Source: Pseudomonas sp. Q1-7
GTDB taxonomy: Bacteria; Pseudomonadota; Gammaproteobacteria; Pseudomonadales; Pseudomonadaceae
Reading direction: 5' to 3'
DNA length: 64,000 nucleotides
Assembly (NCBI RefSeq): GCF_028010285.1
Contig: NZ_CP116304.1
Coordinates: 884,501-948,500 of the forward strand
In this document: positions 1-64,000 of the stretch, one piece after another
Layout of the letters: each line of letters opens with the position of its first letter
Numbering within the stretch: the stretch's first letter is position 1
Position numbers and translations under genes: made by a program
Notes under the pieces: model-generated
Told to the model about the DNA's origin: nothing
What the model saw: only the letters and a program-made list of their open reading frames with translations
Database searches by the model: none

Positions 1-797
1 TGCTTGACCACCTTGCGCGCCGGTTTGTCCTGGCGCAGCAGGTTGGCCTGGTCGACCCGGATGCGGTCGATCACCTCGCGGCCGTAGCGCGCCACCACAT
101 GGAAGAGGTCGTACACCACTTCGGCCTGCGGGCAATGCCGCTGCACCTCCAGGTCGAACGCGGTGTTCATGTCCATCGCCACCGCCTCGATCTGTTGGCA
201 GCGCTCGCCGAGCAGCTCGAAGAACGGACGAATCGCCTCACGGCTGTTGCCATGCCCCACCCACAGCACCCGTGTCCGCTCGGCATCCATGATCACCGTG
301 GCGTAGCGATGGCCCTTGTGCAGGGCGAACTCGTCCATCACCAACCGGCGCACCTCGCCCGGATCGAACGCGCCGACGGCGGCTTCCAGGCGACGTTTAT
401 CGAGCTGCTTGAGCGTGTGCCAGTGCAAGCCGGTGAGGCGGCTGACGTGGCTGATCGGCAGCAGTTGCAGCAAAGCCTCGAGCCAGGCCTGCAAGCGCCG
501 CGTCAGGCGTGACGCCGGCTCCAGCCAGGCGATCCGCTCGGTCACCCGCCCACAGCGCAGGCAGTCAACGCGGCGCACCGGCACCTGGAGCAGAACGCGC
601 TGGTCGAGCAAGTCGCGATCGCGTACCCGACGCAGTCGGCACTCATGGATCAGCGGACAAGCTTGGCCGCAGCGCCCACATTCGGGGATGGCGTCGGCTC
701 GAGGCTTGAGTTCGATCAGCAGGGTGTTGTCGGCAGAGGGGCGACAGGCGACGACTTCGTAGCCTGGCCAGAACTGGGCAAGATCAATAGGATGCAC
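1..797 (-). CDS. ISL3-family transposase, N-terminal 265 codons
   Basis: This is a DDE transposase of the ISL3 family, cut off by the window start. It opens with a GTG codon at 797 and stays open for 265 codons to position 1. An N-terminal zinc-finger region has Cys pairs at about 40/43 and 79/82, as in the zf-ISL3 domain. A helical DNA-binding segment follows at about 95-135. The catalytic core begins with VMDEFALHKGH, where Asp155 would be the first catalytic acidic residue, and AMDMN near 207-211 would carry the second. The catalytic Glu lies outside the window, so I cannot say whether the gene is intact. Moderate confidence in the start, high in the family. Confidence 0.85.
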   Translation of the reverse strand, partial: MHPIDLAQFWPGYEVVACRPSADNTLLIELKPRADAIPECGRCGQACPLIHECRLRRVRDRDLLDQRVLLQVPVRRVDCLRCGRVTERIAWLEPASRLTRRLQAWLEALLQLLPISHVSRLTGLHWHTLKQLDKRRLEAAVGAFDPGEVRRLVMDEFALHKGHRYATVIMDAERTRVLWVGHGNSREAIRPFFELLGERCQQIEAVAMDMNTAFDLEVQRHCPQAEVVYDLFHVVARYGREVIDRIRVDQANLLRQDKPARKVVK

Positions 798-867
798 GGC
801 GGCAGCAGGGAGTGGGGGTTGGTTCGTTTGGCGACTGCCAATTTACCCACTTCCCTGACTGTCAACG

Positions 868-896
868 CGCTCTTCCCCCAGACTCCGCGAAGAACC
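868..896 (-). repeat. Putative left terminal inverted repeat of the ISL3 element
   Basis: The minus strand from 896 inward reads GGTTCTTCGCGGAGTCTGGG, about 100 bp upstream of the transposase start. This is the position and sequence type expected for an ISL3 terminal repeat. The matching right end is outside the window. Confidence 0.55.
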
Positions 897-923
897 AAGA
901 AAAAAGGCACCCGAAGGTGCCTT
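897..923 (-). terminator. Rho-independent terminator of the OprD-family porin gene
   Basis: An 8-bp perfect stem (AAGGCACC, loop CGAA, GGTGCCTT) spans 904-923. On the minus strand it is followed by a run of seven T residues. It sits about 40 bp after the porin stop codon. The insertion sequence begins right after the T-run. Confidence 0.85.
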
Positions 924-965
924 GAGGAAAGCCGGGATGAAGGGAGCCCCATCCCGGTCGGCGCA

Positions 966-2228
966 TCAGAGAATCGACAGCGGGTAGTTGATGATCAGGC
1001 GGTTCTCGTCGAACTCGTTGTTGCTGAAGTCGCGGCGGACGCTCGCGTTGCGCCACTTCACGCTGAGCGCCTTGAACACCCCTGACTGCACGACATAGGC
1101 CAGCTCGGTCTCGCGCACCCATTCCTTGCCGTCGGTCACCGTGCCGATGTGGGCGTCCTCGCCGCTGATGTAGCGGTTCATCAGGGTCAGCCCGGGCACG
1201 CCGAGGGCAGCGAAGTTGTAGTCGTGGCGCAGTTGCCAGGACTCTTCCTTGGCGTTGTCGAAGCTGGAGTTGTAGCTGTCGTTGGCCAGGGTGCCGCCGC
1301 TGGTGCCGTTGACGCGCATCCAGGCGTTGTCGCCGCTGACCTTCTGCAGGCCGAGGGAGAAGGTGTTGCCGCCGTATTTGGCGGAGAGCAGGGCGGACCA
1401 GGTGCGGTTGTCCAGGTCGCCGGCCAGGGCGCTGCCGTTCTCCTTGCCGTCGAAGTAGCCGAGGTTGGCGCCCAGGGTCCAGTCGCCCACGGGCTGGCTG
1501 TGCGTCAGTTGCAGGTACTGCTGCTGGTAGATGTCGTCCAGCTCGGCGTACCACAGGCCGACCAGGGTGCGCTTCTCGTTGAAGGCGTACTCGCCGCCGG
1601 CGAAGTTGAAGCGGTCCGAGGTGAAGGCGGCGCGGCCGTTCATCGACATATCTTCCAGGCTGGCGTCGTTGCGCGGGCTGTTCTGGCGGAACTGGCCGCC
1701 GTACAGGGTCAGGCCGTCGAGCTCCTGGGAGGTGACCTGGCCGCCCTGGAAGGTCTGCGGCAGGGAGCGGCCGTCGTCGGCGCGGAGGATCGGCAGCACC
1801 GGCATCCATTCGCCGACTTTCAACTCGGTCTTCGACACGCGCATCTTGCCGGCCGCGGCCAGGCGGCCGAAGTCGTCGGCTGGGCGGCCGTCGTCATGCA
1901 CCGGCAGCAACTGGGTGCCGCGGGTGCCCTTGCCGCCGTCGAGCTTGACCGCAAGCAGGCCGAGCAGGTCCACGCCAAACCCCACCGGCCCTTCGGTGAA
2001 GCCGGAGCGGGCGTCGAGGATGAAGCTCTGGGTCCATTCCTCGGCCTTGCCCTGGGGGTTGGTCGGGTTCACGAAGTTGCGGTTGATGTAGAAGTTGCGC
2101 AGGTTCAGGCCGACCTTGGCGTCTTCGGCGAAGCCGGCGGCGTGGACGCTGGCGGGCAACAGGGCGAGGCCGCAGGCGAGGCTGCCGGCCCCCAGGAGGG
2201 TGGAGTGAAGGGCGGTGCGGAGGATCAT
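966..2228 (-). CDS. OprD-family outer-membrane porin
   Basis: This 420-residue protein is a substrate-specific porin of the OprD/Opd family, an 18-strand outer-membrane barrel that in Pseudomonas takes up amino acids or small carboxylates. It starts MILRTALHST with a signal peptide ending near AGFAEDAKVG. Family features include LNLRNFYINRNF near the mature N-terminus, the GKMRVSKTELKVGEWMP block, and a C-terminus in alternating hydrophobic residues. I chose the ATG at 2228 because it gives a clean signal peptide and has GGAG about 10 bp upstream; a longer frame starting at 2288 adds a non-signal-like extension. The gene stands alone, with a terminator downstream and candidate operators upstream. 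The transported substrate cannot be told from sequence. Confidence 0.92.
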   Translation of the reverse strand: MILRTALHSTLLGAGSLACGLALLPASVHAAGFAEDAKVGLNLRNFYINRNFVNPTNPQGKAEEWTQSFILDARSGFTEGPVGFGVDLLGLLAVKLDGGKGTRGTQLLPVHDDGRPADDFGRLAAAGKMRVSKTELKVGEWMPVLPILRADDGRSLPQTFQGGQVTSQELDGLTLYGGQFRQNSPRNDASLEDMSMNGRAAFTSDRFNFAGGEYAFNEKRTLVGLWYAELDDIYQQQYLQLTHSQPVGDWTLGANLGYFDGKENGSALAGDLDNRTWSALLSAKYGGNTFSLGLQKVSGDNAWMRVNGTSGGTLANDSYNSSFDNAKEESWQLRHDYNFAALGVPGLTLMNRYISGEDAHIGTVTDGKEWVRETELAYVVQSGVFKALSVKWRNASVRRDFSNNEFDENRLIINYPLSIL

Positions 2229-2517
2229 TGTTGTTGTGCTCCGGGGTTTCTTGGGTTGAGCCGGCCCCTGCGCGCGGCGTGCGCACATCGACAGGGTGGG
2301 GGCAAGGTGTGGCCCTGGACTCAGGGCATGATCTGGCCGGGTGGCCAGGTATCAGCCGCGGCTAGCCGTCGGCGAATCCGCTGGGCGCCAGTCGGGCGCG
2401 CCGGGAAAACGGGAGAATGGCCTGGCTGGCGCAGGCCTGGCGGGATGCAGTGAAGCCTGGGAAGTCGAGGGTCATGGTGGGCCCCTGTGGCAGTCTTGTT
2501 CTTATGCTCTGTTATAC

Positions 2518-2530
2518 GTTGTCGTACAAC
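2518..2530. promoter_or_regulatory. Candidate operator GTTGT-cgt-ACAAC upstream of the porin
   Basis: This is a perfect inverted repeat with 5-bp arms around 3 bp. The form TTGT-N3-ACAA is typical of GntR-family repressors. It lies about 290 bp upstream of the porin start, next to a TATAAC hexamer on the minus strand (2510-2515) that could be a -10 box. A near-identical copy lies at 2631-2643. No regulator gene is adjacent, so the binding protein is unknown. Confidence 0.4.
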
Positions 2531-2630
2531 ATGGCGGCGATTATCAACAGGCTGCTTCGCCGTTGTCAACGCGTATAAGGCTTTAGTTCAAGGGCGCTGG
2601 GGACGTCAGGGGAAAGGGCGACGGATGGTG

Positions 2631-2643
2631 GTTGTACGATAAC
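2631..2643. promoter_or_regulatory. Second candidate operator copy GTTGT-acg-ATAAC
   Basis: Read on the minus strand this is GTTAT-cgt-ACAAC, identical to the site at 2518-2530 at 12 of 13 positions. It lies 113 bp further upstream of the porin. Repetition of the same 13-mer in one intergenic region supports a regulatory role. Confidence 0.35.
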
Positions 2644-2666
2644 GAGGCGTCTCCATGGAGATCGGC

Positions 2667-2694
2667 ATGGGTTTCGCTTCGCTCTACGCCATCC
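2667..2694. repeat. Single copy of the ATGGGTTTCGCTTCGCTCTACGCCATCC dispersed repeat
   Basis: This 28-bp sequence matches the half-units of the four tandem hairpin repeats at 41791-42109. Here it lies just downstream of the cobJ stop codon. The rest of the 2229-2705 interval holds the porin upstream region and no evident gene. Confidence 0.6.
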
Positions 2695-2705
2695 CGGGGG
2701 AGCGC

Positions 2706-4361
2706 TCAGCGATACCAGCGCGGCGTATACACCCAATCCTCGCCATTGCCCTTGGGCACGCGGCGGGTCAGCGACGAGCCGACGATCACCAGGGTGCGCA
2801 TGTCCACTTGATCCGGGGTCAGTTCGCCGAGGCTGGTGAGCGTGAGCTTTTCCGCCGGGCGGCCGATATCCCGGCCCAGCACCACCACCGTTTCCGGCTT
2901 GCGGTGGCGGGCGACGATGTCCAGGGCGCGGCCCAGTTGCCAGGGGCGGGCCCGGGAAATCGGGTTGTAGAAGGCCATGGCCAGGTCGGCGGCGGCGGCA
3001 TGGTCGAGGCGGTCCTCGATCACGGCCCAGGGCTTGAGGTTGTCCGACAGGGAAATCAGGCAGAAGTCGTGGCCCAGCGGCGCACCGGCCTTGGCCGCCG
3101 TGGCCAGGGCGGCGGAAACGCCGGGGTACACCTGCAGCTCCACCCGCAGCCAGTCGGGATCGCGGGCGTCGTCGAGGGCTTCGAGCACGGCGGCGGCCAT
3201 GGCGAACACCCCCGGATCGCCGGAGGACACCACCACCACGCGGCGGCCGCTGGCGGCCAGCTCGAACGCGTGGCGGGCACGCTGCAGTTCTTCACGGTTG
3301 TCGGTGCAGTGGGCCACCTGGCCGGGGCGCAACGGTCCGGCCATGCGGATGTAGGTGTCGTAGCCGAGCAGGTCCTCGGCCTCGTCCAGGGCCCTGCGCG
3401 CGGCCGGCACCATGAATTCGGCGGCGCCGGGGCCGAGGCCGATCACGCTCAGGCGTCCGCGCGGCTGGCCGAAATCCTTCGGGTCCAGCGGTTGCGCCGC
3501 GAGGTGGAGGTCCAGGGTTTCGCCCTGATGATGCAAGGGGGGCAGGGCCGCTTCGCCCTCGATGAAGCGCAACGGCACACCGAGTGCGGCGGCGCTGGCC
3601 GCCAAGGCGGCATCCGTCATGCGCTCGCGAGGCGCCAGCAGGCAGGCCAGTGCCTGCGGCGCCAGCCCGGCGGTGGATAGCGCCTCGTGCAGGCTGTCGG
3701 CCGTTACGTCGCCATGGATGCGGGCGAGGACGACGCGGGGGTGGATGAGCAGTTCGTCGCGTTCGGCGGGACGAGCCTCGGCGGTGATCTGGATGACCCG
3801 TCGCGCCGTCTCGGCCAGGGGCAGACGGGCGTCCTCCAGCCAGGGCGCGGCACCTTCGACCCGCACGTTTTCCCCGCCGAGCAGGTCGGCGACGAAGCGC
3901 TTGCCCTGCTCGATATCGGCCAGGGCATAGCCCGCCGGCGGGTCCAGCAGGCAGGTGCCGAAGCGCAGTTCGCCGCTGGTGGTGATGGCCGGCGCCACGT
4001 CCAGCGCGGCGGCGATTTCCCGCGCCATGCGGTTGACCCCGCCAAGGCCGCCGAGCAGCGGCACCACGGCGCTGCCGTCCTCCGCCAGGGCCAGTACCGG
4101 TGGCTCGGCACCCTTGCTCGCCAGCAACGGTGCCAGGGTGCGGATGACGATGCCGGCGGCGCACAGGGCGATGATCGGCGTGTCCTCGCGATAGAGCCCG
4201 CGCAGGGTTTCTCCGAACTCCGCGTAGTGGGCGTCGGCGCCTTCGACCCGGCCGGCGAGGCCGAGGATGCGCGCCTGTGGATAAAGCGCCTGGATTTTCC
4301 GGGCGACCGGCAGGCCGCTCGCGCCGAGAAGCAGGATGGCCGGTGCGTTGCGCTGTTGCAT
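2706..4361 (-). CDS. cobJ: Fused CbiG-like / precorrin-3B C17-methyltransferase
   Basis: This 551-residue cytoplasmic protein joins two parts. Residues 1 to about 300 resemble CbiG, with the N-terminal block containing LCAAGIVIRTLAPLL and GGLGGVNRMAREIA, then a CobE/CbiG C-terminal-like segment. Residues 304-551 are a tetrapyrrole methylase (LSVIGLGPGA, YDTYIRM, SSGDPGVFAMA, FYNPISRARPWQ) that carries out ring contraction and C17 methylation of precorrin-3B using SAM. The ATG at 4361 overlaps the cobI stop codon as ATGA, so translation is probably coupled. The gene is last in the cobG-cobH-cobI-cobJ run. A separate CobE-like protein is also encoded at 21828-22238, so that domain is present twice. 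Confidence 0.93.
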   Translation of the reverse strand: MQQRNAPAILLLGASGLPVARKIQALYPQARILGLAGRVEGADAHYAEFGETLRGLYREDTPIIALCAAGIVIRTLAPLLASKGAEPPVLALAEDGSAVVPLLGGLGGVNRMAREIAAALDVAPAITTSGELRFGTCLLDPPAGYALADIEQGKRFVADLLGGENVRVEGAAPWLEDARLPLAETARRVIQITAEARPAERDELLIHPRVVLARIHGDVTADSLHEALSTAGLAPQALACLLAPRERMTDAALAASAAALGVPLRFIEGEAALPPLHHQGETLDLHLAAQPLDPKDFGQPRGRLSVIGLGPGAAEFMVPAARRALDEAEDLLGYDTYIRMAGPLRPGQVAHCTDNREELQRARHAFELAASGRRVVVVSSGDPGVFAMAAAVLEALDDARDPDWLRVELQVYPGVSAALATAAKAGAPLGHDFCLISLSDNLKPWAVIEDRLDHAAAADLAMAFYNPISRARPWQLGRALDIVARHRKPETVVVLGRDIGRPAEKLTLTSLGELTPDQVDMRTLVIVGSSLTRRVPKGNGEDWVYTPRWYR

Positions 4362-5110
4362 CAGCCTCTCCACTGCTGGCCGGGGATGACGATCATCGAG
4401 AAGTAGGGCGAGGCCATGGGGTCCACCTCGTCCAGCGGCACGATGCGCTGGTTGGCCATGGTGGCGCGCTCCACGTAGTGAGCGCGGTCGGCGATGCCGA
4501 GCTGCTGCAGCACCCGGCGCACCTTGTCGAAGTTGCGCCCGAGCTTCATCACCACGGCGGCTTCGGCGTCAGCGAGGCGCGTCTTGAGTTCGTCTTCCGG
4601 CAACACGCCGGAGAGTACCGAGAGGCTCTGGTTGCGGTACACCAGGGGCACGCCGAGCACCGCCGCGCTGCCCAGCATGGAGCACACGCCGGGCACCACT
4701 TCCACCTCGTAGCGCGCGGCCAGGCGGTCGTGCAGGTACATGTAGGAGCCGTAGAAGAATGGGTCGCCCTCACAGATCACCGCCACGTCGCGACCGGCGT
4801 CCAGATGCTGGGCGACCTGTGCGGCGGCGGTGTCGTAGAAGTCGCTGATCACGGTCTCGTAGGACAGCGGCGGTTCCAGCTTCTCGGTGGTCACCGGGTA
4901 GACCAGAGGCATGCGCTGCTGCGTCTCGCCGAGGTGCTGCTCGATGATGCCGAAGGCATTGCCGCCCTGGCCCTGGCTGGCCTTCGCCTTGGCCACGAAA
5001 TAGCCGACCACGGCGGCCGACTGCAGCAGGCGCAGGGCCTTGAGGGTGATCAGTTCGGGGTCGCCGGGGCCCACGCCCAGGCCGATCAGCCGTCCCTTGC
5101 GTTCCATCAT
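4361..5110 (-). CDS. cobI: Precorrin-2 C20-methyltransferase
   Basis: This 249-residue SAM-dependent methylase of the tetrapyrrole methylase family methylates C20 of precorrin-2 to give precorrin-3A. It shows the family N-terminal loop [14 protein letters not shown], the [13 protein letters not shown] substrate segment and the [12 protein letters not shown] motif. Two ATG codons are possible, at 5110 and 5107. The Shine-Dalgarno GGAGG lies 4 or 7 bp away respectively, so 5107 is equally plausible. It overlaps cobH upstream and cobJ downstream by a few bases. This fits a tightly packed operon under the cobalamin riboswitch near 7.3 kb. Confidence 0.95.
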
Positions 5111-5733
5111 TCCACCTCCGTGGCCAGGGCGTTGACCGCCGCCGCCGCCATGGCGCTGCCGCCGCGCCGCCCGCGTACGATCACGTAGGGCACGCCACGG
5201 CTGTCGGCGGCGAGCAGGTCCTTGGATTCCGCCGCGCCGACGAAACCCACCGGGAAGCCGAGGATCAGCGCCGGTCTGGGGGCGCCGGCATCGAGCATTT
5301 CCAGCAGGTAGAAGAGCGCGGTGGGGGCATTGCCGATCACCACCACGCTGCCTTCCAGATGCTCGCGCCAGTGCTCCAGCGCTACCGCCGAGCGGGTATT
5401 GCCGCGTTCGCGGGCCAGCTCCGGCACGCCCGGATCGTTGAGGGTGCAGATGACCCGGTTGTCCGCCGGCAGGCGCGCGCGGGTGATGCCTTCGGCCACC
5501 ATGCGCGCATCGCAGAGGATCGGCGCGCCAGCGGCGAGCGCCGCGCGGCCGGCGCTGCCCGCGCCGGGCGAGAAGCGCAGGTCCGCCACCACGTCGACCA
5601 TGCCGCAGGCGTGGATCACCCGCACCGCGAGCTTTTCCAGGTCGGCGGGAATACCGCTGAGATCGGCCTCGGCGCGGATGATGGAGAAGGAGTTGCGATA
5701 GATCTCCTGACCATCGCGGATGTATTCGATCAT
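5107..5733 (-). CDS. cobH: Precorrin-8X methylmutase
   Basis: This 208-residue enzyme moves the C11 methyl group to C12, turning precorrin-8X into hydrogenobyrinate. It begins [20 protein letters not shown], with family motifs [26 protein letters not shown] and [15 protein letters not shown]. The catalytic His of the family would be the one in IHACGM. Its length is normal for the family. The start overlaps the cobG stop by 4 bp and the end overlaps cobI. Confidence 0.96.
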
Positions 5734-7046
5734 GGGGTGGAACTCCAGGTGTCAGGAGGCGTGGCCAGCCGTTCGCCGGCCTCTTGGATGCTGAGGTCGC
5801 GCGCCAGCAGCCGGCCGAAGCCGGCGCCGCCACGCTGGTACAGGTCATAGCGCCCCGGGCCGCTGGCCAGCAGGGTAAACGGCGCCACATGGGCGGCGGC
5901 GCAGGAGCGCGGGCAGCCGCTGAGGTGCACCACGGCGTCCGCCGGCAGCCGCGGCGCCAGGGCCAGGGCGTCGGCCTTGGTGTCGGCCAGGCCCCGGGTG
6001 CAGCCGGCGGAACCGGTGCAGGCGACCAGCCGCGCGAAGGGCTCGCTCGCCCCGGTGGCAAGGCCCAGTCGCCCCATGGCCCGCAGGACCGCGTCAGGGT
6101 GCCGCGCGTTGGGCAGCAGCAGGGATTGCCAGGGCGTCAGGCGCAGGCTGCCGTCGCCCAGGTCGTCGGCGAGTTCGGCCAGCGCCTGGAGCTGAGCGGC
6201 CCCCAGCCGGCCCAGTGCGGGGGCGCCACCGACGTGGCGGCCGGCGTGCGTGCCCAGGTGGGCGAAGGGCTGTGGCGTGGGGCGGCACCAGTCGCCGGCC
6301 GGCAACAGGGGAACGTCCAGCCGCTGCTGCAGACGCAGCAGCAGGTCGCCCTCCGGGTATTGGGCGAGCAGGTGGCGCATGCGCGTCTGCTCGGGTGTCG
6401 CCAGTTCGAGGAACAGCGCCAGCACGGCTTCCACCAGGGCGGGCACCTGGTCGCGCGCTACCGCCGCCAGGGCAGGGGCATCGCCAGCGGCGTGCGGCGG
6501 ACAGCCCGCCAGGCCGAAGGCGAACAGTGCCTGATCGCCATCGCCCATGGCCGACAGCCAGAGATCGTGGGGATGGTCGAGCATCGCCATGGCCTCGCCG
6601 CCGTCCAGCAGCAGGGCGAACTTGGGCGACAGGGCGTGGAAGCGCGTCTGGTCTTGCAGCAGCGCGAGGATGCGTTCGGCCAGCGGCGAGATATCCACCA
6701 GGGCGCTGCCGTCGAGGCCGGCCAGCGGGCTGACCATCAGGTTGCGCACATCGTCGGCGCCGGGGGAGCCCGCGCCCAGGCCGGCGGCCAGCAGGGCCCC
6801 GATCAGCGCGCCCTCGCCGCCCGGTTTCACGCCGCGAATCTGCAGGTTGGAACGGTTGGTCGTCTCGATCACGCCAGCGGCGTATGCGGTCGCCGCGGCC
6901 GCCACGGCGCGGGCCTGGCTCGAACCCAGGCGGCCACAGGGCAGCTTGATCCGGCAGATGCCGCCGTCCCTGGCCTGGACGATGCGCAGCAACCCCGGAC
7001 AGGCCGAGGGGCGGACGGAGGGGACTGTGGGTTGCGCGTGCTTCAC
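5730..7046 (-). CDS. cobG: Precorrin-3B synthase (oxygen-dependent monooxygenase)
   Basis: This 438-residue protein belongs to the sulfite/nitrite reductase-like family. It hydroxylates precorrin-3A at C20 using O2, the step that defines the aerobic B12 route. The N-terminus contains RIKLPCGRL and a NRSNLQIRG segment. The C-terminal half has [19 protein letters not shown] and [14 protein letters not shown], whose Cys residues fit the CX5CXnCX3C-type site for an Fe-S cluster and siroheme-like cofactor. It is the first gene after the riboswitch and probably sets expression of the four-gene operon. Its presence next to CbiD rather than CobF gives a mixed pathway that I believe is normal in Pseudomonas. 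Confidence 0.94.
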
Positions 7047-7147
7047 TCAGGTCACCATGGTTGGCGTCGCGGCGACCCGGTTCCCTTGGCAAGGGACAAC
7101 GTTGCACCGATACACCCCGCTCGATGCGCGCACACGCGACTGGTTCC

Positions 7148-7392
7148 ACCGGCAGGTCTCCTGGCTGGCAGGTCGTCGTCCTCTGCGGCCTTCCCGAAAA
7201 TTCAGTGGCCTGTTCAGGTTGAGCAAATGCTGCTGCGCTCGATGATGGGGGCGTTGGCGACGGCCTTGCCTAATCTTCGCGCGCGACGCTTTCGATCAAT
7301 CTGGAATGCATGGACTCGCTGCTTACAGTTGCGGGGGCAGCCACGGCTCGACCGTGTTCCCTCTTAGGCCGGGCTCGTCAGGTGAGCGCCGG
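7148..7392 (-). promoter_or_regulatory. Cobalamin riboswitch controlling cobGHIJ
   Basis: On the minus strand the region shows the conserved B12-riboswitch core, with AGAGGGAACACGGT near 7365 leading to GCTGCCCCCGCAACTGT near 7325, and the 3' element GCCAGGAGACCTGCC at 7151-7165. Known family members repress translation or transcription when adenosylcobalamin binds. The segment between the two conserved blocks is about 155 nt, against about 75 nt in the copy at 20.4 kb, so a variable arm is enlarged here. The limits are approximate. The 7393-7495 stretch upstream of cobL on the other strand shows no riboswitch core. Confidence 0.9.
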
Positions 7393-7495
7393 CGACCGAT
7401 GAAGGGCGCTATTATGCCCGCTTTGCCCGGAGCGGGGAAAAGGCTGCCTGTCGGAAGCCGGATATCCCGGGCGATTTCGGAAATGAGGACGGCAA

Positions 7496-8701
7496 ATGCA
7501 GCCCTGGCTGACAGTGATTGGTATTGGCGAAGACGGCTACGCGGGCCTGGGCAAGGCGGCCCGTCACGCCCTGCTGGACGCCGCCGAGGTGGTCGGCGGA
7601 GCGCGCCAGCTCGACCTGCTGCCCCGCTGCATCCGCGCCCGCCGCACGCCCTGGCCGAGCCCCTTCTCTCTGGCGCCGGTGCTGGAAAAACGCGGTACGC
7701 CGATCTGCGTGCTGGCCAGCGGCGATCCCATGCTGTTCGGCGTCGGCGCCAGCCTGGCGCGGCAGGTTGCCAGCGCGGAAATGCGTGTGCTGCCCGCGCC
7801 TTCGTCCTGTTCGCTGGCGGCTGCCCGCCTGGGCTGGCCGCTGCAGGAGGTGGTCCTGCTGTCGCTGGTCGCCCGGCCCCTGGCCGTGCTGAATGCCCAC
7901 CTGCATGAAGGCGCCCGCCTGCTGGTGCTGAGCAACGACGGCAGCAGCCCGGCCGCCGTCGCGGCGCTGCTGGCCGAGCGCGGTTTCGGCTGCAGCCGGC
8001 TGACCGTGCTGGAGCACCTGGGGGGCGAACGGGAGCGGCGTATCGACGGCGTCGCCGGTGAATGGCCGGCGGGCGACAACGCCGCGCTCAACCTGCTGGC
8101 CATCGAAGTCCAGGGCGACGCGGGCACCCGTGCGTTGCCCCTGACCACCGGCCTGGCGGACGACGCCTTCCGCCACGACGGCCAGCTCACCAAGCGCGAC
8201 GTGCGCGCCATCACCCTGGCGCGGCTGGCGCCACGTCCGGGTGAATTGCTGTGGGACGTGGGCGCCGGTTGCGGCTCCATCGGCATCGAATGGATGCGCG
8301 CCCACCCGACTTGCCGCGCCATCGCCATCGAAGCCAACGCGGAGCGCCAGGCGCACATCGCCCACAACCGCGATGCCCTCGGCGTGCCCGGCCTGCAACT
8401 GGTGGCTGGCGAGGCTCCGGCGGCGCTGGACGGCCTGCCCGCGCCGGACGCCCTCTTCATCGGCGGCGGCGTCACCGAAGCCGGCGTGCTGGACACCTGC
8501 TGGAGCCGGCTGAAGCCTGGCGGACGGCTGATCGCCAATGCCGTGACCCTGCAGAGCGAGGCCGTCCTGATGGCCTTCCGCACAGCCCATGGCGGCGAAC
8601 TCACGCGCATCGCCGTGGCCCAGGCCCAACCACTGGGTGGCTTCGACACCTGGCGTTCGGCCCTGCCGATTACCCTGCTTGAGGTGACCAAGCATGCGTA
8701 G
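7496..8701 (+). CDS. cobL: Precorrin-6Y C5,15-methyltransferase (decarboxylating)
   Basis: This 401-residue protein fuses a CbiE-type tetrapyrrole methylase (about 1-190, with [15 protein letters not shown]) to a CbiT-type class I methyltransferase (about 200-401, with SAM motif [13 protein letters not shown] near 254). Together they methylate C5 and C15 of precorrin-6B and decarboxylate the C12 acetate. GAGG lies 10 bp before the ATG. It is read divergently from cobG and starts the rightward cobL-cbiD-cobK run. Its TAG stop codon falls inside a dispersed GTAGGTTGG repeat. Confidence 0.95.
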
Positions 8702-8771
8702 GTTGGTGCCGAGGAACGAGGCCCAGCATCGACGCGTTGGGCTTCGCTGCGCTCAGCGCCAAGCTGAACCT
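8698..8771. repeat. Dispersed GTAGGTTGG...CGTTGGGCTTCGCTGCGCTC repeat
   Basis: This intergenic sequence between cobL and cbiD shares GTAGGTTGGTGCCGAG and CGTTGGGCTTCGCTGCGCTC blocks with copies at 15274-15356 and 29636-29700. Its first bases include the cobL stop codon. Function unknown; such repeats are often transcript-end hairpins in Pseudomonas. Confidence 0.6.
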
Positions 8772-8793
8772 CTGAGTGGACCCGCCATTGCCC

Positions 8794-9891
8794 ATGCGTG
8801 ACGAAACCCCCGAACAGCCCGCGCCCCTGCGCAGCGGCTACACCACCGGCAGCTGCGCCACGGCGACCAGCCTGGCGGCGGCGCGCCTGTTGCTGGGCGG
8901 GGAGGCGACGGATGCGGTGGAAATCGTGCTGCCCAAGGGGCAGCAGGTGCTGATGCGCCTGGAGTTCTGTCGGCTGATGGGCGGCGGCGCCGAAGCCGGC
9001 ACCCTGAAGGATGCCGGCGACGACCCGGACGTGACCCACGGTGCGCTGATCTATGCCCAGGTGCGCCTGGCCGCCGAAGCCGGCGTGCGCTTCCATGCCG
9101 GCCCCGGCGTCGGCACCGTCACCAAGCCGGGCCTGACCCTGGCCGTGGGCGAGCCGGCGATCAACCTGGTGCCCCGGCAGATGATCACCGAGCACCTCAC
9201 CCGCCTCGCTGCCGAGCGCGGCTACCGCGGCGGATTCGCGGTGACGCTCTGCGTACAGGGTGGCGAGGAGCTGGCGCTGAAGACCATGAACCCGCGTCTG
9301 GGCATCCTCGGCGGCCTGTCGATTCTCGGCACCACCGGCATCGTCAGGCCGTTCTCCTGCTCGGCCTACATCGCCTCCATCCACCAGGGGATCGATGTCG
9401 CCCGTGCCAATGGCTTCCGCCACCTGGCCGCCTGCACCGGCAACGCCAGCGAGGACGCCATGCGCCGCCGCTACCACCTGGACGACACCGCGCTGATCGA
9501 AATGGGCGACTTCGCCGGCGCGGTGCTCAAGCACCTGCGCAAGGCGCCGGTGGACAAGCTCAGCCTGTGTGGCGGCTTCGGCAAGATCAGCAAGCTCGCC
9601 GCCGGCCACCTGGACCTGCACAGCCGCAGCTCCAGCATCGACCTGCCGCTGCTGGCGCAATGGGCCGCCGAACTGGGTGCCAGCGCCGAGTTGCAGGCCG
9701 CCATGCGCGGCGCCAACACCAGCCAGCTGGCGCTGGTCATGGCCCAGGACGCCGGCATCGCGCTGGGCAACGCGGTCTGCGCCCATGCCCTGGCCTTCGC
9801 CCGCAAGACCGTGCCGGCCGGCGTGGCGCTGGAAGTCTTCGCCATCGACCGTCTGGGCAACATCGTCGGTGAGGCCGTGGAACCGCGATGA
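8794..9891 (+). CDS. cbiD: Cobalt-precorrin-5B C1-methyltransferase (CbiD)
   Basis: This 365-residue protein is CbiD, which methylates C1 of the ring-contracted intermediate. In this genome it appears to stand in for CobF, which is absent from the window. The signature [11 protein letters not shown] lies at residues 14-24, and [20 protein letters not shown] and [15 protein letters not shown] follow. I place the start at the ATG at 8794 (MRDETPEQ), though a GTG at 8776 in the same frame is possible. The 3' end overlaps cobK by 4 bp (ATGA). Confidence 0.94.
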
Positions 9892-10619
9892 CGCGCATCC
9901 TCCTGCTGGGCGGGGTCAGCGAAGCCCTGGCCATCGCCCGCCGCCTGGGACCCGCGCACGTCTACAGCCTCGCCGGCCTCGGCAAGGTGCCGGACGACCT
10001 CGCCTGCCAGGTGCGCGTGGGCGGTTACGGCGGCGCCGAAGGCCTGGCCCGGTTCATGGCCGCCGAAGGCATCGGCCTGCTGCTGGACGCCACCCACCCC
10101 TATGCCGCGCAGATCAGCCGCAATGCCGCTGCCGCCGCCCGGCTGGCGGGCGTGCCCTGCTGGGCCCTGCGCCGTCCCGGCTGGCAGGCGGGCGAGGCCG
10201 ACGACTGGCGCGAGGTCGAAGACTGGCAGGGGCTGACGGCGGCCCTGAGGGCGTTCCGCCGCCCGTTCTTCACCCTCGGTCGCGAACCCCTGGAGCACCT
10301 CCACGAGATTCCGCCACGGCAGCACTGGACCGTGCGCTGCCTGCAAGACCAGCCGGCGGGTGAGCGCTACGAGGTGATAGGCGCCCGTGGCCCCTTCGAC
10401 CTCGACGGCGAGCGCGCGCTGTTCGCACGGCTGGGCAGCGACGTGCTGGTCAGCAAGAACAGCGGCAGTCAGTCCACCGAACCCAAGTTGCAGGTGGCCC
10501 GCGAACGCGGGCTGCCGGTGCTGATCCTCAAGCGTCCGGACCTGCCGCCGGTGACGCGCGAATTCGATTCGGTCGAGCGCCTCTGGCAGGCCCTTGCCCC
10601 CTACCTGGAAACCCCATGA
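9888..10619 (+). CDS. cobK: Precorrin-6A reductase
   Basis: This 243-residue enzyme reduces precorrin-6A to precorrin-6B with NADPH. It begins with the nucleotide-binding-like segment [20 protein letters not shown] and has [14 protein letters not shown] near residue 65 and [19 protein letters not shown] in the C-terminal half, all typical of CobK/CbiJ. It overlaps cbiD upstream and the ferredoxin-like gene downstream by 4 bp each, so the four genes from cobL form one operon. Confidence 0.94.
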
Positions 10620-11323
10620 ACGCAACTTCCTACGCCCGCGTGCTGTTCGCCGGGCCGGACCTCGGCGAGGGTGCCTTCGCCGAACTCTTCCGTCGCCAAC
10701 TGGCTGCCCTGCGCGGTGGGCCGGCCCTGGCCGATGTCGTCGATACCAGCGCCGGCTACGACGCCCTCTGGCGCGAAGTGCAGGCCAGTGCGCGGCCGCT
10801 GCTGGTGATCGATCTGGAGCCGCAAGCCTCTGCCCCGCACCTGGACTGGCTGCGCAGCGAACTGGGCCGGCTGGAGGCGCCCGACGGGTTGTTCGTCGCC
10901 AGCCTGCTCGGCCAGTTCGAGGCCGACCCGGCCGGCGCCGCCTGTGCCCTGGTCGAGCGCCCGGCGTTGCACCTGGCCTGCCTGGATGTGCCCGCTCTAC
11001 CCGGCAGCCACGCCTGGTCCTGCATCCCGCCCCACGCCCGTCGCCTGCTGCTGTGCAACGGTCCGCGCTGCACCCGCCGCGGCGCCCTGCCACTGTGGAA
11101 GAAGCTGCGGGAAACGCTCAAGGCCGCCGGCAAGCTGGAGTGCGAAGGCGGTGTACACATCACCCGCACCCAGTGCCAGTTCCCCTGCGACGAGGGCCCC
11201 ACCGCCAGCCTCTACCCGGAAGGTGAGTGGTACCGCATCCGCGATGAGGAAGAGGTGCTGCGCTGGGTTCAGGCGCGGATCGTGGAAGAGCGGCAAGTGC
11301 CGGAGATGTTGATGAAGGGCTGA
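10616..11323 (+). CDS. [2Fe-2S] ferredoxin-domain protein of the cobalamin cluster
   Basis: This 235-residue protein has an N-terminal half without a recognised motif and a C-terminal thioredoxin-like [2Fe-2S] ferredoxin domain. Four Cys residues at about 147, 152, 187 and 191 (CNGPRC ... TQCQFPC) match that fold. It overlaps cobK by 4 bp, so it is the last gene of the cobL operon. A gene of this type sits at the same place in P. aeruginosa (PA2910, from memory). Its partner is unknown; electron supply to CobG, CobK or a cobalt reductase is a reasonable guess only. Confidence 0.8.
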   Translation: MNATSYARVLFAGPDLGEGAFAELFRRQLAALRGGPALADVVDTSAGYDALWREVQASARPLLVIDLEPQASAPHLDWLRSELGRLEAPDGLFVASLLGQFEADPAGAACALVERPALHLACLDVPALPGSHAWSCIPPHARRLLLCNGPRCTRRGALPLWKKLRETLKAAGKLECEGGVHITRTQCQFPCDEGPTASLYPEGEWYRIRDEEEVLRWVQARIVEERQVPEMLMKG

Positions 11324-11360
11324 ATCCATTCGGCCGGCGGCTTTGACCGGCATGCCTGAG

Positions 11361-11379
11361 TGCGCATAGTCTGTGCGCA
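11361..11379. promoter_or_regulatory. Candidate CcdA operator, TGCGCA-N7-TGCGCA
   Basis: Two TGCGCA hexamers, each its own reverse complement, are separated by 7 bp and lie 20 bp before the ccdA start. CcdA-type antitoxins normally repress their own promoter through short palindromes. The GAGGA ribosome-binding site follows. No experimental support. Confidence 0.4.
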
Positions 11380-11398
11380 TTGCTCGTGAGGATCGATC

Positions 11399-11644
11399 AT
11401 GCCCGCCATCTACGATCAGCATGCCCCCAAGAAGCCTGCGAATCTCAGCATCAACAGTGACTTGCTGAACAAGGCCCGCTCGCTGGACATCAACCTCTCC
11501 GCCACCCTCGAACAGGCCCTGGTGGAAGCGCTGAGAGCCCGTCAACGCGAGCTTTGGCTGGAAGAGAACCGTGCAGCGATGGCCGCCTACAACCAGCACA
11601 TCGAGATGGACGGTGTGTTCAGCGACGGCCTGAGACGCTTCTGA
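11399..11644 (+). CDS. ccdA: CcdA-type antitoxin
   Basis: This 81-residue protein has the CcdA layout, a short N-terminal DNA-binding segment (KPANLSINSDLLNKARSLDINLS) and a C-terminal segment rich in charged residues and Trp (RELWLEENRAAMAAYNQHIE) that would bind and neutralise CcdB. GAGGA lies just upstream. Its TGA overlaps the ATG of the toxin gene, as is usual for the pair. Such modules are often on mobile DNA, but here it lies inside the cobalamin region with no other mobility genes. Confidence 0.9.
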   Translation: MPAIYDQHAPKKPANLSINSDLLNKARSLDINLSATLEQALVEALRARQRELWLEENRAAMAAYNQHIEMDGVFSDGLRRF

Positions 11645-11961
11645 TGCCTCAGTTCGCTGTCCACCTCAATGCGAACCCCGCCACGCGTACGACCATTCCC
11701 TATCTGCTGGATATCCAGAGTGACCTGATCGCCGATCTGGGAAGCCGAGTGGTGGTGCCGCTCTACACCGTCGACGTGATGAAGGGCCGGGTGCTCAAGA
11801 CCCTGATGCCCCTGTTCGAGGTGGAGGGAAACACCGTCGTGATGGTGACGCCGGAGCTGGCCGGTGTCTCCAGGAAGGCGCTGGGCGAGCAGGTCGCCGA
11901 CCTTTCTGCATTGCGCAACGAAATCATCGCGGCACTGGATTTGCTGATTACTGGGATCTAG
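11644..11961 (+). CDS. ccdB: CcdB-type DNA gyrase toxin
   Basis: This 105-residue protein matches CcdB, which traps DNA gyrase on cleaved DNA. It begins MPQFAVHLNANPATRTTIPYL, with DIQSDLI and VVVPLYT typical of the family and a C-terminus ending LITGI. In CcdB the last three residues (WGI in the F plasmid protein) are needed for killing; here they are TGI, so the Trp is replaced. I cannot tell whether it remains toxic. The start at 11644 overlaps the ccdA stop. Its TAG overlaps the stop codon of the convergent VWA gene by 2 bp. Confidence 0.9.
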   Translation: MPQFAVHLNANPATRTTIPYLLDIQSDLIADLGSRVVVPLYTVDVMKGRVLKTLMPLFEVEGNTVVMVTPELAGVSRKALGEQVADLSALRNEIIAALDLLITGI

Positions 11962-12728
11962 CGCGCAGGATGGGTTGAGGAACGAACCCCATCGATTCCC
12001 AGTTCGGCGATGGTCCGGTACTCCGCCAGCAACGCCTCCGCCAGCCGCTTCGCCCGTCCCAACCGGATCGGCCCACTTTCGATATCCACCAGCAGCGCTG
12101 GGCACCCCAACGGCTGCAGCGCCGGCCAGTCCTTCAGGCGGCCATCGGTGAGGATCAGCATCCGCTGGGTCTCGGCGGGCTTCTGCCGTTGGCGCCGTTC
12201 CAGCCATCGGCCGGCCTGGTGCAGCGCCTCGATCAACGGCGTGCCGCCGCCAGCGCCGAGTTCGGCGAGCCAGTGATGCAGGGCGGGGGACGCCTTGCTG
12301 CCCTGCCACAGCCACTGGGGCGCGCGGCCGGTGGCGTGGAGCACGGCGAGACGGGCGCGCTGGCGGTAGGCGGACTCGAACAGCTCGGCCAGCAACCCCT
12401 TGGCCTGGCTCAGGGCGCCATGGCGACGGGTGGAGGCGGAGGCGTCCACCAGCACCAGCCAGAGTTCATCGGGGTGTTGGCTACGCGGCACGCGAACCAG
12501 ATCGGCGGCCTTGCGCGGGCGGCCGCGCAGCAGGGTGGGCAGCCATTGGATGGCGCCCTCGACGCCGGAACGGCGTGCGCCGCTGCGACCGTTGCCGAGG
12601 GGGCCGGGCCTGGGTCGGGCACCCGCCCCTGTGACCGTGTGCGGGCGGATGCTCAGGGCTTTTTTGGCCAGCGTGGCAGCTCGCGCCGTTCGCCCATGGG
12701 TACGGCCTGCGCGGGCAGTTCGCCCCAT
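11958..12728 (-). CDS. VWA-domain chelatase subunit (ChlD/BchD C-terminal-like)
   Basis: This protein of about 256 residues carries a von Willebrand factor A domain with the metal-site motif DASAS (about 95-99), [10 protein letters not shown], and ILTDGR. It is likely the partner of the AAA+ protein encoded just upstream, together driving cobalt insertion by CobN, as the ChlI/ChlD pair does for magnesium chelatase. The start is uncertain. The ATG at 12728 overlaps the ATPase gene by 76 bp, and there is no closer ATG in frame. The first 20 or so residues are Arg-rich and may not be translated. Confidence 0.82.
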
Positions 12729-13654
12729 TGGCCTTCGCCGTCGCTGGGCTGGGATTGAGTGCCGCCGGGCGGGGATTGCGGCGCTTGTGCGGCCGGTGGC
12801 GGGGTGTGGGTACGGCGGTGGGCCAGGGCGAAGTGCTCGACGGCGTCGAGGTCTTCCGCCTCGATCCGCGCGGCGCCGCGCCAGGCGGCATGGGCGCGGG
12901 CGGCGCGCAGCCATACCAGGTCGGCGCGCAGGCCGTCGACCCCGGCGGCGAAGCAGCGGCGGGCGATCTCGTCCAGCGCGGCGTCGTCCAGGGGAATGCC
13001 GGCCAGCCGGGTGCGGGCGTTCCGGCAGCGTTCGGCCAGGGCCTGTTGCTCGGTGTGCCAGCGGGCGACGAAGGCCTGCGGGTCGGCATCGAAGGCCAGG
13101 CGGCGTCGGACGATCTCGGCGCGCTCGGCCGGTTGCGGCTGGCCGTCCTGCAACACCTTGAGGCCGAAGCGATCCAGCAGTTGCGGGCGCAGTTCGCCTT
13201 CCTCGGGGTTCATGGTGCCGATCAGCACGAAGCGCGCGGCGTGACGGTGGGAAATGCCGTCACGCTCCACCAGGTTGACGCCGCTGGCGGCCACATCCAG
13301 CAGCAGGTCCACCAGGTGGTCGGGCAACAGGTTCACCTCGTCCACGTAGAGGACGCCGCCGTGGGCCTTGGCCAGCACGCCGGGGGAGAAGCGGGCGCGG
13401 CCTTCGCCGAGGGCGGCGTCGAGGTCCAGGGTGCCGACGATGCGTTCCTCGCTGGCACCCAGTGGCAGGGTGACGAAGCTGGCGTCTTCCAGCAGGTCGG
13501 CGATGCCCCGCGCCAGGGTGGACTTGGCCATGCCGCGCGGACCTTCGATCAGCACGCCGCCGATGGCGGGGTCGATGGCGGCGAGCTGGAGCGCCAGCTT
13601 CAGCTCATCGGCGCCGACCACGGCGCTGAGGGGGAAGTGGGGGAGGTCGGACAT
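12653..13654 (-). CDS. Chelatase AAA+ ATPase subunit (ChlI/BchI-like)
   Basis: This 333-residue AAA+ protein resembles the magnesium chelatase ChlI subunit. Walker A is GPRGMAKST (38-46), Walker B is VLYVDE (101-106), and the sensor region includes [21 protein letters not shown]. CobS/CobT-type cobaltochelatase subunits are not in the window, so this pair probably powers the CobN encoded at 15353-19087, as proposed for pseudomonads. The C-terminal 60 residues are Pro- and Gln-rich and poorly conserved in form. It overlaps the downstream VWA gene. Confidence 0.88.
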
Positions 13655-13722
13655 GGCAGATTCCTACGGACGCGTGCGGCGCATGGTAGCGAAACACCGG
13701 GGCGGCCGATAGAAAACAGTGA

Positions 13723-13751
13723 TTGAACGGCACGGGGCGATGCAGTAGGTT
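13723..13751 (+). promoter_or_regulatory. Putative sigma-70 promoter of the aroF leader transcript
   Basis: TTGAAC (13723-13728) and TAGGTT (13746-13751) are separated by 17 bp. A transcript would begin near 13758, about 20 nt before the first leader ORF. This spacing and position fit an attenuated biosynthetic operon. Confidence 0.5.
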
Positions 13752-13777
13752 AGCCAGCATTCGCTTTGGAGATCGTC

Positions 13778-13897
13778 ATGCCGCACACCGCTTCCACTTC
13801 GCCCATCGCTCGCCCGGCCTCGGCCCAGGCGCGTGTGCGTGTGGCCGCGGCGGCCAGCTATTTCCACGGGTATTGGTTTAGCCAGGGGCTGACCTGA
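13778..13897 (+). CDS. Leader peptide 1 of the DAHP synthase gene, aromatic-rich
   Basis: This 39-codon ORF starts at an ATG 6 bp after GGAG. Its C-terminal part reads SYFHGYWFSQGLT, so Tyr, Phe, Tyr, Trp and Phe codons are crowded into seven codons (28-34). A 6-bp hairpin overlaps the stop codon and a strong terminator follows 50 bp later. This is the layout of ribosome-mediated attenuation leaders such as those of trp and phe operons. Low charged tRNA for any aromatic amino acid should stall the ribosome and let transcription enter aroF. Inference from sequence only. Confidence 0.75.
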   Translation: MPHTASTSPIARPASAQARVRVAAAASYFHGYWFSQGLT

Positions 13898-13908
13898 TAC
13901 CCATCAGG
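13893..13908 (+). promoter_or_regulatory. Candidate pause hairpin at the leader stop codon
   Basis: CCTGAT-accc-ATCAGG forms a perfect 6-bp stem that includes the stop codon of leader 1. In attenuators a hairpin here pauses polymerase or competes with the antiterminator. Downstream GGCGGC and GCCGCC (within 13907-13936) could form a further alternative stem. Confidence 0.4.
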
Positions 13909-13945
13909 CGGCCCACTCCAGCAGGGTCGCCGCCAAAGCTCCACG

Positions 13946-13984
13946 AAACCCCCGGTCGGCAACCCGACCGGGGGTTTTTGTTTT
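13946..13984 (+). terminator. Intrinsic terminator (attenuator) before aroF
   Basis: A 14-bp perfect stem AAACCCCCGGTCGG / CCGACCGGGGGTTT with a CAAC loop spans 13946-13977 and is followed by TTGTTTT. It stands between the first aromatic leader ORF and the DAHP synthase gene, on the same strand, so it would stop transcription before aroF unless antiterminated. Confidence 0.85.
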
Positions 13985-14027
13985 CCAGGGTCCAAAAGAC
14001 CGAACCGACGTTACCGAGGATCGCACC

Positions 14028-14126
14028 ATGATCAGCTACCGCACCGACTCGACCTATTACCGCAACGACTGGCGATTTAGCCGCTCCCGTACCGCCCGCA
14101 CCCCCTTGAATCGAACACCCAGATAG
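14028..14126 (+). CDS. Leader ORF 2 between terminator and DAHP synthase gene
   Basis: This 32-codon ORF has a strong GAGGA site 7 bp before its ATG. It reads MISYRTDSTYYRNDWRFSRS at the start, with Tyr at 4, 10 and 11, Trp at 15 and Phe at 17, and an Arg-rich end. The ORF lies after the terminator and 44 bp before aroF. It could be a second aromatic sensor, a translational regulator of aroF, or an unrelated small protein. The good ribosome-binding site and aromatic content argue against chance. No homologue is known to me. Confidence 0.5.
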   Translation: MISYRTDSTYYRNDWRFSRSRTARTPLNRTPR

Positions 14127-14170
14127 CGCGCCGCGCGCGGATCGAGCCGCGCCGGCCGAGGACGCCAGTC

Positions 14171-15256
14171 ATGAATTCTTCCGTTTCCGTTCTGCCCACC
14201 GCTGTACCGCCGCTGCATGCCCTGGACGTGGTCATCCCGTCATCCCGCAGCACGCGTCCGCTGCCCACCCCTGCCGACCTGCGCCAGCGCCTGCCGCTGA
14301 CCCATGAGCTCGCCCGCCAGATCCGCGCCCAGCGCGAGGCCGTGCGCGCCGTGCTGGATGGCGAGGACTCGCGCCTGCTGGTGGTGGTCGGCCCCTGTTC
14401 CCTCCACGACCCGCAGTCCGCCCTCGACTACGCCCGGCGCCTCGCCGCCCTGGCACCCGAGGTGAGCGACCAGTTGCTGCTGGTGATGCGCGCCTACGTC
14501 GAGAAGCCCCGTACCACCGTGGGCTGGAAGGGACTGGTGTACGACCCACGGCTGGACGGCAGCGGCGACATGGCCGAAGGACTGGCGCTCAGCCGCCGGC
14601 TGATGCTGGACATCGCCGAGCTGGGCTTGCCGGTGGCCACCGAGTTGCTGCAACCCCTGGTGGCCGGTTACCTGGACGACCTGCTGAGCTGGGCCGCCAT
14701 CGGTGCGCGCACCAGCGAATCGCAGATCCACCGCGAGCTGGTCAGTGGCCTCGACCTGCCGGTGGGCTTCAAGAACGGAACCGACGGCAGCCTCGGCATC
14801 GTCACTGACGCCATGCGCTCGGCGGCCCATGCCCACCAGCATTTCGGCCTCGACGACCAGGGCCGTCCGGCGCTGGTGCAGACCGCCGGCAATGCCGATA
14901 CCCACCTGGTGCTGCGCGGCGGTCACCAGGGCCCTAACTTCGACGCCGAGAGCGTTCAGGCGGCCCGCGCCGGCCTGGAGAAGCTCGGTATCGCTCCGCG
15001 CATCATGGTCGACTGCAGCCACGCCAACAGCGGCAAAGACCCGCTGCGCCAGCCGGCGGTACTGGAGGATGTGATCGCCCAGCGCCTTGCCGGCCAGGAC
15101 GCGCTGCGCGGGGTGATGCTCGAAAGCCACCTGTTCGACGGCGCCCAGCCGCTGTCCTGCGACCTGCGCTACGGCGTGTCCATCACCGATGGCTGCCTGG
15201 GCTGGGAAGGCACTGCGCGCATCCTGCGGGAGGCGGCGGCGCGTCTGCGGGGGTGA
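14171..15256 (+). CDS. aroF: 3-deoxy-7-phosphoheptulonate (DAHP) synthase, class I alpha type
   Basis: This 361-residue enzyme condenses phosphoenolpyruvate and erythrose 4-phosphate, the first step of the shikimate pathway. Typical motifs are VVVGPCSLHDP near 75, MRAYVEKPRTTVGWKGL, ARTSESQIHRE, GFKNGTDGS, and IMVDCSHANSGK. The GPCS Cys and the late His/Glu/Asp residues form the metal site in this family. Two leader ORFs and an attenuator precede it. A DAHP synthase gene lies next to cobN in P. aeruginosa too (PA2943, from memory). Which amino acid inhibits the enzyme cannot be read reliably; the symbol is used for the family, not the inhibitor specificity. Confidence 0.92.
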   Translation: MNSSVSVLPTAVPPLHALDVVIPSSRSTRPLPTPADLRQRLPLTHELARQIRAQREAVRAVLDGEDSRLLVVVGPCSLHDPQSALDYARRLAALAPEVSDQLLLVMRAYVEKPRTTVGWKGLVYDPRLDGSGDMAEGLALSRRLMLDIAELGLPVATELLQPLVAGYLDDLLSWAAIGARTSESQIHRELVSGLDLPVGFKNGTDGSLGIVTDAMRSAAHAHQHFGLDDQGRPALVQTAGNADTHLVLRGGHQGPNFDAESVQAARAGLEKLGIAPRIMVDCSHANSGKDPLRQPAVLEDVIAQRLAGQDALRGVMLESHLFDGAQPLSCDLRYGVSITDGCLGWEGTARILREAAARLRG

Positions 15257-15273
15257 GCCGTGGGGATGCTCTC

Positions 15274-15356
15274 GTAGGTTGGGTAGAGCCTGCGAAACCC
15301 AACGTGCGGGCTCTACCTCGAAACGTTGGGCTTCGCTGCGCTCTGCACCAACCTAC
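15274..15356. repeat. Inverted dispersed repeat between aroF and cobN
   Basis: GTAGGTTGG at 15274 is matched by its inverse CCAACCTAC at 15348-15356, with internal CCCAACGT / ACGTTGGG arms, so the RNA could fold as a long hairpin on either strand. It separates two convergent genes and may act as a two-way transcript end. The cobN TAG stop codon lies inside the right arm. Confidence 0.6.
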
Positions 15357-18300
15357 TGTTCTTCGCTATCGAGCAGCAGGTTCTCGATCGCCTCGCGGTA
15401 GTCGCCCGGGTTTTCCCATAACCCGCGCTGCTGGGCTTCCACCAGGCGCTCGGCGATATCGCGCAGGGCCTCGGGGTTGTGCTGGCGAATGAACGCGCGG
15501 GTGTCCGGGTCCAGCAGGTAGGCATCGGCCAGTTGCCGGTACTGGTGGTCGTCCACCAGTTCGCTGGTGGCGTCGAAGGCGAACAGGTAGTCCACGGTCG
15601 CGGCCAGTTCGAACGCCCCCTTGTAGCCGTGGCGCTTCATGCCGGCGATCCACTTCGGATTGGCCGCGCGGGCACGAACCACGCGGGCCAGTTCTTCCTT
15701 GAGGCTGCGGATGCGTGGCAGGTCGGGCTGGCTGTGGTCGCCGTGGTAACTGGCGACCCTTTCCCCGCGCAGGGTTTCGGCGGCGGCGAGCATGCCGCCC
15801 TGGAACTGGTAGTAGTCGTTCGAATCGAGCAGGTCGTGCTCGCGGTTGTCCTGGTTCTGCAGCACCGCCTGCAAGCGTTGCAGGCGCTGGGCGAAGCGTT
15901 CCCGAGCCGGGGTGCCGGCATCCTGCGCGCCATAGGCATAGCCGCCCCAGTTGAGATAGACCTCGGCCAGCTCGGCGCGGTCCTGCCACTGGCGTGCCTC
16001 GATGGCGCCCTGCACGCCGGCGCCGTAGGCCCCGGGCTGGGCACCGAAGACCCGCCAGCCGGCCTGCAGGCGGGCATCTTCGACGGCCAGGCCTTCGGCG
16101 GCGAGGCGTGTGCTTTCCTGTTTCACCCGTGCCGCGAGGGGGTTCAGGTCCTCCGGTTCGTCCAGTTCAGCCACGGCCTGCACGGCGGCGTCGAACAGGC
16201 GGATGAGGTTGGCGAAGGCGTCGCGGAAGAAGCCCGACACCCGCAGGGTCACGTCCACCCGCGGACGATCCAGCAGGGACAACGGCAGGATTTCGAAGTC
16301 TTCCACTCGCTGGCTGCCGGCCTGCCACACCGGCCGCACGCCCATCAGCGCCAGGGCCTGGGCGATGTCGTCGCCGCCGGTGCGCATGGTGGCGGTGCCC
16401 CACACGGAAATACCGAGCTGGCGCAGGTGGTCGCCCTGGTCCTGCAGGTGGCGCTCCAGCAACAGGCTGGCGGACTGGAAGCCCAGGCGCCAGGCGGTGG
16501 GCGTGGGTAGATTGCGCACGTCCACGGTGAAGAAGTTGCGCCCTGTGGGCAGTACGTCGAGGCGGCCGCGGCTCGGCGCGCCGCTGGGGCCCGGCGGGAC
16601 GAAGCGGCCTTCCAGGGCGGCCAGCACGCCGCCGATTTCGGCGCCGCCGCAGGCATCCAGGGTGGGGGCGATCCGGGTCCGCAGGTTGTGGATAACCGCA
16701 TCGCTGGCGGCGCCGATGGAGCCGAAGTCGCGGGTCTCGATCAGGCCCAGGGCGAGCAGTTCCAGGCGTTCGCGGGTGTCTCCATTGCTGCGCCAGGGTT
16801 CCGCGCTGATGGCGTCCAGCACCGCAGGGCGCGGGCCTTGCCAGGGCTCGCCCCAGTTCAGGTCGAGCGGGTCGCTTCCCAGTTTCAGGTCACTGGCCAG
16901 GGCACGCAGCAGGCTGGCGTTGGCGCCCTTGCCATCGCTGCGCGGTATCCGCACCAGGGACAGCAGGGTGTCATCCCGCAGGCGTCCGGACGGCGACTCG
17001 CCGAACACATGGAGGCCATCGCGGATCTGCGATTCCTTGAGGTCGCAGAGGTAGGCATCCAGTTGCGGCAGCCAGCTGTCGGCGTCGTCGTTGAGGCCGA
17101 GGTTCAGCTCGCGGTCGAGTGAGGTTGCCCTCACCAGTTCGAGGATTTCTCCCCGCAGTTGCACGGCCCGGCGCGGGTCGAGCAGGGTCGCGTCGTAGTA
17201 TTCGTCGGCCAGCCGTTCCAGGTCGCGCAGGGGCCCGTAGGTCTCGGCGCGGGTCAGCGGCGGCATCAGGTGGTCGATGATCACCGCCTGGGCGCGGCGC
17301 TTGGCCTGGGCGCCTTCGCCGGGGTCGTTGACGATGAACGGGTAGATGTTCGGCAAGGGGCCCATCACCGCGTCCGGCCAGCACTCGGCGGACAGGCCGA
17401 CGCCCTTGCCCGGCAGCCATTCCAGATTGCTGTGCTTGCCGACGTGGACCAGCGCGTCGGCGGCGAAGACCTCCCGCAGCCAGAAGTAGAAGGCCAGGTA
17501 GCCGTGGGGCGGCACGAGGTCGGCATCGTGGTAGATGGCCGCCGGGTCCAACTGGTAACCGCGTGCCGGCTGGATGCCGACGAAGGCGAGGCCGCAGCGC
17601 AGGCCGGCGACCATCATCCTTCCGGCGCGGAACATCGGGTCCTGCTGCGGCTCGCCCCAGCGCGCGCGCACCGCGTGCTGGTTGGCCTCCGGCAGGCGGG
17701 CGAAACAGGCGAGGTAATCGGCCAGCGCCAGGCTTTGCGCGCAGGGACGCAGGTCGAGGTTGTCCAGGTCGTTGCTGACGCCACCCAGCAGGCTGTGGAT
17801 AAGTGCCGTGCCGCTGTCCGGCAGACCGGCCACGGGATAACCCTCGGCCTCCAGGGCGCGCAGGATGTTCAGCGCCGCTGCCGGGGTGTCCAGGCCCACG
17901 CCGTTGCCGATGCGGCCGTCGCGGGTGGGGTAGTTGGCGAGAATCAGCGCGACGCGCTTGTCGGCGTTGGCCTTGCGCGCGAGCGCGCACCAGCGCCGGC
18001 CCAATTCGGCGACGAAGTCCATGCGCTCGACCTGGGGCAGGTAGCAGACCACGTCGCTCTGGCTGCGCTCGCTGCGCCAGGCCAGGCCCTTGAAGCTGAT
18101 GGGGCGGGTGATGATGCGGCCATCCAGTTCCGGCAGGGCGATGTGCATGGCCAGGTCGCGCGGGCCCAGGCCTTGCGGGTTTTCGCGCCAGAGCGGTTCG
18201 TTGTCCAGCGAGCAGATGGCCTGCAGCACCGGAATGTCGCGGCGGAACGGGCGCGGGCCGGGAGTGTCCGGGTTGGACTGGGCGAAGCCGGTGGTGTTGA

Positions 18301-19087
18301 TGATCAGACTGGCGTCGGCCGCGTCCAGCCAGTGCTCCACCGTCTCCAGGCATTCGGCCTCCTTGAGGCTGGCGACGGCGATGGGCAGCGGATTCAGGCC
18401 CTGGGCGGCGATGCGCGCGCAGAAGCTGTCGATGAAGGCTGTGTTGGCGGCCTGCAAGTGGGTTCGGTAGAAGAGCAGGGCGGCCACCGGCTGTCCGGGC
18501 TGCCACTCGGATTGCCAGTCGTCCAAGCGCGCCGGGCTCAGGCGCGGGTGGTAGAGGGCGACGCGGGGCAAGGCGCGGGGTTCGCTCCAGGGGTAGTCGC
18601 GGTCAAGCCAGCGGCTGGCCAGGCAATGGAAGAGCTGTCGCGCGTTGTCCAGGCCGCCCTGGCGCAGGTACTGCCAGAGGCGTTCGGCCTCTTCGGCGGG
18701 CACGTTGCACAGGCCGGTCAGCTCCGGGTCGGGGCGGTCGTCACCGGGTACCAGTATCAGCGTCGCGCCACGCTCGGCCAGCGTCACCAACTGCTCGATG
18801 CCGTAGCGCCAGTAGCCGACGCCGCCATGCACCGAGATGAGGATCACCTTGGCGTGTTGCAGCACTTCGTCGACATAGAGGTCCACCGAGGCGTGGTTCT
18901 GCAACTGCATGGGGTTGGCCAGGCGCAGGCTGGGGTAGTCCGCCGGCAGCTCGCGGGCGGCCTCGGCCAGCAGCGCCAGGTGGGAGTCGCCGCTGCAGAG
19001 AATCACCAGCTCGGCAGGCGTCTGGGCCAGGTGGGCGATGCCGTCGTCGGGGACGAAGCCGCCGGGTTGGGTGCGCAGGAGGTGCAT
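15353..19087 (-). CDS. cobN: Cobaltochelatase large subunit
   Basis: This 1244-residue protein is the CobN subunit that inserts cobalt into hydrogenobyrinate a,c-diamide with the help of an ATPase pair. Its length is normal for CobN. Conserved segments include VGVGYWRYGIEQL early in the chain, NYPTRDGRIGNGVGLDTPAA, VHVGKHSNLEWLPGKG in the middle and WKGSATMRTGG-like WGTATMRTGGDDIAQ, then MKRHGYKGAFELAATVDYLFAFDAT near the C-terminus. The gene follows cobW on the same strand, separated by a short repeat-containing gap, and is probably co-regulated by the riboswitch upstream of cobW. Confidence 0.96.
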   Translation of the reverse strand: MHLLRTQPGGFVPDDGIAHLAQTPAELVILCSGDSHLALLAEAARELPADYPSLRLANPMQLQNHASVDLYVDEVLQHAKVILISVHGGVGYWRYGIEQLVTLAERGATLILVPGDDRPDPELTGLCNVPAEEAERLWQYLRQGGLDNARQLFHCLASRWLDRDYPWSEPRALPRVALYHPRLSPARLDDWQSEWQPGQPVAALLFYRTHLQAANTAFIDSFCARIAAQGLNPLPIAVASLKEAECLETVEHWLDAADASLIINTTGFAQSNPDTPGPRPFRRDIPVLQAICSLDNEPLWRENPQGLGPRDLAMHIALPELDGRIITRPISFKGLAWRSERSQSDVVCYLPQVERMDFVAELGRRWCALARKANADKRVALILANYPTRDGRIGNGVGLDTPAAALNILRALEAEGYPVAGLPDSGTALIHSLLGGVSNDLDNLDLRPCAQSLALADYLACFARLPEANQHAVRARWGEPQQDPMFRAGRMMVAGLRCGLAFVGIQPARGYQLDPAAIYHDADLVPPHGYLAFYFWLREVFAADALVHVGKHSNLEWLPGKGVGLSAECWPDAVMGPLPNIYPFIVNDPGEGAQAKRRAQAVIIDHLMPPLTRAETYGPLRDLERLADEYYDATLLDPRRAVQLRGEILELVRATSLDRELNLGLNDDADSWLPQLDAYLCDLKESQIRDGLHVFGESPSGRLRDDTLLSLVRIPRSDGKGANASLLRALASDLKLGSDPLDLNWGEPWQGPRPAVLDAISAEPWRSNGDTRERLELLALGLIETRDFGSIGAASDAVIHNLRTRIAPTLDACGGAEIGGVLAALEGRFVPPGPSGAPSRGRLDVLPTGRNFFTVDVRNLPTPTAWRLGFQSASLLLERHLQDQGDHLRQLGISVWGTATMRTGGDDIAQALALMGVRPVWQAGSQRVEDFEILPLSLLDRPRVDVTLRVSGFFRDAFANLIRLFDAAVQAVAELDEPEDLNPLAARVKQESTRLAAEGLAVEDARLQAGWRVFGAQPGAYGAGVQGAIEARQWQDRAELAEVYLNWGGYAYGAQDAGTPARERFAQRLQRLQAVLQNQDNREHDLLDSNDYYQFQGGMLAAAETLRGERVASYHGDHSQPDLPRIRSLKEELARVVRARAANPKWIAGMKRHGYKGAFELAATVDYLFAFDATSELVDDHQYRQLADAYLLDPDTRAFIRQHNPEALRDIAERLVEAQQRGLWENPGDYREAIENLLLDSEEQ

Positions 19088-19094
19088 GCTCTTT

Positions 19095-19192
19095 TACCCC
19101 CTCTCCCTCTGGGAGAGGGTTGGGGGGAGGGAAGGTCCCCGCGCCCGGCTATTGCCCTCACCCCCGGCCCCTCTCCCGATGGGGGAGGGGCG
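19095..19192. repeat. CCCTCTCCC/GGGAGAGGG hairpin repeats between cobW and cobN
   Basis: CCCTCTCCC-tct-GGGAGAGGG (19099-19119) and CCCCTCTCCCgatGGGGGAGGGG (about 19170-19192) are two short palindromes. A related copy, CCCCTCTCCCacatgtGGGAGAGGGG, is at about 60236. They are dispersed intergenic repeats in many proteobacteria. They could reduce read-through from cobW into cobN. Confidence 0.6.
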
Positions 19193-19203
19193 TTGTGCGT
19201 GCC

Positions 19204-20256
19204 TCATGCCAGCGCAGTCCGCAGCTCATTGGCGATGGCGACCTGGTCCAGCTCCTGGCCGATCACCACCAGGCGGGTGCCACGGGGTTCGTCGGCCAGC
19301 CATTTGCGGTCGAAGTGCTTGTCGAAGCGCTTGCCGACGCCCTGCACCAGCAGGCGCATGGGTTTGCCGGGGATGGCGGCGAACCCCTTGATGCGCAGGA
19401 TGGCGTGGCGTTCCACCAGTTGGCCGAGGGCGCTGAGCAGCGTGGTTTCGTCCACGTCCGGCAGGTCGACGTGGAAGGAATCGAACTCGTCGTGATCGTG
19501 GTCCTCGTGGCCTTCGTGGTCGTGGTGGGTGGGGCGGCTGTCGATGTGCAGCTCGGCCTCGGCATTCAGGCCCAGGAGGATATCGAGCGGCAGCTTGCCG
19601 GCGCTGGCCTCGACGATCTTCACCGCCGGCGGCAGCTCTTCCGCCACCTCGGCGCGCACCGCGGCCAGGGCGTCGGCGCTGAGCAGGTCGGCCTTGTTCA
19701 GCACCACCAGGTCGGCGCTGGCCAACTGGTCCTCGAACAGCTCGTGCAGCGGCGATTCGTGGTCCAGGTTCGGGTCCTGGCGGCGCTGCTCGTCCACCTG
19801 TTCGGGGTGGGCGGCGAAGGTGCCGGCGGCCACGGCCGGGCTGTCGACCACGGTGATCACCGCGTCGACGGTGCAGGCGTTGCGGATTTCCGGCCACTGG
19901 AAGGCTTGCACCAGTGGCTTGGGCAGGGCCAGGCCGGAGGTTTCGATGAGGATCTGGTCGAGGTCGCCACGGCGTGCCACCAGCTCGCGCATCACTGGGA
20001 AGAACTCTTCCTGCACGGTGCAGCAGAGGCAGCCGTTGGCCAGCTCGTAGACGCGGCCCACGGCCTCTTCCTCGCTGCAGCCGATGGCGCATTGCTTGAG
20101 GATTTCGCCGTCGATGCCCAGCTCGCCAAATTCGTTGACGATCACCGCGATGCGCCGGCCGGAGGCCGAGTCCAGCATGTGACGGAGCAGGGTGGTCTTA
20201 CCGGCGCCGAGGAAGCCGGTGACGATGGTGACGGGGAGCTTGGCCAGGGTTTTCAT
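19204..20256 (-). CDS. cobW: CobW-family GTPase of the cobalamin cluster
   Basis: This 350-residue G3E-family GTPase carries Walker A GFLGAGKT (14-21) and the metal-binding CLCC motif (76-79), which follows the CXCC pattern of the family. A His- and Asp-rich linker (HHDHEGHEDHDHDE region, near 245) likely binds metal. CobW is thought to deliver cobalt to the chelatase. The start at 20256 (MKTLAKLPVTIVTGFLGAGK) is chosen because it places the P-loop at the usual distance. It stands between the riboswitch and cobN. Confidence 0.93.
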   Translation of the reverse strand: MKTLAKLPVTIVTGFLGAGKTTLLRHMLDSASGRRIAVIVNEFGELGIDGEILKQCAIGCSEEEAVGRVYELANGCLCCTVQEEFFPVMRELVARRGDLDQILIETSGLALPKPLVQAFQWPEIRNACTVDAVITVVDSPAVAAGTFAAHPEQVDEQRRQDPNLDHESPLHELFEDQLASADLVVLNKADLLSADALAAVRAEVAEELPPAVKIVEASAGKLPLDILLGLNAEAELHIDSRPTHHDHEGHEDHDHDEFDSFHVDLPDVDETTLLSALGQLVERHAILRIKGFAAIPGKPMRLLVQGVGKRFDKHFDRKWLADEPRGTRLVVIGQELDQVAIANELRTALA

Positions 20257-20357
20257 GCGCGCCTCTGCGTGGTCGGTCGGCGGGCATGACGAACGCAGCG
20301 GGGCTCGCCCCGCGCAACGGATTCGCCACCGGATCACCCCGCCCGGTTGTGTGGAAT

Positions 20358-20540
20358 GTCGTCGAGGCAGGTCTCCTGGCTCTCGCCCGGCCCGTTTCGG
20401 GGCCTTTCCTTCGCCTTCCCGCATGAAGCAGTGGCATTTCGAAGGCGTTCGCGGCGATCACAGTTGCGGGGGCAGCCGTGGCCTTGACCACGTTCCCTCT
20501 TAGCTCCGGGACGTGCCCGGAGAACCTCGAAAGGGCGAAG
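20358..20540 (-). promoter_or_regulatory. Cobalamin riboswitch controlling cobW-cobN
   Basis: The minus strand shows the B12-box series AAGAGGGAACGTGGT, GCTGCCCCCGCAACTGTG and GCCAGGAGACCTGCC in order, ending about 100 bp before cobW. This matches the adenosylcobalamin riboswitch consensus. It lies back to back with a second riboswitch on the plus strand. The outer limits are estimated. Confidence 0.92.
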
Positions 20541-20616
20541 GCTACGCAGGGCGCCAACGGCGGTCAATCGCGCCAGTTGACGCTTGGTCGGTCTCGTGTT
20601 GTCCTAGCGCGGATTT

Positions 20617-20806
20617 TTCAGGTGCCTTGCGTCGCCGTACGCGAGGTGAAACGGGAAGTCGGTGCATCCAATTTCGGATAAGTCCGACGCTGCCCCCGCA
20701 ACGGTAAGCGAACGTAGGGATTAGTAGGCCACTGTGCTTTCGGGCATGGGAAGGCAAGCCCATCCTGCCATCGGCAGGCGTCGCAAGCCCGGAGACCGGC
20801 CTGATC
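20617..20806 (+). promoter_or_regulatory. Cobalamin riboswitch controlling cbtB-cbtA-cobE-cobM
   Basis: The plus strand contains CAGGTGCC, AACGGGAAGTCGGTG, GACGCTGCCCCCGCAACGGTAAG and, after a variable stem, AGCCCGGAGACCGGCCTGAT, the canonical order for a B12 riboswitch. It ends about 115 bp before cbtB. Cobalt uptake under B12 control is common in proteobacteria. Confidence 0.93.
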
Positions 20807-20921
20807 ACGTTTTGGCAACCCGCGGTGGGCGGGCGCAAGCCGGAAATCGGGGTGCCTGTGCGCCCGCTTCCCTCATGCGCGTTCCCCTGCCGCCATCACT
20901 CGCAACGCAGAGGGAACCTCC

Positions 20922-21107
20922 ATGTCCAGCCGCACCCTGTCCCATTCCGCCGCTTCGTCATCGACCCTGGCCCAGCGTCTCGTCCTGGCCATCGGTGCCG
21001 GCCTGATCGGCCTGTCCCTGGTGTATTTCGCCGGCTTCTCGCATATCGAGGCTGTGCACAACGCCGCCCACGACACCCGCCACAGCGCCGCCTTCCCCTG
21101 CCACTGA
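20922..21107 (+). CDS. cbtB: Cobalt transporter subunit CbtB
   Basis: This 61-residue protein has one transmembrane segment (about 19-41, LVLAIGAGLIGLSLVYFAGF) followed by a His-rich tail (HIEAVHNAAHDTRHSAAFPCH) that would bind cobalt. Size and layout match the CbtB family, which pairs with CbtA as a predicted B12-regulated cobalt transporter. It is the first gene after the plus-strand riboswitch. Confidence 0.9.
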   Translation: MSSRTLSHSAASSSTLAQRLVLAIGAGLIGLSLVYFAGFSHIEAVHNAAHDTRHSAAFPCH

Positions 21108-21117
21108 GTAAGCTCCG

Positions 21118-21831
21118 ATGATCAAGCGCATTGCCCAGACCGCCGGGTTCGCCGGCCTGATCGCCGCCCTGGTGCTGACCCTGTTGCAGAGTCTGTGGGT
21201 CACGCCGCTGATCCTCCAGGCGGAGACTTACGAGACCGCCGAGCCGGCGCCTGTGGAACAGCCCCACGAGCATGAACACGGCGGCGCCGCCGTGGCCCAC
21301 ATCCACGATCACAGCGACGAAGCCTGGGCCCCGGAAGACGGTTGGCAGCGCACCCTCGCCACCGGGGGCAGCAACCTGGTGGTGGCGGTGGGCTTCGCCC
21401 TGATCCTCGCCGGGTTGTTCAGCCTGCGCGGCCCGACCCGCGCCTGGCAGGGCCTGCTCTGGGGGCTGGGCGGTTTTGCCACCTTCGCCCTGGCGCCGTC
21501 CCTCGGCCTGCCGCCGGAGCTGCCGGGCACCGCCGCCGCCGATCTGGCCCAGCGCCAGACCTGGTGGGTAGGCACCGCCTGCGCCACCGCTGTGGGCCTG
21601 GCGCTGATCGCCTTCGGCCGCCACTGGGCCCTGCGCGTGGCCGGCCTGCTGCTGCTGGTGATCCCGCATCTGCTGGGCGCGCCGCAACCGGACGTCCACA
21701 CCAGCCTAGCGCCTGAAGCCCTGGAGCACGCGTTCATCGCGGCCTCGCTGATCACCAATGCCCTGTTCTGGGCGGTGCTGGGCTGGGCCGCCGCCTGGCT
21801 GCACCAGCGCCACGCGTCGCCCTCCGTTTGA
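21118..21831 (+). CDS. cbtA: Cobalt transporter subunit CbtA
   Basis: This 237-residue inner-membrane protein of the CbtA family has about five hydrophobic segments and a His-rich periplasmic or cytoplasmic loop (EHEHGGAAVAHIHDHSDE, near residue 45-62) after the first one. With CbtB it is predicted to import cobalt for B12 synthesis. It follows cbtB by 10 bp. Its TGA overlaps the TTG start of the next gene. Confidence 0.92.
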   Translation: MIKRIAQTAGFAGLIAALVLTLLQSLWVTPLILQAETYETAEPAPVEQPHEHEHGGAAVAHIHDHSDEAWAPEDGWQRTLATGGSNLVVAVGFALILAGLFSLRGPTRAWQGLLWGLGGFATFALAPSLGLPPELPGTAAADLAQRQTWWVGTACATAVGLALIAFGRHWALRVAGLLLLVIPHLLGAPQPDVHTSLAPEALEHAFIAASLITNALFWAVLGWAAAWLHQRHASPSV

Positions 21832-22238
21832 AACTGGTCGCCGGGCTGGGTTGCCGACGCGGCTGCCCGGCGGACGAGTTGCAAGGCCTGCTGCGGCAGT
21901 GCCTGGCCGAGGCCGGCGCGTCCTTCGAGGCGCTGGTCGCGCTGGCCAGCGCCGAAGGCAAGGCGGCGGAGCCCGGGCTGAACGACCTGGCCAGGGAGCT
22001 GGGGCTCCCGCTGCATTGCCTGCCTGTGGATAAGCTGGTTGCCCAGGAACGGCGCCTTAGCCAGCCTTCCGAGCCGGTGCGCGCGGCCAGCGGCAGTGCG
22101 GGGGTGGCCGAAGCCGCCGCCCTGGCCCTGGCTGACACCCTGTTTGGCAGTCGCGCCGTCCTGCTCATCGACAAACGCCGCAGCGCCAGCGCCACCTGTG
22201 CCCTGGCCTGCCTCCAGCACGAGGTAGAACGGCCATGA
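21828..22238 (+). CDS. cobE: CobE / CbiG C-terminal-domain protein
   Basis: This 136-residue protein begins LVAGLGCRRGCPADEL, the typical opening of CobE and of the CbiG C-terminal domain, and has SEPVRAASGSAGVAEAAAL in the second half. The role in the aerobic pathway is not well settled; CbiG opens a lactone in the anaerobic pathway. It starts with TTG, overlapping the cbtA stop codon, which suggests translational coupling. Its end overlaps the cobM ATG. A second copy of a similar domain is fused into CobJ. Confidence 0.85.
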   Translation: MKLVAGLGCRRGCPADELQGLLRQCLAEAGASFEALVALASAEGKAAEPGLNDLARELGLPLHCLPVDKLVAQERRLSQPSEPVRAASGSAGVAEAAALALADTLFGSRAVLLIDKRRSASATCALACLQHEVERP

Positions 22239-23005
22239 CCGTTTATTTCATCGGCGCCGGCCCCGGCGATCCGGAACTCATCACGGTGAAGGGCCAGCGG
22301 CTGATCCGCTCCTGCCCGGTGATCCTCTACGCCGGTTCGCTGGTGCCGGAAGCGGTGCTGGCCGGGCATTGCGCAGAGCGCGTGGTGAATACCGCCGAAC
22401 TGCACCTGGAGGAAATCGTCGCCCTGCTGGCCGAGGCCCACGCCAGGGGGCAGGACGTGGCGCGGGTGCATTCCGGCGATCCGTCCCTCTACGGCGCCAT
22501 CGGCGAGCAGATCCGCCACCTGCGTGCGCGGGGCATTCCCTACGACGTGGTGCCGGGGGTGACTGCCACCTCCGCCTGCGCCGCCCTGCTGGGCTGCGAG
22601 CTGACCCTGCCGGAGGTGTCCCAGACGCTGATCCTCACCCGCTACGCCAGCAAGACACGGATGCCGGAAGGCGAAGCGCTGGGCGACCTGGCGCGGCACC
22701 GTGCGACCCTGGCCATTCACTTGGGGGTAAGCCAGTTGGCGAAAATTGTCGAAGAACTGCTGCCGCATTACGGCGCCGAGTGCCCGATCGCGGTGATCCA
22801 CCGCGCCAGCTGGCCGGACCAGGAGCAGGTCACCGGCACCCTGGGCGACATCCTGCCCAAGGTGGCGGCACGGGATTTCCGCCGCACCGCGCTGATCCTG
22901 GTGGGTGAGGTGCTGGCCGCCGAGGGCTTCGCCGATTCCTCCCTCTACCGCGCCGAGCACAGCCATCTGTTCCGCCCGGCGCGGGCGGAGCCGCCACGCG
23001 GTTAG
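22235..23005 (+). CDS. cobM: Precorrin-4 C11-methyltransferase
   Basis: This 256-residue tetrapyrrole methylase adds the C11 methyl group to precorrin-4. It starts [20 protein letters not shown] and contains VHSGDPSLYGAIGEQI, VPGVTATSACAALLG and TRYASKTRMPEGE, matching CobM/CbiF. It overlaps cobE by 4 bp and ends the riboswitch-controlled operon. Confidence 0.96.
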   Translation: MTVYFIGAGPGDPELITVKGQRLIRSCPVILYAGSLVPEAVLAGHCAERVVNTAELHLEEIVALLAEAHARGQDVARVHSGDPSLYGAIGEQIRHLRARGIPYDVVPGVTATSACAALLGCELTLPEVSQTLILTRYASKTRMPEGEALGDLARHRATLAIHLGVSQLAKIVEELLPHYGAECPIAVIHRASWPDQEQVTGTLGDILPKVAARDFRRTALILVGEVLAAEGFADSSLYRAEHSHLFRPARAEPPRG

Positions 23006-23102
23006 TGACGTACGGCGGTGAAACCCGCAGAATGCGGCTCTTAAGCGGCGGGCGAATGACCCGCCCACTCCCTCTAACCGGCTTTAAGCGACCTTTTTCT
23101 CT

Positions 23103-23987
23103 ATGCGAATGCGCTTGATGCTGTTGGGTGGCGGCAATTCACTCGGACAGGCGCTGATTCGCCTGGGGGCCGAGGAAGACATTGGATTTCTCGCTCCGCG
23201 TCCGCCCGAACAGGGCTGGGACGCCGCCAGCCTGACGCAGCTGCTCGATGACACCCGGCCCGACGCCGTGGTCAACCTCGCCTACTACTTCGACTGGTTC
23301 CAGGCCGACGAAGTCAGCGATGCCCGCCTGGCCGCCCAGGAGCGCGGCGTGGAGCGTCTGGCCGAACTCTGCCAGCACCACGGCATCGTCCTGCTGCAAC
23401 CTTCCACCTATCGGGTGTTCGACGGTTCCCGCGCCACCGCCTACAGCGAGAAGGACGAAACCGTCCCCCTCAGCGCGCGTGGCCAGGCGATCTGGCGCAT
23501 GGAGCAGAGCGTTCGCGCGACCTGCCCCAAGCACGTGCTGCTGCGCTTCGGCTGGTTGCTCGACGACAGCCGCGAAGGTGCCCTCGGGCGTTTCCTCGGC
23601 CGCGCCGAACAGGCCGACGAGATTTGCCTGGCCGACGACCGCCGGGGCAATCCCACGCCGGTGGACGATGCCGCGCGGGTGCTGCTGGCCGTGCTCAAGC
23701 AACTGGATTGCTCCGCGCCGCTCTGGGGGACCTACCACTACGGCGGCCACGAGGCGACCACACCCCTGGCCTTGGGCCAGGCGCTGCTCGCCGAGGCCCG
23801 CGCCCTGCACCCGCTGAAGGTGCAGGACATCACGCCCCAGGCCCACGCCGCCCGCCCCGACGCGGCGGAAGAACCGCAGAACGCGGTGCTGGCCTGCAAG
23901 AAAATCCTCCACACCTTCGGCATCAAGCCGCGCGCCTGGCGCGCCGCGTTGCCGACCCTGCTGGATCGTTACTACCGCCATGGCTGA
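23103..23987 (+). CDS. RmlD-like sugar nucleotide-binding reductase
   Basis: This 294-residue protein resembles RmlD (dTDP-4-dehydrorhamnose reductase) family members. It has an N-terminal nucleotide-binding segment (LMLLGGGNSLGQALIRLG), VVNLAYYFDWFQADEVSDARLA, LLQPSTYRVFDGS, and LLRFGWLLDD. The glycine motif is GGGNSLG rather than GxxGxxG, and the catalytic YxxxK of the superfamily is not obvious (SARGQAIWRMEQ takes its place), so it may not be a rhamnose enzyme. It overlaps the next gene by 8 bp. The pair occurs next to oprG in P. aeruginosa. Confidence 0.75.
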   Translation: MRMRLMLLGGGNSLGQALIRLGAEEDIGFLAPRPPEQGWDAASLTQLLDDTRPDAVVNLAYYFDWFQADEVSDARLAAQERGVERLAELCQHHGIVLLQPSTYRVFDGSRATAYSEKDETVPLSARGQAIWRMEQSVRATCPKHVLLRFGWLLDDSREGALGRFLGRAEQADEICLADDRRGNPTPVDDAARVLLAVLKQLDCSAPLWGTYHYGGHEATTPLALGQALLAEARALHPLKVQDITPQAHAARPDAAEEPQNAVLACKKILHTFGIKPRAWRAALPTLLDRYYRHG

Positions 23988-24909
23988 TTCTCCCATCCTC
24001 ATTACGGGCGGCGCCGGTTTCATCGGCTCGCACCTGGCCGATGCGCTGCTTGCCAAGGGCCACGCCGTGCGTGTGCTGGATAACCTCTCCACCGGCAAGC
24101 GCGCCAACCTGCAACTGGATAACCAGCGGCTGGAACTCATTGAGGGCGACGTGGCCGATGCCGCCGTGGTGGCGCGTGCCATGTCCGGCTGCAAGGCGGT
24201 GGCGCACCTGGCGGCCGTGGCTTCGGTGCAGGCCTCGGTGGATGACCCGGTGGCGACCCACCAGAGCAACTTCATCGGCACCCTGAACGTCTGCGAGGCC
24301 ATGCGCCGGCACGGCGTGAAGCGGGTGGTCTTCGCGTCCAGCGCGGCGGTGTACGGCCAGAACGGCGAAGGCACGGCCATCGACGAAGACACGCCGAAGG
24401 CGCCGCTGACGCCCTACGCGGTGGACAAGCTGGCCAGCGAGCAGTACCTGGACTTCTACCGCCGCGAACATCGCCTGGAGCCGGCGGTGTTCCGCTTCTT
24501 CAACATCTTCGGGCCGCGCCAGGACCCGTCTTCGCCCTATTCCGGGGTGATCAGCATCTTCACCGAGCGCGCCCTGGCCGGGCTGCCGATCACCCTGTTC
24601 GGCGATGGCGAGCAGACCCGCGACTTCGTCTACGTCGGTGACCTGGTGCAGGTGCTGGTGCAGGCGCTGGAAGCGGAGTGGCTGGAGGCCGGCCCGGTGA
24701 ATGTCGGCCTCAACCAGGCCACCAGCCTCAAGCAATTGCTCGCCGCCATCGGCGACGTGCTGGGCGACCTGCCGCCAGTGACCCATGCCGAGCCGCGTGC
24801 CGGGGATATTCGCCACTCGCGGGCGAACAACGCGCGCCTGCTGTTGCGCTACGACTTCCCCACGGCGACACCGCTGCGCGAGGGCGTGGCGCGCCTGCTG
24901 GGGCGCTGA
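23980..24909 (+). CDS. NAD-dependent sugar-nucleotide epimerase
   Basis: This 309-residue extended short-chain dehydrogenase is of the GalE/UDP-glucose 4-epimerase type. The NAD motif GGAGFIG is at residues 10-16 and the catalytic Tyr146 and Lys150 are in YAVDK. Other matches are VFASSAAVYG, FNIFGPRQDPSSPYSGVISIF and DFVYVGDLVQ. Substrate uncertain: UDP-glucose, UDP-GlcNAc or similar. It follows the RmlD-like gene and is followed by repeats. Confidence 0.88.
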   Translation: MADSPILITGGAGFIGSHLADALLAKGHAVRVLDNLSTGKRANLQLDNQRLELIEGDVADAAVVARAMSGCKAVAHLAAVASVQASVDDPVATHQSNFIGTLNVCEAMRRHGVKRVVFASSAAVYGQNGEGTAIDEDTPKAPLTPYAVDKLASEQYLDFYRREHRLEPAVFRFFNIFGPRQDPSSPYSGVISIFTERALAGLPITLFGDGEQTRDFVYVGDLVQVLVQALEAEWLEAGPVNVGLNQATSLKQLLAAIGDVLGDLPPVTHAEPRAGDIRHSRANNARLLLRYDFPTATPLREGVARLLGR

Positions 24910-24939
24910 GCCCGCCTGACCTGCCTATGGTTTCCCTGG

Positions 24940-25032
24940 TGGGAGCGAATTCATTCGCGCCGGGCCGCATTGCGGCCCCATGAGTCCTTGGGCAGGACTG
25001 CGTCCTGCTTTCGCGAATGAATTCGCTCCCAC
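24940..25032. repeat. Palindromic GGGAGCGAATTCATTCGC repeat, full copy
   Basis: GTGGGAGCGAATTCATTCGC at the left is mirrored by GCGAATGAATTCGCTCCCAC at the right, with an inner GGCAGGACTGCGTCCTGC hairpin. A full second copy lies at 30704-30800 and half-copies at about 60088-60131 and 60332-60376. It is a dispersed intergenic hairpin family of REP/BIME type. Confidence 0.75.
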
Positions 25033-25060
25033 CCCCATCCTGTGTATTCCTCCAGATACG

Positions 25061-25083
25061 AAAAAGGCGCCCGGAGGCGCCTT
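25061..25083 (-). terminator. Terminator of oprG, displaced by a repeat element
   Basis: AAGGCGCC-cgga-GGCGCCTT (25064-25083) with five T residues on the minus strand. It lies about 155 bp after the oprG stop codon because a 150-bp repeat element stands between them. Confidence 0.75.
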
Positions 25084-25093
25084 GAAAGAACTG

Positions 25094-25246
25094 GGTCAGA
25101 ACCTGTCCATGAGCTTGCGAGCTAGAGAAGAACAAGGCGGATATGGCTGAGGATGCGGAGTTCACGAGCTGTAAATGAGCACATCCGAAGCCATTTCCAA
25201 CGCAGTTATTCCGACGCGCAGCGGGTCATGGGCAGGTTCTCAGAAC
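25094..25246. repeat. MITE-like element with imperfect terminal inverted repeats
   Basis: The left end GGTCAGAACCTGTCCATGAGC is inverted at the right as GTTCTGAGAACCTGCCCATGACC (minus strand). The interior (GCGAGCTAGAGAAGAACAAG ... CGACGCGCAG) has no coding capacity. A shortened relative lies inside the FMN riboswitch at 33777-33832. The right end includes the oprG TGA stop codon. I believe this type of element is common in Pseudomonas. Confidence 0.55.
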
Positions 25247-25911
25247 TTGTAGCCGACACCCACCATGTAGACCCATGGGTCCACGTCCACATCGACCTTG
25301 ACCTTGCCGACACCGGCCAGGTCGGTGGTGGCCTGGGTGTCGATGTCGATGTACCAGACGGCGGCGTTGAGCAGGATGTTGTCGGTCAGCATGTAGTCCA
25401 TGCCCACCTGTGCGGCGAGGCCCACGGAATCGTCCAGGTCCAGGTTACTGAAGCCCTGGGCCTTGCGCGCGCTGGTCAGGTCCTCGTCGAAGAACAGGGT
25501 GTAGTTGATGCCCGCGCCGACATAGGGCTGGAAGGCCGAATTCGGGTCCAGCGGGTAGTACTGCAGGCTGAGGGTCGGCGGCAGTTGCTTGATGTCGGCC
25601 AGCTTGCCGTCGAGGCCGCCCAGGCCTTTCACGCCCACTTCGTGCTGGAAGGGGGTGGCGGCCAGCAGTTCCAGACCGATGTGGTCGGTGAGCATGTAGG
25701 TGCCGGTCAGGCCGAGTTGGGTGTCGTTTTCCAGGGTGGCCTTGGTGCCACCGACCTTGGTGCCGGCGATGGACAAGGCGGAGCTGTCTTCATTCGGGGC
25801 GACGGTGGCGGCGCCTGCGCGGACGATCACATCGCCGGCCTTGTGGGCCTGGGCCAGGGGCGAGGCAACGGCGAGAGCGAGCAGGGAGGCGGTAAGAAGA
25901 TGCTTGCGCAT
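25240..25911 (-). CDS. oprG: Outer-membrane protein OprG (OmpW family)
   Basis: This 223-residue protein is an 8-stranded OmpW-family barrel. It has a signal peptide (MRKHLLTASLLALAVASPLAQA) followed by HKAGDVIVRAGAATVAPNED. Inner motifs include LGLTGTYMLTDHIGLELLAATPF and LPPTLSLQYYPLDPNSAFQPYVGAGINYT, and it ends in GVGYKF with the C-terminal Phe needed for barrel assembly. OprG of P. aeruginosa transports small hydrophobic molecules and is induced without oxygen by Anr. A partial Anr-like site lies upstream. The final codons run straight into a repeat element that provides the stop. Confidence 0.93.
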   Translation of the reverse strand: MRKHLLTASLLALAVASPLAQAHKAGDVIVRAGAATVAPNEDSSALSIAGTKVGGTKATLENDTQLGLTGTYMLTDHIGLELLAATPFQHEVGVKGLGGLDGKLADIKQLPPTLSLQYYPLDPNSAFQPYVGAGINYTLFFDEDLTSARKAQGFSNLDLDDSVGLAAQVGMDYMLTDNILLNAAVWYIDIDTQATTDLAGVGKVKVDVDVDPWVYMVGVGYKF

Positions 25912-25979
25912 GGATGGCTCCAGTCGGTTCTAAGTGTGTTGGACTGGTGCCAGTTTCGTTAGTTAGGAAGCTTCGTATC

Positions 25980-25993
25980 TTGATCCAGAGCAA
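25980..25993 (-). promoter_or_regulatory. Possible Anr/FNR box upstream of oprG
   Basis: TTGAT-ccag-AGCAA differs from the Anr consensus TTGAT-N4-ATCAA at one position. It lies about 70 bp upstream of the oprG start, a reasonable place for an activator site. P. aeruginosa oprG is known to be Anr-dependent. One mismatch makes this tentative. Confidence 0.4.
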
Positions 25994-26011
25994 TGCCGCT
26001 GGGTGCGGACG

Positions 26012-26039
26012 GCAAAAAGGCCCGGTAAATCCGGGCCTT
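26012..26039 (-). terminator. Terminator of the Zur-type ABC operon
   Basis: AAGGCCCGG-taaat-CCGGGCCTT (26017-26039), with five T residues after the stem on the minus strand, 15 bp after the stop of the last gene of the operon. Confidence 0.85.
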
Positions 26040-26052
26040 GGCGTATCCAGGG

Positions 26053-26571
26053 TCAGCTGGCGGGTGATTCGTAGGGGTAGATCTTGTTCGCGTCCATCTG
26101 GTAGCCGGCTTCGGCCAGCTCGCTGCTGCTGGCCTGCACCCGCAGGGGCCCCTCGATCCAGAAGGGCTGGTAGAGGGCATCCAGCAGCACACCCAGTTCG
26201 CTTTTCACATGGACGATCTGGTTCGACGGCGGTGGCGGCACGTGGATGCAGGCGCCAAAGTAGGGCACCAGCAGGAACTCGGTGACGCGCCCTTCCTCGG
26301 TGACTTCCAGGGGCACGATATAGCCCGGCAGCTTAACGTCCTGGCCGTCGAGCGCCTTGACCACCGGTGCCGCCGGCGATTGCTGGGTGGCGGCGGGGCC
26401 AGCCTCGGCGCTGAGGGCGTCGGACAGTTGCGAGAGGTCGTGGATGGGCGCGGGCGGCGCGGGTGGCGGCGCGCCTTCGGGGATCATCTCGGACCAGGTG
26501 AGTTCGCGCGGCTCGCCAGCCCAGAGTGGTGAGGAAAGGGTCAACAACAGAGCCAGCAGCACGCGCGTCAT
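26053..26571 (-). CDS. DUF3299 periplasmic/secreted protein
   Basis: This 172-residue protein has a signal peptide (MTRVLLALLLTLSSPLWAG) and a DUF3299 domain with LPGYIVPLEVTEEGRVTEFLLVPYFGACIHVPPPPSNQIVHV. The Cys and His in that stretch could bind metal. It is the last gene of a four-gene operon with an ABC transporter and a DUF2796 protein. I chose the ATG at 26571 because it begins a clear signal peptide; a longer frame to 26625 overlaps the permease gene. The function is not known; the operon is likely zinc-related. Confidence 0.82.
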   Translation of the reverse strand: MTRVLLALLLTLSSPLWAGEPRELTWSEMIPEGAPPPAPPAPIHDLSQLSDALSAEAGPAATQQSPAAPVVKALDGQDVKLPGYIVPLEVTEEGRVTEFLLVPYFGACIHVPPPPSNQIVHVKSELGVLLDALYQPFWIEGPLRVQASSSELAEAGYQMDANKIYPYESPAS

Positions 26572-26578
26572 GGAGGTC

Positions 26579-27841
26579 TCACAGGCGAATGGAAAGGCCG
26601 TCGGCCAGCGACTGCCGGTAGGCACGCCAGGCCGGCACCACGCCCATCAGCAGGGCGGCGGCCAGAATAGCGCCGAGCAGCGACCACTCATAGGGGCTTG
26701 GCAGGGCCAGGGGCAGGTAGAGGCCGTAGTTGGCCTGCACGTAGCCCTGGCCGAGGCCGATGCCCAGGTACAGCAGGCCCAGGCCCAGCGTCGCCCCGGC
26801 CAGGGCCAGGGCGAAGGCTTCCAGCACCAGCAGGCTGCCGATATGCCAGGGCCGCGCGCCCACCGAGCGGAGGATGGCCATTTCCCGGCGGCGCTCGTTG
26901 AGGCTGGTGAGGATGGCCGTGAGCATGCCGATCAGGCCGGTGAGCACCACGAACAGCGAGACGACGAACAGCGCCTTCTCGGCCGTGCCCATCAGGCTCC
27001 ACAGCTCCTGCAGGGCCACGCCGGGGAGGATCGCCAGCAGCGGTTCGCCACGGTACTCGTTGATCTGCCGCTGCAGCGCGAAGGTGGCGATCTTGCTGTT
27101 GAGGCCGAGCATGAAGGCGGTGATCGCCTTGGGTTGCAGGTCCAGGGCGCGGGCCTGGTCGGCGCTGACCTTGCCGGCCCCGCGTGCGGGGACGCCGTTC
27201 TGCCAGTCGACGTGCAGTGCCTCCATGCCGGCCAGGGAAATGTGCAGGGTACGGTCCACCGGGGTGCCGGTGCGGGCGAGGATGCCGACCACGGTGAACG
27301 GCTTGTCGTCGTGCTGCACCAGGCTGACGGTGCTGACGCCGTGGGCGAGGACGATGCGCTCGCCGAGCTTGTACTGCAGCGCCTCGGCCACGTCGGCGCC
27401 CAGCACCACCTCGAACAGGTCGGCGAAGGGCTTGCCCTCGGCCAGGCGCAGCGGCTGGCCGCGGCCGTAGCGGTAGTGCTCGAAATAGGCGGCGCTGGTG
27501 CCCATCACCCGGTAGCCGCGGTGGGAGTCGCCGAGGGAGACGGGGATGGCCCATTTGACCCGTTTGTCCTGGCTAATGGCCTCGAAGCTGTCCCAGCGGA
27601 TGTTGTTGGTGGCATTGCCGATGCGGAACACCGAGTAGAGCAGCAGGTTCACCGAGCCGGAGCGCGCGCCGACGATCAGGTCGGTGCCGCTGATGGTGCT
27701 GGCGAAGCTGGCGCGGGCCTCGGTGCGCACCCGTTCCACGGCCAGCAGCAGGCAGACCGAGAGGGCGATGGCGAAGACCGTCAGCAGGGCCGTGAAGCGG
27801 CGGTTGGCAAGGCTGGCCAGGGCCAGGCGCAGCAGATACAT
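26579..27841 (-). CDS. ABC transporter permease (FtsX/MacB type)
   Basis: This 420-residue inner-membrane protein has one N-terminal transmembrane helix, a large periplasmic domain (about 45-270) and three C-terminal helices, the usual FtsX-like layout. The C-terminal part includes LTGLIGMLTAILTSLNERRREMAILRSVGARPWHI, typical of the family. It follows the ATPase gene by one base and would form a transporter of the lipoprotein-export or MacB type. Substrate unknown; the upstream Zur-like site suggests a link with zinc limitation. Confidence 0.9.
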   Translation of the reverse strand: MYLLRLALASLANRRFTALLTVFAIALSVCLLLAVERVRTEARASFASTISGTDLIVGARSGSVNLLLYSVFRIGNATNNIRWDSFEAISQDKRVKWAIPVSLGDSHRGYRVMGTSAAYFEHYRYGRGQPLRLAEGKPFADLFEVVLGADVAEALQYKLGERIVLAHGVSTVSLVQHDDKPFTVVGILARTGTPVDRTLHISLAGMEALHVDWQNGVPARGAGKVSADQARALDLQPKAITAFMLGLNSKIATFALQRQINEYRGEPLLAILPGVALQELWSLMGTAEKALFVVSLFVVLTGLIGMLTAILTSLNERRREMAILRSVGARPWHIGSLLVLEAFALALAGATLGLGLLYLGIGLGQGYVQANYGLYLPLALPSPYEWSLLGAILAAALLMGVVPAWRAYRQSLADGLSIRL

Positions 27842-27842
27842 C

Positions 27843-28550
27843 TCAATCCTCCTCGATGCGTGCGGCGCGGTTCAGCTCCGCCAGGGACAGGCTGCGGTCG
27901 AACAGCGGCGCCAGGCTCTGGTCATGGCTGACGAACAGCAGGCTGGCACCGGCGTCGCGGCATTCGGCGAAAAGCAGGTGGAGGAAAGCCTCGCGAGCAT
28001 CGAAGTCCAGCGCCGAGGTGGGCTCGTCGGCGATCACCAGCTCTGGCTGGCCGATCAGCGCGCGGGCGGCGGCGACCCGCTGCTGCTGGCCGATGGACAG
28101 GGCGTCGGCGCGGCGTTGCAGCAGTTCTTCCTTCAGGCCCAGGTGGCGCAGCAGGGTCGCGGCGGCCGCGTCGACGCTGCCGTGGCGCTGGCGGGCGCGT
28201 GCGGCGCGCAGGCGCGAGAAGCGGCAGGGCAGCTCGACGTTCTCCCGCACCGAGAGGAATGGCAGCAGGTTGAACTGCTGGAAGATGTAGCCGGTGTGGT
28301 CGACGCGAAAGTGGTCGCGGGCGCTGGCGGAAAGCGTCGCCAGGTCCTGGCCGAGCAGGCGGATGGTGCCGCGTCCGGGTTGCTGCACGCCGCCGAGCAG
28401 CCCCAACAGGGTGGTCTTGCCGCTGCCGCTGGGGCCTTTGAGGAAGAGGCTTTCGCCCCGTTTCAGCGAGAACGCCGGGATATCCAGCAGCTCCCCGTGA
28501 CCGGGCCAGGCGAAGCCCAGCCCCTGGAGTTCGATCAGTGTCTGGCTCAT
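27843..28550 (-). CDS. ABC transporter ATP-binding protein
   Basis: This 235-residue ATPase has Walker A GPSGSGKTT (39-47), the Q-loop in YIFQQFNLLPFL, the signature segment LSIGQQQRVAAARAL and Walker B LVIADEPTSALD. The signature is LSIGQ rather than LSGGQ. It resembles LolD/MacB-type ATPases and pairs with the following permease. The ATG at 28550 (MSQTLIELQ) is preferred to a TTG two codons upstream. Confidence 0.9.
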   Translation of the reverse strand: MSQTLIELQGLGFAWPGHGELLDIPAFSLKRGESLFLKGPSGSGKTTLLGLLGGVQQPGRGTIRLLGQDLATLSASARDHFRVDHTGYIFQQFNLLPFLSVRENVELPCRFSRLRAARARQRHGSVDAAAATLLRHLGLKEELLQRRADALSIGQQQRVAAARALIGQPELVIADEPTSALDFDAREAFLHLLFAECRDAGASLLFVSHDQSLAPLFDRSLSLAELNRAARIEED

Positions 28551-28589
28551 GGGCAAGCGACCGGGTTACCCCGGTCGGTTCGTGGGAAA

Positions 28590-29171
28590 TTAGAAGCTCA
28601 GGCTGGCGTTGGCGGCGGTGAGTTCCGCGCCTTGCTGGCCCTTCGGGCCGATCAGTTGTACCTGAATTTTCCGGGTGGCGGGGAAGCGCTTGAACAGCTC
28701 GGCGAGGTCCAGGGCCTTCAGCGCCTCGGGGGCGGCGCACGCCAGGCGGTACTGGGCATGGACGTCGGTGTGCGCCTGCTCCTCGGCGTGCTCGTCATGG
28801 CCTTCGTGGTCATCGGCGTGGTCGTCGCCGAACAGCGGACTTTCCAGCTCCTGGGAGGCCACCTTGCAGCCGGCCGCGGCGGGCAGGGCGAAGAGCGCCA
28901 GGGGCTGCTCCAGTTCGGCGCGGGCGGCGGCCACCTTGGCCTTGTCGGCAGCGCTGTTCACCGCGTGCTCGAAGCCCACCAGGTTCATGGCCGGGCTTTC
29001 CAGCTCCAGCTCCAGGGTCTTGCCGTCCAGTGCCGCGTTGAGCCGCGCCACCCCGTGCTCGTGGGCGTCGAGGCTGCCATGTGCGTGGTCATGGTCGTGT
29101 TCGTGGTTCTGGGCCTGGGCGATGGCCAGGGGCAGCAGGGCGAGGGGGAGGGCGAACAGCAGGCGACGCAT
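28590..29171 (-). CDS. DUF2796 zinc-related periplasmic protein
   Basis: This 193-residue protein has a signal peptide (MRRLLFALPLALLPLAIAQA), a His-rich mature N-terminus (NHEHDHDHAHGS) and an inner Asp/His-rich stretch (DDHADDHEGHDEHAEEQAH), both likely to bind zinc. It belongs to DUF2796. It is the first gene of the operon, behind a Zur-like palindrome, which fits zinc scavenging or a zinc-dependent transporter accessory role. In P. aeruginosa the equivalent operon (PA4063-PA4066, from memory) is induced by zinc shortage. Confidence 0.87.
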   Translation of the reverse strand: MRRLLFALPLALLPLAIAQAQNHEHDHDHAHGSLDAHEHGVARLNAALDGKTLELELESPAMNLVGFEHAVNSAADKAKVAAARAELEQPLALFALPAAAGCKVASQELESPLFGDDHADDHEGHDEHAEEQAHTDVHAQYRLACAAPEALKALDLAELFKRFPATRKIQVQLIGPKGQQGAELTAANASLSF

Positions 29172-29201
29172 GGGCGTGACTCCAAGGCGAGGTATTGGTT
29201 T

Positions 29202-29220
29202 GCGTTACGTTATAACAAAT
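29202..29220. promoter_or_regulatory. Zur-box-like palindrome upstream of the DUF2796 operon
   Basis: The core GTTACGTTATAAC (29204-29216), or GTTATAACGTAAC on the minus strand, matches the Zur consensus GTTATAATATAAC at 11 of 13 positions. It lies about 35 bp upstream of the DUF2796 start codon. Zinc-loaded Zur would repress the operon here. The divergent gene at 29279 is also within reach. Confidence 0.65.
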
Positions 29221-29278
29221 GTGGGCATCTCGCCAGCGAAGTGGGAGCATTGCCCAGTCGTTTCTGGAGGAGTGGGAC

Positions 29279-29626
29279 ATGCTGCGCATACGTGGACGGA
29301 TCGGTGACTGGCCGGTGGACCTGACGGTGGAGATGGACGCCGAGGACTGGGACCAACTGGCGAGGCGGATTTCGCCTGAGGCGGTGGCGCAGGTTCCGGC
29401 GGCGCCAAGGACGCCCGGCGCCCCGCGCAGCGACGCGCTCTGGGAGACCGCTCAGCAAGTGCTGCGCGAGGCTGGACAGATGGAAGGACCGCGCCTGCTG
29501 GCCGAGCTGGAGGGCCTGGCCGGCGGCGTGGCGGCGGGCAAGCGCCTGCTGGTGCGCCTGCGCCACAACGAGCAGGTGCACGTCGAGGTGCGGGAAGACG
29601 CGCCGCTGTATATCTGGAAGGGCTGA
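29279..29626 (+). CDS. Conserved hypothetical protein next to ybbN
   Basis: This 115-residue cytoplasmic protein begins MLRIRGRIGDWPVDLTVEMDAEDW and ends LRHNEQVHVEVREDAPLYIWKG. No known domain is evident to me. GGAGG lies 8 bp before the ATG at 29279. A frame extending to 29219 would start inside the Zur-like site and has no ribosome-binding site. A gene of this kind is at the same place in P. aeruginosa (PA4062, from memory). Function unknown. Confidence 0.7.
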   Translation: MLRIRGRIGDWPVDLTVEMDAEDWDQLARRISPEAVAQVPAAPRTPGAPRSDALWETAQQVLREAGQMEGPRLLAELEGLAGGVAAGKRLLVRLRHNEQVHVEVREDAPLYIWKG

Positions 29627-29635
29627 GGACCCGCG

Positions 29636-29700
29636 CGTTGGGCTTCGTGTCTCAGCCCAACCTACAGGCGTAGGTTGGTGCCGAGCTTGCGAGGCCCAAC
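29636..29700. repeat. Inverted GTAGGTTGG-type repeat between convergent genes
   Basis: CGTTGGGC ... CCCAACCTAC-aggc-GTAGGTTGG ... GCCCAACG forms a nearly complete hairpin. It separates the gene ending at 29626 from ybbN ending at 29712. It is the same family as the repeats next to cobL and cobN and may serve as a two-way terminator. Confidence 0.65.
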
Positions 29701-29711
29701 GGCCAGGGCGA

Positions 29712-30581
29712 TCAATAGATGGCGTTGTACAGCTTGCGGCGGTAGGTGGTGACCAGCGGGTGGTCGTTGCCCAGCAGGTCGAACACCTGCAGCAGCGTCT
29801 TGTGGGGCAGGCCGTTGTCGTAGCCGCGATTGCGCACGAAGAGCTTGAGCAGGGCCTCCAGCGCGGGTTCGTACTGCTGGCGGGAAAGCTGCTGCACCGC
29901 CAGTTGGTAGACCGCTTCGTCATCGCCGGCGTCCTGCGCCAGGCGGGATTTCAGGTCGGCCACTTCCGGCAGGTCGGCGGCCTGGCGGAGGAAGGTCAAC
30001 TGGGCGCGCGCGCCGGCCAGGGCCTGCTTGTGCTCGTCGCTCTTCACCGCATTGAGTACGCTTTCCGCTTCGCCCAGCTCACCGCGCTCGGCCAGGCAGC
30101 GGGCGTAGAGGATCAGACCGGCGGCATTGGTGTTGTCCTCGGTCAGCAATTGCTTGAGCAGGTTCTCGGCTTCGCCGATGCGGCCGTCGCTGAAGGCGGC
30201 CTGGGCGGCGTCCAGCAGGTTTCCCTGGGGTGTGGCCGGCATCTGCACATGGGGTTCGAGCATGGCGCGGATGGCCGATTCCGGCTGGGCGCCGGCGAAG
30301 CCGTCCACCGGCTGGCCGTCCTTGAACAGCACCACGGTGGGCAGGCTGCGGATGCCGAAGCGCATCACGATGTCCTGCTCGATGTCGCAGTTGACCTTGG
30401 CCAGCAGCAGTTCGCCCTGGTAGGACTCGGCGATCTGCGCCAGCAGCGGCATCAGCGCTTTGCACGGCGCGCACCAGTCGGCCCAGAAGTCGACCAGCAC
30501 GGGCTTGTGGAAGGAGTTCTGGATCACCGCCTGGTCGAAATCGGCGCCGGTGGTATCGAAGATGTAGGGAATGTCGCTCAT
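29712..30581 (-). CDS. ybbN: Thioredoxin-domain co-chaperone YbbN/CnoX
   Basis: This 289-residue protein has an N-terminal thioredoxin fold with WCAPC (36-40) and KVNCDIEQDIVMRFGIRSLPTVVLFKDG, followed by a TPR-rich C-terminal half (about 120-289). YbbN/CnoX proteins protect clients from oxidation and pass them to GroEL. The intact CAPC site here is more like a redox-active form than the SAAC site of E. coli YbbN. The start MSDIPYIFD is preferred. It is transcribed alone. Confidence 0.9.
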   Translation of the reverse strand: MSDIPYIFDTTGADFDQAVIQNSFHKPVLVDFWADWCAPCKALMPLLAQIAESYQGELLLAKVNCDIEQDIVMRFGIRSLPTVVLFKDGQPVDGFAGAQPESAIRAMLEPHVQMPATPQGNLLDAAQAAFSDGRIGEAENLLKQLLTEDNTNAAGLILYARCLAERGELGEAESVLNAVKSDEHKQALAGARAQLTFLRQAADLPEVADLKSRLAQDAGDDEAVYQLAVQQLSRQQYEPALEALLKLFVRNRGYDNGLPHKTLLQVFDLLGNDHPLVTTYRRKLYNAIY

Positions 30582-30703
30582 CTGGAGTCTCGAAAGCGCG
30601 AAAGGATGGGCGAATCATACGGCCGCCGGAGGCAGCCGCCTACAGGAAGACGCAGGCTGGATGCGAGCGCCGGGCTTCCCCGTTACTCGGTCTGCTCTAC
30701 CCG

Positions 30704-30800
30704 TAGGAGCGAATTCATTCGCGAATCGGGCCGCAGGTCCGGCCCCGGGAAACCACTCGGGAGCGCTGCGCACGCCATCGCGAATGAATTCGCTCCCACA
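30704..30800. repeat. Palindromic GAGCGAATTCATTCGC repeat, full copy 2
   Basis: Left arm TAGGAGCGAATTCATTCGCGAA, right arm TCGCGAATGAATTCGCTCCCAC, with a GGGCCGCAGGTCCGGCCC hairpin inside. Same family as 24940-25032. The 30582-30831 gap holds this repeat and no gene. Confidence 0.7.
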
Positions 30801-30831
30801 AGGTATGTCCCACCCATGACCCGCACCCGCG

Positions 30832-31485
30832 TCAGCGTATCGCGTGATACAGGCTCACGCTGCGGAATTCCGCCGGTTCGGCCAGGTCCGGCCAGGTGCA
30901 GGCGTCGAGCACGGCCAGGCGGGTGTAGAGCGGGTGCTGGAAGTCGCGGACCCGCGAGTCGGCCACCAGGGCCTGACGCCCGCGACTGAGGAAATGGTCG
31001 AGCAGCGGCAGGTTGGCGCGGTCGTAGAGCACGTCGGCGACTATCACCAGGTCGAAGCGGTCCTCTTCCTGGAAGAAGTCCGTCGAGTAGTTCAGCTCTA
31101 CCCCATTCAATGCCGCGTTGGCGCGGCAGGCGTCCAGGGCCAGCGGGTCGAGGTCACAGGCCACCACGTCGAGGGCGCCGGCCTTGGCCGCGGCGATGGC
31201 GGCGACGCCGGAGCCGGCGCCGAAGTCCAGCACGCGCTTGCCCGCCACCCACTCCGGCTTTTCCGCCAGCCAGCGCGCCAGGGCCAGGCCGCTGGCCCAG
31301 CAGAAGCACCAGTAGGGCGGCTCTTCGAGGATGCGCCGGGTTTCCTCGGGGCTGAAGGCCCTGTCCATGTTGCTGGCGTCGATCAGCCAGAGCTTGAGAT
31401 CGGTGCCGGGCAGGGTTTCCGCGCTCAGGCTGGCATCGCCCAGCAACTGGCCAAGGGCCTGCTGAAGCGGCTGTGGAGCTTTCAT
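30832..31485 (-). CDS. Class I SAM-dependent methyltransferase, Nnt1/METTL20-like
   Basis: This 217-residue methyltransferase has SAM motif I VLDFGAGSGVAAIAAAKAG (about 90-108), ACDLDPLALDACRANAALNG, and motif IV LVIVADVLYD. The upstream PYWCFCWASGLALARWL segment is typical of the family that methylates lysine in proteins such as ETF-beta or ribosomal proteins, annotated in bacteria as Nnt1-like (COG3897). The substrate is uncertain. Its ATG overlaps the stop of the lipoprotein gene (ATGA), so the two are coupled. Confidence 0.82.
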   Translation of the reverse strand: MKAPQPLQQALGQLLGDASLSAETLPGTDLKLWLIDASNMDRAFSPEETRRILEEPPYWCFCWASGLALARWLAEKPEWVAGKRVLDFGAGSGVAAIAAAKAGALDVVACDLDPLALDACRANAALNGVELNYSTDFFQEEDRFDLVIVADVLYDRANLPLLDHFLSRGRQALVADSRVRDFQHPLYTRLAVLDACTWPDLAEPAEFRSVSLYHAIR

Positions 31486-31907
31486 GGTGCGGGCACCATG
31501 TGCAGGGTGCCCAGGGCCTGGCTGTCCGGCTGCAGGATGAGGCGCGGCTGCAGCTTGAGGATCAGGCGTCCGGACAGCGTGGCGCGGGCGCGCAGTTCCA
31601 CCCGTTCGCCACGGGGGAAGGCTTCGGGGTTGAACAGCAGGCGGAAAGGCAGGGGACCGCCGTTGCCACTGAGCACCAGGCTGCCCAGCAGGCGTTGTGG
31701 CCGGTCGCGGGAATCGACGCTCAACAGGGCCATCTCCACTTCGCTGCCCGATGGTGGCAGCTGCAGTACGCCGCTGAGTTCGCGCAGGTGCGCGGGCGTG
31801 GCCTGTACCTTCGGCGCGGGAGTCGGGGCAGGCTGGGGCGGGGCGGGCTCTTCGCTGGCGCAAGCCGCCAGCAGGGCCGCAAGGAGCAGGGGGAGGACTG
31901 GGCGCAT
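31482..31907 (-). CDS. YbaY/HslJ-type putative lipoprotein
   Basis: This 141-residue protein has a lipoprotein signal peptide with lipobox LLAAC (MRPVLPLLLAALLAACASEEP), a Pro-rich spacer and a beta-rich domain (LSGVLQLPPSGSEVEMALLSVDSRDRP). It resembles the YbaY family of outer-membrane lipoproteins. The ATG at 31907 is chosen for the signal peptide. It is coupled to the methyltransferase gene downstream. Confidence 0.75.
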   Translation of the reverse strand: MRPVLPLLLAALLAACASEEPAPPQPAPTPAPKVQATPAHLRELSGVLQLPPSGSEVEMALLSVDSRDRPQRLLGSLVLSGNGGPLPFRLLFNPEAFPRGERVELRARATLSGRLILKLQPRLILQPDSQALGTLHMVPAP

Positions 31908-32020
31908 CGGGGCTTCCTGATCTCTGTGCGCGGGCCTTATAGCGCAAAGGCGTCGACTTGTCTTGCCTCGGGGATGCGCTACCATGGACCACCTTTTCTG
32001 CCGATGCCCTCCCGAACGCC

Positions 32021-32485
32021 ATGCACTGTCCCTTCTGCGGCGCCCACGACACCAAGGTCATTGATTCGCGGTTGGTCGCCGAGGGCGATCAGGTGCGCCG
32101 CCGTCGCGAGTGCCTGGCCTGCGAAGAACGCTTCACCACCTTCGAAACCGCCGAGCTGGTGATGCCCCGGCTGATCAAGCAGGACGGCAGCCGTCAGCCC
32201 TTCGACGAAGACAAGCTGCGCGCCGGCATGCAGCGCGCGCTGGAAAAGCGCCCGGTGAGTGTCGAGCGGCTGGAAGCGGCCATCGCCCACATCAAGCATA
32301 AACTGCGCGCCACCGGCGAACGCGAGGTGAAGTCGCGGGTGCTGGGCGAGCTGGTGATGGCCGAGCTGCAGAAGCTCGACGAAGTCGCGTACATCCGCTT
32401 CGCCTCCGTCTACCGCCGCTTCCAGGATCTCAACGAGTTCCGCGAGGAAATCGAACGCCTGGCCCGCGAGCCCTCGAAAGACTGA
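32021..32485 (+). CDS. nrdR: Transcriptional repressor NrdR
   Basis: This 154-residue protein has an N-terminal zinc ribbon with Cys3, Cys6, Cys31 and Cys34 (MHCPFCG ... CLACEERF) and a C-terminal ATP-cone domain ([28 protein letters not shown]). It represses ribonucleotide reductase genes in response to dATP/ATP. The length is normal. The start at MHCPFCG is conserved across the family. The TGA overlaps the ATG of ribD, as in other pseudomonads. Confidence 0.97.
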
Positions 32486-33591
32486 TGGCCGGTAACGATC
32501 AGGCCTACATGGCCCGCGCCCTGGAGCTGGCGCGCAAAGGCGTCTACTCCACTCATCCCAATCCCCGCGTCGGTTGCGTCATCGTGCGCGATGGTCAGGT
32601 CGTCGGCGAAGGCTGGCACGTCCGCGCCGGCGAGCCGCATGCCGAAGTCCATGCCCTGCGCCAGGCCGGTGAACGGGCCCGTGGCGCCACCGCCTACGTC
32701 ACCCTGGAACCCTGCAGCCACCATGGCCGCACGCCACCCTGCGCCGACGCCCTGGTGGCCTCCGGTGTCGGCCGTGTGGTGGCGGCCATGCAGGACCCCA
32801 ATCCCCAGGTCGCCGGCCGTGGCCTCCAGCGCCTGGCGGACGCCGGCATCGCCGTCGCCAGCGGTGTGCTGGAAGCCGAGGCGCGCGCGTTGAATCCCGG
32901 TTTCATCAAACGCATGGAGCAGGGCCTGCCCTTCGTGCGGGTCAAGCTGGCCATGAGCCTGGATGGCCGCACCGCCATGGCCAGCGGCGAAAGCCAGTGG
33001 ATCACCGGCCCGGCGGCGCGTTCCGCCGTGCAGCGCCTGCGCGCCCGCGCCAGCCTGGTGCTGACCGGCGCCGACACCGTGCTCACCGACGCCGCGCGCC
33101 TCACCGTGCGCGGCGACGAACTGGGGCTGGACCCCGAACTCACCGCCCTGGCCGTCAGCCGCCCGCCGTTGCGCGTCCTGGTGGATGGCCGACTGCGGGT
33201 GCCCGCCTCCGCGCCCTTCTTCCAGGCCGGTCCGGCGCTGGTGGCCACCGCACTGGAAGGCCGTAACGCCCATCCGGGGCACGAGCTGCTGGCGCTGCCC
33301 GGCGCCGATGGCCATGTCGACCTGCGCCGCCTGCTGCTGAAGCTGGCCGAGCGTGGCGCCAACGAGGTGTTGGTGGAAGCCGGCCCGCGCCTGGCCGGCG
33401 CTTTCGCCCGCGAAGGGCTGGTGGACGAGTACCAGATCTTCATCGCCGGCAAGTTCCTTGGTTCCAGTGCGCGCCCGCTGCTGGACTGGCCCCTGGAGCG
33501 GATGGCCGAGGCGCCGGAGCTGACGATCGTCGAGATACGGGCCGTGGGCGACGACTGGCGGGTTATCGCGGTTCCCCGCGTTCCCGCCTGA
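32485..33591 (+). CDS. ribD: Bifunctional pyrimidine deaminase/reductase RibD
   Basis: This 368-residue enzyme carries out the second and third steps of riboflavin synthesis. The N-terminal deaminase domain has zinc ligands His52, Cys77 and Cys86 and catalytic Glu54 (PHAEVHA ... EPCSHHGRTPPC). The C-terminal reductase domain (about 147-368) has VRVKLAMSLDGRTAMASGESQWITG. It overlaps nrdR by one base. An FMN riboswitch lies after it, so ribD itself is outside riboswitch control. Confidence 0.96.
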   Translation: MAGNDQAYMARALELARKGVYSTHPNPRVGCVIVRDGQVVGEGWHVRAGEPHAEVHALRQAGERARGATAYVTLEPCSHHGRTPPCADALVASGVGRVVAAMQDPNPQVAGRGLQRLADAGIAVASGVLEAEARALNPGFIKRMEQGLPFVRVKLAMSLDGRTAMASGESQWITGPAARSAVQRLRARASLVLTGADTVLTDAARLTVRGDELGLDPELTALAVSRPPLRVLVDGRLRVPASAPFFQAGPALVATALEGRNAHPGHELLALPGADGHVDLRRLLLKLAERGANEVLVEAGPRLAGAFAREGLVDEYQIFIAGKFLGSSARPLLDWPLERMAEAPELTIVEIRAVGDDWRVIAVPRVPA

Positions 33592-33688
33592 TTTCCCGGT
33601 CGCCGGCAGGGCCGCAAAGGCCGATGCAAGATCGCCACGACTGTGATAAAACGCCTGCCAGCCAGTCTCATCGACTGGCTGAAACGTT

Positions 33689-33910
33689 CTCAGGGCGGGG
33701 TGAAAGTCCCCACCGGCGGTGATTGCGCAGTACGCGCATAGCCCGCGAGCGCTTGCGTGGATTTATGTTCAAGATTGAGCGAGCTGGAGCGAGACAAGGC
33801 GGTTTTCAACGCCGTATCGCCGACGCGCAGCCAATCGCTTCCAGCAAGGTCAGCAGACCCGGTGTGACTCCGGGGCCGACGGTTAAAGTCCGGATGAAGA
33901 GAGAACGGGA
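33689..33910 (+). promoter_or_regulatory. FMN riboswitch (RFN element) upstream of ribC
   Basis: The conserved blocks AGGGCGGGGTGAAAGTCCCC, ACCGGCGGTGATTGCGCAG, GCCCGCGAGCGCTT, GGTCAGCAGACCCGGTGTGA, CTCCGGGGCCGACGGTTAAAG and TCCGGATGAAGAGAGAACG appear in the right order. FMN binding is known to shut off downstream expression. The variable stem between GCGCTT and GGTCAGCAGA is about 90 nt long and contains a fragment of a dispersed repeat. A stem CCTGTTT-ttcacg-AAACAGG (about 33975-33994) partly hides a Shine-Dalgarno site downstream. Confidence 0.95.
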
Positions 33911-34004
33911 TTGCCTGCCTGGGTCGGGGTGCGTCCGCACTGCTGCCCGCCAGATCCCTTTCGATCCGATACGCCCTGTTTTTCACGAAACAGGAGTTCC
34001 ATCG

Positions 34005-34145
34005 ATGCCACATGCAATGACCCACTTCCTTCCGGCGCCGGCGGCCTGCCTGCGCGCGGGCCGGGCGTGGGCGCCTATACTGCCTCACTCGCCGGTTCCG
34101 GCCGGTTCGCTGCACGCTCTGGAGGTCCCATGTTCACCGGCATAA
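34005..34145 (+). CDS. Possible 46-codon leader ORF behind the FMN riboswitch
   Basis: This ORF has AGGAG 8 bp before its ATG. The AGG of that site is part of the putative sequestering stem of the FMN riboswitch. It reads MPHAMTHFLPAPAACLRAGR at the start and ends 16 bases inside ribC in another frame. Translation of it could be switched by FMN and coupled to ribC. It may instead be a non-coding spacer that only carries the regulatory hairpin. No homologue is known to me. Confidence 0.35.
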   Translation: MPHAMTHFLPAPAACLRAGRAWAPILPHSPVPAGSLHALEVPCSPA

Positions 34146-34792
34146 TCGAAGCCATCGGCACCATCCGTGCGATCACGCCCAAGGGCGGCGACGTCCGCGT
34201 CCTGGTGGAAACCGGCAAGCTGGACCTGTCCGACGTCAAGCTCGGCGACAGCATCGCGGTCAATGGCGTCTGCCTGACCGCCGTGGAGCTGCCCGGCAAC
34301 GGCTTCTGGGCCGACGTCAGTCGCGAAACCCTGGCCCGCACCGCCTTCGACGACCTCAAGCCCGGCAGTCCGGTCAATCTGGAAAAGGCCCTGACCCCCA
34401 CCAGCCGCCTGGGCGGCCATCTGGTCAGCGGTCACGTCGACGGCATCGGGGAAGTGGTGGCCCGGGAAGACAATGCCCGCGCCGTGCAATTCCGCATCCG
34501 CGCCCCCCGCGACCTGGCCAGGTACATCGCCCTCAAGGGCTCGATCACCGTCGACGGCACCAGCCTGACGGTGAACGCGGTGAACGGCGCCGAGTTCGAG
34601 CTGACCATCGTCCCGCACACCCTGGCCGAGACCATCATGGTCGACTACCGCCCCGGACGCCGGATCAACCTGGAAGTCGACCTGCTGGCCCGCTACCTGG
34701 AGCGCCTGCTGCTCGGCGACAAGGCGGCCGAGCCCCAGTCTTCCGGCCTGACCGAAAGCTTCCTCGCCGAACACGGCTACCTCAAACACTGA
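34130..34792 (+). CDS. ribC: Riboflavin synthase, alpha subunit type
   Basis: This 220-residue enzyme dismutates two molecules of 6,7-dimethyl-8-ribityllumazine into riboflavin. It begins MFTGIIEAIGTI and has the two internal lumazine-binding repeats (first around VNGVCLTAVEL, second around VDGTSLTVNAV). GGAGG is 4 bp before the ATG. It lies after the FMN riboswitch and heads the ribC-ribB-ribH-nusB operon. The gene is called ribE in some species. Confidence 0.96.
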   Translation: MFTGIIEAIGTIRAITPKGGDVRVLVETGKLDLSDVKLGDSIAVNGVCLTAVELPGNGFWADVSRETLARTAFDDLKPGSPVNLEKALTPTSRLGGHLVSGHVDGIGEVVAREDNARAVQFRIRAPRDLARYIALKGSITVDGTSLTVNAVNGAEFELTIVPHTLAETIMVDYRPGRRINLEVDLLARYLERLLLGDKAAEPQSSGLTESFLAEHGYLKH

Positions 34793-34809
34793 ATTCATAA
34801 GGAGGGCCC

Positions 34810-35904
34810 ATGGCTCTCAACAGCATCGACGAACTGATCGAAGACATCCGCCAGGGCAAGATGGTCATCCTCATGGATGACGAGGATCGCGAGAACGAAG
34901 GCGACCTGATCATGGCCTCCGAGTGCGTGCAGGCCGAGCACATCAACTTCATGGCCAAGTTCGCCCGTGGCCTGATCTGCATGCCCATGACCCGTGAGCG
35001 CTGCGAGCTGCTCAAGCTGCCGCTGATGGCGCCGCGCAACGGTTCCGGCTTCGGCACCAAGTTCACCGTCTCCATCGAGGCCGCCGAGGGTGTCACCACC
35101 GGCATCTCCGCCGCCGACCGCGCGCGCACCGTGCAGGTGGCCGCCGCCAAGAACGCCAAGGCCGAGGATATCGTCAGCCCCGGCCACATCTTCCCGCTGA
35201 TGGCCCAGCCCGGCGGCGTGCTGGCCCGTGCCGGCCACACCGAGGCGGCTTGCGACCTGGCGCGCATGGCCGGTTTCGAAGCGAGCGGGGTGATCTGCGA
35301 GATCATGAACGACGACGGCACCATGTCCCGTCGTCCGGAGCTGGAGGCCTTCGCCGCCGAGCACGGGATCAAGATCGGCACCATCGCCGACCTCATCCAC
35401 TACCGCCTGATCCACGAACGCACGGTCGAGCGCATCGCCGAGCAGCCGCTGGACAGCGAGCTGGGCCACTTCAACCTGGTGACCTACCGCGATGCCGTGG
35501 AAGGCGACGTGCACATGGCCCTGACCCTGGGCAATATCTGCCCGGAAGAGCCGACCCTGGTGCGGGTGCACAACATGGACCCGCTGCGCGACCTGTTCAT
35601 GGTCAACCAGGCCGGCCGCTGGAGCCTGCGCGCCGCGATGAAGGAAGTGGCCGCCGCCGGCAGCGGCGTGGTGCTGCTCCTCGGCACCCCGCTCACCGGC
35701 CCGCAGCTGCTGGCGCACCTGGAGCGCCAGATGGGCGCCGAGACCCGCGTCACCAACCCGACCACCTACAGCACCGTCGGTGCCGGATCGCAGATCCTGC
35801 GCGACCTCGGGGTGCGCAAGATGCGCCTGATGAGCTCGCCGATGAAGTTCAACGCGATATCCGGTTTCGACCTGGAAGTTGTAGAATACCTGCCCGCTGA
35901 ATGA
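34810..35904 (+). CDS. ribB: 3,4-dihydroxy-2-butanone 4-phosphate synthase with degenerate GTP cyclohydrolase II domain
   Basis: This 364-residue protein has an N-terminal DHBP synthase domain with the acidic motif DDEDRENEGDL (about 22-32) and FGTKFTVSIEA, which makes the four-carbon unit of riboflavin. Residues about 210-364 resemble GTP cyclohydrolase II, but the zinc-binding Cys residues are missing, while the separate RibA at 39961 retains them. The C-terminal domain is therefore probably inactive, as in other pseudomonads. AAGGAGG lies just before the start. Confidence 0.94.
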   Translation: MALNSIDELIEDIRQGKMVILMDDEDRENEGDLIMASECVQAEHINFMAKFARGLICMPMTRERCELLKLPLMAPRNGSGFGTKFTVSIEAAEGVTTGISAADRARTVQVAAAKNAKAEDIVSPGHIFPLMAQPGGVLARAGHTEAACDLARMAGFEASGVICEIMNDDGTMSRRPELEAFAAEHGIKIGTIADLIHYRLIHERTVERIAEQPLDSELGHFNLVTYRDAVEGDVHMALTLGNICPEEPTLVRVHNMDPLRDLFMVNQAGRWSLRAAMKEVAAAGSGVVLLLGTPLTGPQLLAHLERQMGAETRVTNPTTYSTVGAGSQILRDLGVRKMRLMSSPMKFNAISGFDLEVVEYLPAE

Positions 35905-35966
35905 CCCGCAGGGCTCCGGCCATCAAGGCCGGGGCCCTCGCTCTTTAAATTGACGAGAACTCGCCC

Positions 35967-36443
35967 ATGTCCCTGAAGACCATCGAAGGTACCTTCATCG
36001 CCCCCAAAGGCCGCTATGCCCTGGTGGTCGGCCGTTTCAACAGCTTCGTCGTGGAAAGCCTGGTGAGCGGCGCCGTAGACGCCCTGGTCCGCCACGGTGT
36101 CAGCGAAAGCGACATCACCCTCATCCGCGCCCCCGGCGCCTTCGAAATCCCGCTGGTGGCCCAGAAGGTCGCCCAGCAAGGCGAGTACTCCGCCATCATC
36201 GCCCTCGGCGCGGTCATTCGTGGCGGCACCCCGCACTTCGAATACGTCGCCGGCGAGTGCACCAAGGGCCTGGCCCAGGTTTCTATGGAATTCGGCGTAC
36301 CGGTCGCCTTCGGCGTGCTGACCGTCGACTCCATCGAGCAGGCCATCGAGCGCTCCGGCACCAAGGCCGGCAACAAGGGCGCCGAAGCCGCCCTGTCCGC
36401 CCTGGAGATGGTCAGCCTGCTGGCTGCCCTGGAGGCCAAGTGA
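35967..36443 (+). CDS. ribH: 6,7-dimethyl-8-ribityllumazine synthase
   Basis: This 158-residue protein is lumazine synthase, the penultimate step in riboflavin synthesis, forming 60-mer or smaller shells. It has the family motifs [34 protein letters not shown], and [19 protein letters not shown], with the catalytic His in the last one. It overlaps nusB by 4 bp (GTGA). Confidence 0.96.
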
Positions 36444-36913
36444 GCAACGCAGACGGTTCGGCGCCCAAGGCGCCGAAAGGCAAGATCGCAGCCCGTCGCC
36501 AGGCCCGCAGCCTGGCGATGCAGGCGCTCTACTCCTGGCACATCGCCGGTCAGCCGCTCAACGAAATCGAGGCGCAGTTCCGCGTCGACAACGATTTCAG
36601 CACGGTCGACGGTGCCTACTTCCATGAAATCCTCCACGGCGTGCCGCGCCTGAAGACCGAGATCGACGAGGCCTTCCTGCCCTGCCTGGACCGCGCCCTC
36701 GAGGAAGTCGACCCGGTCGAGCTGGCGATCCTGCGCCTGTCCACCTACGAACTGATGAACCGGGTGGACGTGCCGTACCGCGTGGTAATCAACGAAGGCA
36801 TCGAGCTGGCCAAGGTGTTCGGCGCCACCGACGGGCACAAGTTCGTCAACGGCGTACTGGACAAGCTGGCGCCGCGCCTGCGGGCCGCCGAAGTCCGCGG
36901 CGGCAAGCGCTGA
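36440..36913 (+). CDS. nusB: Transcription antitermination factor NusB
   Basis: This 157-residue protein begins at a GTG overlapping the ribH stop. It contains [20 protein letters not shown], the NusB RNA-binding segment, and [29 protein letters not shown] near the C-terminus. NusB with NusE binds boxA RNA in rRNA operons. Linkage to ribH is conserved in many proteobacteria. Confidence 0.95.
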
Positions 36914-36936
36914 TCGCAGCGCGCGCCCCTCAGTGA

Positions 36937-37905
36937 ATGGGTGAGTTCGAGCTGATCCGCCGTTTCTTCGCCTCCGCCGCCTGCGCGGCCGGGGGCGAAG
37001 GCATTGCCCTCGGCATCGGCGACGACTGTGCCCTGTTGCAACTGCCTGCCGGCGAGCAACTGGCGATTTCCACCGACACCCTGGTGTCCGGCGTGCACTT
37101 CCCCCACGCTGCCGACCCCTTCCTGCTCGGCCAACGCGCCCTGGCGGTGTCCGTCAGCGATCTGGCGGCGATGGGCGCCGCGCCTGTCGCCTTCACCCTC
37201 GCCCTGACCCTGTCCGAAGCCCGGCCCGACTGGCTGGAAGGCTTCGCCCGTGGCCTTTGCGCCATGGCGCAGGGTTGTGGCATCGGCCTGGTGGGCGGCG
37301 ACACCACGCGCGGGCCGCTGAGCCTGACCCTCACCGTATTCGGCCGGCTGCCCGCCGGCCAGGCGCTGACCCGCGCCGGTGCGCGTGCCGGCGACCTGCT
37401 CTGCGTGGGCGGCAGCCTGGGCGATGGTGCCGGGGCCTTGCCGCTGGTGCTGGGCGAGCGGCAGGACAGCGGCGCCGAGGCGGATTACCTGCTGCAGCGC
37501 TACTGGGCGCCGCAGCCGCAATTGGCCCTGGGCCAGGCCTTGCGTGGCCGGGCCACGGCGGCACTGGACATCTCCGACGGCCTGCTTGCCGATTGCGGGC
37601 ACATCGCCGCCGCCTCCGGAGTGGCGCTGTGGATAGACATCGCGCGACTGCCGCTGTCGGCCGCGCTCGCGGGGCTCCATTCGAGGGATTTCGCCCTCAA
37701 CTGTGCGCTGTCCGGTGGCGACGACTACCGCCTGGCCTTTACCCTGCCCGCCGACGAGCTGGCCGCTGTCCAGGCCGCATGGCCCGAGGTGGCGGTGATC
37801 GGGCGGGTCGAGGCGGGGCAGGGCGTGCACCTGCTGGATGCCGCCGGCCAGGCCGTGCAGCCGTCGGCACTGGGTTATCAACATTTCGGGAGTCAAGGTG
37901 ACTGA
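36937..37905 (+). CDS. thiL: Thiamine-monophosphate kinase
   Basis: This 322-residue enzyme phosphorylates thiamine monophosphate to the active diphosphate. It begins MGEFELIRRFFA and has GIGDDCALL, STDTLVSGVHFP, VGGDTTRGPL, and ALDISDGLLADCGHIA, all typical of the ThiL/PurM-like fold. It ends 8 bases inside the pgpA gene. Confidence 0.96.
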   Translation: MGEFELIRRFFASAACAAGGEGIALGIGDDCALLQLPAGEQLAISTDTLVSGVHFPHAADPFLLGQRALAVSVSDLAAMGAAPVAFTLALTLSEARPDWLEGFARGLCAMAQGCGIGLVGGDTTRGPLSLTLTVFGRLPAGQALTRAGARAGDLLCVGGSLGDGAGALPLVLGERQDSGAEADYLLQRYWAPQPQLALGQALRGRATAALDISDGLLADCGHIAAASGVALWIDIARLPLSAALAGLHSRDFALNCALSGGDDYRLAFTLPADELAAVQAAWPEVAVIGRVEAGQGVHLLDAAGQAVQPSALGYQHFGSQGD

Positions 37906-38398
37906 TCACGACTCGGCCACGCCGCAGCCAATCCCCCATTCGGTGTGGAGCAACCCCTGGCATTTCATCGCTTTCGGCTTCGGCTCGGGCACCTTGCCCA
38001 AGGCGCCCGGCACCTGGGGTTCGCTGGTGGCGCTGCCGTTCATTCCGCTCTGGCAGATGCTGCCGGACTGGGGCTACTGGCTGATGCTGGGACTGACCAT
38101 GCTGTTCGGCTTCTGGCTGTGCGGCAAGGTGGCCGACGACCTGCGGGTGCATGACCATGAAGGTATCGTCTGGGACGAGATGGTCGGCATGTGGATCACC
38201 CTCTGGCTGGTGCCCGAGGGCTGGCAGTGGCTGCTGCTGGGATTCCTGATGTTCCGGGTGATGGACATTCTCAAGCCCTGGCCGATCCGCTGGATCGACC
38301 GGCATGTTCACGGCGGCGTGGGCATCATGCTCGACGACGTGCTGGCCGGGGTCTTCGCCTGGCTGGCGATGCAGCTCATTGTCTGGGGCCTGGCCTAG
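37898..38398 (+). CDS. pgpA: Phosphatidylglycerophosphatase A
   Basis: This 166-residue inner-membrane enzyme removes the phosphate of phosphatidylglycerophosphate. Motifs FGSGTLPKAPGTWGSLVAL and IVWDEMVGMWITL and RVMDILKPWPIRWIDRHVHGG match PgpA. Four hydrophobic segments are visible. The GTG at 37898 overlaps thiL by 8 bp and gives the conserved N-terminal length; a frame to 37838 is unlikely. Confidence 0.93.
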   Translation: MTDHDSATPQPIPHSVWSNPWHFIAFGFGSGTLPKAPGTWGSLVALPFIPLWQMLPDWGYWLMLGLTMLFGFWLCGKVADDLRVHDHEGIVWDEMVGMWITLWLVPEGWQWLLLGFLMFRVMDILKPWPIRWIDRHVHGGVGIMLDDVLAGVFAWLAMQLIVWGLA

Positions 38399-38436
38399 TG
38401 CCGGCCGGGTGCGGGTCTAAGGCGCACGGAGGGCGG

Positions 38437-39192
38437 ATGCGGAACTGGATACTCAAGGTGCTGGTCGGGTGCCTGCTGGTGCCGGCGGCCTGGGCCGCCC
38501 CCTTTCCGGTCGACGAGATCCACCTGGTCGCCGAGGTCTGGGCCCGGCATACCGAGGCCGATGGCAGCGGCCTCGGCTGGGACATCCTGCGCCGCGTGTA
38601 CGAGCCCGCGGGGATCCGGCTGAAGATCCGCTCCGTGCCCTATACCCGCTCCATCGGCCTGGTGCAGCGCGGCGAGGCGGATGCCTGGGTCGGCTCCTAC
38701 CCTGACGAGGTCGAGGGCACCCTGTATCCGCGCTGGCACTACGACGCCGACCGGGTCAGCGCCCTGTCGCGGAGTTCGACGCCTGTCCCCACCCTGGCCA
38801 GCCTGGGCCAGTACCGCCTCGCCTGGATGCGTGGCTACAACTACCAGGCCTACCTGCCGAACCTGAAGCACTTCGAGGAAATCCAGCGGCGCAACGGTAT
38901 CCTGTCGATGCTCGACCTCGGCCACGTGGACTTCTACATCGACGCCCGCACCGAGGTGGACGATGTGCTGCACAGCGCTGCCGATCCCAGCCGTTATCGG
39001 ATCACCCCGCTGACGCGCCTGCCGCTCTACCTGGGCTTCGCCAATACCGAGCGGGGGCGGCGCCTGGCGGACATCTTCGATCGCCGCATGGGGGCCCTGG
39101 TCGCCAGTGGCGAGTTGCGGCCGCTGTTCCGCCGCTGGCAGCAGCCCTACGCTTTCGACAAGGAACTGGAGAGACCCCATGCCACGCCCTGA
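38437..39192 (+). CDS. Periplasmic solute-binding protein-like (SBP family 3)
   Basis: This 251-residue protein has a signal peptide (MRNWILKVLVGCLLVPAAWA) and a periplasmic binding-protein-like domain similar to polar amino acid binding proteins (LKIRSVPYTRSIGLVQRGEADAWVGSYPDE). No ABC permease or ATPase gene adjoins it. It may act as a sensor or orphan receptor. The ATG at 38437 follows GGAGGG. It overlaps the aspartic protease gene by 14 bp. Confidence 0.78.
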   Translation: MRNWILKVLVGCLLVPAAWAAPFPVDEIHLVAEVWARHTEADGSGLGWDILRRVYEPAGIRLKIRSVPYTRSIGLVQRGEADAWVGSYPDEVEGTLYPRWHYDADRVSALSRSSTPVPTLASLGQYRLAWMRGYNYQAYLPNLKHFEEIQRRNGILSMLDLGHVDFYIDARTEVDDVLHSAADPSRYRITPLTRLPLYLGFANTERGRRLADIFDRRMGALVASGELRPLFRRWQQPYAFDKELERPHATP

Positions 39193-39853
39193 TCTACGCA
39201 TCGCCGCCTGCCTGCTGGCACTCGCCCCGGTGTTCGTCGGCGCTGCGCAGGTGCAAGTGGTCGGCCTGTTTCCCGGCGCGGCGGTGATCAACGTCGATGG
39301 CCAGCGCAAGCTGGTGAAGGTGGGCCAGACCGGCCCTGGCGGCGTGCAGGTGATCAGCGCCGACAGCAAGGGCGCGGTACTGCGGGTCGATGGCGTCGAG
39401 CGCCACTATGGCCTCTCCCGCGAATACAACCAGGCTGGCCCTTCCTCCGGCGCGTCTTCCGTAACGGCCCCGCCGCAGAAGGCCCAACTGAGCATCGCCC
39501 GCAGCAACAATGGCCATTACCAGGTCGCTGGCTCCATCGACGGCCACCCGGTGCAGTTCCTGGTGGATACCGGGGCTACCAGCGTCGCCATGAACGAGCA
39601 CCAGGCACGGCGGCTGGGTATCGACTACCGGGTCAAGGGTCTGCCGATGAAGGCCAGCACCGCGGGCGGTACGGTGAACGCCTGGCGGGTGACCTTCGAC
39701 CGGATCAAGGTCGGCAGCCTCGAAGTGCTGGGCGTGGAGGGCGCAGTGATCGAGGGGCAGGCGCCGGTGGACGTGCTGCTGGGCATGAGCTTCCTCAACC
39801 GTGTGCGCTGGCGCGAAGAGCAGGGCGTGCTGTTGCTGGAGTCCAAGTTCTAG
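39179..39853 (+). CDS. Retropepsin-like aspartic protease, TIGR02281 type
   Basis: This 224-residue protein starts with a signal peptide ([22 protein letters not shown]) and has a retropepsin-like domain with the active-site motif [21 protein letters not shown] and [13 protein letters not shown] near the C-terminus. Such proteins are single-domain secreted or periplasmic clan AA proteases. It overlaps the upstream gene by 14 bp. Target unknown. Confidence 0.85.
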
Positions 39854-39960
39854 CCGGATTGCTTCCAGGCATTCGATATTTATCCCCAACTATTCAGTCT
39901 GACCGGCCGGTTGGCGCTGCTGATACAATGCCGGCCTTGTCACTATCCAGGAGTCCTACG

Positions 39961-40575
39961 GTGTCCGTCGTATTCGTCGCCGCCTCCCAGTTGCCCACCC
40001 CGTTCGGCGTGTTCACCATGCACGGCTTCCTCGATGAAACCAGTGGCAAGGAGCACGTCGCCCTGACCCTGGGGGATGTGGCCAGCGGCGAACCCGTGCT
40101 GGGTCGCCTGCACTCCGAGTGCCTCACCGGCGACGCCCTGTTCAGCCTGCGCTGCGACTGCGGTTTCCAGCTGGAAGCCGCGCTGCGCGCCATCGCCGAA
40201 GTCGGCCGCGGCGTACTGCTCTACCTGCGCCAGGAAGGCCGAGGCATCGGCCTGCTGAACAAGATCCGCGCCTATGAGCTGCAGGACGGCGGTGCGGACA
40301 CCGTGGAGGCCAATGAGCGCCTGGGATTCGGCGCCGACCAGCGCGACTACGCCATGTGCCAGCCCATGCTGGAGCACCTGGGTATCAGCGCCATCAAGCT
40401 GATGACCAACAACCCGCGCAAGGTCAAGGCGCTGGAAAGCTATGGCCTGAACGTCTCCGAGCGGGTGCCGCTGCAGACCGGCCTGAACAAGCACAACCGC
40501 AAGTACCTGGCTACCAAGGCCGGCAAACTCGGGCACATGCTCGGCAACCTGCACCAGGCGGAAGCCGAGTCGTGA
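39961..40575 (+). CDS. ribA: GTP cyclohydrolase II
   Basis: This 204-residue enzyme opens the riboflavin pathway from GTP. It has the zinc ligands Cys54, Cys65 and Cys67 ([18 protein letters not shown]) and the [20 protein letters not shown] motif. The start is the GTG at 39961, 6 bp after AGGAG, matching the N-terminus (VVFVAAS) found in Pseudomonas RibA. A frame to 39859 has no such support. TACAAT at 39924-39929 could be the promoter -10. Its TGA overlaps the next gene. Confidence 0.95.
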
Positions 40576-40988
40576 CCCGCGCGCAAGCCCGTCGCCGGCT
40601 GGGCGTGGCCTGGTGGCGGCAGTTGCTGCTGACCCTCGCGCCGCTGTTCCTGATGGAGGCCTTCCTCGGCGGCCGTGAATGGTTGCCGGCGCTGCAGATG
40701 CCGATGTTCATCGTCGGCCTGCTGGCCATGTTCCCCAGCCTCAAACTGTTCGCCGCCTACAAGCGTGCGCTGGTGGCTACCGAGGCCGTTCTCGACACGC
40801 CCGAGGAACCCGCTGCCTGGACCGCGCTGGGTCGTTGTCGCGCCAAGGCCCTGCAGGTCGCCTCGCTGCCGGCCTGGATCGCCGCCCTGGCGGTGCCGGT
40901 GGGCCTCAACGGCGTCGCGCTGTTCCTGCTGGCCATGAGCAGCCTGGTGCTGCTCTACCTCTACCGAATTCCCCGCCAGCTCGGCTGA
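40572..40988 (+). CDS. Small integral membrane protein of unknown function
   Basis: This 138-residue protein has four hydrophobic segments at about 15-30, 40-57, 96-111 and 113-130. It starts at GTG overlapping the ribA stop and its TGA overlaps the ATG of the BtuF-like gene, so all three are cotranscribed. An equivalent gene lies here in P. aeruginosa. I do not recognise a domain. Confidence 0.7.
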
Positions 40989-41785
40989 TGCGCCGGCTGC
41001 TCGCCTGCCTGCTGCTGTGCCTGGCACTGCCCGCCGCGGCGCAGTTGCGGGTGGTCAGCCTGGCACCTTCCCTTACTGAAATCATGCTCGACCTTGGCGC
41101 GGGCGACCTGCTGGTGGGCGTGCTCGATGGTGGCGAGCGACCGGCTGACCTGACGGGGCTACCGTCCGTGGGGCGCTACGGCCAGTTGCAGGCGGAAAGC
41201 CTGCTCGCCCTGAAACCCGATCTGGTGCTGCTCTGGCCGGACAGTGTCGGCGCCACCGGCCGCGAGCAACTGGCCAGGCTGTCGATTCCGCAACTGGTGG
41301 TGGAACCCCGGGATCTGGCGCAACTGGCGCAGTCCTTCGCCGCCATCGGTGAGCGCGTCGGCCGCGCCGAGCAGGGACGCCAGTTGGCCGCGCGCTTCGA
41401 GGCGGGCCTGGCCGCGCTGCGTCAGCGCCATGGGCGCGAGGTGCCGCTGAAAGTCTTCTATCAGGTCTGGGACAAGCCGCTCTACACCCTGGGCGGCCGG
41501 CAGATCGTCAGCGATGCCCTGACGCTCTGTGGGGCGCAGAACGTTTTCGCCGACCTGACGCTGCCGGCGCCGCAAGTGGGGATCGAGGCCGTGCTGCAGC
41601 GCGACCCGGCGGTGATCCTGGTCAGCGAGCCCAGTCAGGCGGGCGCCTGGAAGGCCTGGCCGCAGGTGGCGGCGGTGAGGAATGGGCAGGTCTGGGCGGT
41701 GCCGGATCGGGGCCTGGAGCGTCCGAGCTTCCAGATGCTCCAGGCCACCGAGAAGCTTTGCCGGCTGCTGGATACCGCGCGCTAG
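40988..41785 (+). CDS. BtuF-like periplasmic cobalamin/siderophore-binding protein
   Basis: This 265-residue protein has a signal peptide ([19 protein letters not shown]) followed by LRVVSLAPSLTEIMLDLGAGDLLVGV, the opening of the BtuF/FepB class III binding proteins. LKPDLVLLWPDS and GGRQIVSDALTLCGAQNVFA match B12-binding family members. There is no adjacent BtuCD gene. B12 is the likely ligand but other chelates cannot be excluded. Four tandem repeats follow it. Confidence 0.82.
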   Translation: MRRLLACLLLCLALPAAAQLRVVSLAPSLTEIMLDLGAGDLLVGVLDGGERPADLTGLPSVGRYGQLQAESLLALKPDLVLLWPDSVGATGREQLARLSIPQLVVEPRDLAQLAQSFAAIGERVGRAEQGRQLAARFEAGLAALRQRHGREVPLKVFYQVWDKPLYTLGGRQIVSDALTLCGAQNVFADLTLPAPQVGIEAVLQRDPAVILVSEPSQAGAWKAWPQVAAVRNGQVWAVPDRGLERPSFQMLQATEKLCRLLDTAR

Positions 41786-41790
41786 CCACC

Positions 41791-42109
41791 GATGGGTTTC
41801 GTGCCTCAACCCATCCTACAGTCGGGCTGCGTAGGATGGCGTAGAGCGAAGCGAAACCCATCACAGCAGAACGATGGGTTTCGTGCCTCAACCCATCCTA
41901 CGGTTGCGGTTGCGTAGGATGGTGTAGAGCGAAGCGAAACCCATCACAGCGGAACGATGGGTTTCGTGCCTCAACCCATCCTACGGTCGGGCTGCGTAGG
42001 ATGGTGTAGAGCGAAGCGAAACCCATCATCGCGGGCCGATGGGTTTCGTGCCTCAACCCATCCTACGGTCGGGCTGCGTAGGATGGTGTAGAGCGAAGCG
42101 AAACCCATC
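41791..42109. repeat. Four tandem copies of an ~82-bp palindromic repeat
   Basis: Units start GATGGGTTTCGTGCCTCAAC at 41791, 41873, 41956 and 42038 (period 82-83 bp). Each unit also contains GTAGGATGGTGTAGAGCGAA and the inverse half CGAAACCCATC, so each folds as a hairpin. Copies differ at only a few bases, which suggests recent expansion. A lone half-copy lies at 2667-2694. They fill the space between the BtuF-like gene and the convergent dxs. Confidence 0.9.
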
Positions 42110-42122
42110 GCGTGGGGCGGGC

Positions 42123-44018
42123 TCAGAGGCCCAGCAGCGCTATCCGCTGACGTACCGAGGCTTCGATGCCGGCCGCGTCCAGTCCGCATTCGGCGAGCAT
42201 TTCCGCCGGCTTGGCGTGTTCCACGTAATAGTCCGGCAAGCCCAGGTGCAGCACCGGCCTGACCAGGTTCTCGCGGGCGAGGAATTCGCTGACGGCGGCC
42301 CCGGCGCCACCCATCACGCTGTTTTCTTCGATGGTCACCAGCAGCTCGTGGCTGCCGGCCAACTCGCGCACCAAGTCCTCGTCCAGGGGTTTGACGAAGC
42401 GCATGTCCACCACCGTGGCGTCCAGGGATTCGGCCACCTGCAGGGCCTCGGCCAACTGCACGCCGAACACCAGCATCGCCACTTGACTGCCCTTGCGGCG
42501 CACCACGCCCTTACCGATTTCCACCGGCGCCAGGGCCGGGTCGATCGGGGCGTTGGGGCCGCTGCCGCGCGGGTAGCGCACCGCCGCCGGGCCTTCGAAG
42601 TGGTAGCCGGTGGTGAGCAGCAGGCGCAGTTCGTTCTCGTCGCTCGGCGTCATCACCAGCATGCCGGGGATGCAGCGCAGGTAGGAGAGGTCGAAGCTGC
42701 CGGCGTGGGTGGGGCCGTCTTCGCCCACCAGACCGGCGCGGTCGATGGCGAAGGTCACGTCGAGGTTCTGCACCGCCACGTCGTGGATCAGTTGGTCGTA
42801 GCCGCGTTGCAGGAAGGTGGAGTAGATCGCCACCACCGGCTTGGCGCCGTCGCAGGCCATGCCCGCCGCCAGGGTCACGGCGTGCTGTTCGGCGATGGCG
42901 ACGTCGAAGTAGCGGTCCGGGAAGCGCTCGGCGAAGGCCACCAGATCGGAACCTTCCTTCATCGCCGGGGTGATGCCCACCAGGCGCGGGTCCTGCCCGG
43001 CCATGTCGCACAGCCACTGGCCGAACACGTTGGAATACTTCGGCCCGGATGGCTTTTTCGGCGCGGCCGGGGCGTTCATCGGCTCCAGCTTGGTGATGGC
43101 GTGGTAGCCGATGGGGTCGACCTCCGCGGGGGCGAAGCCCTTACCCTTCTTGGTCACCACATGGAGGAACTGCGGGCCCTTGAGGTCGCGCATGTTGCGC
43201 AGGGTGGCCACCAGGGTGGGCAGGTCGTGGCCGTCGATGGGGCCAATGTAGTTCCAGCCCAGTTCCTCGAACAGGGTGCCGGGCACCAGCATGCCCTTGG
43301 CGTATTCCTCGGTGCGGCGGGCGATTTCCCAGGCGCCGGGCAGGCGTGAGAGCACTTTCTTGCTGCCCTCGCGCATGCTGGCGTAGGTGCGGCTGGAGAG
43401 AATTTTCGCCAGGTAGTTGGACAGGCCGCCGACATTGCGCGAGATCGACATGTCGTTGTCGTTGAGGATCACCAGCATGTCGGCCTGTACGTCCGAGGCG
43501 TGGTTGAGGGCCTCGAAGGCCATGCCGGCGGTGAGCGCGCCGTCGCCGATCACGGCGATGGACTTGCGCTCCGAACCCTGCATGCGGGCGGCGATGGCCA
43601 TGCCCAGGGCGGCGCTGATGGAGGTGCTGGAGTGGCCGACGCCGAAGGTGTCGTACTCGCTTTCCACGCGGCGCGGGAAGGCGGCGATGCCGTCCTTCTG
43701 GCGCAGGCTGCCCATCTGCTCGCGGCGACCGGTCAGGATCTTGTGCGGGTAGGCCTGGTGACCCACGTCCCAGACCAGCCGGTCGTCGGGCGTGTCATAG
43801 ACGTAATGCAGGGCGATGGTCAGTTCCACCACGCCCAGGCCGGCACCGAAGTGGCCGCCAGTCTTGCCGACGGTATAGAGCAGGTACTGGCGCAGTTCGT
43901 CGGCCAGGGTTTCCAGCTCCGCCTCACCGAGCCGGCGCAACGCCTCCGGCGTTACCGCGCGGTCGAGCAGGGGCGTGACGGGGCGTTCGCGGGGAATCTC
44001 GTGGAACGTCGTGGGCAT
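42123..44018 (-). CDS. dxs: 1-deoxy-D-xylulose-5-phosphate synthase
   Basis: This 631-residue thiamine diphosphate enzyme makes DXP, the first step of the MEP isoprenoid pathway. It has [20 protein letters not shown], the ThDP/Mg site [15 protein letters not shown] ... NDNDMSIS, and [16 protein letters not shown]. Length and start ([11 protein letters not shown]) agree with the family. In many pseudomonads xseB-ispA-dxs are adjacent; here a block of about 5.5 kb separates dxs from ispA. Confidence 0.97.
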
Positions 44019-44118
44019 CAGGCTTATCGTTATGGGCAAAAAAAAGATGGGCAAGTTTACCTGATGCCGCTTTGCCTGCCCAAGACATGGTGTCGGATGC
44101 CCTTGCCGCCCGCCCGCG

Positions 44119-47100
44119 CTACCAGGTATCCACGAACCGCCGCTTCTTGCCGTCGCGCGCATCGGGGCGGGGCGCGGCGTTGAGTCCGCGCAGCAGCCAG
44201 CGGCGGGTTTCCTGCGGGTCGATGACGGCGTCGATTTCGAGGAAGCTGGCCATGTTGATCGCCTTGCCGTTCTCGTAGGCCTTGCCAACCATCTTCTGGA
44301 ACAGCATTTCCCGCTCGGCGGGGTCTGCCACGGCGGCCAGTTCCTTGGCGTAACCCAGGCGCACCGCGCCTTCCAGCCCCATGGCGCCGAATTCGCCGCT
44401 GGGCCAGGCGATGGTGAACAGCGGCGAGTGGAAGCTGCCCGCCGCCATGGCTTGCGCGCCCAGGCCATAACCCTTGCGCAGCACCACGGTGAAGAAGGGC
44501 ACCGAGAGGCCGGCGGCGGAAACGAACATCCGCGAAACGTGGCGCACCGTGGCCTGCTTCTCCGACTCGGGGCCCACCATGAAGCCGGGGGTGTCGCAGA
44601 GGGACAGCATGGGGATGTCGAAGGCCTCGCACAGCTGCATGAAGCGCGCGGCCTTGTCGCCGGCCTGGGCGTCGATGGCGCCGCCCAGGTGCATCGGGTT
44701 GTTGGCGATCAGGCCGAAGGCCTTGCCTTCGATGCGGATAAACGCCGTGACCAGCCCCGGCGCGAACTGTCGCCGCAGCTCCAGCACCGAACCCCGGTCG
44801 GCCAGGGTCTCGATCAACGCGCGGATGTCGTAGACCCGCAGCCGGTTCTCCGGGATGGCGTGGCGCAGCAGACGCTGGTCGGCGCATTCCCAGTCCGCCA
44901 GGTCGCCCTGGAAATAGGACAGGTACTGCCGCGCCACCCGCACCGCCTCGGCTTCGTCCGCCACCAGCACATCGATCACCCCGTTCGGGCCCTGGACGCG
45001 GGTGGGGCCGACCTCCTCCGGGGCAAAGCGGCCCAGTCCGCCACCCTCGATCATCGCGGGGCCGGCCATGCCGATGCTGGCGTTCCTCGTGGCGATGATC
45101 ACGTCGCAGCATCCCAGCAGCGCCGCATTGCCGGCGAAGCAGCGGCCGGACACCACTCCCACCAGCGGCACCAGGCCGGACAGCCGGGCCATGCCGACGA
45201 AGGTGTGGCAATCCAGCCCGGCCACCCCGACGAAGTCCGAATCCCCCGGCCGGCCGCCACCGCCCTCGGCGAACAGCACCAGCGGCAGGCGCCATTGCTC
45301 GGCGAGGCCGAGCATGCGGTCGGTCTTCTTGTGGTTCATCACCCCCTGGGTGCCGGCGAACACCGTGTAGTCGTAGGCAATGGCCATGCAACGCGCCGTT
45401 TCGGCGCCGAAAAGGGCGGCGTTGACTGTGCCGATGCCCGCCACCAGGCCGTCCGCCGGGCTCTGTTCGATCAGCGCCTCCAGCGCGCGGCGCCGGCGTT
45501 GGGCGGCCAGGGCCAGGGCGCCGTACTCGATGAAACTGTCCTCGTCGAGCAGGTCATCGAGGTTCTCGCGGGCGGTGCGCTGGCCGGTGCGGCGACGCTT
45601 TTCCACCGCGTGCGGGCGTCGCTCGTCCGTGGTGATGGCGTGGCGTTCGAGCACCTCGGCGAGGTCGGCGCGGATCTGCGCCAGGTCGATGCTTTCCTCG
45701 GTCTGTAGCGCCCCGTTGCTCACCTCGGCTGGCTCCAGGAACAACAGCGGTGCGCCTTCGAACAGACTGCTGCCGGGTGCCACGGCCAGGGCACGGACGA
45801 TGCCGCCCTGGCTGGCCTTGACCACGAACTCCATCTTCATCGCCTCCAGCACCGCCACCGGCTGGCCGGCCGCGACGGCGTCGCCCACCTGCACGTCCAG
45901 GCTCACCAGCACGCCCTGACTGGGGGCATTCAGCGGTATGCAGCCGGCCGGGGCGTCCACCTGTCCGGCCTGGGCGCCGGCAATGCCGGTCGCGACGCTG
46001 GCGAACCGGTGCGGATGGGCTTCCTGCTGTGGTGCCAGCAGTTGGCCGATTTCTCGTTCGATGAAGCGGGTGTCCACGCCCGTGGCCAGCTCCGGGCGGC
46101 GCAGCAGGTTCTGCAAGAAATGGATATTGCTCGCCACCCCTTCCAGGCGGAATTCACAGAGGGCGCGGTAGGCGCGGCGTAGCGTGGCGGGCAGGTCGTC
46201 GCCCTGGACGATCAGCTTGGCCAGCAGCGAGTCGTAGCTCGGGCTGGTGGCGTAGCCGGCGTAGCCATAGCCGTCGACGCGGATACCCGGTCCGCTGGGT
46301 GGCTCGTAGGCGCTGATCAGGCCGCCGGCGGGGCGGGCGCTGCCGTCGGCCTGCATGTTTTCCAGGTTGATCCGCAGCTGCACGGCGAAGCCACGGGGTG
46401 CGGCGGGCTCCAACAGGCCCAGCTCGGCCAGGCGGGCGCCAGCCGCCAGGCGCAGCTGCGCCTGCACCAGGTCGATGCCGGTGACCGCCTCGGTGATGCA
46501 GTGCTCCACCTGGATGCGCGGGTTGGCCTCCATGAACACGAAGTCGCCGCGTTCGCCGTCCACCAGGAACTCGAAGGTGCCGATGCCGCGATAGTTCACG
46601 GCGCCGGCCAGGGTCAGCGCGGCCTCGAGGATGCGCTGGCGCAGGCCGGCGTCCAGTCCCGGCGCGGGGGCGATCTCGATCACCTTCTGATGGCGTCGTT
46701 GCAGGCTGCAATCGCGCTCCCAGAGATGAGCGACACGCTCGCCGTCGCCCAGCACCTGCACCTCGATGTGCCGGGCATTGTCGATCAGTCGCTCGACGTA
46801 GAGGTCGCCATTGCCGAAGGCGGCGCGGGCCTCCGACTGGCAGCGTTCGAAGGCCTGCTCCAGCTCGCCGGCCTCGCGCACCGCACGCATGCCGCGCCCG
46901 CCGCCGCCAGCCAGGGCCTTGAGCATGATGGGGCCGCTCTCCAGCAGGGCGCGGGCTTCCGCCAGGCTGGTGGCGCGGTTGCTGCCGGCGGCCAGGGGCA
47001 GGCCGCAGCGCGCCGCCAGCTCACGGGCGCGGGCCTTGTCGCCGAACAGTTCAAGGGCTTCGGGGGAAGGGCCGACGAAGCGGATGCCGGCGGCCTCGCA

Positions 47101-47388
47101 CTGGCGGGCGAAGTCGGCGTTCTCGCTGAGGAAGCCGTAGCCGGGATGCAGCGCGTCGCAACCCTGCTGGCGGGCCACCTCCACCAATTGCGCGGCGTCC
47201 AGGTAGGCGGCCGCGCCCCGGCCCTGCAGCGGCACCGCCAGGTCGGCCTTGCGCAGGTGCAGGGAGGCGCCATCGTCCTCGGCGTACACCGCGACACTGC
47301 GGATGCCCAGCTCGTCGGCGGCGCGGGCGATGCGGATGGCGATCTCGCCACGGTTGGCGATCAGCAGGGACTGGATGGCTCGATTCAC
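44119..47388 (-). CDS. Single-chain biotin-dependent acyl-CoA carboxylase (BC-BCCP-CT)
   Basis: This 1089-residue protein contains a complete biotin carboxylase (about 1-450, with [14 protein letters not shown], the glycine-rich [10 protein letters not shown] and [12 protein letters not shown]), a biotinyl domain with the lysine of EAMKME near residue 518, and a carboxyltransferase part (about 600-1089) with [14 protein letters not shown] and [20 protein letters not shown]. These are separate subunits in most acyl-CoA carboxylases. The acyl substrate is unknown. The start is uncertain: GTG at 47388 gives [14 protein letters not shown]; an ATG at 47415 adds nine residues. Confidence 0.88.
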
Positions 47389-47584
47389 GGCGGAGGTCCT
47401 TGGCGGGCGATCCATGGATCTTAGGCATCGACCGCACGACGCCGCAGCCAACTGTGTCGCGACGAATACCCGCCACTCAGGGCGATTGATGATCCGGTGA
47501 CATGGATTGTCCTGATCGGACCTTGTTCGTGGTGCGCCGGTTGCAGTATCTCTGGCGCCTTTATCCCCTCTACAAGGACCGTCC

Positions 47585-48484
47585 ATGAACGAACTGCTGC
47601 ACAGCCTGGACTGGGTGCTGCCCCTGCGCAGCGACACGCTGACGCCGGTGATGCGTTTCTTCACCCTGCTGGGCTACGAGAAGTTCATCCTGTTCTTCCT
47701 CCCCCTCGGCTACTGGGCCTGGAACCGTGGGGTGTTCCTGCGCCTGCTGGTGCTGGTGGCCGTGACTGCGCTGCTCAACGCCTGGCTCAAGGACTACTGG
47801 CAGGACCCGCGCCCGGACATTGCCCTGCGCATGGATCACGACGTGGGCGACAGCTTCGGCCTGCCCAGCGGTCACGCGCAGATCGCCGTGGTCATCTGGT
47901 TCTGGCTGGCCTTCGAGTTGCGCCGCACCTGGGCCTGGCTGGTCAGCGGGGTGGTGGTGACGGGGATCATTTTCAGCCGCCTGTACCTGGGCGCCCATGA
48001 TGTGGAGGACGTGCTGGGCGGCTCGCTGCTGGGTGTCGCCACCCTGCTGCTGTTCGCCCAGGTGCGGCATTGGAACGGGTGGCGCGAGGCCCATGGCCTG
48101 CTGCACCTGGGGCTGATCCTGCTGGTGTTTCTGGCGGCCTGGCTGACCTGGCCGGGTGTGGCGCCGAGCTACGTCCCGTTGCTGGCGGGGCTGATGATCG
48201 GCGTGCTGTTCGGCTATCGCCAGGTGGCGTTCTCCGCCGAGGTCGCCACCTGGCGCCGCCTGCTGGCCGCCGCCATCGGCGCAGTGGCCTTCATCCTGCT
48301 GCAGAAAGCATTGAAGCTGGCCGGCGCATCCTGGCCGCTGGACCCGCAGCTCTGGCAAGGCTTGCGCGGGCTGGTCATGGGGCTGTTCGTTGCCTTGGCG
48401 ATGCCCTGGCTGCTGGTGCGTCTCGGCCTGCTGGCCGCCGGGCGCGAGCCTGTTTCCAAAGCGCTGGCGCAGACGGCCGCCTGA
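47585..48484 (+). CDS. PAP2-family membrane phosphatase
   Basis: This 299-residue integral membrane protein has the three PAP2 motifs KDYWQDPRP (69-77), PSGH (94-97) and SRLYLGAHDVED (131-142), whose Arg, His and Asp form the phosphatase site. Several transmembrane helices follow to the C-terminus. Members hydrolyse lipid phosphates such as undecaprenyl diphosphate or phosphatidylglycerophosphate. It is divergent from the carboxylase gene and convergent with the AraC gene. Confidence 0.88.
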   Translation: MNELLHSLDWVLPLRSDTLTPVMRFFTLLGYEKFILFFLPLGYWAWNRGVFLRLLVLVAVTALLNAWLKDYWQDPRPDIALRMDHDVGDSFGLPSGHAQIAVVIWFWLAFELRRTWAWLVSGVVVTGIIFSRLYLGAHDVEDVLGGSLLGVATLLLFAQVRHWNGWREAHGLLHLGLILLVFLAAWLTWPGVAPSYVPLLAGLMIGVLFGYRQVAFSAEVATWRRLLAAAIGAVAFILLQKALKLAGASWPLDPQLWQGLRGLVMGLFVALAMPWLLVRLGLLAAGREPVSKALAQTAA

Positions 48485-48504
48485 AGGGGCTGGGGCGGAG
48501 CGGA

Positions 48505-49251
48505 TCAGCCCCGGCAGGTGTCGCGGTACTGGCTGGGGGAAAGCCCGGTCAGGGCCTTGAACTGGCGGCTGAAGGCACTGTGGTCGGTGTAGCCGCAGCT
48601 GAGCGCGATCTCGGTGATGGGTAGGTCGCCGGTGAGCAATTGGGTGGCGGCGCCCAGGCGCGCCTTGTGGATCATCTGCCGGGGCGTGAGCTGGAAGATG
48701 CGTTTGCACAAACGCTCCAGCTGGGCGACCGAGAGACCCGCGATGTCGGTCAGTTGTTCCAGGCTGATGGCGGTGTCGTAGTGCTCGCGGATGTAGGCAT
48801 CCACCGCCGCCAGCCGCTGGTAGGCCGGGTGGCTGGACTGCGGGGCCTGCAGGTCGTAGGAAATCCCGGCCATGCCGATCACCCGCTGCTGGTCGTCGCG
48901 CAGCGCCAGCTTGTGGGTCAGGCACCAGCCGGGTTGCCGGCCAGGGTACAGGTGCAGTTCCAACTGGTCGCTCAGCGGCTCGCCCCGGTCCAGGACGCGC
49001 CGGTCCTGCTCGGTGTAGTTCGGCCCGAAGCGGGTCGGGAAAACGTCTTCGGCGGTGCGCCCGAGCAGGGCTTGCTTGCTCTTGAGGCCGCAGCGCCGGG
49101 CCAGGGTCTGGTTGACCAGCACATAGCGCGCCTGCGGGTCCTTGATGAAAAACACCACGTCGGGCATGGCATCCAGCAGCGGGACGATCTGCTCCAGGCC
49201 GTCGAGCAGCGTGGCCAGGTTGCGGGCGGTGGGCAGGTGTTCGAGTTTCAT
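48505..49251 (-). CDS. AraC-family regulator with PAS sensor domain
   Basis: This 248-residue protein has an N-terminal PAS domain (about 25-135; AMPDVVFFIKDPQARYVLVN, GMAGISYDLQ) and a C-terminal AraC double helix-turn-helix (about 150-248; ISLEQLTDIAGLSVAQLERLCK and ITEIALSCGYTDHSAFSRQFKALTGLSPSQYR). It would sense a small ligand and activate a nearby gene, perhaps the PAP2 or carboxylase gene. The target is not shown. The 250-bp stretch before ispA holds no gene I can see. Confidence 0.87.
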   Translation of the reverse strand: MKLEHLPTARNLATLLDGLEQIVPLLDAMPDVVFFIKDPQARYVLVNQTLARRCGLKSKQALLGRTAEDVFPTRFGPNYTEQDRRVLDRGEPLSDQLELHLYPGRQPGWCLTHKLALRDDQQRVIGMAGISYDLQAPQSSHPAYQRLAAVDAYIREHYDTAISLEQLTDIAGLSVAQLERLCKRIFQLTPRQMIHKARLGAATQLLTGDLPITEIALSCGYTDHSAFSRQFKALTGLSPSQYRDTCRG

Positions 49252-49500
49252 GATGCGATGTGCCTCCTCGCTGTCGTCATCCCACCCGCTCAGGCATTGT
49301 CGACCGCTGGCGGGCGCTGGTGCAGAGGATGAGTGTGCCGTAGGCAGGGGCCTGCCGTGTGCGGCATTTCCTGGCAGAAGACGCTGCTGCTGCCTGCCCC
49401 TGCGCTGGAAGGGGCTCGCAAGGGTGGCGCCGTGGGGGCGTCGGCGGCTTGAGGGATTTCTGCCGGGCGTGTGACGAAATCGGCACAGGCCCGGCGGCGG

Positions 49501-50388
49501 TCAGCTGCGCCGTTCGACGATGTAGCGCGCCAGGGCGCGCAGCGGTTCGGCGCTGTCGCCCAGGTTGGCGACGGCGCGCAGGGCCTGGTCGCGCAGGTCC
49601 AGGGCGTAGGCCTTGGCGTTGTCGAGGCCGAGCAGCGCGGGGTAGGTGGGCTTGTCGTGGGCCTGGTCCTTGCCCTGGGTCTTGCCCAGGGTGGCGGTGT
49701 CGCTTTCCACGTCGAGGATGTCGTCCTGCACCTGGAAGGCCAGGCCGATGGCGCGGGCATAGATGCGCAGCGCGGCCAGCGCCGCGGGGTTCGCCTTGCC
49801 GCTGGCCAGGGCACCGAGGCGCACGCTGGCTTCGATCAGGGCGCCGGTCTTGTGCCGGTGCATGGTTTCCAGCGCGGCCTGGTCGAGCTTGCGGCCGACC
49901 GAGCCGAGGTCGATCGCCTGGCCGCCGACCATGCCGGCAGGGCCGGCGGCCTGGCCGAGGCTGGCGATCATCGCCAGGCGGGTCTCGGCGTCGTGGGGGT
50001 TGCGCTCACCGTCGGCCAGCACCTCGAAGGCCAGCGCCTGCAGGCCGTCGCCGGCGAGGATGGCGCTGGCTTCGTCGAAGGCGATGTGGGTGGTGGGCTG
50101 GCCGCGACGCAGATCGTCGTCGTCCATGGCCGGCAGGTCGTCATGGACCAGGGAATAGGCGTGGATCAGCTCCACCGCGCAGGCCGCGCCGTCGGCACGG
50201 GCCGGATCGCCGCCGAGGGCTTCGCAGGCGGCGTAGACCAGCAGCGGGCGAACGCGCTTGCCACCGTTCACCACGCTGTAGCGCATGGCCTGGTAAAGGC
50301 GCTCCAGTGGCGCCAGCGGCGCGTTGAACAGTTCGCCGAGGGCGCTGTCGACCCGCTGCTGGCAGCGCGCCTGGTAGTCGGCGATCAT
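49501..50388 (-). CDS. ispA: Farnesyl diphosphate synthase (geranyltranstransferase)
   Basis: This 295-residue prenyltransferase has the first Asp-rich motif [14 protein letters not shown] and the second DDILDV, both expected for IspA. Other matches are [19 protein letters not shown] and GGQAIDLG. The start [11 protein letters not shown] overlaps the xseB stop by 4 bp. It supplies C15 precursors for quinones and other isoprenoids, downstream of DXP made by dxs. Confidence 0.96.
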
Positions 50389-50627
50389 GCTGGCTCGTCC
50401 GCGTCGAAGGGCGCTTCTTCCAGTTGGCCGTCGCGCTCCAGCAGGATCTGCACCTTCTGCTCGGCCTGGTTCAGCGCGGCCTGGCATTCGCGGGTGAGGC
50501 GGATGCCCTGCTCGAAGGCGCTGAGCGAGTCCTCGAGCGACAGTTCACCGCTTTCCAGGCGTTCCACCAGGCTCTGCAGGTCGGCGAGGGACTGTTCGAA
50601 ATCGGGGGTGGCTTTCTTGCGGGCCAT
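50385..50627 (-). CDS. xseB: Exodeoxyribonuclease VII small subunit
   Basis: This 80-residue protein is XseB, with [35 protein letters not shown], the family helical hairpin. It pairs with XseA, not in this window, to degrade single-stranded DNA. The ATG at 50627 (MARKKATPD) is preferred to a frame start at 50663. Its stop overlaps the ispA start, a pairing seen in many bacteria. Confidence 0.95.
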
Positions 50628-50703
50628 GCTGCTGTCTCGCGAAGGTCGAATCGGGCGCGACACTAGCAGAGCCGCACCCTGCGGGCAAATGAAGGGGGCG
50701 GAT

Positions 50704-50727
50704 GGCTGCGGTCCGCAGCCGCTTTTT
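50704..50727 (+). terminator. Terminator-like hairpin GGCTGCGG-t-CCGCAGCC + T-run
   Basis: A perfect 8-bp stem is followed by GCTTTTT on the plus strand. No plus-strand gene lies upstream within reach, so either a small transcript ends here or it is chance. It sits upstream of xseB and downstream of the permease gene, both minus strand. Confidence 0.35.
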
Positions 50728-50859
50728 CCTGTGGGGCTGGCTCAGTCGGTAGCCCAGTGATGTCTGGGTTGTTGGGCCCCGCCGTGCTCGGCACCCACCT
50801 GCGAACAACCTGTGGTGCGGCCTTCTGTCCGCCTTGCTCCTGCAGCCTGTGGGGTGGTT

Positions 50860-51618
50860 TCAGGTGGTGACGAAGTAATACACCGTCATCCCCGCGCCCA
50901 CCGCGATCACCAGCCAGCGCAGCCAGAGGGTCGGCAGGCGCCGGGCCAGGGCGCCGCCGCAGTAGCCCCCGCAACTGGCGGCGGCGAGCAGCACCGCCAG
51001 CTCCGCCCAACTGACCCGGCCGGCCACCACGAAGGTCACTACCGCCACGCTGTAGATGGTGCTCGACAGCAGGTTCTTCAGGGCATTGGCGCGCAGCAGG
51101 GGATGGCCTTCGATGGAGAAGGCGGCCAGTTGCAGGATGCCCATGCCGGCGCCGAAGTAGCCGCCGTAGATGGCCACCAGGCTGTGGCAGAGATGGCTGC
51201 CAAGACCGTGGGCCGGCAGTTCTCCGGCCTCGCGTTGGCGGTTGATCAGCCGGCTCAGCCAGGGGCTGGCGGCGAACAGCAGGGTCGCGGCCAGCAGCAA
51301 CCAGGGAATCAGCCGGCGGAAGATTTCGTCGCCGCCGGCGAGCAGCAGCAGACCGCCACCCAGGCCACCCAGCAGCGACACCAGCACCAGCGGAACCACG
51401 TAGCGCCCGAGCGGCCGCAATTGCTCCCGCGCCGCCCAGCTCGCCGCCAGGCTGGCCGGCCACAGGGCCACGGCATTGGTGGCGTTGGCAGTCACCGGTG
51501 GCAGGCCGGTGGCGAGCAGGGCGGGAAAGGAGAAGAAGGTCCCGCCACCGGCGAGGGCGTTCATGCCGCCGGCGGCGAAGCCGGCGAGCAACAGCAGGAT
51601 GATGTCGTGGAGGTTCAT
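50860..51618 (-). CDS. TauE/SafE-family sulfite exporter-like permease
   Basis: This 252-residue inner-membrane protein has about eight hydrophobic segments and the TauE/SafE family opening (LLLLAGFAAGGMNALAGGGTFFSFPALLATGLPP), with a repeat of the small-residue loop in YGGYFGAGMGILQLAAF. Family members move sulfite, sulfoacetate or other organosulfur anions. The start at 51618 (MNLHDIILL) is chosen; longer frames run into the intergenic region. It has no partner genes nearby. Confidence 0.87.
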   Translation of the reverse strand: MNLHDIILLLLAGFAAGGMNALAGGGTFFSFPALLATGLPPVTANATNAVALWPASLAASWAAREQLRPLGRYVVPLVLVSLLGGLGGGLLLLAGGDEIFRRLIPWLLLAATLLFAASPWLSRLINRQREAGELPAHGLGSHLCHSLVAIYGGYFGAGMGILQLAAFSIEGHPLLRANALKNLLSSTIYSVAVVTFVVAGRVSWAELAVLLAAASCGGYCGGALARRLPTLWLRWLVIAVGAGMTVYYFVTT

Positions 51619-51764
51619 GGACGGCTGCGCAAAAAGCGGCAGGTTACTCCTCGGGCATGAACGGTGGCAAAGGCGGGGCGAATGGTCGGCCGCACGGAGG
51701 GCCGCCGACCAATGAGCCGAATCGGTGATAAGCGGGGGTGCCTGGTTCCGCGATAGCAGTATGC

Positions 51765-51920
51765 TTTCACTAACTCGTATGGGGCGGGGGCAGTAACGTG
51801 CAGGGAAGCCCACTCCACAGCCTTTCCAGGCAGTAGCAGCGGAAGACTGAAAACGCAGAGAGTCACGCTAAGGCGTCAGGCCGGAACCGGGTTCAGCAGT
51901 CCCGCTTCCGGCCTCTTTCA
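51765..51920 (+). ncRNA. Candidate intergenic small RNA
   Basis: The 300-bp gap between two minus-strand genes contains TATGCT (51760-51765) as a possible -10 and, about 110 bp later, a hairpin AGGCCGGAAcCGGG ... CCCGcTTCCGGCC followed by TCTTTC. Reading-frame content is poor. The layout fits a transcript of about 150 nt. I do not recognise a known family, and the -35 region is weak. An unrelated terminator is possible. Confidence 0.35.
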
Positions 51921-52352
51921 TTGGGCCTTTGGCTCGTCCGCCAGCAGGCCGAAGCCTTCGCGGTTGTCGCTGACGATGCGGAAGTGTTCGCTCTGGCCGG
52001 GCTCCACACGGGCGGCCTTTTCACGGCGCAGGCGGCCCTTGGAGCAGAGGGTGTCGTCCTGTTCGTCGATGCCGATGCCGACGATGCGATCCCCCGGCGG
52101 CACTTCGAAACTGGCCTCTTCGCCGATGCCGATGCGCGCCGCCAGCTGGCGGTCTACATGCACGGCGATGTAGCAGCCGCTGCCCAGTCCGCCCATGTCG
52201 CGGTTCACCACGATCCGGCCGCCGCCCTCCACCGGCGTCTGGAACGCCAGGAGGCGATCGGCCGGGACCTGGGTGATGTGTTCCGGGGTCGCCCGGTAGG
52301 ACGAGCAACCGGCGAGCAGGAACAGCGAAGCGGCGACGCAGATCAGGCGCAT
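51918..52352 (-). CDS. Putative lipoprotein, function unknown
   Basis: This 144-residue protein has a lipoprotein signal with lipobox LLAGC (MRLICVAASLFLLAGCSSYR). The mature part has short beta-rich segments (GGRIVVNRDMGGLGSGCYIAVHVDRQLAARI) and two further Cys residues that might form a disulfide. I recognise no domain with certainty. It lies alone between the permease and the phenol regulator. Confidence 0.7.
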   Translation of the reverse strand: MRLICVAASLFLLAGCSSYRATPEHITQVPADRLLAFQTPVEGGGRIVVNRDMGGLGSGCYIAVHVDRQLAARIGIGEEASFEVPPGDRIVGIGIDEQDDTLCSKGRLRREKAARVEPGQSEHFRIVSDNREGFGLLADEPKAQ

Positions 52353-52436
52353 GGAAGCCCTCCTTGGGCGGAATGATCGGGAAGCGATGCAGGAACTCTA
52401 GTGGATGGGCCGGGCTTTGCCACGGGCGGGTTCCTT

Positions 52437-54128
52437 TCAGGGGCCTTCGGCCGGGCGTCTCTTCAACCGGTAGGCCAGGGCGGGGCGGGTCATGCCCAGC
52501 AGGCGCGCGGCTTCGGAGACGTTGTTGCGGGCGCGTTTCATGGCGCCCTGCATCAGCGCTTCTTCGACGGCTTCGAGGCTGACGCCGTGGTCGATCAGGC
52601 GTTCCACCCACTCGGGCGCGGCGCTGGCGCTGGCCTCCACCAGGGCGCCGTCGCTGGACAGGCCGATGCTGTCGGCTTCGGCCGAGAGGTGGGGGAAGAG
52701 CGCGTCGGCGCTGATGCTCTGCTTGGCGTCGGTGATGATCACGCCGCGTTCGATGAGGTTCTCCAGTTCGCGAATGTTGCCCGGCCAGTCGTAGCGCATG
52801 CAGGCTTCCAGGGCGCGGTCGGAAAGGCCGAGGGTGGTCTTGCCGTAGGCCGCGTGCAGGCGCGAGAGGAAGTGCTCCACCAGGCGCGGGATGTCTTCCT
52901 TGCGTTCGCGCAGTGAGGGGATCAACACCGGGTAGACGTTCAGCCGGTAGTAGAGGTCGGCGCGGAAACGACCGTCCTTCACCGCCTGGGCGAGGTCCTC
53001 GTGGGTGGCCGCCACCACGCGGACGTCCACCTTGCGGGTCTGGGAGTCGCCTACCCGTTCCAGTTCTTCCTCCTGCAGCACGCGCAGCAGGCTGGCCTGG
53101 GCGCGGGGCGTGAGCTCCACCACTTCGTCGAGGAACAGGGTGCCGCCGTTGGCGCGTTCGAAGCGGCCCATGCGCGACTGCTGCGCCCCGGTGTAGGCGC
53201 CGCGTTCGACGCCGAACAGTTCGGCCTCGATCAGGTCGGGCGGGATGGCGGCGCAGTTCAGCGCGACGAAGGGGCCGGCGGCGCGTTCGCTGCGCAGGTG
53301 CAGGCTGCGCGCCATGACTTCCTTGCCCACCCCGGTTTCGCCCAGCAGCAGCACCGAGGCCTTGCCCGGCGCGACCTTGTCGATCAGGGTGCAGGCCTTG
53401 CGGTAGAGCGGTGCCTTGCCGATGCCGTAGTACTGCCCGGCATCCTGTTCCAGGCGCTGGCGCAGGTCGGCCACCTGCACTTGCAAGGCCTGGAGTTCGT
53501 CGATGATGGGGTCGCTCTGGAAATAGCGGAGGAAGGCCTCCGCGTCCTCCCATTCTTCCACCGGCTTGCCGATGATGCGGCAGCGGGCATCGCCGCAACC
53601 CCGGCAGCTGACTTCCTTGTAGAGCACCTGGCGGCCGAGGAAGAAGGACGAGTAGGCGATGGCGTAACCCAGCAGGGTCCAGCACACCGGCTGGTCGGAG
53701 TGCAGGCCTTCGACCTGGCAGTTTTCCACCTCGTAGGAGTTCTGCCATTCGAGGTCGGCGTAGAACTGGCCGTTGTCGATGTCGATGTTCATCTCCAGCG
53801 GATTGACCTTGACCATGCCCTTGAGGGAATGCAGTTGCGGTCCGGTGAGGAACATCTCCACCGCGTCGGCTCCGGGGCGCAGCTTGCGCGCCAGTTCGGC
53901 GTCCTTCAGCCCCGACTGGTAGCCCAGGCGCAGGAAGAACCCCTTGGCCCGTTCCTCCCCGAGCATGTCCACCAGCTCGCGGCGGAAGGAGCCCATGGCG
54001 GCGGACTGGAGCAGCAGCATGCGCTGCTCATCGAGCCAGATCTTGCCCTCGTTGCCGAGGAAGTGAACCCGGTCGGTCAGGTCCTTGAGGGTCGGGCAGT
54101 GTTCCGACGCCTTGTAGTCGACTTTCAT
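52437..54128 (-). CDS. dmpR: DmpR/XylR-type sigma-54 activator of phenol hydroxylase
   Basis: This 563-residue regulator has the aromatic-sensing A domain (about 1-205, including the V4R-like CRGCGDARCRIIGKP at 175-189), a B linker, a central AAA+ domain with Walker A GETGVGKE (263-270) and the GAYTGA loop for sigma-54 contact (310-315), and a C-terminal Fis-type HTH (NVSEAARLLGMTRPALAYRLK). It closely resembles DmpR. It is divergent from dmpK, with activator sites and a sigma-54 promoter between. Phenols bound by the A domain release the ATPase. The start at 54128 (MKVDYKASEH) is preferred. Confidence 0.94.
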   Translation of the reverse strand: MKVDYKASEHCPTLKDLTDRVHFLGNEGKIWLDEQRMLLLQSAAMGSFRRELVDMLGEERAKGFFLRLGYQSGLKDAELARKLRPGADAVEMFLTGPQLHSLKGMVKVNPLEMNIDIDNGQFYADLEWQNSYEVENCQVEGLHSDQPVCWTLLGYAIAYSSFFLGRQVLYKEVSCRGCGDARCRIIGKPVEEWEDAEAFLRYFQSDPIIDELQALQVQVADLRQRLEQDAGQYYGIGKAPLYRKACTLIDKVAPGKASVLLLGETGVGKEVMARSLHLRSERAAGPFVALNCAAIPPDLIEAELFGVERGAYTGAQQSRMGRFERANGGTLFLDEVVELTPRAQASLLRVLQEEELERVGDSQTRKVDVRVVAATHEDLAQAVKDGRFRADLYYRLNVYPVLIPSLRERKEDIPRLVEHFLSRLHAAYGKTTLGLSDRALEACMRYDWPGNIRELENLIERGVIITDAKQSISADALFPHLSAEADSIGLSSDGALVEASASAAPEWVERLIDHGVSLEAVEEALMQGAMKRARNNVSEAARLLGMTRPALAYRLKRRPAEGP

Positions 54129-54308
54129 GGTGTCGCACCCCTGATTGTTCTTGTGCGGGGAGTTCGGTGAAGCATCGCTCAGGCAGGCGATTCCTGCGAT
54201 TCGTCCGGGCGGCCGGCGTACGCAAGGCGGCCACGTTCTTTTTTCTAAGCGGCCTGATTGGCGGACAAAAGTCAATTGCCGCGCAAGCCGGCGGATCAGC
54301 GTTGCTCA

Positions 54309-54318
54309 TTTGCTCAAA
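54309..54318. promoter_or_regulatory. Upstream activator half-site 1 for DmpR
   Basis: TTTGCTCAAA is a near-palindrome of the XylR/DmpR type (TTGATCAA core). It pairs with the perfect copy 23 bp further on, about two helical turns. It lies about 140 bp before the -24/-12 promoter, the usual distance. Confidence 0.7.
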
Positions 54319-54331
54319 CCGCCTGCGGGGC

Positions 54332-54341
54332 TTTGATCAAA
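54332..54341. promoter_or_regulatory. Upstream activator half-site 2 for DmpR
   Basis: TTTGATCAAA is a perfect 10-bp palindrome matching the TTGATCAA core of XylR/DmpR binding sites. It is about 120 bp before the -24 element of the dmp promoter. Confidence 0.75.
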
Positions 54342-54449
54342 TGGTGAAGGTCGTGCGTTCGCGGATGCGTCGCGCCAGACGCTGTGTCTTCTTTTAAAGT
54401 CTATATAAAACAATCACTTGTGTTGTTATGGCGGCGACTTGAAGGCCCC

Positions 54450-54465
54450 TGGCACAGCCGTTGCT
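54450..54465 (+). promoter_or_regulatory. Sigma-54 (-24/-12) promoter of the dmp operon
   Basis: TGGCAC-agccg-TTGCT places GG and GC exactly 10 bases apart, the invariant sigma-54 spacing. It is 35 bp before the dmpK start. With the DmpR sites upstream it forms a full enhancer-dependent promoter. Confidence 0.9.
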
Positions 54466-54499
54466 CCTGCCCTGGCAACCGCCCCCGGAGTTGCCTTGC

Positions 54500-54757
54500 A
54501 TGAGCCAGCCACAACCCAGCTTCGATCAGCTTCCGCGCTACGTGCGGGTACGCAGCGAACCCGACGCCGCGTTCGTCGAGTTCGACTTCGCCATCGGTTA
54601 TCCGGACCTCTTCGTCGAGCTGGTGCTGCCGCGTGCGGCTTTCGCCAGCTTCTGCGAGCGCAACCGGGTCCGGCACATGGATGCAGCGATGGCCGAGGCC
54701 GTCGACGCCGACATGGAGAAATGGCGCTACGGCGCGAGCCGCGGCCAGGCCGACTGA
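54500..54757 (+). CDS. dmpK: Phenol hydroxylase assembly component DmpK
   Basis: This 85-residue protein is the first gene of the operon. In related systems (DmpK/PhK) it helps to assemble iron into the oxygenase and inhibits the mature complex. It reads RYVRVRSEPDAAFVEFDFAIGYPDLFVELVLP, matching the family. The ATG at 54500 has GGAG 9 bp upstream. A frame from 54461 begins too close to the promoter. Confidence 0.85.
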   Translation: MSQPQPSFDQLPRYVRVRSEPDAAFVEFDFAIGYPDLFVELVLPRAAFASFCERNRVRHMDAAMAEAVDADMEKWRYGASRGQAD

Positions 54758-54808
54758 CCCCGGCCACTCGCGTCGATCCCCCACAACAACAAGTACAGGA
54801 CGCCCTGC

Positions 54809-55804
54809 ATGAGTATCGAGATCAAGACGGCGACGGCCGAGCCGATCCGCCAGACCTTCAGCCACACCCGCCGACGTTTCGGCGACAAGCCTGCCAGCCG
54901 CTACCAGGAGGCCAGTTTCGACATCGAGGCGGCCACCAACTTCCACTATCGACCGTTGTGGCAGCCGGACAAGCTGCTCAACGACCCCAGCCGCACCGCC
55001 GTGCGCATGGCCGACTGGTATGCCGTCAGCGACCCGCGCCAGTTCTACTACGGCGCCTACGTGCAGACCCGCGCCAAGATGCAGGAGAACGCCGAGCACG
55101 ACTACGCCTTCTGCGAGAAGCGCAACCTGCTGGCGACCCTGGATGCCGCCAGCCGCGAGCGCATCGCCCACCTGTTGCTGCCCCTGCGCCACGCCGAGCT
55201 GGGCGCCAACATGAACAACAGCGGCATCGCCGCCGACGGCTTCGGCACCAGTCTCACCCAGATGCACATGTTCCAGGCCATGGACCGCCTCGGCATCGCC
55301 CAGTACCTCTCGCGCATCGGCCTGATGCTGGACGACGGCGGCACCGAGCTGCTCGCCGAGGCCAAGCGGCAGTGGCTGGAAGAGCCGGCCTGGCAGGGCC
55401 TGCGCCTCTACGTGGAAGACACGCTGGTGGTGCGCGACTGGTTCGAGCTGACCCTGGCGCAGAACCTGGTCAGCGACGGCCTGCTGTATCCATTGGTCTT
55501 CCACAAGTTCGACGAACAGCTCTGCGCCCAGGGCGCCGGCCAGGTGGGCATGCTCACCGAGTTCATGCGCCTGTGGTTCGCCGAGACCCAGCGCTGGGTC
55601 GATGCCCTGGTGAAAACGGTGGTGGCCGAGAGCGCCGACAACCGCCAGCTCGTCGAAGGCTGGGTCGCCCACTGGCAGGCCCGCGCCCTGGAGGCCCTGG
55701 CGCCGCTGGCGGAGATGGGGCCGGGACGCGATGCCCTCGACAGCGTGGCAGGCGACTTCTCCGCCCGCCTGAAGAAACTCAGCCTTGCAGGAGCCGCGCA
55801 ATGA
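54809..55804 (+). CDS. dmpL: Phenol hydroxylase oxygenase beta subunit DmpL
   Basis: This 331-residue protein is the smaller oxygenase subunit of the multicomponent phenol hydroxylase, related to the TmoE/MmoY beta chains. It shows NFHYRPLWQPDKLLNDPSRTAVRMADWYAVSDPRQFYYGAYVQTR typical of the family in its N-terminal part, and lacks the di-iron ligands, as expected. It overlaps dmpM by 4 bp. Confidence 0.93.
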   Translation: MSIEIKTATAEPIRQTFSHTRRRFGDKPASRYQEASFDIEAATNFHYRPLWQPDKLLNDPSRTAVRMADWYAVSDPRQFYYGAYVQTRAKMQENAEHDYAFCEKRNLLATLDAASRERIAHLLLPLRHAELGANMNNSGIAADGFGTSLTQMHMFQAMDRLGIAQYLSRIGLMLDDGGTELLAEAKRQWLEEPAWQGLRLYVEDTLVVRDWFELTLAQNLVSDGLLYPLVFHKFDEQLCAQGAGQVGMLTEFMRLWFAETQRWVDALVKTVVAESADNRQLVEGWVAHWQARALEALAPLAEMGPGRDALDSVAGDFSARLKKLSLAGAAQ

Positions 55805-56070
55805 CGTCCCTCGTCTACATCGCCTTCCAGGACAACGACAACGCCCGCTACATCGTCGAAGCCATCGTCCAGGACAACCCCCACGCCGAGGTCCAGCACC
55901 AGCCGGCCATGATCCGCATCCAGGCCGAAGGCCGCCTGGAGATCCACCGCGCCACGGTGGAGGAAAAGCTCGGCCGCGAATGGGACGTGCAGGAAATGCT
56001 GATCGACGTCATCACCCTCGGCGGCAACGTCGAGGAAGACGAAGACCGCTTCGCCCTGCACTGGAACTGA
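55801..56070 (+). CDS. dmpM: Phenol hydroxylase effector protein DmpM
   Basis: This 89-residue protein is the cofactorless effector of the MmoB/DmpM family that must bind the oxygenase for full activity. It begins MTSLVYIAFQDNDNARYIVEAI and has WDVQEMLIDVITLGGNVEED near the end. It overlaps dmpL by 4 bp and precedes dmpN by 34 bp. Confidence 0.93.
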   Translation: MTSLVYIAFQDNDNARYIVEAIVQDNPHAEVQHQPAMIRIQAEGRLEIHRATVEEKLGREWDVQEMLIDVITLGGNVEEDEDRFALHWN

Positions 56071-56104
56071 CCGCGCCTTCACAACAAGAATCCGGAGCAC
56101 CGAG

Positions 56105-57646
56105 ATGGCCGCCAAACGCCTGAACCAGAAAGACAAGTACCGCTGCCTGACCCGCGACCTGGCCTGGGAGCCGAGCTACCAGAGCAAGGACGACATCTAC
56201 CCCTACGAGCGCTTCGAGGGCATCAAGATCACCGACTGGGACAAGTGGGAGGACCCCTTCCGCCTGACCATGGACGCCTACTGGAAGTACCAGGCCGAGA
56301 AGGAGAAGAAGCTCTACGCCATCTTCGACGCCTTCGCCCAGAACAACGGCCATACCAACCTGTCCGACGCGCGCTACGTCAACGCGCTGAAGCTGTTCCT
56401 CTGCGGCGTGACCCCGCTGGAGTACCAGGCCTACCAGGGCTTCGCCCGTGTCGGCCGGCATTTCGGCGGCGCCGGGGCGCGGGTCGCCTGCCAGATGCAG
56501 GCGATCGACGAACTGCGCCACGTGCAGACCCAGATCCACGCCATGAGCCACTACAACAAGCACTTCAACGGCCTGCATGACTTCGCCCACATGCACGACC
56601 GGGTGTGGTTCCTCTCGGTGCCCAAGTCCTTCTTCGAGGACGCCCGCACCGCCGGGCCGTTCGAGTTCCTCACGGCGATTTCCTTCAGCTTCGAATACGT
56701 GCTGACCAACCTGCTGTTCGTGCCCTTCATGTCCGGCGCCGCCTACAACGGCGATATGGCCACCGTCACCTTCGGCTTCTCGGCCCAGTCCGACGAGGCG
56801 CGTCACATGACCCTGGGCCTGGAAGTGATCAAGTTCCTGCTGGAACAGCACGAGGACAACGTGCCCATCATCCAGCGCTGGATCGACAAGTGGTTCTGGC
56901 GCGGCTACCGCCTGCTGACGCTGGTGGGAATGATGATGGACTACATGCTGCCGAACAAAGTCATGTCCTGGGCCGAAGCCTGGGAGGTGTACTACGAGCA
57001 GGCCGGCGGCGCGCTGTTCAAGGACCTGGAGCGCTACGGCATCCGCCCGCCCAAGTACGTCGAGCAGACCACCATCGGCAAACAGCACATCAGCCACCAG
57101 GCCTGGTCGATCTTCTACCAGTACAGCCAGGCCACCAACTTCCACACCTGGATGCCCACGGACGAAGAACTGGACTGGCTCTCGGCCAAGTACCCGGACA
57201 CCTTCGACCGCATCTACCGCCCGCGCTACGAGCACTGGCGCGAGATGCACGCCCGTGGCGAGCGCTTCTACAACACTGCGCTGCCGATGCTCTGCCAGAT
57301 CTGCCAGATCCCGCTGTCCTTCACCGAGCCGGACGCCGACACCACCCTGAGCCATCGCAGCGTCGTGCATGGCGGCGAGCGCTTCCATTTCTGCTCGGAC
57401 GGTTGCTGCGACATCTTCCAGCACGAGCCGGAGAAGTACGTCCAGGCCTGGTTGCCGGTGCACCAGATTTTCCAGGGCAACTGCGGCGGCGGCGATGTCG
57501 AGAGCGTGGTGCGCGACTACTACAACATCGCCTTCGGCCAGGACAACTTCGACTACCAGGGCTCGCCCGAGCACCAGCGCTGGCGCGAATGGCAGGGCGA
57601 CAAGCCCGCCGGCCTCGATACGGTCGATAGCGCCAAGGCCGTATGA
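56105..57646 (+). CDS. dmpN: Phenol hydroxylase oxygenase alpha subunit DmpN
   Basis: This 513-residue protein holds the di-iron centre that hydroxylates phenol to catechol. The iron ligands are visible as Glu106, Glu136 and His139 (EYQAYQG, DELRHV) and a second set around Glu197, Glu231 and His234 (SFEYVL, SDEARHM). The C-terminal part has CQICQIPL and CSDGCCDIFQHEPEKY, a probable zinc-binding site found in this subfamily. Its length matches DmpN. Confidence 0.96.
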   Translation: MAAKRLNQKDKYRCLTRDLAWEPSYQSKDDIYPYERFEGIKITDWDKWEDPFRLTMDAYWKYQAEKEKKLYAIFDAFAQNNGHTNLSDARYVNALKLFLCGVTPLEYQAYQGFARVGRHFGGAGARVACQMQAIDELRHVQTQIHAMSHYNKHFNGLHDFAHMHDRVWFLSVPKSFFEDARTAGPFEFLTAISFSFEYVLTNLLFVPFMSGAAYNGDMATVTFGFSAQSDEARHMTLGLEVIKFLLEQHEDNVPIIQRWIDKWFWRGYRLLTLVGMMMDYMLPNKVMSWAEAWEVYYEQAGGALFKDLERYGIRPPKYVEQTTIGKQHISHQAWSIFYQYSQATNFHTWMPTDEELDWLSAKYPDTFDRIYRPRYEHWREMHARGERFYNTALPMLCQICQIPLSFTEPDADTTLSHRSVVHGGERFHFCSDGCCDIFQHEPEKYVQAWLPVHQIFQGNCGGGDVESVVRDYYNIAFGQDNFDYQGSPEHQRWREWQGDKPAGLDTVDSAKAV

Positions 57647-57678
57647 GCCCTCCACCCCATTACAAGAAGGACAGCATC

Positions 57679-58038
57679 ATGCCCGTGACTGCCATCGGCG
57701 CCTATGCGGCGCAATCCCTGGACCGCCAGGAACACTTCAACGGCCTGCAACTGGTGTACCTCTGCTGGGAACGCCACCTGATGTTCTGCGCCCCCTTCAC
57801 CTTGCCGCTGCCGCCGGACATGCCCTTTGGCGACTTCATCGAGCAGGTGGTGAAAGCCGCCATCGCGCCGCACCCGGATGCGGCCAGGGTGGACTTCACC
57901 CAGGCCCGGTGGCGCCTCGACGACGCCGAATTCCACCCCGATCCGCAGCAGGGCCTCGCCGCCAACGGCATCGGCCACAAGAGCCTGCTGCACCTTGCCA
58001 CCCCCGGCCTGGATGGCCTCGACGGCAGCTTCAACTGA
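57679..58038 (+). CDS. dmpO: Phenol hydroxylase gamma subunit DmpO
   Basis: This 119-residue protein is the small structural subunit of the (alpha-beta-gamma)2 oxygenase. It reads HFNGLQLVYLCWERHLMFCAPFTLPLP, with a hydrophobic fold and WRLDDAEFHPDPQQGLAANGIGHKSLL, in agreement with DmpO. The ATG at 57679 with AAGAAGGA upstream aligns with DmpO; an ATG at 57643 that overlaps dmpN would add 12 residues. Confidence 0.9.
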   Translation: MPVTAIGAYAAQSLDRQEHFNGLQLVYLCWERHLMFCAPFTLPLPPDMPFGDFIEQVVKAAIAPHPDAARVDFTQARWRLDDAEFHPDPQQGLAANGIGHKSLLHLATPGLDGLDGSFN

Positions 58039-58048
58039 GGAGGTCGCC

Positions 58049-59110
58049 ATGAGTTACCAGGTCACTATCGAGCCCACCGGCGAGCAGATCGACGTCGAGG
58101 AGGGCCAGACCATTCTCCAGGCCGCACTGCGCCAGGGCGTCTGGTTGCCCTTCGCCTGCGGCCACGGCACCTGCGCCACCTGCAAGCTGCAGGTGCTGGA
58201 AGGGGAGGTGGACGTCGGCGCAGCCTCGCCCTTCGCCCTGATGGACATGGAACGCGACGAAGGCAAGGTGCTGGCCTGCTGCGCCATCCCGCAGAGCGAC
58301 CTGGTGATCGAGGCCGACATCGACGTCGACCCGGACTTCGCCGGCTACGCCGTGCAGGACTACCGCGCGACCGTGGTCGCCCTGGACGACCTGTCGCCCA
58401 CCATCAAAGGGGTGCGCCTGAAGCTGGACCGGCCCATGGACTTCCAGGCCGGGCAGTACATCAACCTGCAGATACCGGGCATCGACGGCACCCGCGCCTT
58501 CTCCCTGGCCAACCCGCCGAGTCGCGCCGACGAGGTGGAGCTGCACGTGCGGCGGGTGGAGGGCGGCCAGGCCACCGGTTTCATCCACGACACGCTGCAA
58601 GTGGGCGATGCGCTGGAGCTGTCCGGCCCTTATGGCCAGTTCTTCGTGCGCGGCTCGCAGGCCGGCGACCTGATCTTCATCGCCGGCGGTTCCGGGCTGT
58701 CCAGCCCGCAGTCGATGATCCTCGACCTGCTGGAGCAGGGCGACACGCGGCGCATAGTGCTGTTCCAGGGCGCGCGCAACCGGGCGGAGCTGTACAACCG
58801 CGAGCTGTTCGAGCGCCTGGCCGAGGAGCACGAGAACTTCACCTATGTGCCGTCCCTCAGCCAGGCCGCGGAAGACAGTGAATGGAGCGGATTCCGTGGC
58901 TACGTGCATGACGCCGCGAAGCAGCATTTCGACGGCCGCTTCTCCGGCAACAAGGCCTACCTCTGCGGGCCGCCGCCGATGATCGACGCCGCCATCACTG
59001 CCCTGATGCAGGGGCGGTTGTTCGAGCGCGACATCTTCATGGAGCGCTTCCTCACCGCCGCCGATGGCGCCGGCGAGAGCACCCGCTCGGCGCTGTTCAA
59101 GCGCATCTGA
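58049..59110 (+). CDS. dmpP: Phenol hydroxylase NADH reductase DmpP
   Basis: This 353-residue protein delivers electrons from NADH to the oxygenase. It has an N-terminal plant-type [2Fe-2S] domain with Cys37, Cys42, Cys45 and Cys77 (CGHGTCATC), an FAD-binding domain with RAFSLANPP, and an NAD-binding domain with FIAGGSGLSSPQSMI and YLCGPPPMIDA. GGAGG lies 4 bp before the ATG. It is the last enzyme gene of the operon. Confidence 0.95.
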   Translation: MSYQVTIEPTGEQIDVEEGQTILQAALRQGVWLPFACGHGTCATCKLQVLEGEVDVGAASPFALMDMERDEGKVLACCAIPQSDLVIEADIDVDPDFAGYAVQDYRATVVALDDLSPTIKGVRLKLDRPMDFQAGQYINLQIPGIDGTRAFSLANPPSRADEVELHVRRVEGGQATGFIHDTLQVGDALELSGPYGQFFVRGSQAGDLIFIAGGSGLSSPQSMILDLLEQGDTRRIVLFQGARNRAELYNRELFERLAEEHENFTYVPSLSQAAEDSEWSGFRGYVHDAAKQHFDGRFSGNKAYLCGPPPMIDAAITALMQGRLFERDIFMERFLTAADGAGESTRSALFKRI

Positions 59111-59184
59111 CCCGCTTCACCCGCCGCTCCGCGCCGCGAGCGCGGACGGCGGCCCACGCCCATAAAAACAAGAAGGAAATGCCG

Positions 59185-60072
59185 ATGAGCGCCACACTGC
59201 GTGCCCTGTCCTGCTGCATCCTCGCCACCCTCGGGCCCGTCGCCCAGGCCACCGAAGGCGGCGGCTCCACCTACCCGATGGGCGCCGAGAACTACATGTC
59301 CGGCGCCATGCCGCCGCCCGGCCTCTACGGCCAGGTATTCTCCACCCACTACGAGGCCGACACCCTGCGCGGCAATGACGGCAAGAGCCTGCCGGTGGAC
59401 TTCCGCGTGCGTGCCAGCGTCATCGCGCCGCGCCTGATCTGGGTCTCCGAGCAGCAACTGTTCGGCGGCAACCTGGCCTTTGCCGCGCTGTTCCCCTTCG
59501 TCGACCTGAAGGTGGACGTGAACGGCCAGTCGCAGCACAAGAAGGGCCTGGGCGACATCATCTTCGGCCCGGCCCTGGGCTTCCACCACAGCGACAAGCT
59601 GCACAGCATCTTCGCCCTGGACTTCATCGCCCCCACCGGGGAATACGACCGCGGCGACCTGGCCAATATCGGCCGCAACTACTGGACCGTGGAGCCGGTC
59701 TGGGCAATCTCCTACGTCGACCCCGCCGGCCTCAACGCCAGCGTCAAGCTGATGTACGACTTCAACCTGGAAAACAACGCCACCGACTACCGCTCCGGGC
59801 AGGAATTCCACTTCGACTACGCCGTCGGCTGGGGGCTGGGCAACGGCTGGGTGCTGGGCGTGGGCGGCTACTTCCATCGCCAGACCACCGACGACCGCCA
59901 GCACGGCGAGCGCATCGACGACAACAAGGGGCGCGCCTTCGCCATCGGCCCGTCGGTCATGTACAGCAACCCGCAGGGCTGGTTCCTCACCGCCAAGTGG
60001 GAGCAGGAAACCCAGGTGCGCAACCGCGCCGAAGGGGAGGCCTATTGGTTGAAGCTGACGGTGCCGTTCTAG
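59185..60072 (+). CDS. Phenol_MetA_deg-family outer-membrane protein
   Basis: This 295-residue protein has a signal peptide (MSATLRALSCCILATLGPVAQA) and an outer-membrane barrel-like pattern that ends in VPF, with the C-terminal Phe. It matches the Phenol_MetA_deg/SphA family, found with aromatic degradation genes and thought to aid uptake of the aromatic substrate. The ATG at 59185 lies 7 bp after AGAAGGA, better than the ATG at 59179. It closes the phenol operon. Confidence 0.85.
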   Translation: MSATLRALSCCILATLGPVAQATEGGGSTYPMGAENYMSGAMPPPGLYGQVFSTHYEADTLRGNDGKSLPVDFRVRASVIAPRLIWVSEQQLFGGNLAFAALFPFVDLKVDVNGQSQHKKGLGDIIFGPALGFHHSDKLHSIFALDFIAPTGEYDRGDLANIGRNYWTVEPVWAISYVDPAGLNASVKLMYDFNLENNATDYRSGQEFHFDYAVGWGLGNGWVLGVGGYFHRQTTDDRQHGERIDDNKGRAFAIGPSVMYSNPQGWFLTAKWEQETQVRNRAEGEAYWLKLTVPF

Positions 60073-60395
60073 CCCTCACCAACCCCGGGGCAGGACTGCG
60101 TCCTGTTTCGCGAATGAATTCGCCCCCACAGGTTTATCGAACCCTGGCACGGACAGAGACGTAGGATGGGTTGAGCGGAGCGATACCCATGCGGACATGG
60201 TTGATGGGTATCGCAAATTCGGCCGGCGTGAGTCACCCCTCTCCCACATGTGGGAGAGGGGCCGGGGGAGAGGGGGAGTCAGCATGATGCTGGGCCTCGT
60301 TCCTCGGGCCAGCGTGGCCCGCACCAACCTACGGCAGGACTTCGTCCTGCTTGGCGAATGAATTCGCCCCTACAGGGTGACCCTGCCCGCTCGAT
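60073..60395. repeat. Repeat-filled spacer after the phenol cluster
   Basis: No gene is visible. It holds half-copies of the GCGAATGAATTCGC repeat at about 60088-60131 and 60332-60376, a GTAGGATGGGTTGAGCGGAG segment from about 60161 related to the repeats at 41.8 kb, and a CCCCTCTCCCacatgtGGGAGAGGGG palindrome at about 60236. Any of the hairpins could end the dmp transcript. Confidence 0.7.
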
Positions 60396-61334
60396 CTACC
60401 CGCGTCGAAACACCAACGCCTTCAATCCGGCATCCGGATCGATGTCTTCGAATTCTGGCGGATTCTCCAGTCGCTCCACGAACCTCAACTCAGGCGCCTC
60501 CGTTTTCATGCCCTGAATGAGGAAGTCCGGGCCGATCCCCGGATCGTTCACACACGCCAGCACCACACCGTTCTCGGTCAGCAATTCCGGCAGACGACGG
60601 AGGATCTTCTGGTAATCGCGGGTCAGGGCAAAGCTGCCCTTCTGGAAGGACGGCGGATCGATGATCACCAGATCATAAGGACCGAGCTTCTTCACCTTGC
60701 CCCAGGACTTGAACAACTCATGGCCGAGGAAGCTCACCCGGCCCAGGTCATGGCCGTTGAGGCGGTGATTGTCGCGCCCCCGGCTCAACGCCGAACTGGC
60801 CATGTCGAGGTTCACCACCTGCTCCGCACCGCCCTCGATGGCCGCCACCGAGAAGCCGCAGGTGTAGGCGAACAGGTTGAGCACCTGCTGGCCCCGGGCG
60901 TTGGCACGCACCCAGTCGCGGCCATGGCGCATGTCCAGGAACAGTCCGTTGTTCTGCTTCTTGCCCAGGTCCAGCTTGTAGCGCAGGCCGCTTTCGCTGA
61001 CGACGCACTCATCCACCGCCTCGCCCCACAGCAGCTCCACGGTGCTGTCCAGCAGGTAGCGATGCTGCAGCAGCAGGCTGCGTGCCTGGCTCTCGCTCCA
61101 GACTGGGGATGCGCTGAGCCGCAGCAACATCGCCTTCAGCGCGCCGATCTCGTCCCCGCCCGGTTCGCGAAACAGCGACACCAGCACCACCCCTTCCAGC
61201 CAGTCGACCGTCACCTGTTCCAGCCCCGGCCAGCGCCGCCCACGGCCATGGAAAATGCGGCGCACCTCCGCTGGCGGGGTCTCCAGGGCGGAGGTCAGTT
61301 GCTGTTCCAGGGTGGTAATGGCGTCGAGGTTCAT
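60396..61334 (-). CDS. Class I SAM-dependent RNA methyltransferase-like protein
   Basis: This 312-residue protein resembles the RlmI/RlmK-type methyltransferases (COG1092). It has the SAM-binding segment VLNLFAYTCGFSVAAIEGGAEQVVNLDMASSAL, and a motif IV DPPSFQKGSFAL. An N-terminal PUA-like domain usually found in RlmI is not obvious. The RNA site is unknown. The start at 61334 (MNLDAITTL) is preferred to the 61367 frame. Confidence 0.82.
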   Translation of the reverse strand: MNLDAITTLEQQLTSALETPPAEVRRIFHGRGRRWPGLEQVTVDWLEGVVLVSLFREPGGDEIGALKAMLLRLSASPVWSESQARSLLLQHRYLLDSTVELLWGEAVDECVVSESGLRYKLDLGKKQNNGLFLDMRHGRDWVRANARGQQVLNLFAYTCGFSVAAIEGGAEQVVNLDMASSALSRGRDNHRLNGHDLGRVSFLGHELFKSWGKVKKLGPYDLVIIDPPSFQKGSFALTRDYQKILRRLPELLTENGVVLACVNDPGIGPDFLIQGMKTEAPELRFVERLENPPEFEDIDPDAGLKALVFRRG

Positions 61335-61400
61335 GGCGGAGCGGCACGAGGGAAAACGGAGCGGCATTCTAACCCGAGCCTTCCGCCGAGGGCGGGTCGG

Positions 61401-61697
61401 TCAGGCGTTCTCGGCTGATGAGCCGGCATCAAGGTCCAGGCTTGGCCGCAGCAGGCGAAGGTGCGCCGCCTCGTAGAGCACGCGGGCATCCGCCAGCAGG
61501 ATGCCGACGGCGGCGGCCAATCGCGCCGCCTGGTGCCGGGTGAGGTCCTGGCTGTCGCTGAACTCCACCAGATGCAACAGGCTGAGTACCGCGTTCATGC
61601 GAAGCTCGGCGGTATCGAAAAGATCCGTCGCCGGGGCGGAGGCGTTGAAGAAAAGCACGTCCTGGCAGGGCTGGGGGAGGGGCTTGAAGTCGGTCAT
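61401..61697 (-). CDS. Small hypothetical protein, possibly DUF3077
   Basis: This 98-residue helical protein has FFNASAPATDLFDTAELRMNAVLSLLHLV, similar in layout to DUF3077 proteins common in Pseudomonas, but the match is weak by eye. It is transcribed in the same direction as the methyltransferase, 66 bp upstream of it. The sequence has normal high GC, unlike the region that follows. Confidence 0.55.
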   Translation of the reverse strand: MTDFKPLPQPCQDVLFFNASAPATDLFDTAELRMNAVLSLLHLVEFSDSQDLTRHQAARLAAAVGILLADARVLYEAAHLRLLRPSLDLDAGSSAENA

Positions 61698-61934
61698 GGC
61701 ATTGGTCCGGAAGTTCCATGGTCTGTACCCGGCTCACGCAGTCCTGCCAGGGCACCGGAAGAATCTCTGCGCTGAGCTTGCCGTACTTCTTTCAGGGCGT
61801 TACTAAGAGTTCCTTAACTTGGCTGCCGCAACTGGCAGATCAGCGACTGTCCGTCGTTTGGGGCGATGTGAGGCAAGGCAGGGGGACGCGAAGGGGGAAC
61901 GATGAAGGTCCGTGATACCTAATCTTCAGGCAAT

Positions 61935-61967
61935 AAAAAAGCCGGCTTGTGGCCGGCTTTCTTTTTG
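61935..61967. terminator. Bidirectional terminator at the edge of the low-GC region
   Basis: AAAGCCGGC-ttgtg-GCCGGCTTT (61938-61960) has A-rich sequence on the left and TTTCTTTTT on the right, so it can stop transcription from either side. It separates the high-GC core region from the lower-GC module at 62-64 kb. The 61698-61934 stretch holds no gene I can support. Confidence 0.85.
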
Positions 61968-62000
61968 ATTATCTACTTGATTTTAAAGAATAAATAAAAT

Positions 62001-62168
62001 TCATGCTCGCTTGACCCTCACATTGACCCACACTTTGTCCCTTGCGTAAACCGCACAGGACTTGAGGGCCCTCTTTGAGCATCCTTTGGGGAAGTGCATT
62101 GCAGGGCCCTCTGGATCAGTCTTGCTCATCAGTTCAAACAGTGGTGTTGAATTGGCAAGAGTGGCCAT
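62001..62168 (-). CDS. Possible 55-residue hypothetical protein
   Basis: The frame reads MATLANSTPLFELMSKTDPE and ends in a basic stretch VWVNVRVKRA. It lies downstream of the RHH protein gene on the same strand, 31 bp after its stop. A longer frame to 62378 overlaps that gene and is unlikely. The ribosome-binding site is weak. It may be a real small gene of the acquired module or chance. Confidence 0.3.
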   Translation of the reverse strand: MATLANSTPLFELMSKTDPEGPAMHFPKGCSKRALKSCAVYARDKVWVNVRVKRA

Positions 62169-62199
62169 GATCCATAACTGGTAAATGCTACTTCTCTTT

Positions 62200-62871
62200 T
62201 TACCTTGCTCGGCTATTGCTGAGCAGGCCTTCCTGGGCGACGTAGCGAAGAGCGGTTCTAGCCTGCTCCATTTTCCTCTCGACCAGTTGCTTGATGGCTG
62301 CTTCATCGAGATCTGAGTTCGGCAGACTCTCTCCATGGATGGTTTCCCACATCGATAGGCGCTGTAGGTGGTTCCCAAGCTGTTTCATTGCTTCTTCGAG
62401 CTGCGCTTTGTACGAGTCCGATTCTGACGCTCTACGTTCGCGCTCAAGCACTAAGGCCTCCTTCAGCTTTTTCACCTGCTCACTGTCTTTCTGACTCCGT
62501 TGCTCTGCATCGTCGATGAGCGAGGTGACTATTGATGTTTCTGTCTGTTGACGCTGCCTAGCTAGTCGGCGGAGCTGCGTCACGGTGGAATTGGGAAGCG
62601 AGAAGGTGCATGCCTTTCTGCCGTTGCTGGGGGAGCGGTACTTGCGTTGCTTCAAGGCATTCTTGAGCTTCTGAATCAGTATCCATCCTTCGGGGTGCTC
62701 CTGGAGGGCCTTAATGACGGCCATCACATCGGAGTGCGTCGATCTCCATCGAGGGCTTGATGCGTCGTTGACGATCTTAGAGAGATGCTCCGATTTGGTG
62801 CGAGTCCAGATGTAGTCCTTTGCCCATTCTGCTTCCCGTTGAGGAAGCCATCCTTCGCGGTTAGCTGTCAA
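62200..62871 (-). CDS. MatP-like ribbon-helix-helix / coiled-coil protein
   Basis: This 223-residue protein starts at TTG (62871); an in-frame stop lies only seven codons upstream. Residues about 88-124 (CTFSLPNSTVTQLRRLARQR and SIVTSLIDDAE) look like a ribbon-helix-helix DNA-binding domain, with order and spacing resembling the one in MatP. A charged coiled coil follows at about 125-185. MatP organises the terminus macrodomain in enterobacteria. The low GC and divergent partner suggest an island-borne DNA-binding protein. I cannot name its target; the nearby palindrome is a candidate. Confidence 0.6.
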   Translation of the reverse strand: MTANREGWLPQREAEWAKDYIWTRTKSEHLSKIVNDASSPRWRSTHSDVMAVIKALQEHPEGWILIQKLKNALKQRKYRSPSNGRKACTFSLPNSTVTQLRRLARQRQQTETSIVTSLIDDAEQRSQKDSEQVKKLKEALVLERERRASESDSYKAQLEEAMKQLGNHLQRLSMWETIHGESLPNSDLDEAAIKQLVERKMEQARTALRYVAQEGLLSNSRAR

Positions 62872-62940
62872 TTCGAGGCCCTCAGATTTCTATTTTTCGC
62901 AATGAAAAATATGTATTAATTTGTAAATGAAAATTTATTG

Positions 62941-62976
62941 GTTATGCGTTATGTTATCAGTCACGTAACGCATAAC
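62941..62976. promoter_or_regulatory. Perfect 11-bp inverted repeat in a divergent promoter region
   Basis: GTTATGCGTTA (62941-62951) and TAACGCATAAC (62966-62976) are exact reverse complements 14 bp apart. They lie in an AT-rich 170-bp gap between the divergent RHH-protein and winged-helix-protein genes. It is a strong candidate operator for one of these two proteins. Confidence 0.7.
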
Positions 62977-63043
62977 TTAAAAATTATTTTATAGCCTTTT
63001 TATCACCTGTTAATTTCGCTGATTTAAACGACGACGCTTACCG

Positions 63044-64000
63044 ATGTCCCTGTATGTTCATGAGAAATGCACTGCTCTAGCTGGCTGTGGGCCCGAGGCC
63101 AGGTTCCTGCTTGAAGCGGTATCCCGTCAGGTGCAGATTGGTGCATGTAACAGGCGTCAGGCCTTAAGGCCAAAGATCCTTTCCAAGCAGTTCCGTCTTG
63201 CGGAGCAGCCGGTCAAGAGAGCGCTCCGCGAGCTCGAGGCTGCAGGGGCGCTGGTGTTCGATGAGGGAGTGCCGGGAAGGCGGGGAAGGCCGCCGATCCT
63301 TTTCAGGATCTCGCCTGCCACATTGGCGGAAATTCAGGGGCGACAGCAGGTATGTCACGTCCATGCGCCTATTGTGGCGCGTCTCTTTTCTCCGGAAGAC
63401 ATCATGACTGCGGCGCTGGAGCTGGAAGAAGGGGGAGCCAAAGAGGACGCTAGCCCTCGTGACACGACCTTGAGTGCGTGCAATCGATTTCTACTGGCCA
63501 CTTTGTTGATGCATGCGGACCAGTTCGGCGTGGTGACGATTAGTAAGGGAAAGCTCAAGCAGTTGACAGGGTTTAGCGATGCCCGCTTGAGGTATCGGCT
63601 GGACGGCTTAGTGGGTTCGAGGCTGATCGTCGCCCATATCCCCGGAATCTCCAGTTCGATATTTCCCAAGAGTAAGGCCAGTAGTACCTATTTTCTTGAT
63701 CTGGCCGTTCTTGGGGCTGGGATACCGGGTGAGGAGTTTTTGCCGGAGCAAAAGCTAGGGCACCCAGGCGCGCAGTGTCCCTCGCGTGACCAAATCCTAG
63801 GACTGGATCTCGGCAAGAAGGAGGCTAGGCCCGTTCGCCTCAAAGCCTTCCTGTCGGGGCAACGTGATGCTGTCTTTGATGTCCTTCGATTTAGGTTTCT
63901 CAGGTATGCCTCGTACGTGCTTTCTCGCTACGGGGTCAACCCAACGATCACACCGACCATTGAAGACGCTCAGCTTCGTGAGACGATTTCGGCTGACTTC
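63044..64000 (+). CDS. Winged-helix-type DNA-binding protein, partial
   Basis: This frame is open for 319 codons to the window end. It begins MSLYVHEKCTALAGCGPEAR. Two regions look like winged helix-turn-helix domains: about 40-95 (KQFRLAEQPVKRALRELEAA, then GRRGRPPILFRIS) and about 150-205 (TISKGKLKQLTGFSDARLRY). Codon use includes many A/T-ending and AGG codons, unlike the core genes. It could be a transcription regulator or a replication initiator with tandem winged helices. Family not recognised. Confidence 0.6.
   Translation, partial: MSLYVHEKCTALAGCGPEARFLLEAVSRQVQIGACNRRQALRPKILSKQFRLAEQPVKRALRELEAAGALVFDEGVPGRRGRPPILFRISPATLAEIQGRQQVCHVHAPIVARLFSPEDIMTAALELEEGGAKEDASPRDTTLSACNRFLLATLLMHADQFGVVTISKGKLKQLTGFSDARLRYRLDGLVGSRLIVAHIPGISSSIFPKSKASSTYFLDLAVLGAGIPGEEFLPEQKLGHPGAQCPSRDQILGLDLGKKEARPVRLKAFLSGQRDAVFDVLRFRFLRYASYVLSRYGVNPTITPTIEDAQLRETISADF

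Follow-up and report, generated by a model that had tools for sequence, protein, structure and literature searches.

The DAHP synthase gene of Pseudomonas sp. Q1-7 is very probably controlled in cis by a ribosome-mediated transcription attenuator, in which the translation of a short aromatic leader ORF (ORF1) would decide whether the RNA polymerase terminates ahead of the gene or reads through into it. The window, by which we mean the whole stretch of 64,000 nucleotides analysed here, is part of a 5.78-Mb single-contig genome. Ahead of the gene it holds, in this order, a promoter-like pair, ORF1, a hairpin over the ORF1 stop codon, a further hairpin, an intrinsic terminator, a second aromatic mini-ORF (ORF2), a possible hairpin and the Shine-Dalgarno (SD) sequence of the enzyme. 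The features that make up the attenuator and its target are the following.

13654, minus strand: start of an ORF, the upstream bound of the intergenic stretch before the DAHP synthase gene
13723-13751, plus strand: promoter-like pair TTGAAC (13723-13728) and TAGGTT (13746-13751) with a 17-nt spacer, from sequence and conservation in the genus
13768-13771, plus strand: SD sequence GGAG of ORF1
13778-13897, plus strand: leader ORF1, ATG at 13778, 39 codons for 39 aa, MPHTASTSPIARPASAQARVRVAAAASYFHGYWFSQGLT, stop TGA at 13895-13897
13855-13974, plus strand: match to Rfam RF00627, 'Pseudomonas sRNA P15' (cmscan, 88.5 bits, gathering cut-off 70)
13868-13876, plus strand: segment 1, GGGTATTGG, Gly-Tyr-Trp codons, predicted to pair with 13893-13902 of segment 2 (hairpin over the stop codon)
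13886-13902, plus strand: segment 2, end and stop codon of ORF1, partner of segment 1 or segment 3
13903-13914, plus strand: segment 3, ATCAGGCGGCCC, partner of segment 2 (antitermination) or segment 4
13924-13934, plus strand: segment 4, GGGTCGCCGCC, partner of segment 3 or, via GCCGCC, of the terminator 5′ arm
13945-13984, plus strand: intrinsic terminator, segments 5:6, 15-bp stem at 13945-13978 and T-rich tail
14158-14162, plus strand: SD sequence GAGGA of the DAHP synthase gene
14171-15256, plus strand: DAHP synthase gene, class I, AroFGH type, 361 aa (TIGR00034, 440.2 bits, cut-off 173.2)

An earlier note on this DNA had named a promoter-like pair, a 39-codon aromatic leader, a hairpin over its stop codon, a strong intrinsic terminator and the DAHP synthase gene as the parts of an attenuator; all five are found at these positions, and the sequence checks described below support its interpretation. 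The TTGAAC box is kept in 18/18 genomes of the genus, with TAGGTT (14 genomes), TAAGTT (1) or TAATTT (3) as its partner, though the pair has a poor -10 box and falls below the threshold of a promoter scan by a 9-of-12 rule. ORF1 ends in YFHGYWFSQGLT (also written SYFHGYWFSQGLT), with an aromatic stretch of Tyr-Phe-His-Gly-Tyr-Trp-Phe codons. Since none of 1000 dinucleotide shuffles of 13655-14171 gives an ORF of this kind (length 12-60 aa, 5 or more of 7 residues aromatic), and since ORF1 is the sole such ORF on both strands of the window, it is not a product of chance. Judged by its SD sequence and its reading frame, ORF1 appears to be a short translatable ORF 5′ of the gene, as expected of an attenuator.

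Next we examined the distribution of the P15 RNA, which is present in 18/18 genomes of the genus, in 337 of 398 genomes of the family (331 over the cut-off, 61 without a match) and in 8 of 115 genomes of the order, four of these eight lying outside the family and one of the four scoring over the cut-off. It was found in none of 14 control genomes. We fetched 84 P15 loci and dropped two antisense matches (L002 and L020) before any counts; antisense matches of this kind (30-31 bits) overlap the terminator, and we take them for that palindrome read backwards. The resulting set of 82 loci comprises the 18 of the genus, the 30 best-scoring matches of the family, 30 picked by hand over 13 genera and 4 from the order outside this family; because of the 30 best-scoring and the 30 hand-picked loci it does not count as randomly drawn. 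Among the 9 Rfam matches (E up to 5) in 13000-15500 there is no T-box or known riboswitch; the his leader gives a weak match at 13901-13983 (20.5 bits, cut-off 49).

An ORF with 5-7 aromatic residues among its last 19 spans the start of P15 in 82/82 loci. Over these loci the codons that specify the pathway's end products are conserved as control codons, and the individual positions of ORF1 read GGG in 73, TAT in 77, TGG in 79, TTT in 77 and AGC in 78 loci, followed by a TGA stop in 81. The control codons are the rarer, slow synonyms: the last 13 codons of ORF1 in 77 loci hold 177 TAT versus 19 TAC and 147 TTT versus 36 TTC, compared with a usage of 19% TAT and 10% TTT in the long ORFs of the window, a reference of 26 ORFs picked by length and not by annotation. 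The terminator, which lies between ORF1 and the gene, has 98.2% of its stem cells paired in an alignment of 44 loci, where one locus (L074) is gapped in the stem. The conservation on which the earlier note had made its proposal depend is therefore borne out, with aromatic codons, stop position and terminator kept across Pseudomonadaceae and into other families.

Two further families of the order have the same leader ahead of the orthologue, as does one genome outside the order (L108), where ORF1 is intact; a diverged leader, WWFGYGFYFS, precedes a 55-56% homologue in another family (L142-L144). Of 76 loci scanned, 12 have an ORF1-like leader, all 12 of them before homologues at least 55% identical, and some of the 55-56% homologues among the 76 (L111, L113, L124) are without one.

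The fold of 13855-13984 has a z score of -5.72, which none of 200 shuffles equalled. Folding gives the pairings 1:2, GGGUAUUGG with CCUGAUACCC across the ORF1 stop codon, and 3:4, GGCGGCCC with GGGUCGCC, against a competing 2:3, GGGCUGACCUGAU with AUCAGGCGGCCC; a competing 4:5 would join GCCGCC or GCCNACC to GGUCGGC of the terminator 5′ arm. Together these suggest a six-segment attenuator in which 1:2, 3:4 and 5:6 may alternate with 2:3 and 4:5, and a chain of six segments is the architecture of the his attenuator. Over 44 loci, and with permutations that ignore relatedness, none of 2000 permutations reaches the own-partner pairing of 1:2, 2:3 or 5:6. For 3:4 and 4:5, 441 and 468 are equally good, so that these two lack partner specificity, though both pair better than shuffled partners. 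The mutually exclusive 2:3 pairing is further backed by co-change of its halves: segment 2 in the form GGGCU(A/G) goes with segment 3 in the form GGCGGCC in 24/24 loci, and the other 58 loci carry segment 3 as GGCGCCC (51), GGCGGCC (2), GGCGGGCC (2) or none of these (3). Fitting an antiterminator, as the earlier note had advised, thus yielded an alternative 2:3 whose halves change together and a 4:5 that is complementary, but not specific to its partner.

Column by column, 96.3% of the cells of 1:2, 3:4 and 5:6 are paired, a value reached by none of 500 shuffles and by no slid control (at most 57.1%). Covariation within these columns is slight, with one pair changed on both sides, compared with three in one slid control, and the number of pair types is equalled in 495 of 500 shuffles. 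When the complete leader from 6 loci is folded by energy, the terminator forms in every state tried, and because of this antitermination must rest on the order of folding, which is how known attenuators work. Folds without the terminator 3′ arm, made for 10 of 13 loci (the other 3 were left out because the finder saw no terminator there), vary by locus and show 4:5 in only part of them.

The mechanism that we propose is as follows. RNA polymerase would start near 13758, and a ribosome would translate ORF1. When the charged tRNAs of Tyr, Trp or Phe run short, the ribosome would stall within the aromatic stretch and cover segment 1; segments 2 and 3 would then pair, leaving segment 4 free to hold the terminator 5′ arm and allowing read-through into the DAHP synthase gene. 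When charged tRNA is ample, the ribosome would reach the stop codon and cover segment 2, so that 3:4 and the terminator form. Termination would release a short RNA, the one catalogued as sRNA P15, and ORF2 would be translatable only on run-through RNA from this promoter.

P15 is accordingly most likely a leader RNA cut short by termination in a cis attenuator, and we infer that it may be a read-out of attenuation. Its listing in P. aeruginosa fits premature termination: a citing paper (PMC2375449) counts P15, in the passage available, among the sRNAs detected by Livny et al., and says there that its own screen discarded the P15 region. The same listing, and the filing of P15 as a gene in Rfam, would also suit an independent trans-acting sRNA with targets of its own, for which the leader ORF and the downstream gene were incidental, and products of attenuators can act in trans, as described for peTrpL of Sinorhizobium in the part of PMC7298713 seen. 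An independent role of P15 as such an sRNA we consider very improbable. At 82/82 P15 loci the aromatic ORF is joined by a DAHP synthase gene, which comes next on the same strand and is 61-100% identical to that of the window, and the conserved columns of P15 are those of the codons and the attenuator segments. Genomes without P15 tend to be without the gene as well: 20 of the 61 in the family were tested, and 18 show no orthologue but only a 49-54% homologue (E up to 1e-60). Of the remaining two genomes, G052 has a 63% fragment beside a 50% homologue, and G065, which is 70% complete, has no match at E up to 1e-60. The genome of the window has a 53% DAHP synthase paralogue of its own, which was considered as a second user of the leader and rejected, as no leader of the ORF1 kind is seen upstream of it.

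Leader-peptide attenuation is known as a kind. The trp, phe and his attenuators of Proteobacteria resemble the one described here in having control codons, a pause hairpin, an antiterminator and a terminator, but the present leader differs in its three aromatic amino acids in one stretch, its DAHP synthase target and a second aromatic ORF downstream. Attenuation of trpE and trpGDC is known in Pseudomonas; it concerns an aromatic pathway in the same genus but other genes. For trpGDC, the accessible part of PMC8297930 places a premature 3′ end beside a possible uORF.

One leader is already known before a DAHP synthase gene. This is aroR of Corynebacterium glutamicum, a Phe-Tyr-Phe leader ahead of aroF (Neshat et al. 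2014, as cited in the consulted part of the review PMC11802643), which was also predicted in PMC4046766, according to the section seen. It likewise places an aromatic-codon leader peptide before a DAHP synthase gene under ribosome-mediated attenuation, but it is actinobacterial, is given as Phe-Tyr-Phe with no Trp named, and responds to Phe but not to Tyr according to that review; the passages on aroR available from the two papers mention no second ORF. The earlier note knew of no described leader of exactly this form for the gene, a statement that has to be narrowed on two counts, since the RNA is already in Rfam as P15 and the aroR leader is known in Corynebacterium. RF00627 is the same RNA, filed as an sRNA gene, and its Rfam table and alignment name no leader ORF or regulatory role. 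Among the literature matches listed, which were seen in part, we found no description of the ORF1/P15 leader in Pseudomonas, although one may be in print elsewhere, and the main texts of PMC8297930, PMC2965389 and PMC3460626 contain neither 'DAHP' nor 'P15'. Within the reach of this literature search, what is new is the interpretation of P15 as an attenuator, a proteobacterial control stretch for three amino acids, and ORF2.

ORF2 lies inside the region that the earlier note described and goes unmentioned there. Its features, all upstream of the SD sequence of the enzyme, are these.

14016-14020, plus strand: SD sequence GAGGA of ORF2
14028-14126, plus strand: ORF2, aromatic-rich mini-ORF between terminator and gene, MISYRTDSTYYRNDWRFSRSRTARTPLNRTPR, stop TAG
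14070-14078, plus strand: TGG CGA TTT (Trp-Arg-Phe) codons in ORF2
14127-14158, plus strand: possible hairpin from the ORF2 stop codon to the SD sequence of the DAHP synthase gene

We found an ORF2 with TGG-CGA-TTT in 78 of the 82 P15 loci, 77 of them by script and one (L015) where some 145 extra nt put ORF2 beyond the range of the script. Variants of the motif are Trp-Arg-Tyr (L068), TGG-CGC-TTT (L069) and Gly-Arg-Phe (L073), and at one locus (L082) ORF2 is absent and the gap between terminator and gene is shorter. The number of aromatic residues is 5-8 in 76 of 77 ORF2s, and the stop codon is TAG in 67 of 77. As a DNA pattern, TATTACCG-N3-14-TGGCGATTT occurs exactly once per genome in 18/18 genomes of the genus and never in reverse. 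A set of named loci (80 kept out of a larger number of matches, less one with too little upstream DNA) shows, by our finder, ORF1 in 74 of 79, ORF2 in 75, both in 71 and the exact nine bases TGG-CGA-TTT in 74; it overlaps the 82-locus set in some genomes, so that the two are not independent. It includes Halomonas, Chromohalobacter, Cobetia and Vreelandella, the last three being Halomonadaceae according to a taxonomy look-up, and ORF2 is missing in all four of its Salinicola loci. The arrangement of ORF1 followed by ORF2 is common to Pseudomonadaceae and Halomonadaceae.

The ORF2s come in two sizes: at 71 of 77 loci the stop codon lies either 54-57 nt or 108 nt from Trp. The first base of the stop codon is 40-52 nt from the ATG of the gene in 70 of 77; this spacing falls to 5-20 nt in L083, L084 and L141 of another family. 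Long forms occur in Pseudomonas of the fluorescens, putida and viridiflava kind and in Halomonadaceae and have WRFSxxRSxxxA(A/T)SDRxxxGG in common, with some variation. Beginning 9 nt after TTT, they could fold into a pseudoknot with 94.0% of cells paired. Covariation there is slight (12 to 187 of 500 shuffles as good, depending on the measure; score 0.081, lower than the 0.123 of a control slid by +3), and stem 1 beats all 2000 permutations while stem 2 does not (316/2000 as good). The signal of stem 1 may stem from the split between Pseudomonas and Halomonadaceae, and we regard the pseudoknot as a possible lead; the short ORF2 of the window is without it.

The scan of 13201-14400 found no second intrinsic terminator after ORF2 in the window, so here ORF2 is no further transcription attenuator of the common type. 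A frameshift fusion of ORF2 to the enzyme was considered and set aside; most loci have no in-frame start codon 5′ of the enzyme's own. Our best guess, ranked first, is that ORF2 would be a later gate on translation or on coupling to the gene. One form that this may tentatively take is a two-stage serial switch, in which the first leader would govern transcription of the DAHP synthase mRNA and the second its translation. Both would respond to the supply of Tyr, Trp and Phe, and the second would carry the near-invariant slow codons TGG-CGA-TTT and, in long forms, the possible pseudoknot directly behind them.

A gate of the erm/cat type, in which a stall at Trp-Arg-Phe would free the SD sequence of the enzyme and a ribosome at the stop codon would hide it, is a possibility that we hold with reserve. 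The predicted hairpin between the ORF2 stop codon and that SD sequence has a mean z of -2.5 over the 29 loci scored, but it is weak in the window (z -1.2) and missing in L077 and L081 (z 0.4), and the gap is too short for it in L078, L083 and L084. Of 77 loci, 45 have a higher predicted access to the SD sequence with the ribosome stalled at Trp than with the ribosome at the stop codon, and 8 a lower one, yet compared with the bare RNA the stalled ribosome raises it in 15 and lowers it in 31; as modelled, SD access shows no clear gate. A little more doubtful is that the attenuator is real and ORF2 a mere spacer, which would maintain translation on the run-through RNA, protect it from Rho and sense no amino acid. 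The stretch of about 190-260 nt between terminator and gene in which ORF2 sits, the shorter gap in the relative that lacks it and a weak constraint on its peptide would suit such a spacer, which would have no need of TGG-CGA-TTT or of so many aromatic residues. The constraint is weak by counts of single-base variants, 20 of 63 being synonymous against 12.1 expected in 32 long ORF2s and 15 of 50 against 12.9 in 22 short ones. The same counts weigh against a peptide-level role of ORF2, as an arrest peptide or as a small functional protein, which we think improbable even though Trp-Arg-Phe is kept and the long forms of Pseudomonas and Halomonadaceae have a peptide motif in common, and so do the two quite different lengths from Trp to the stop codon. 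Within the motif, Arg is encoded by CGA at 78 Trp-Arg-Phe loci and by CGC at one (L069), while the other Arg codons of the 77 ORF2s picked by TGG-CGA-TTT are CGC (159), CGA (96), CGT (53), CGG (36) and AGA (27). As the Arg of the motif is nearly always CGA, it is suggested that the codon or the RNA matters, rather than the residue.

If the attenuator is true, an Rfam family now classed as an sRNA would gain a function, and the control of entry into the shikimate pathway in pseudomonads would be accounted for by a single ribosome that reads all three aromatic amino acids. The near-invariant Trp-Arg-Phe codons of ORF2 raise the question of whether two serial aromatic sensors act on one mRNA. Such control may also be of use for the engineering of aromatics strains in Pseudomonas putida.

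The second aromatic mini-ORF, ORF2, which lies between the terminator of the leader RNA (P15, Rfam RF00627) and the DAHP synthase gene, ends in the window at 14110-14126 (ATCGAACACCCAGATAG), a stretch that is strongly conserved among relatives and in which the TAG stop is preceded by rare Arg codons. At one P15 locus (L015, genome G014), the interval between terminator and ORF2 is about 145 nt longer than in the sister species.

Some loci carry a long form of ORF2 (for example L083, L141, L230, L232, L239 and L240), and there we found a possible H-type pseudoknot inside the ORF, immediately 3′ of the TGG-CGA-TTT codons. Its putative stems are as follows.

Putative pseudoknot stems in long ORF2
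CGGUCGG pairing with CCGACCG
GCCACC pairing with GGUGGC

Across 41 sequences, 94% of the cells of this candidate are paired, with weak covariation.

Elsewhere, a PrrF RNA (126.3 bits) was found at L068, positions 17-165, about 1.3 kb away from P15 in the same genome, and a genome without a P15 match contains a DAHP synthase fragment (G052:C7:6740-7294; 63%, residues 177-361), which may reflect either the end of a contig or gene decay.

In another family, three loci (L142, L143 and L144) show a diverged WWFGYGFYFS leader ahead of a DAHP synthase homologue (55-56%), and a locus scan, complemented at L143 by reading, found no ORF2 of the Trp-Arg-Phe type at any of them. At L108, in a genome from outside the order, the leader ORF (ORF1) is intact and an ORF2-like stretch reads Tyr-Arg-Ser-Trp-Leu-Phe, out of frame with the closest upstream ATG; this stretch may be decayed, or its start may differ.
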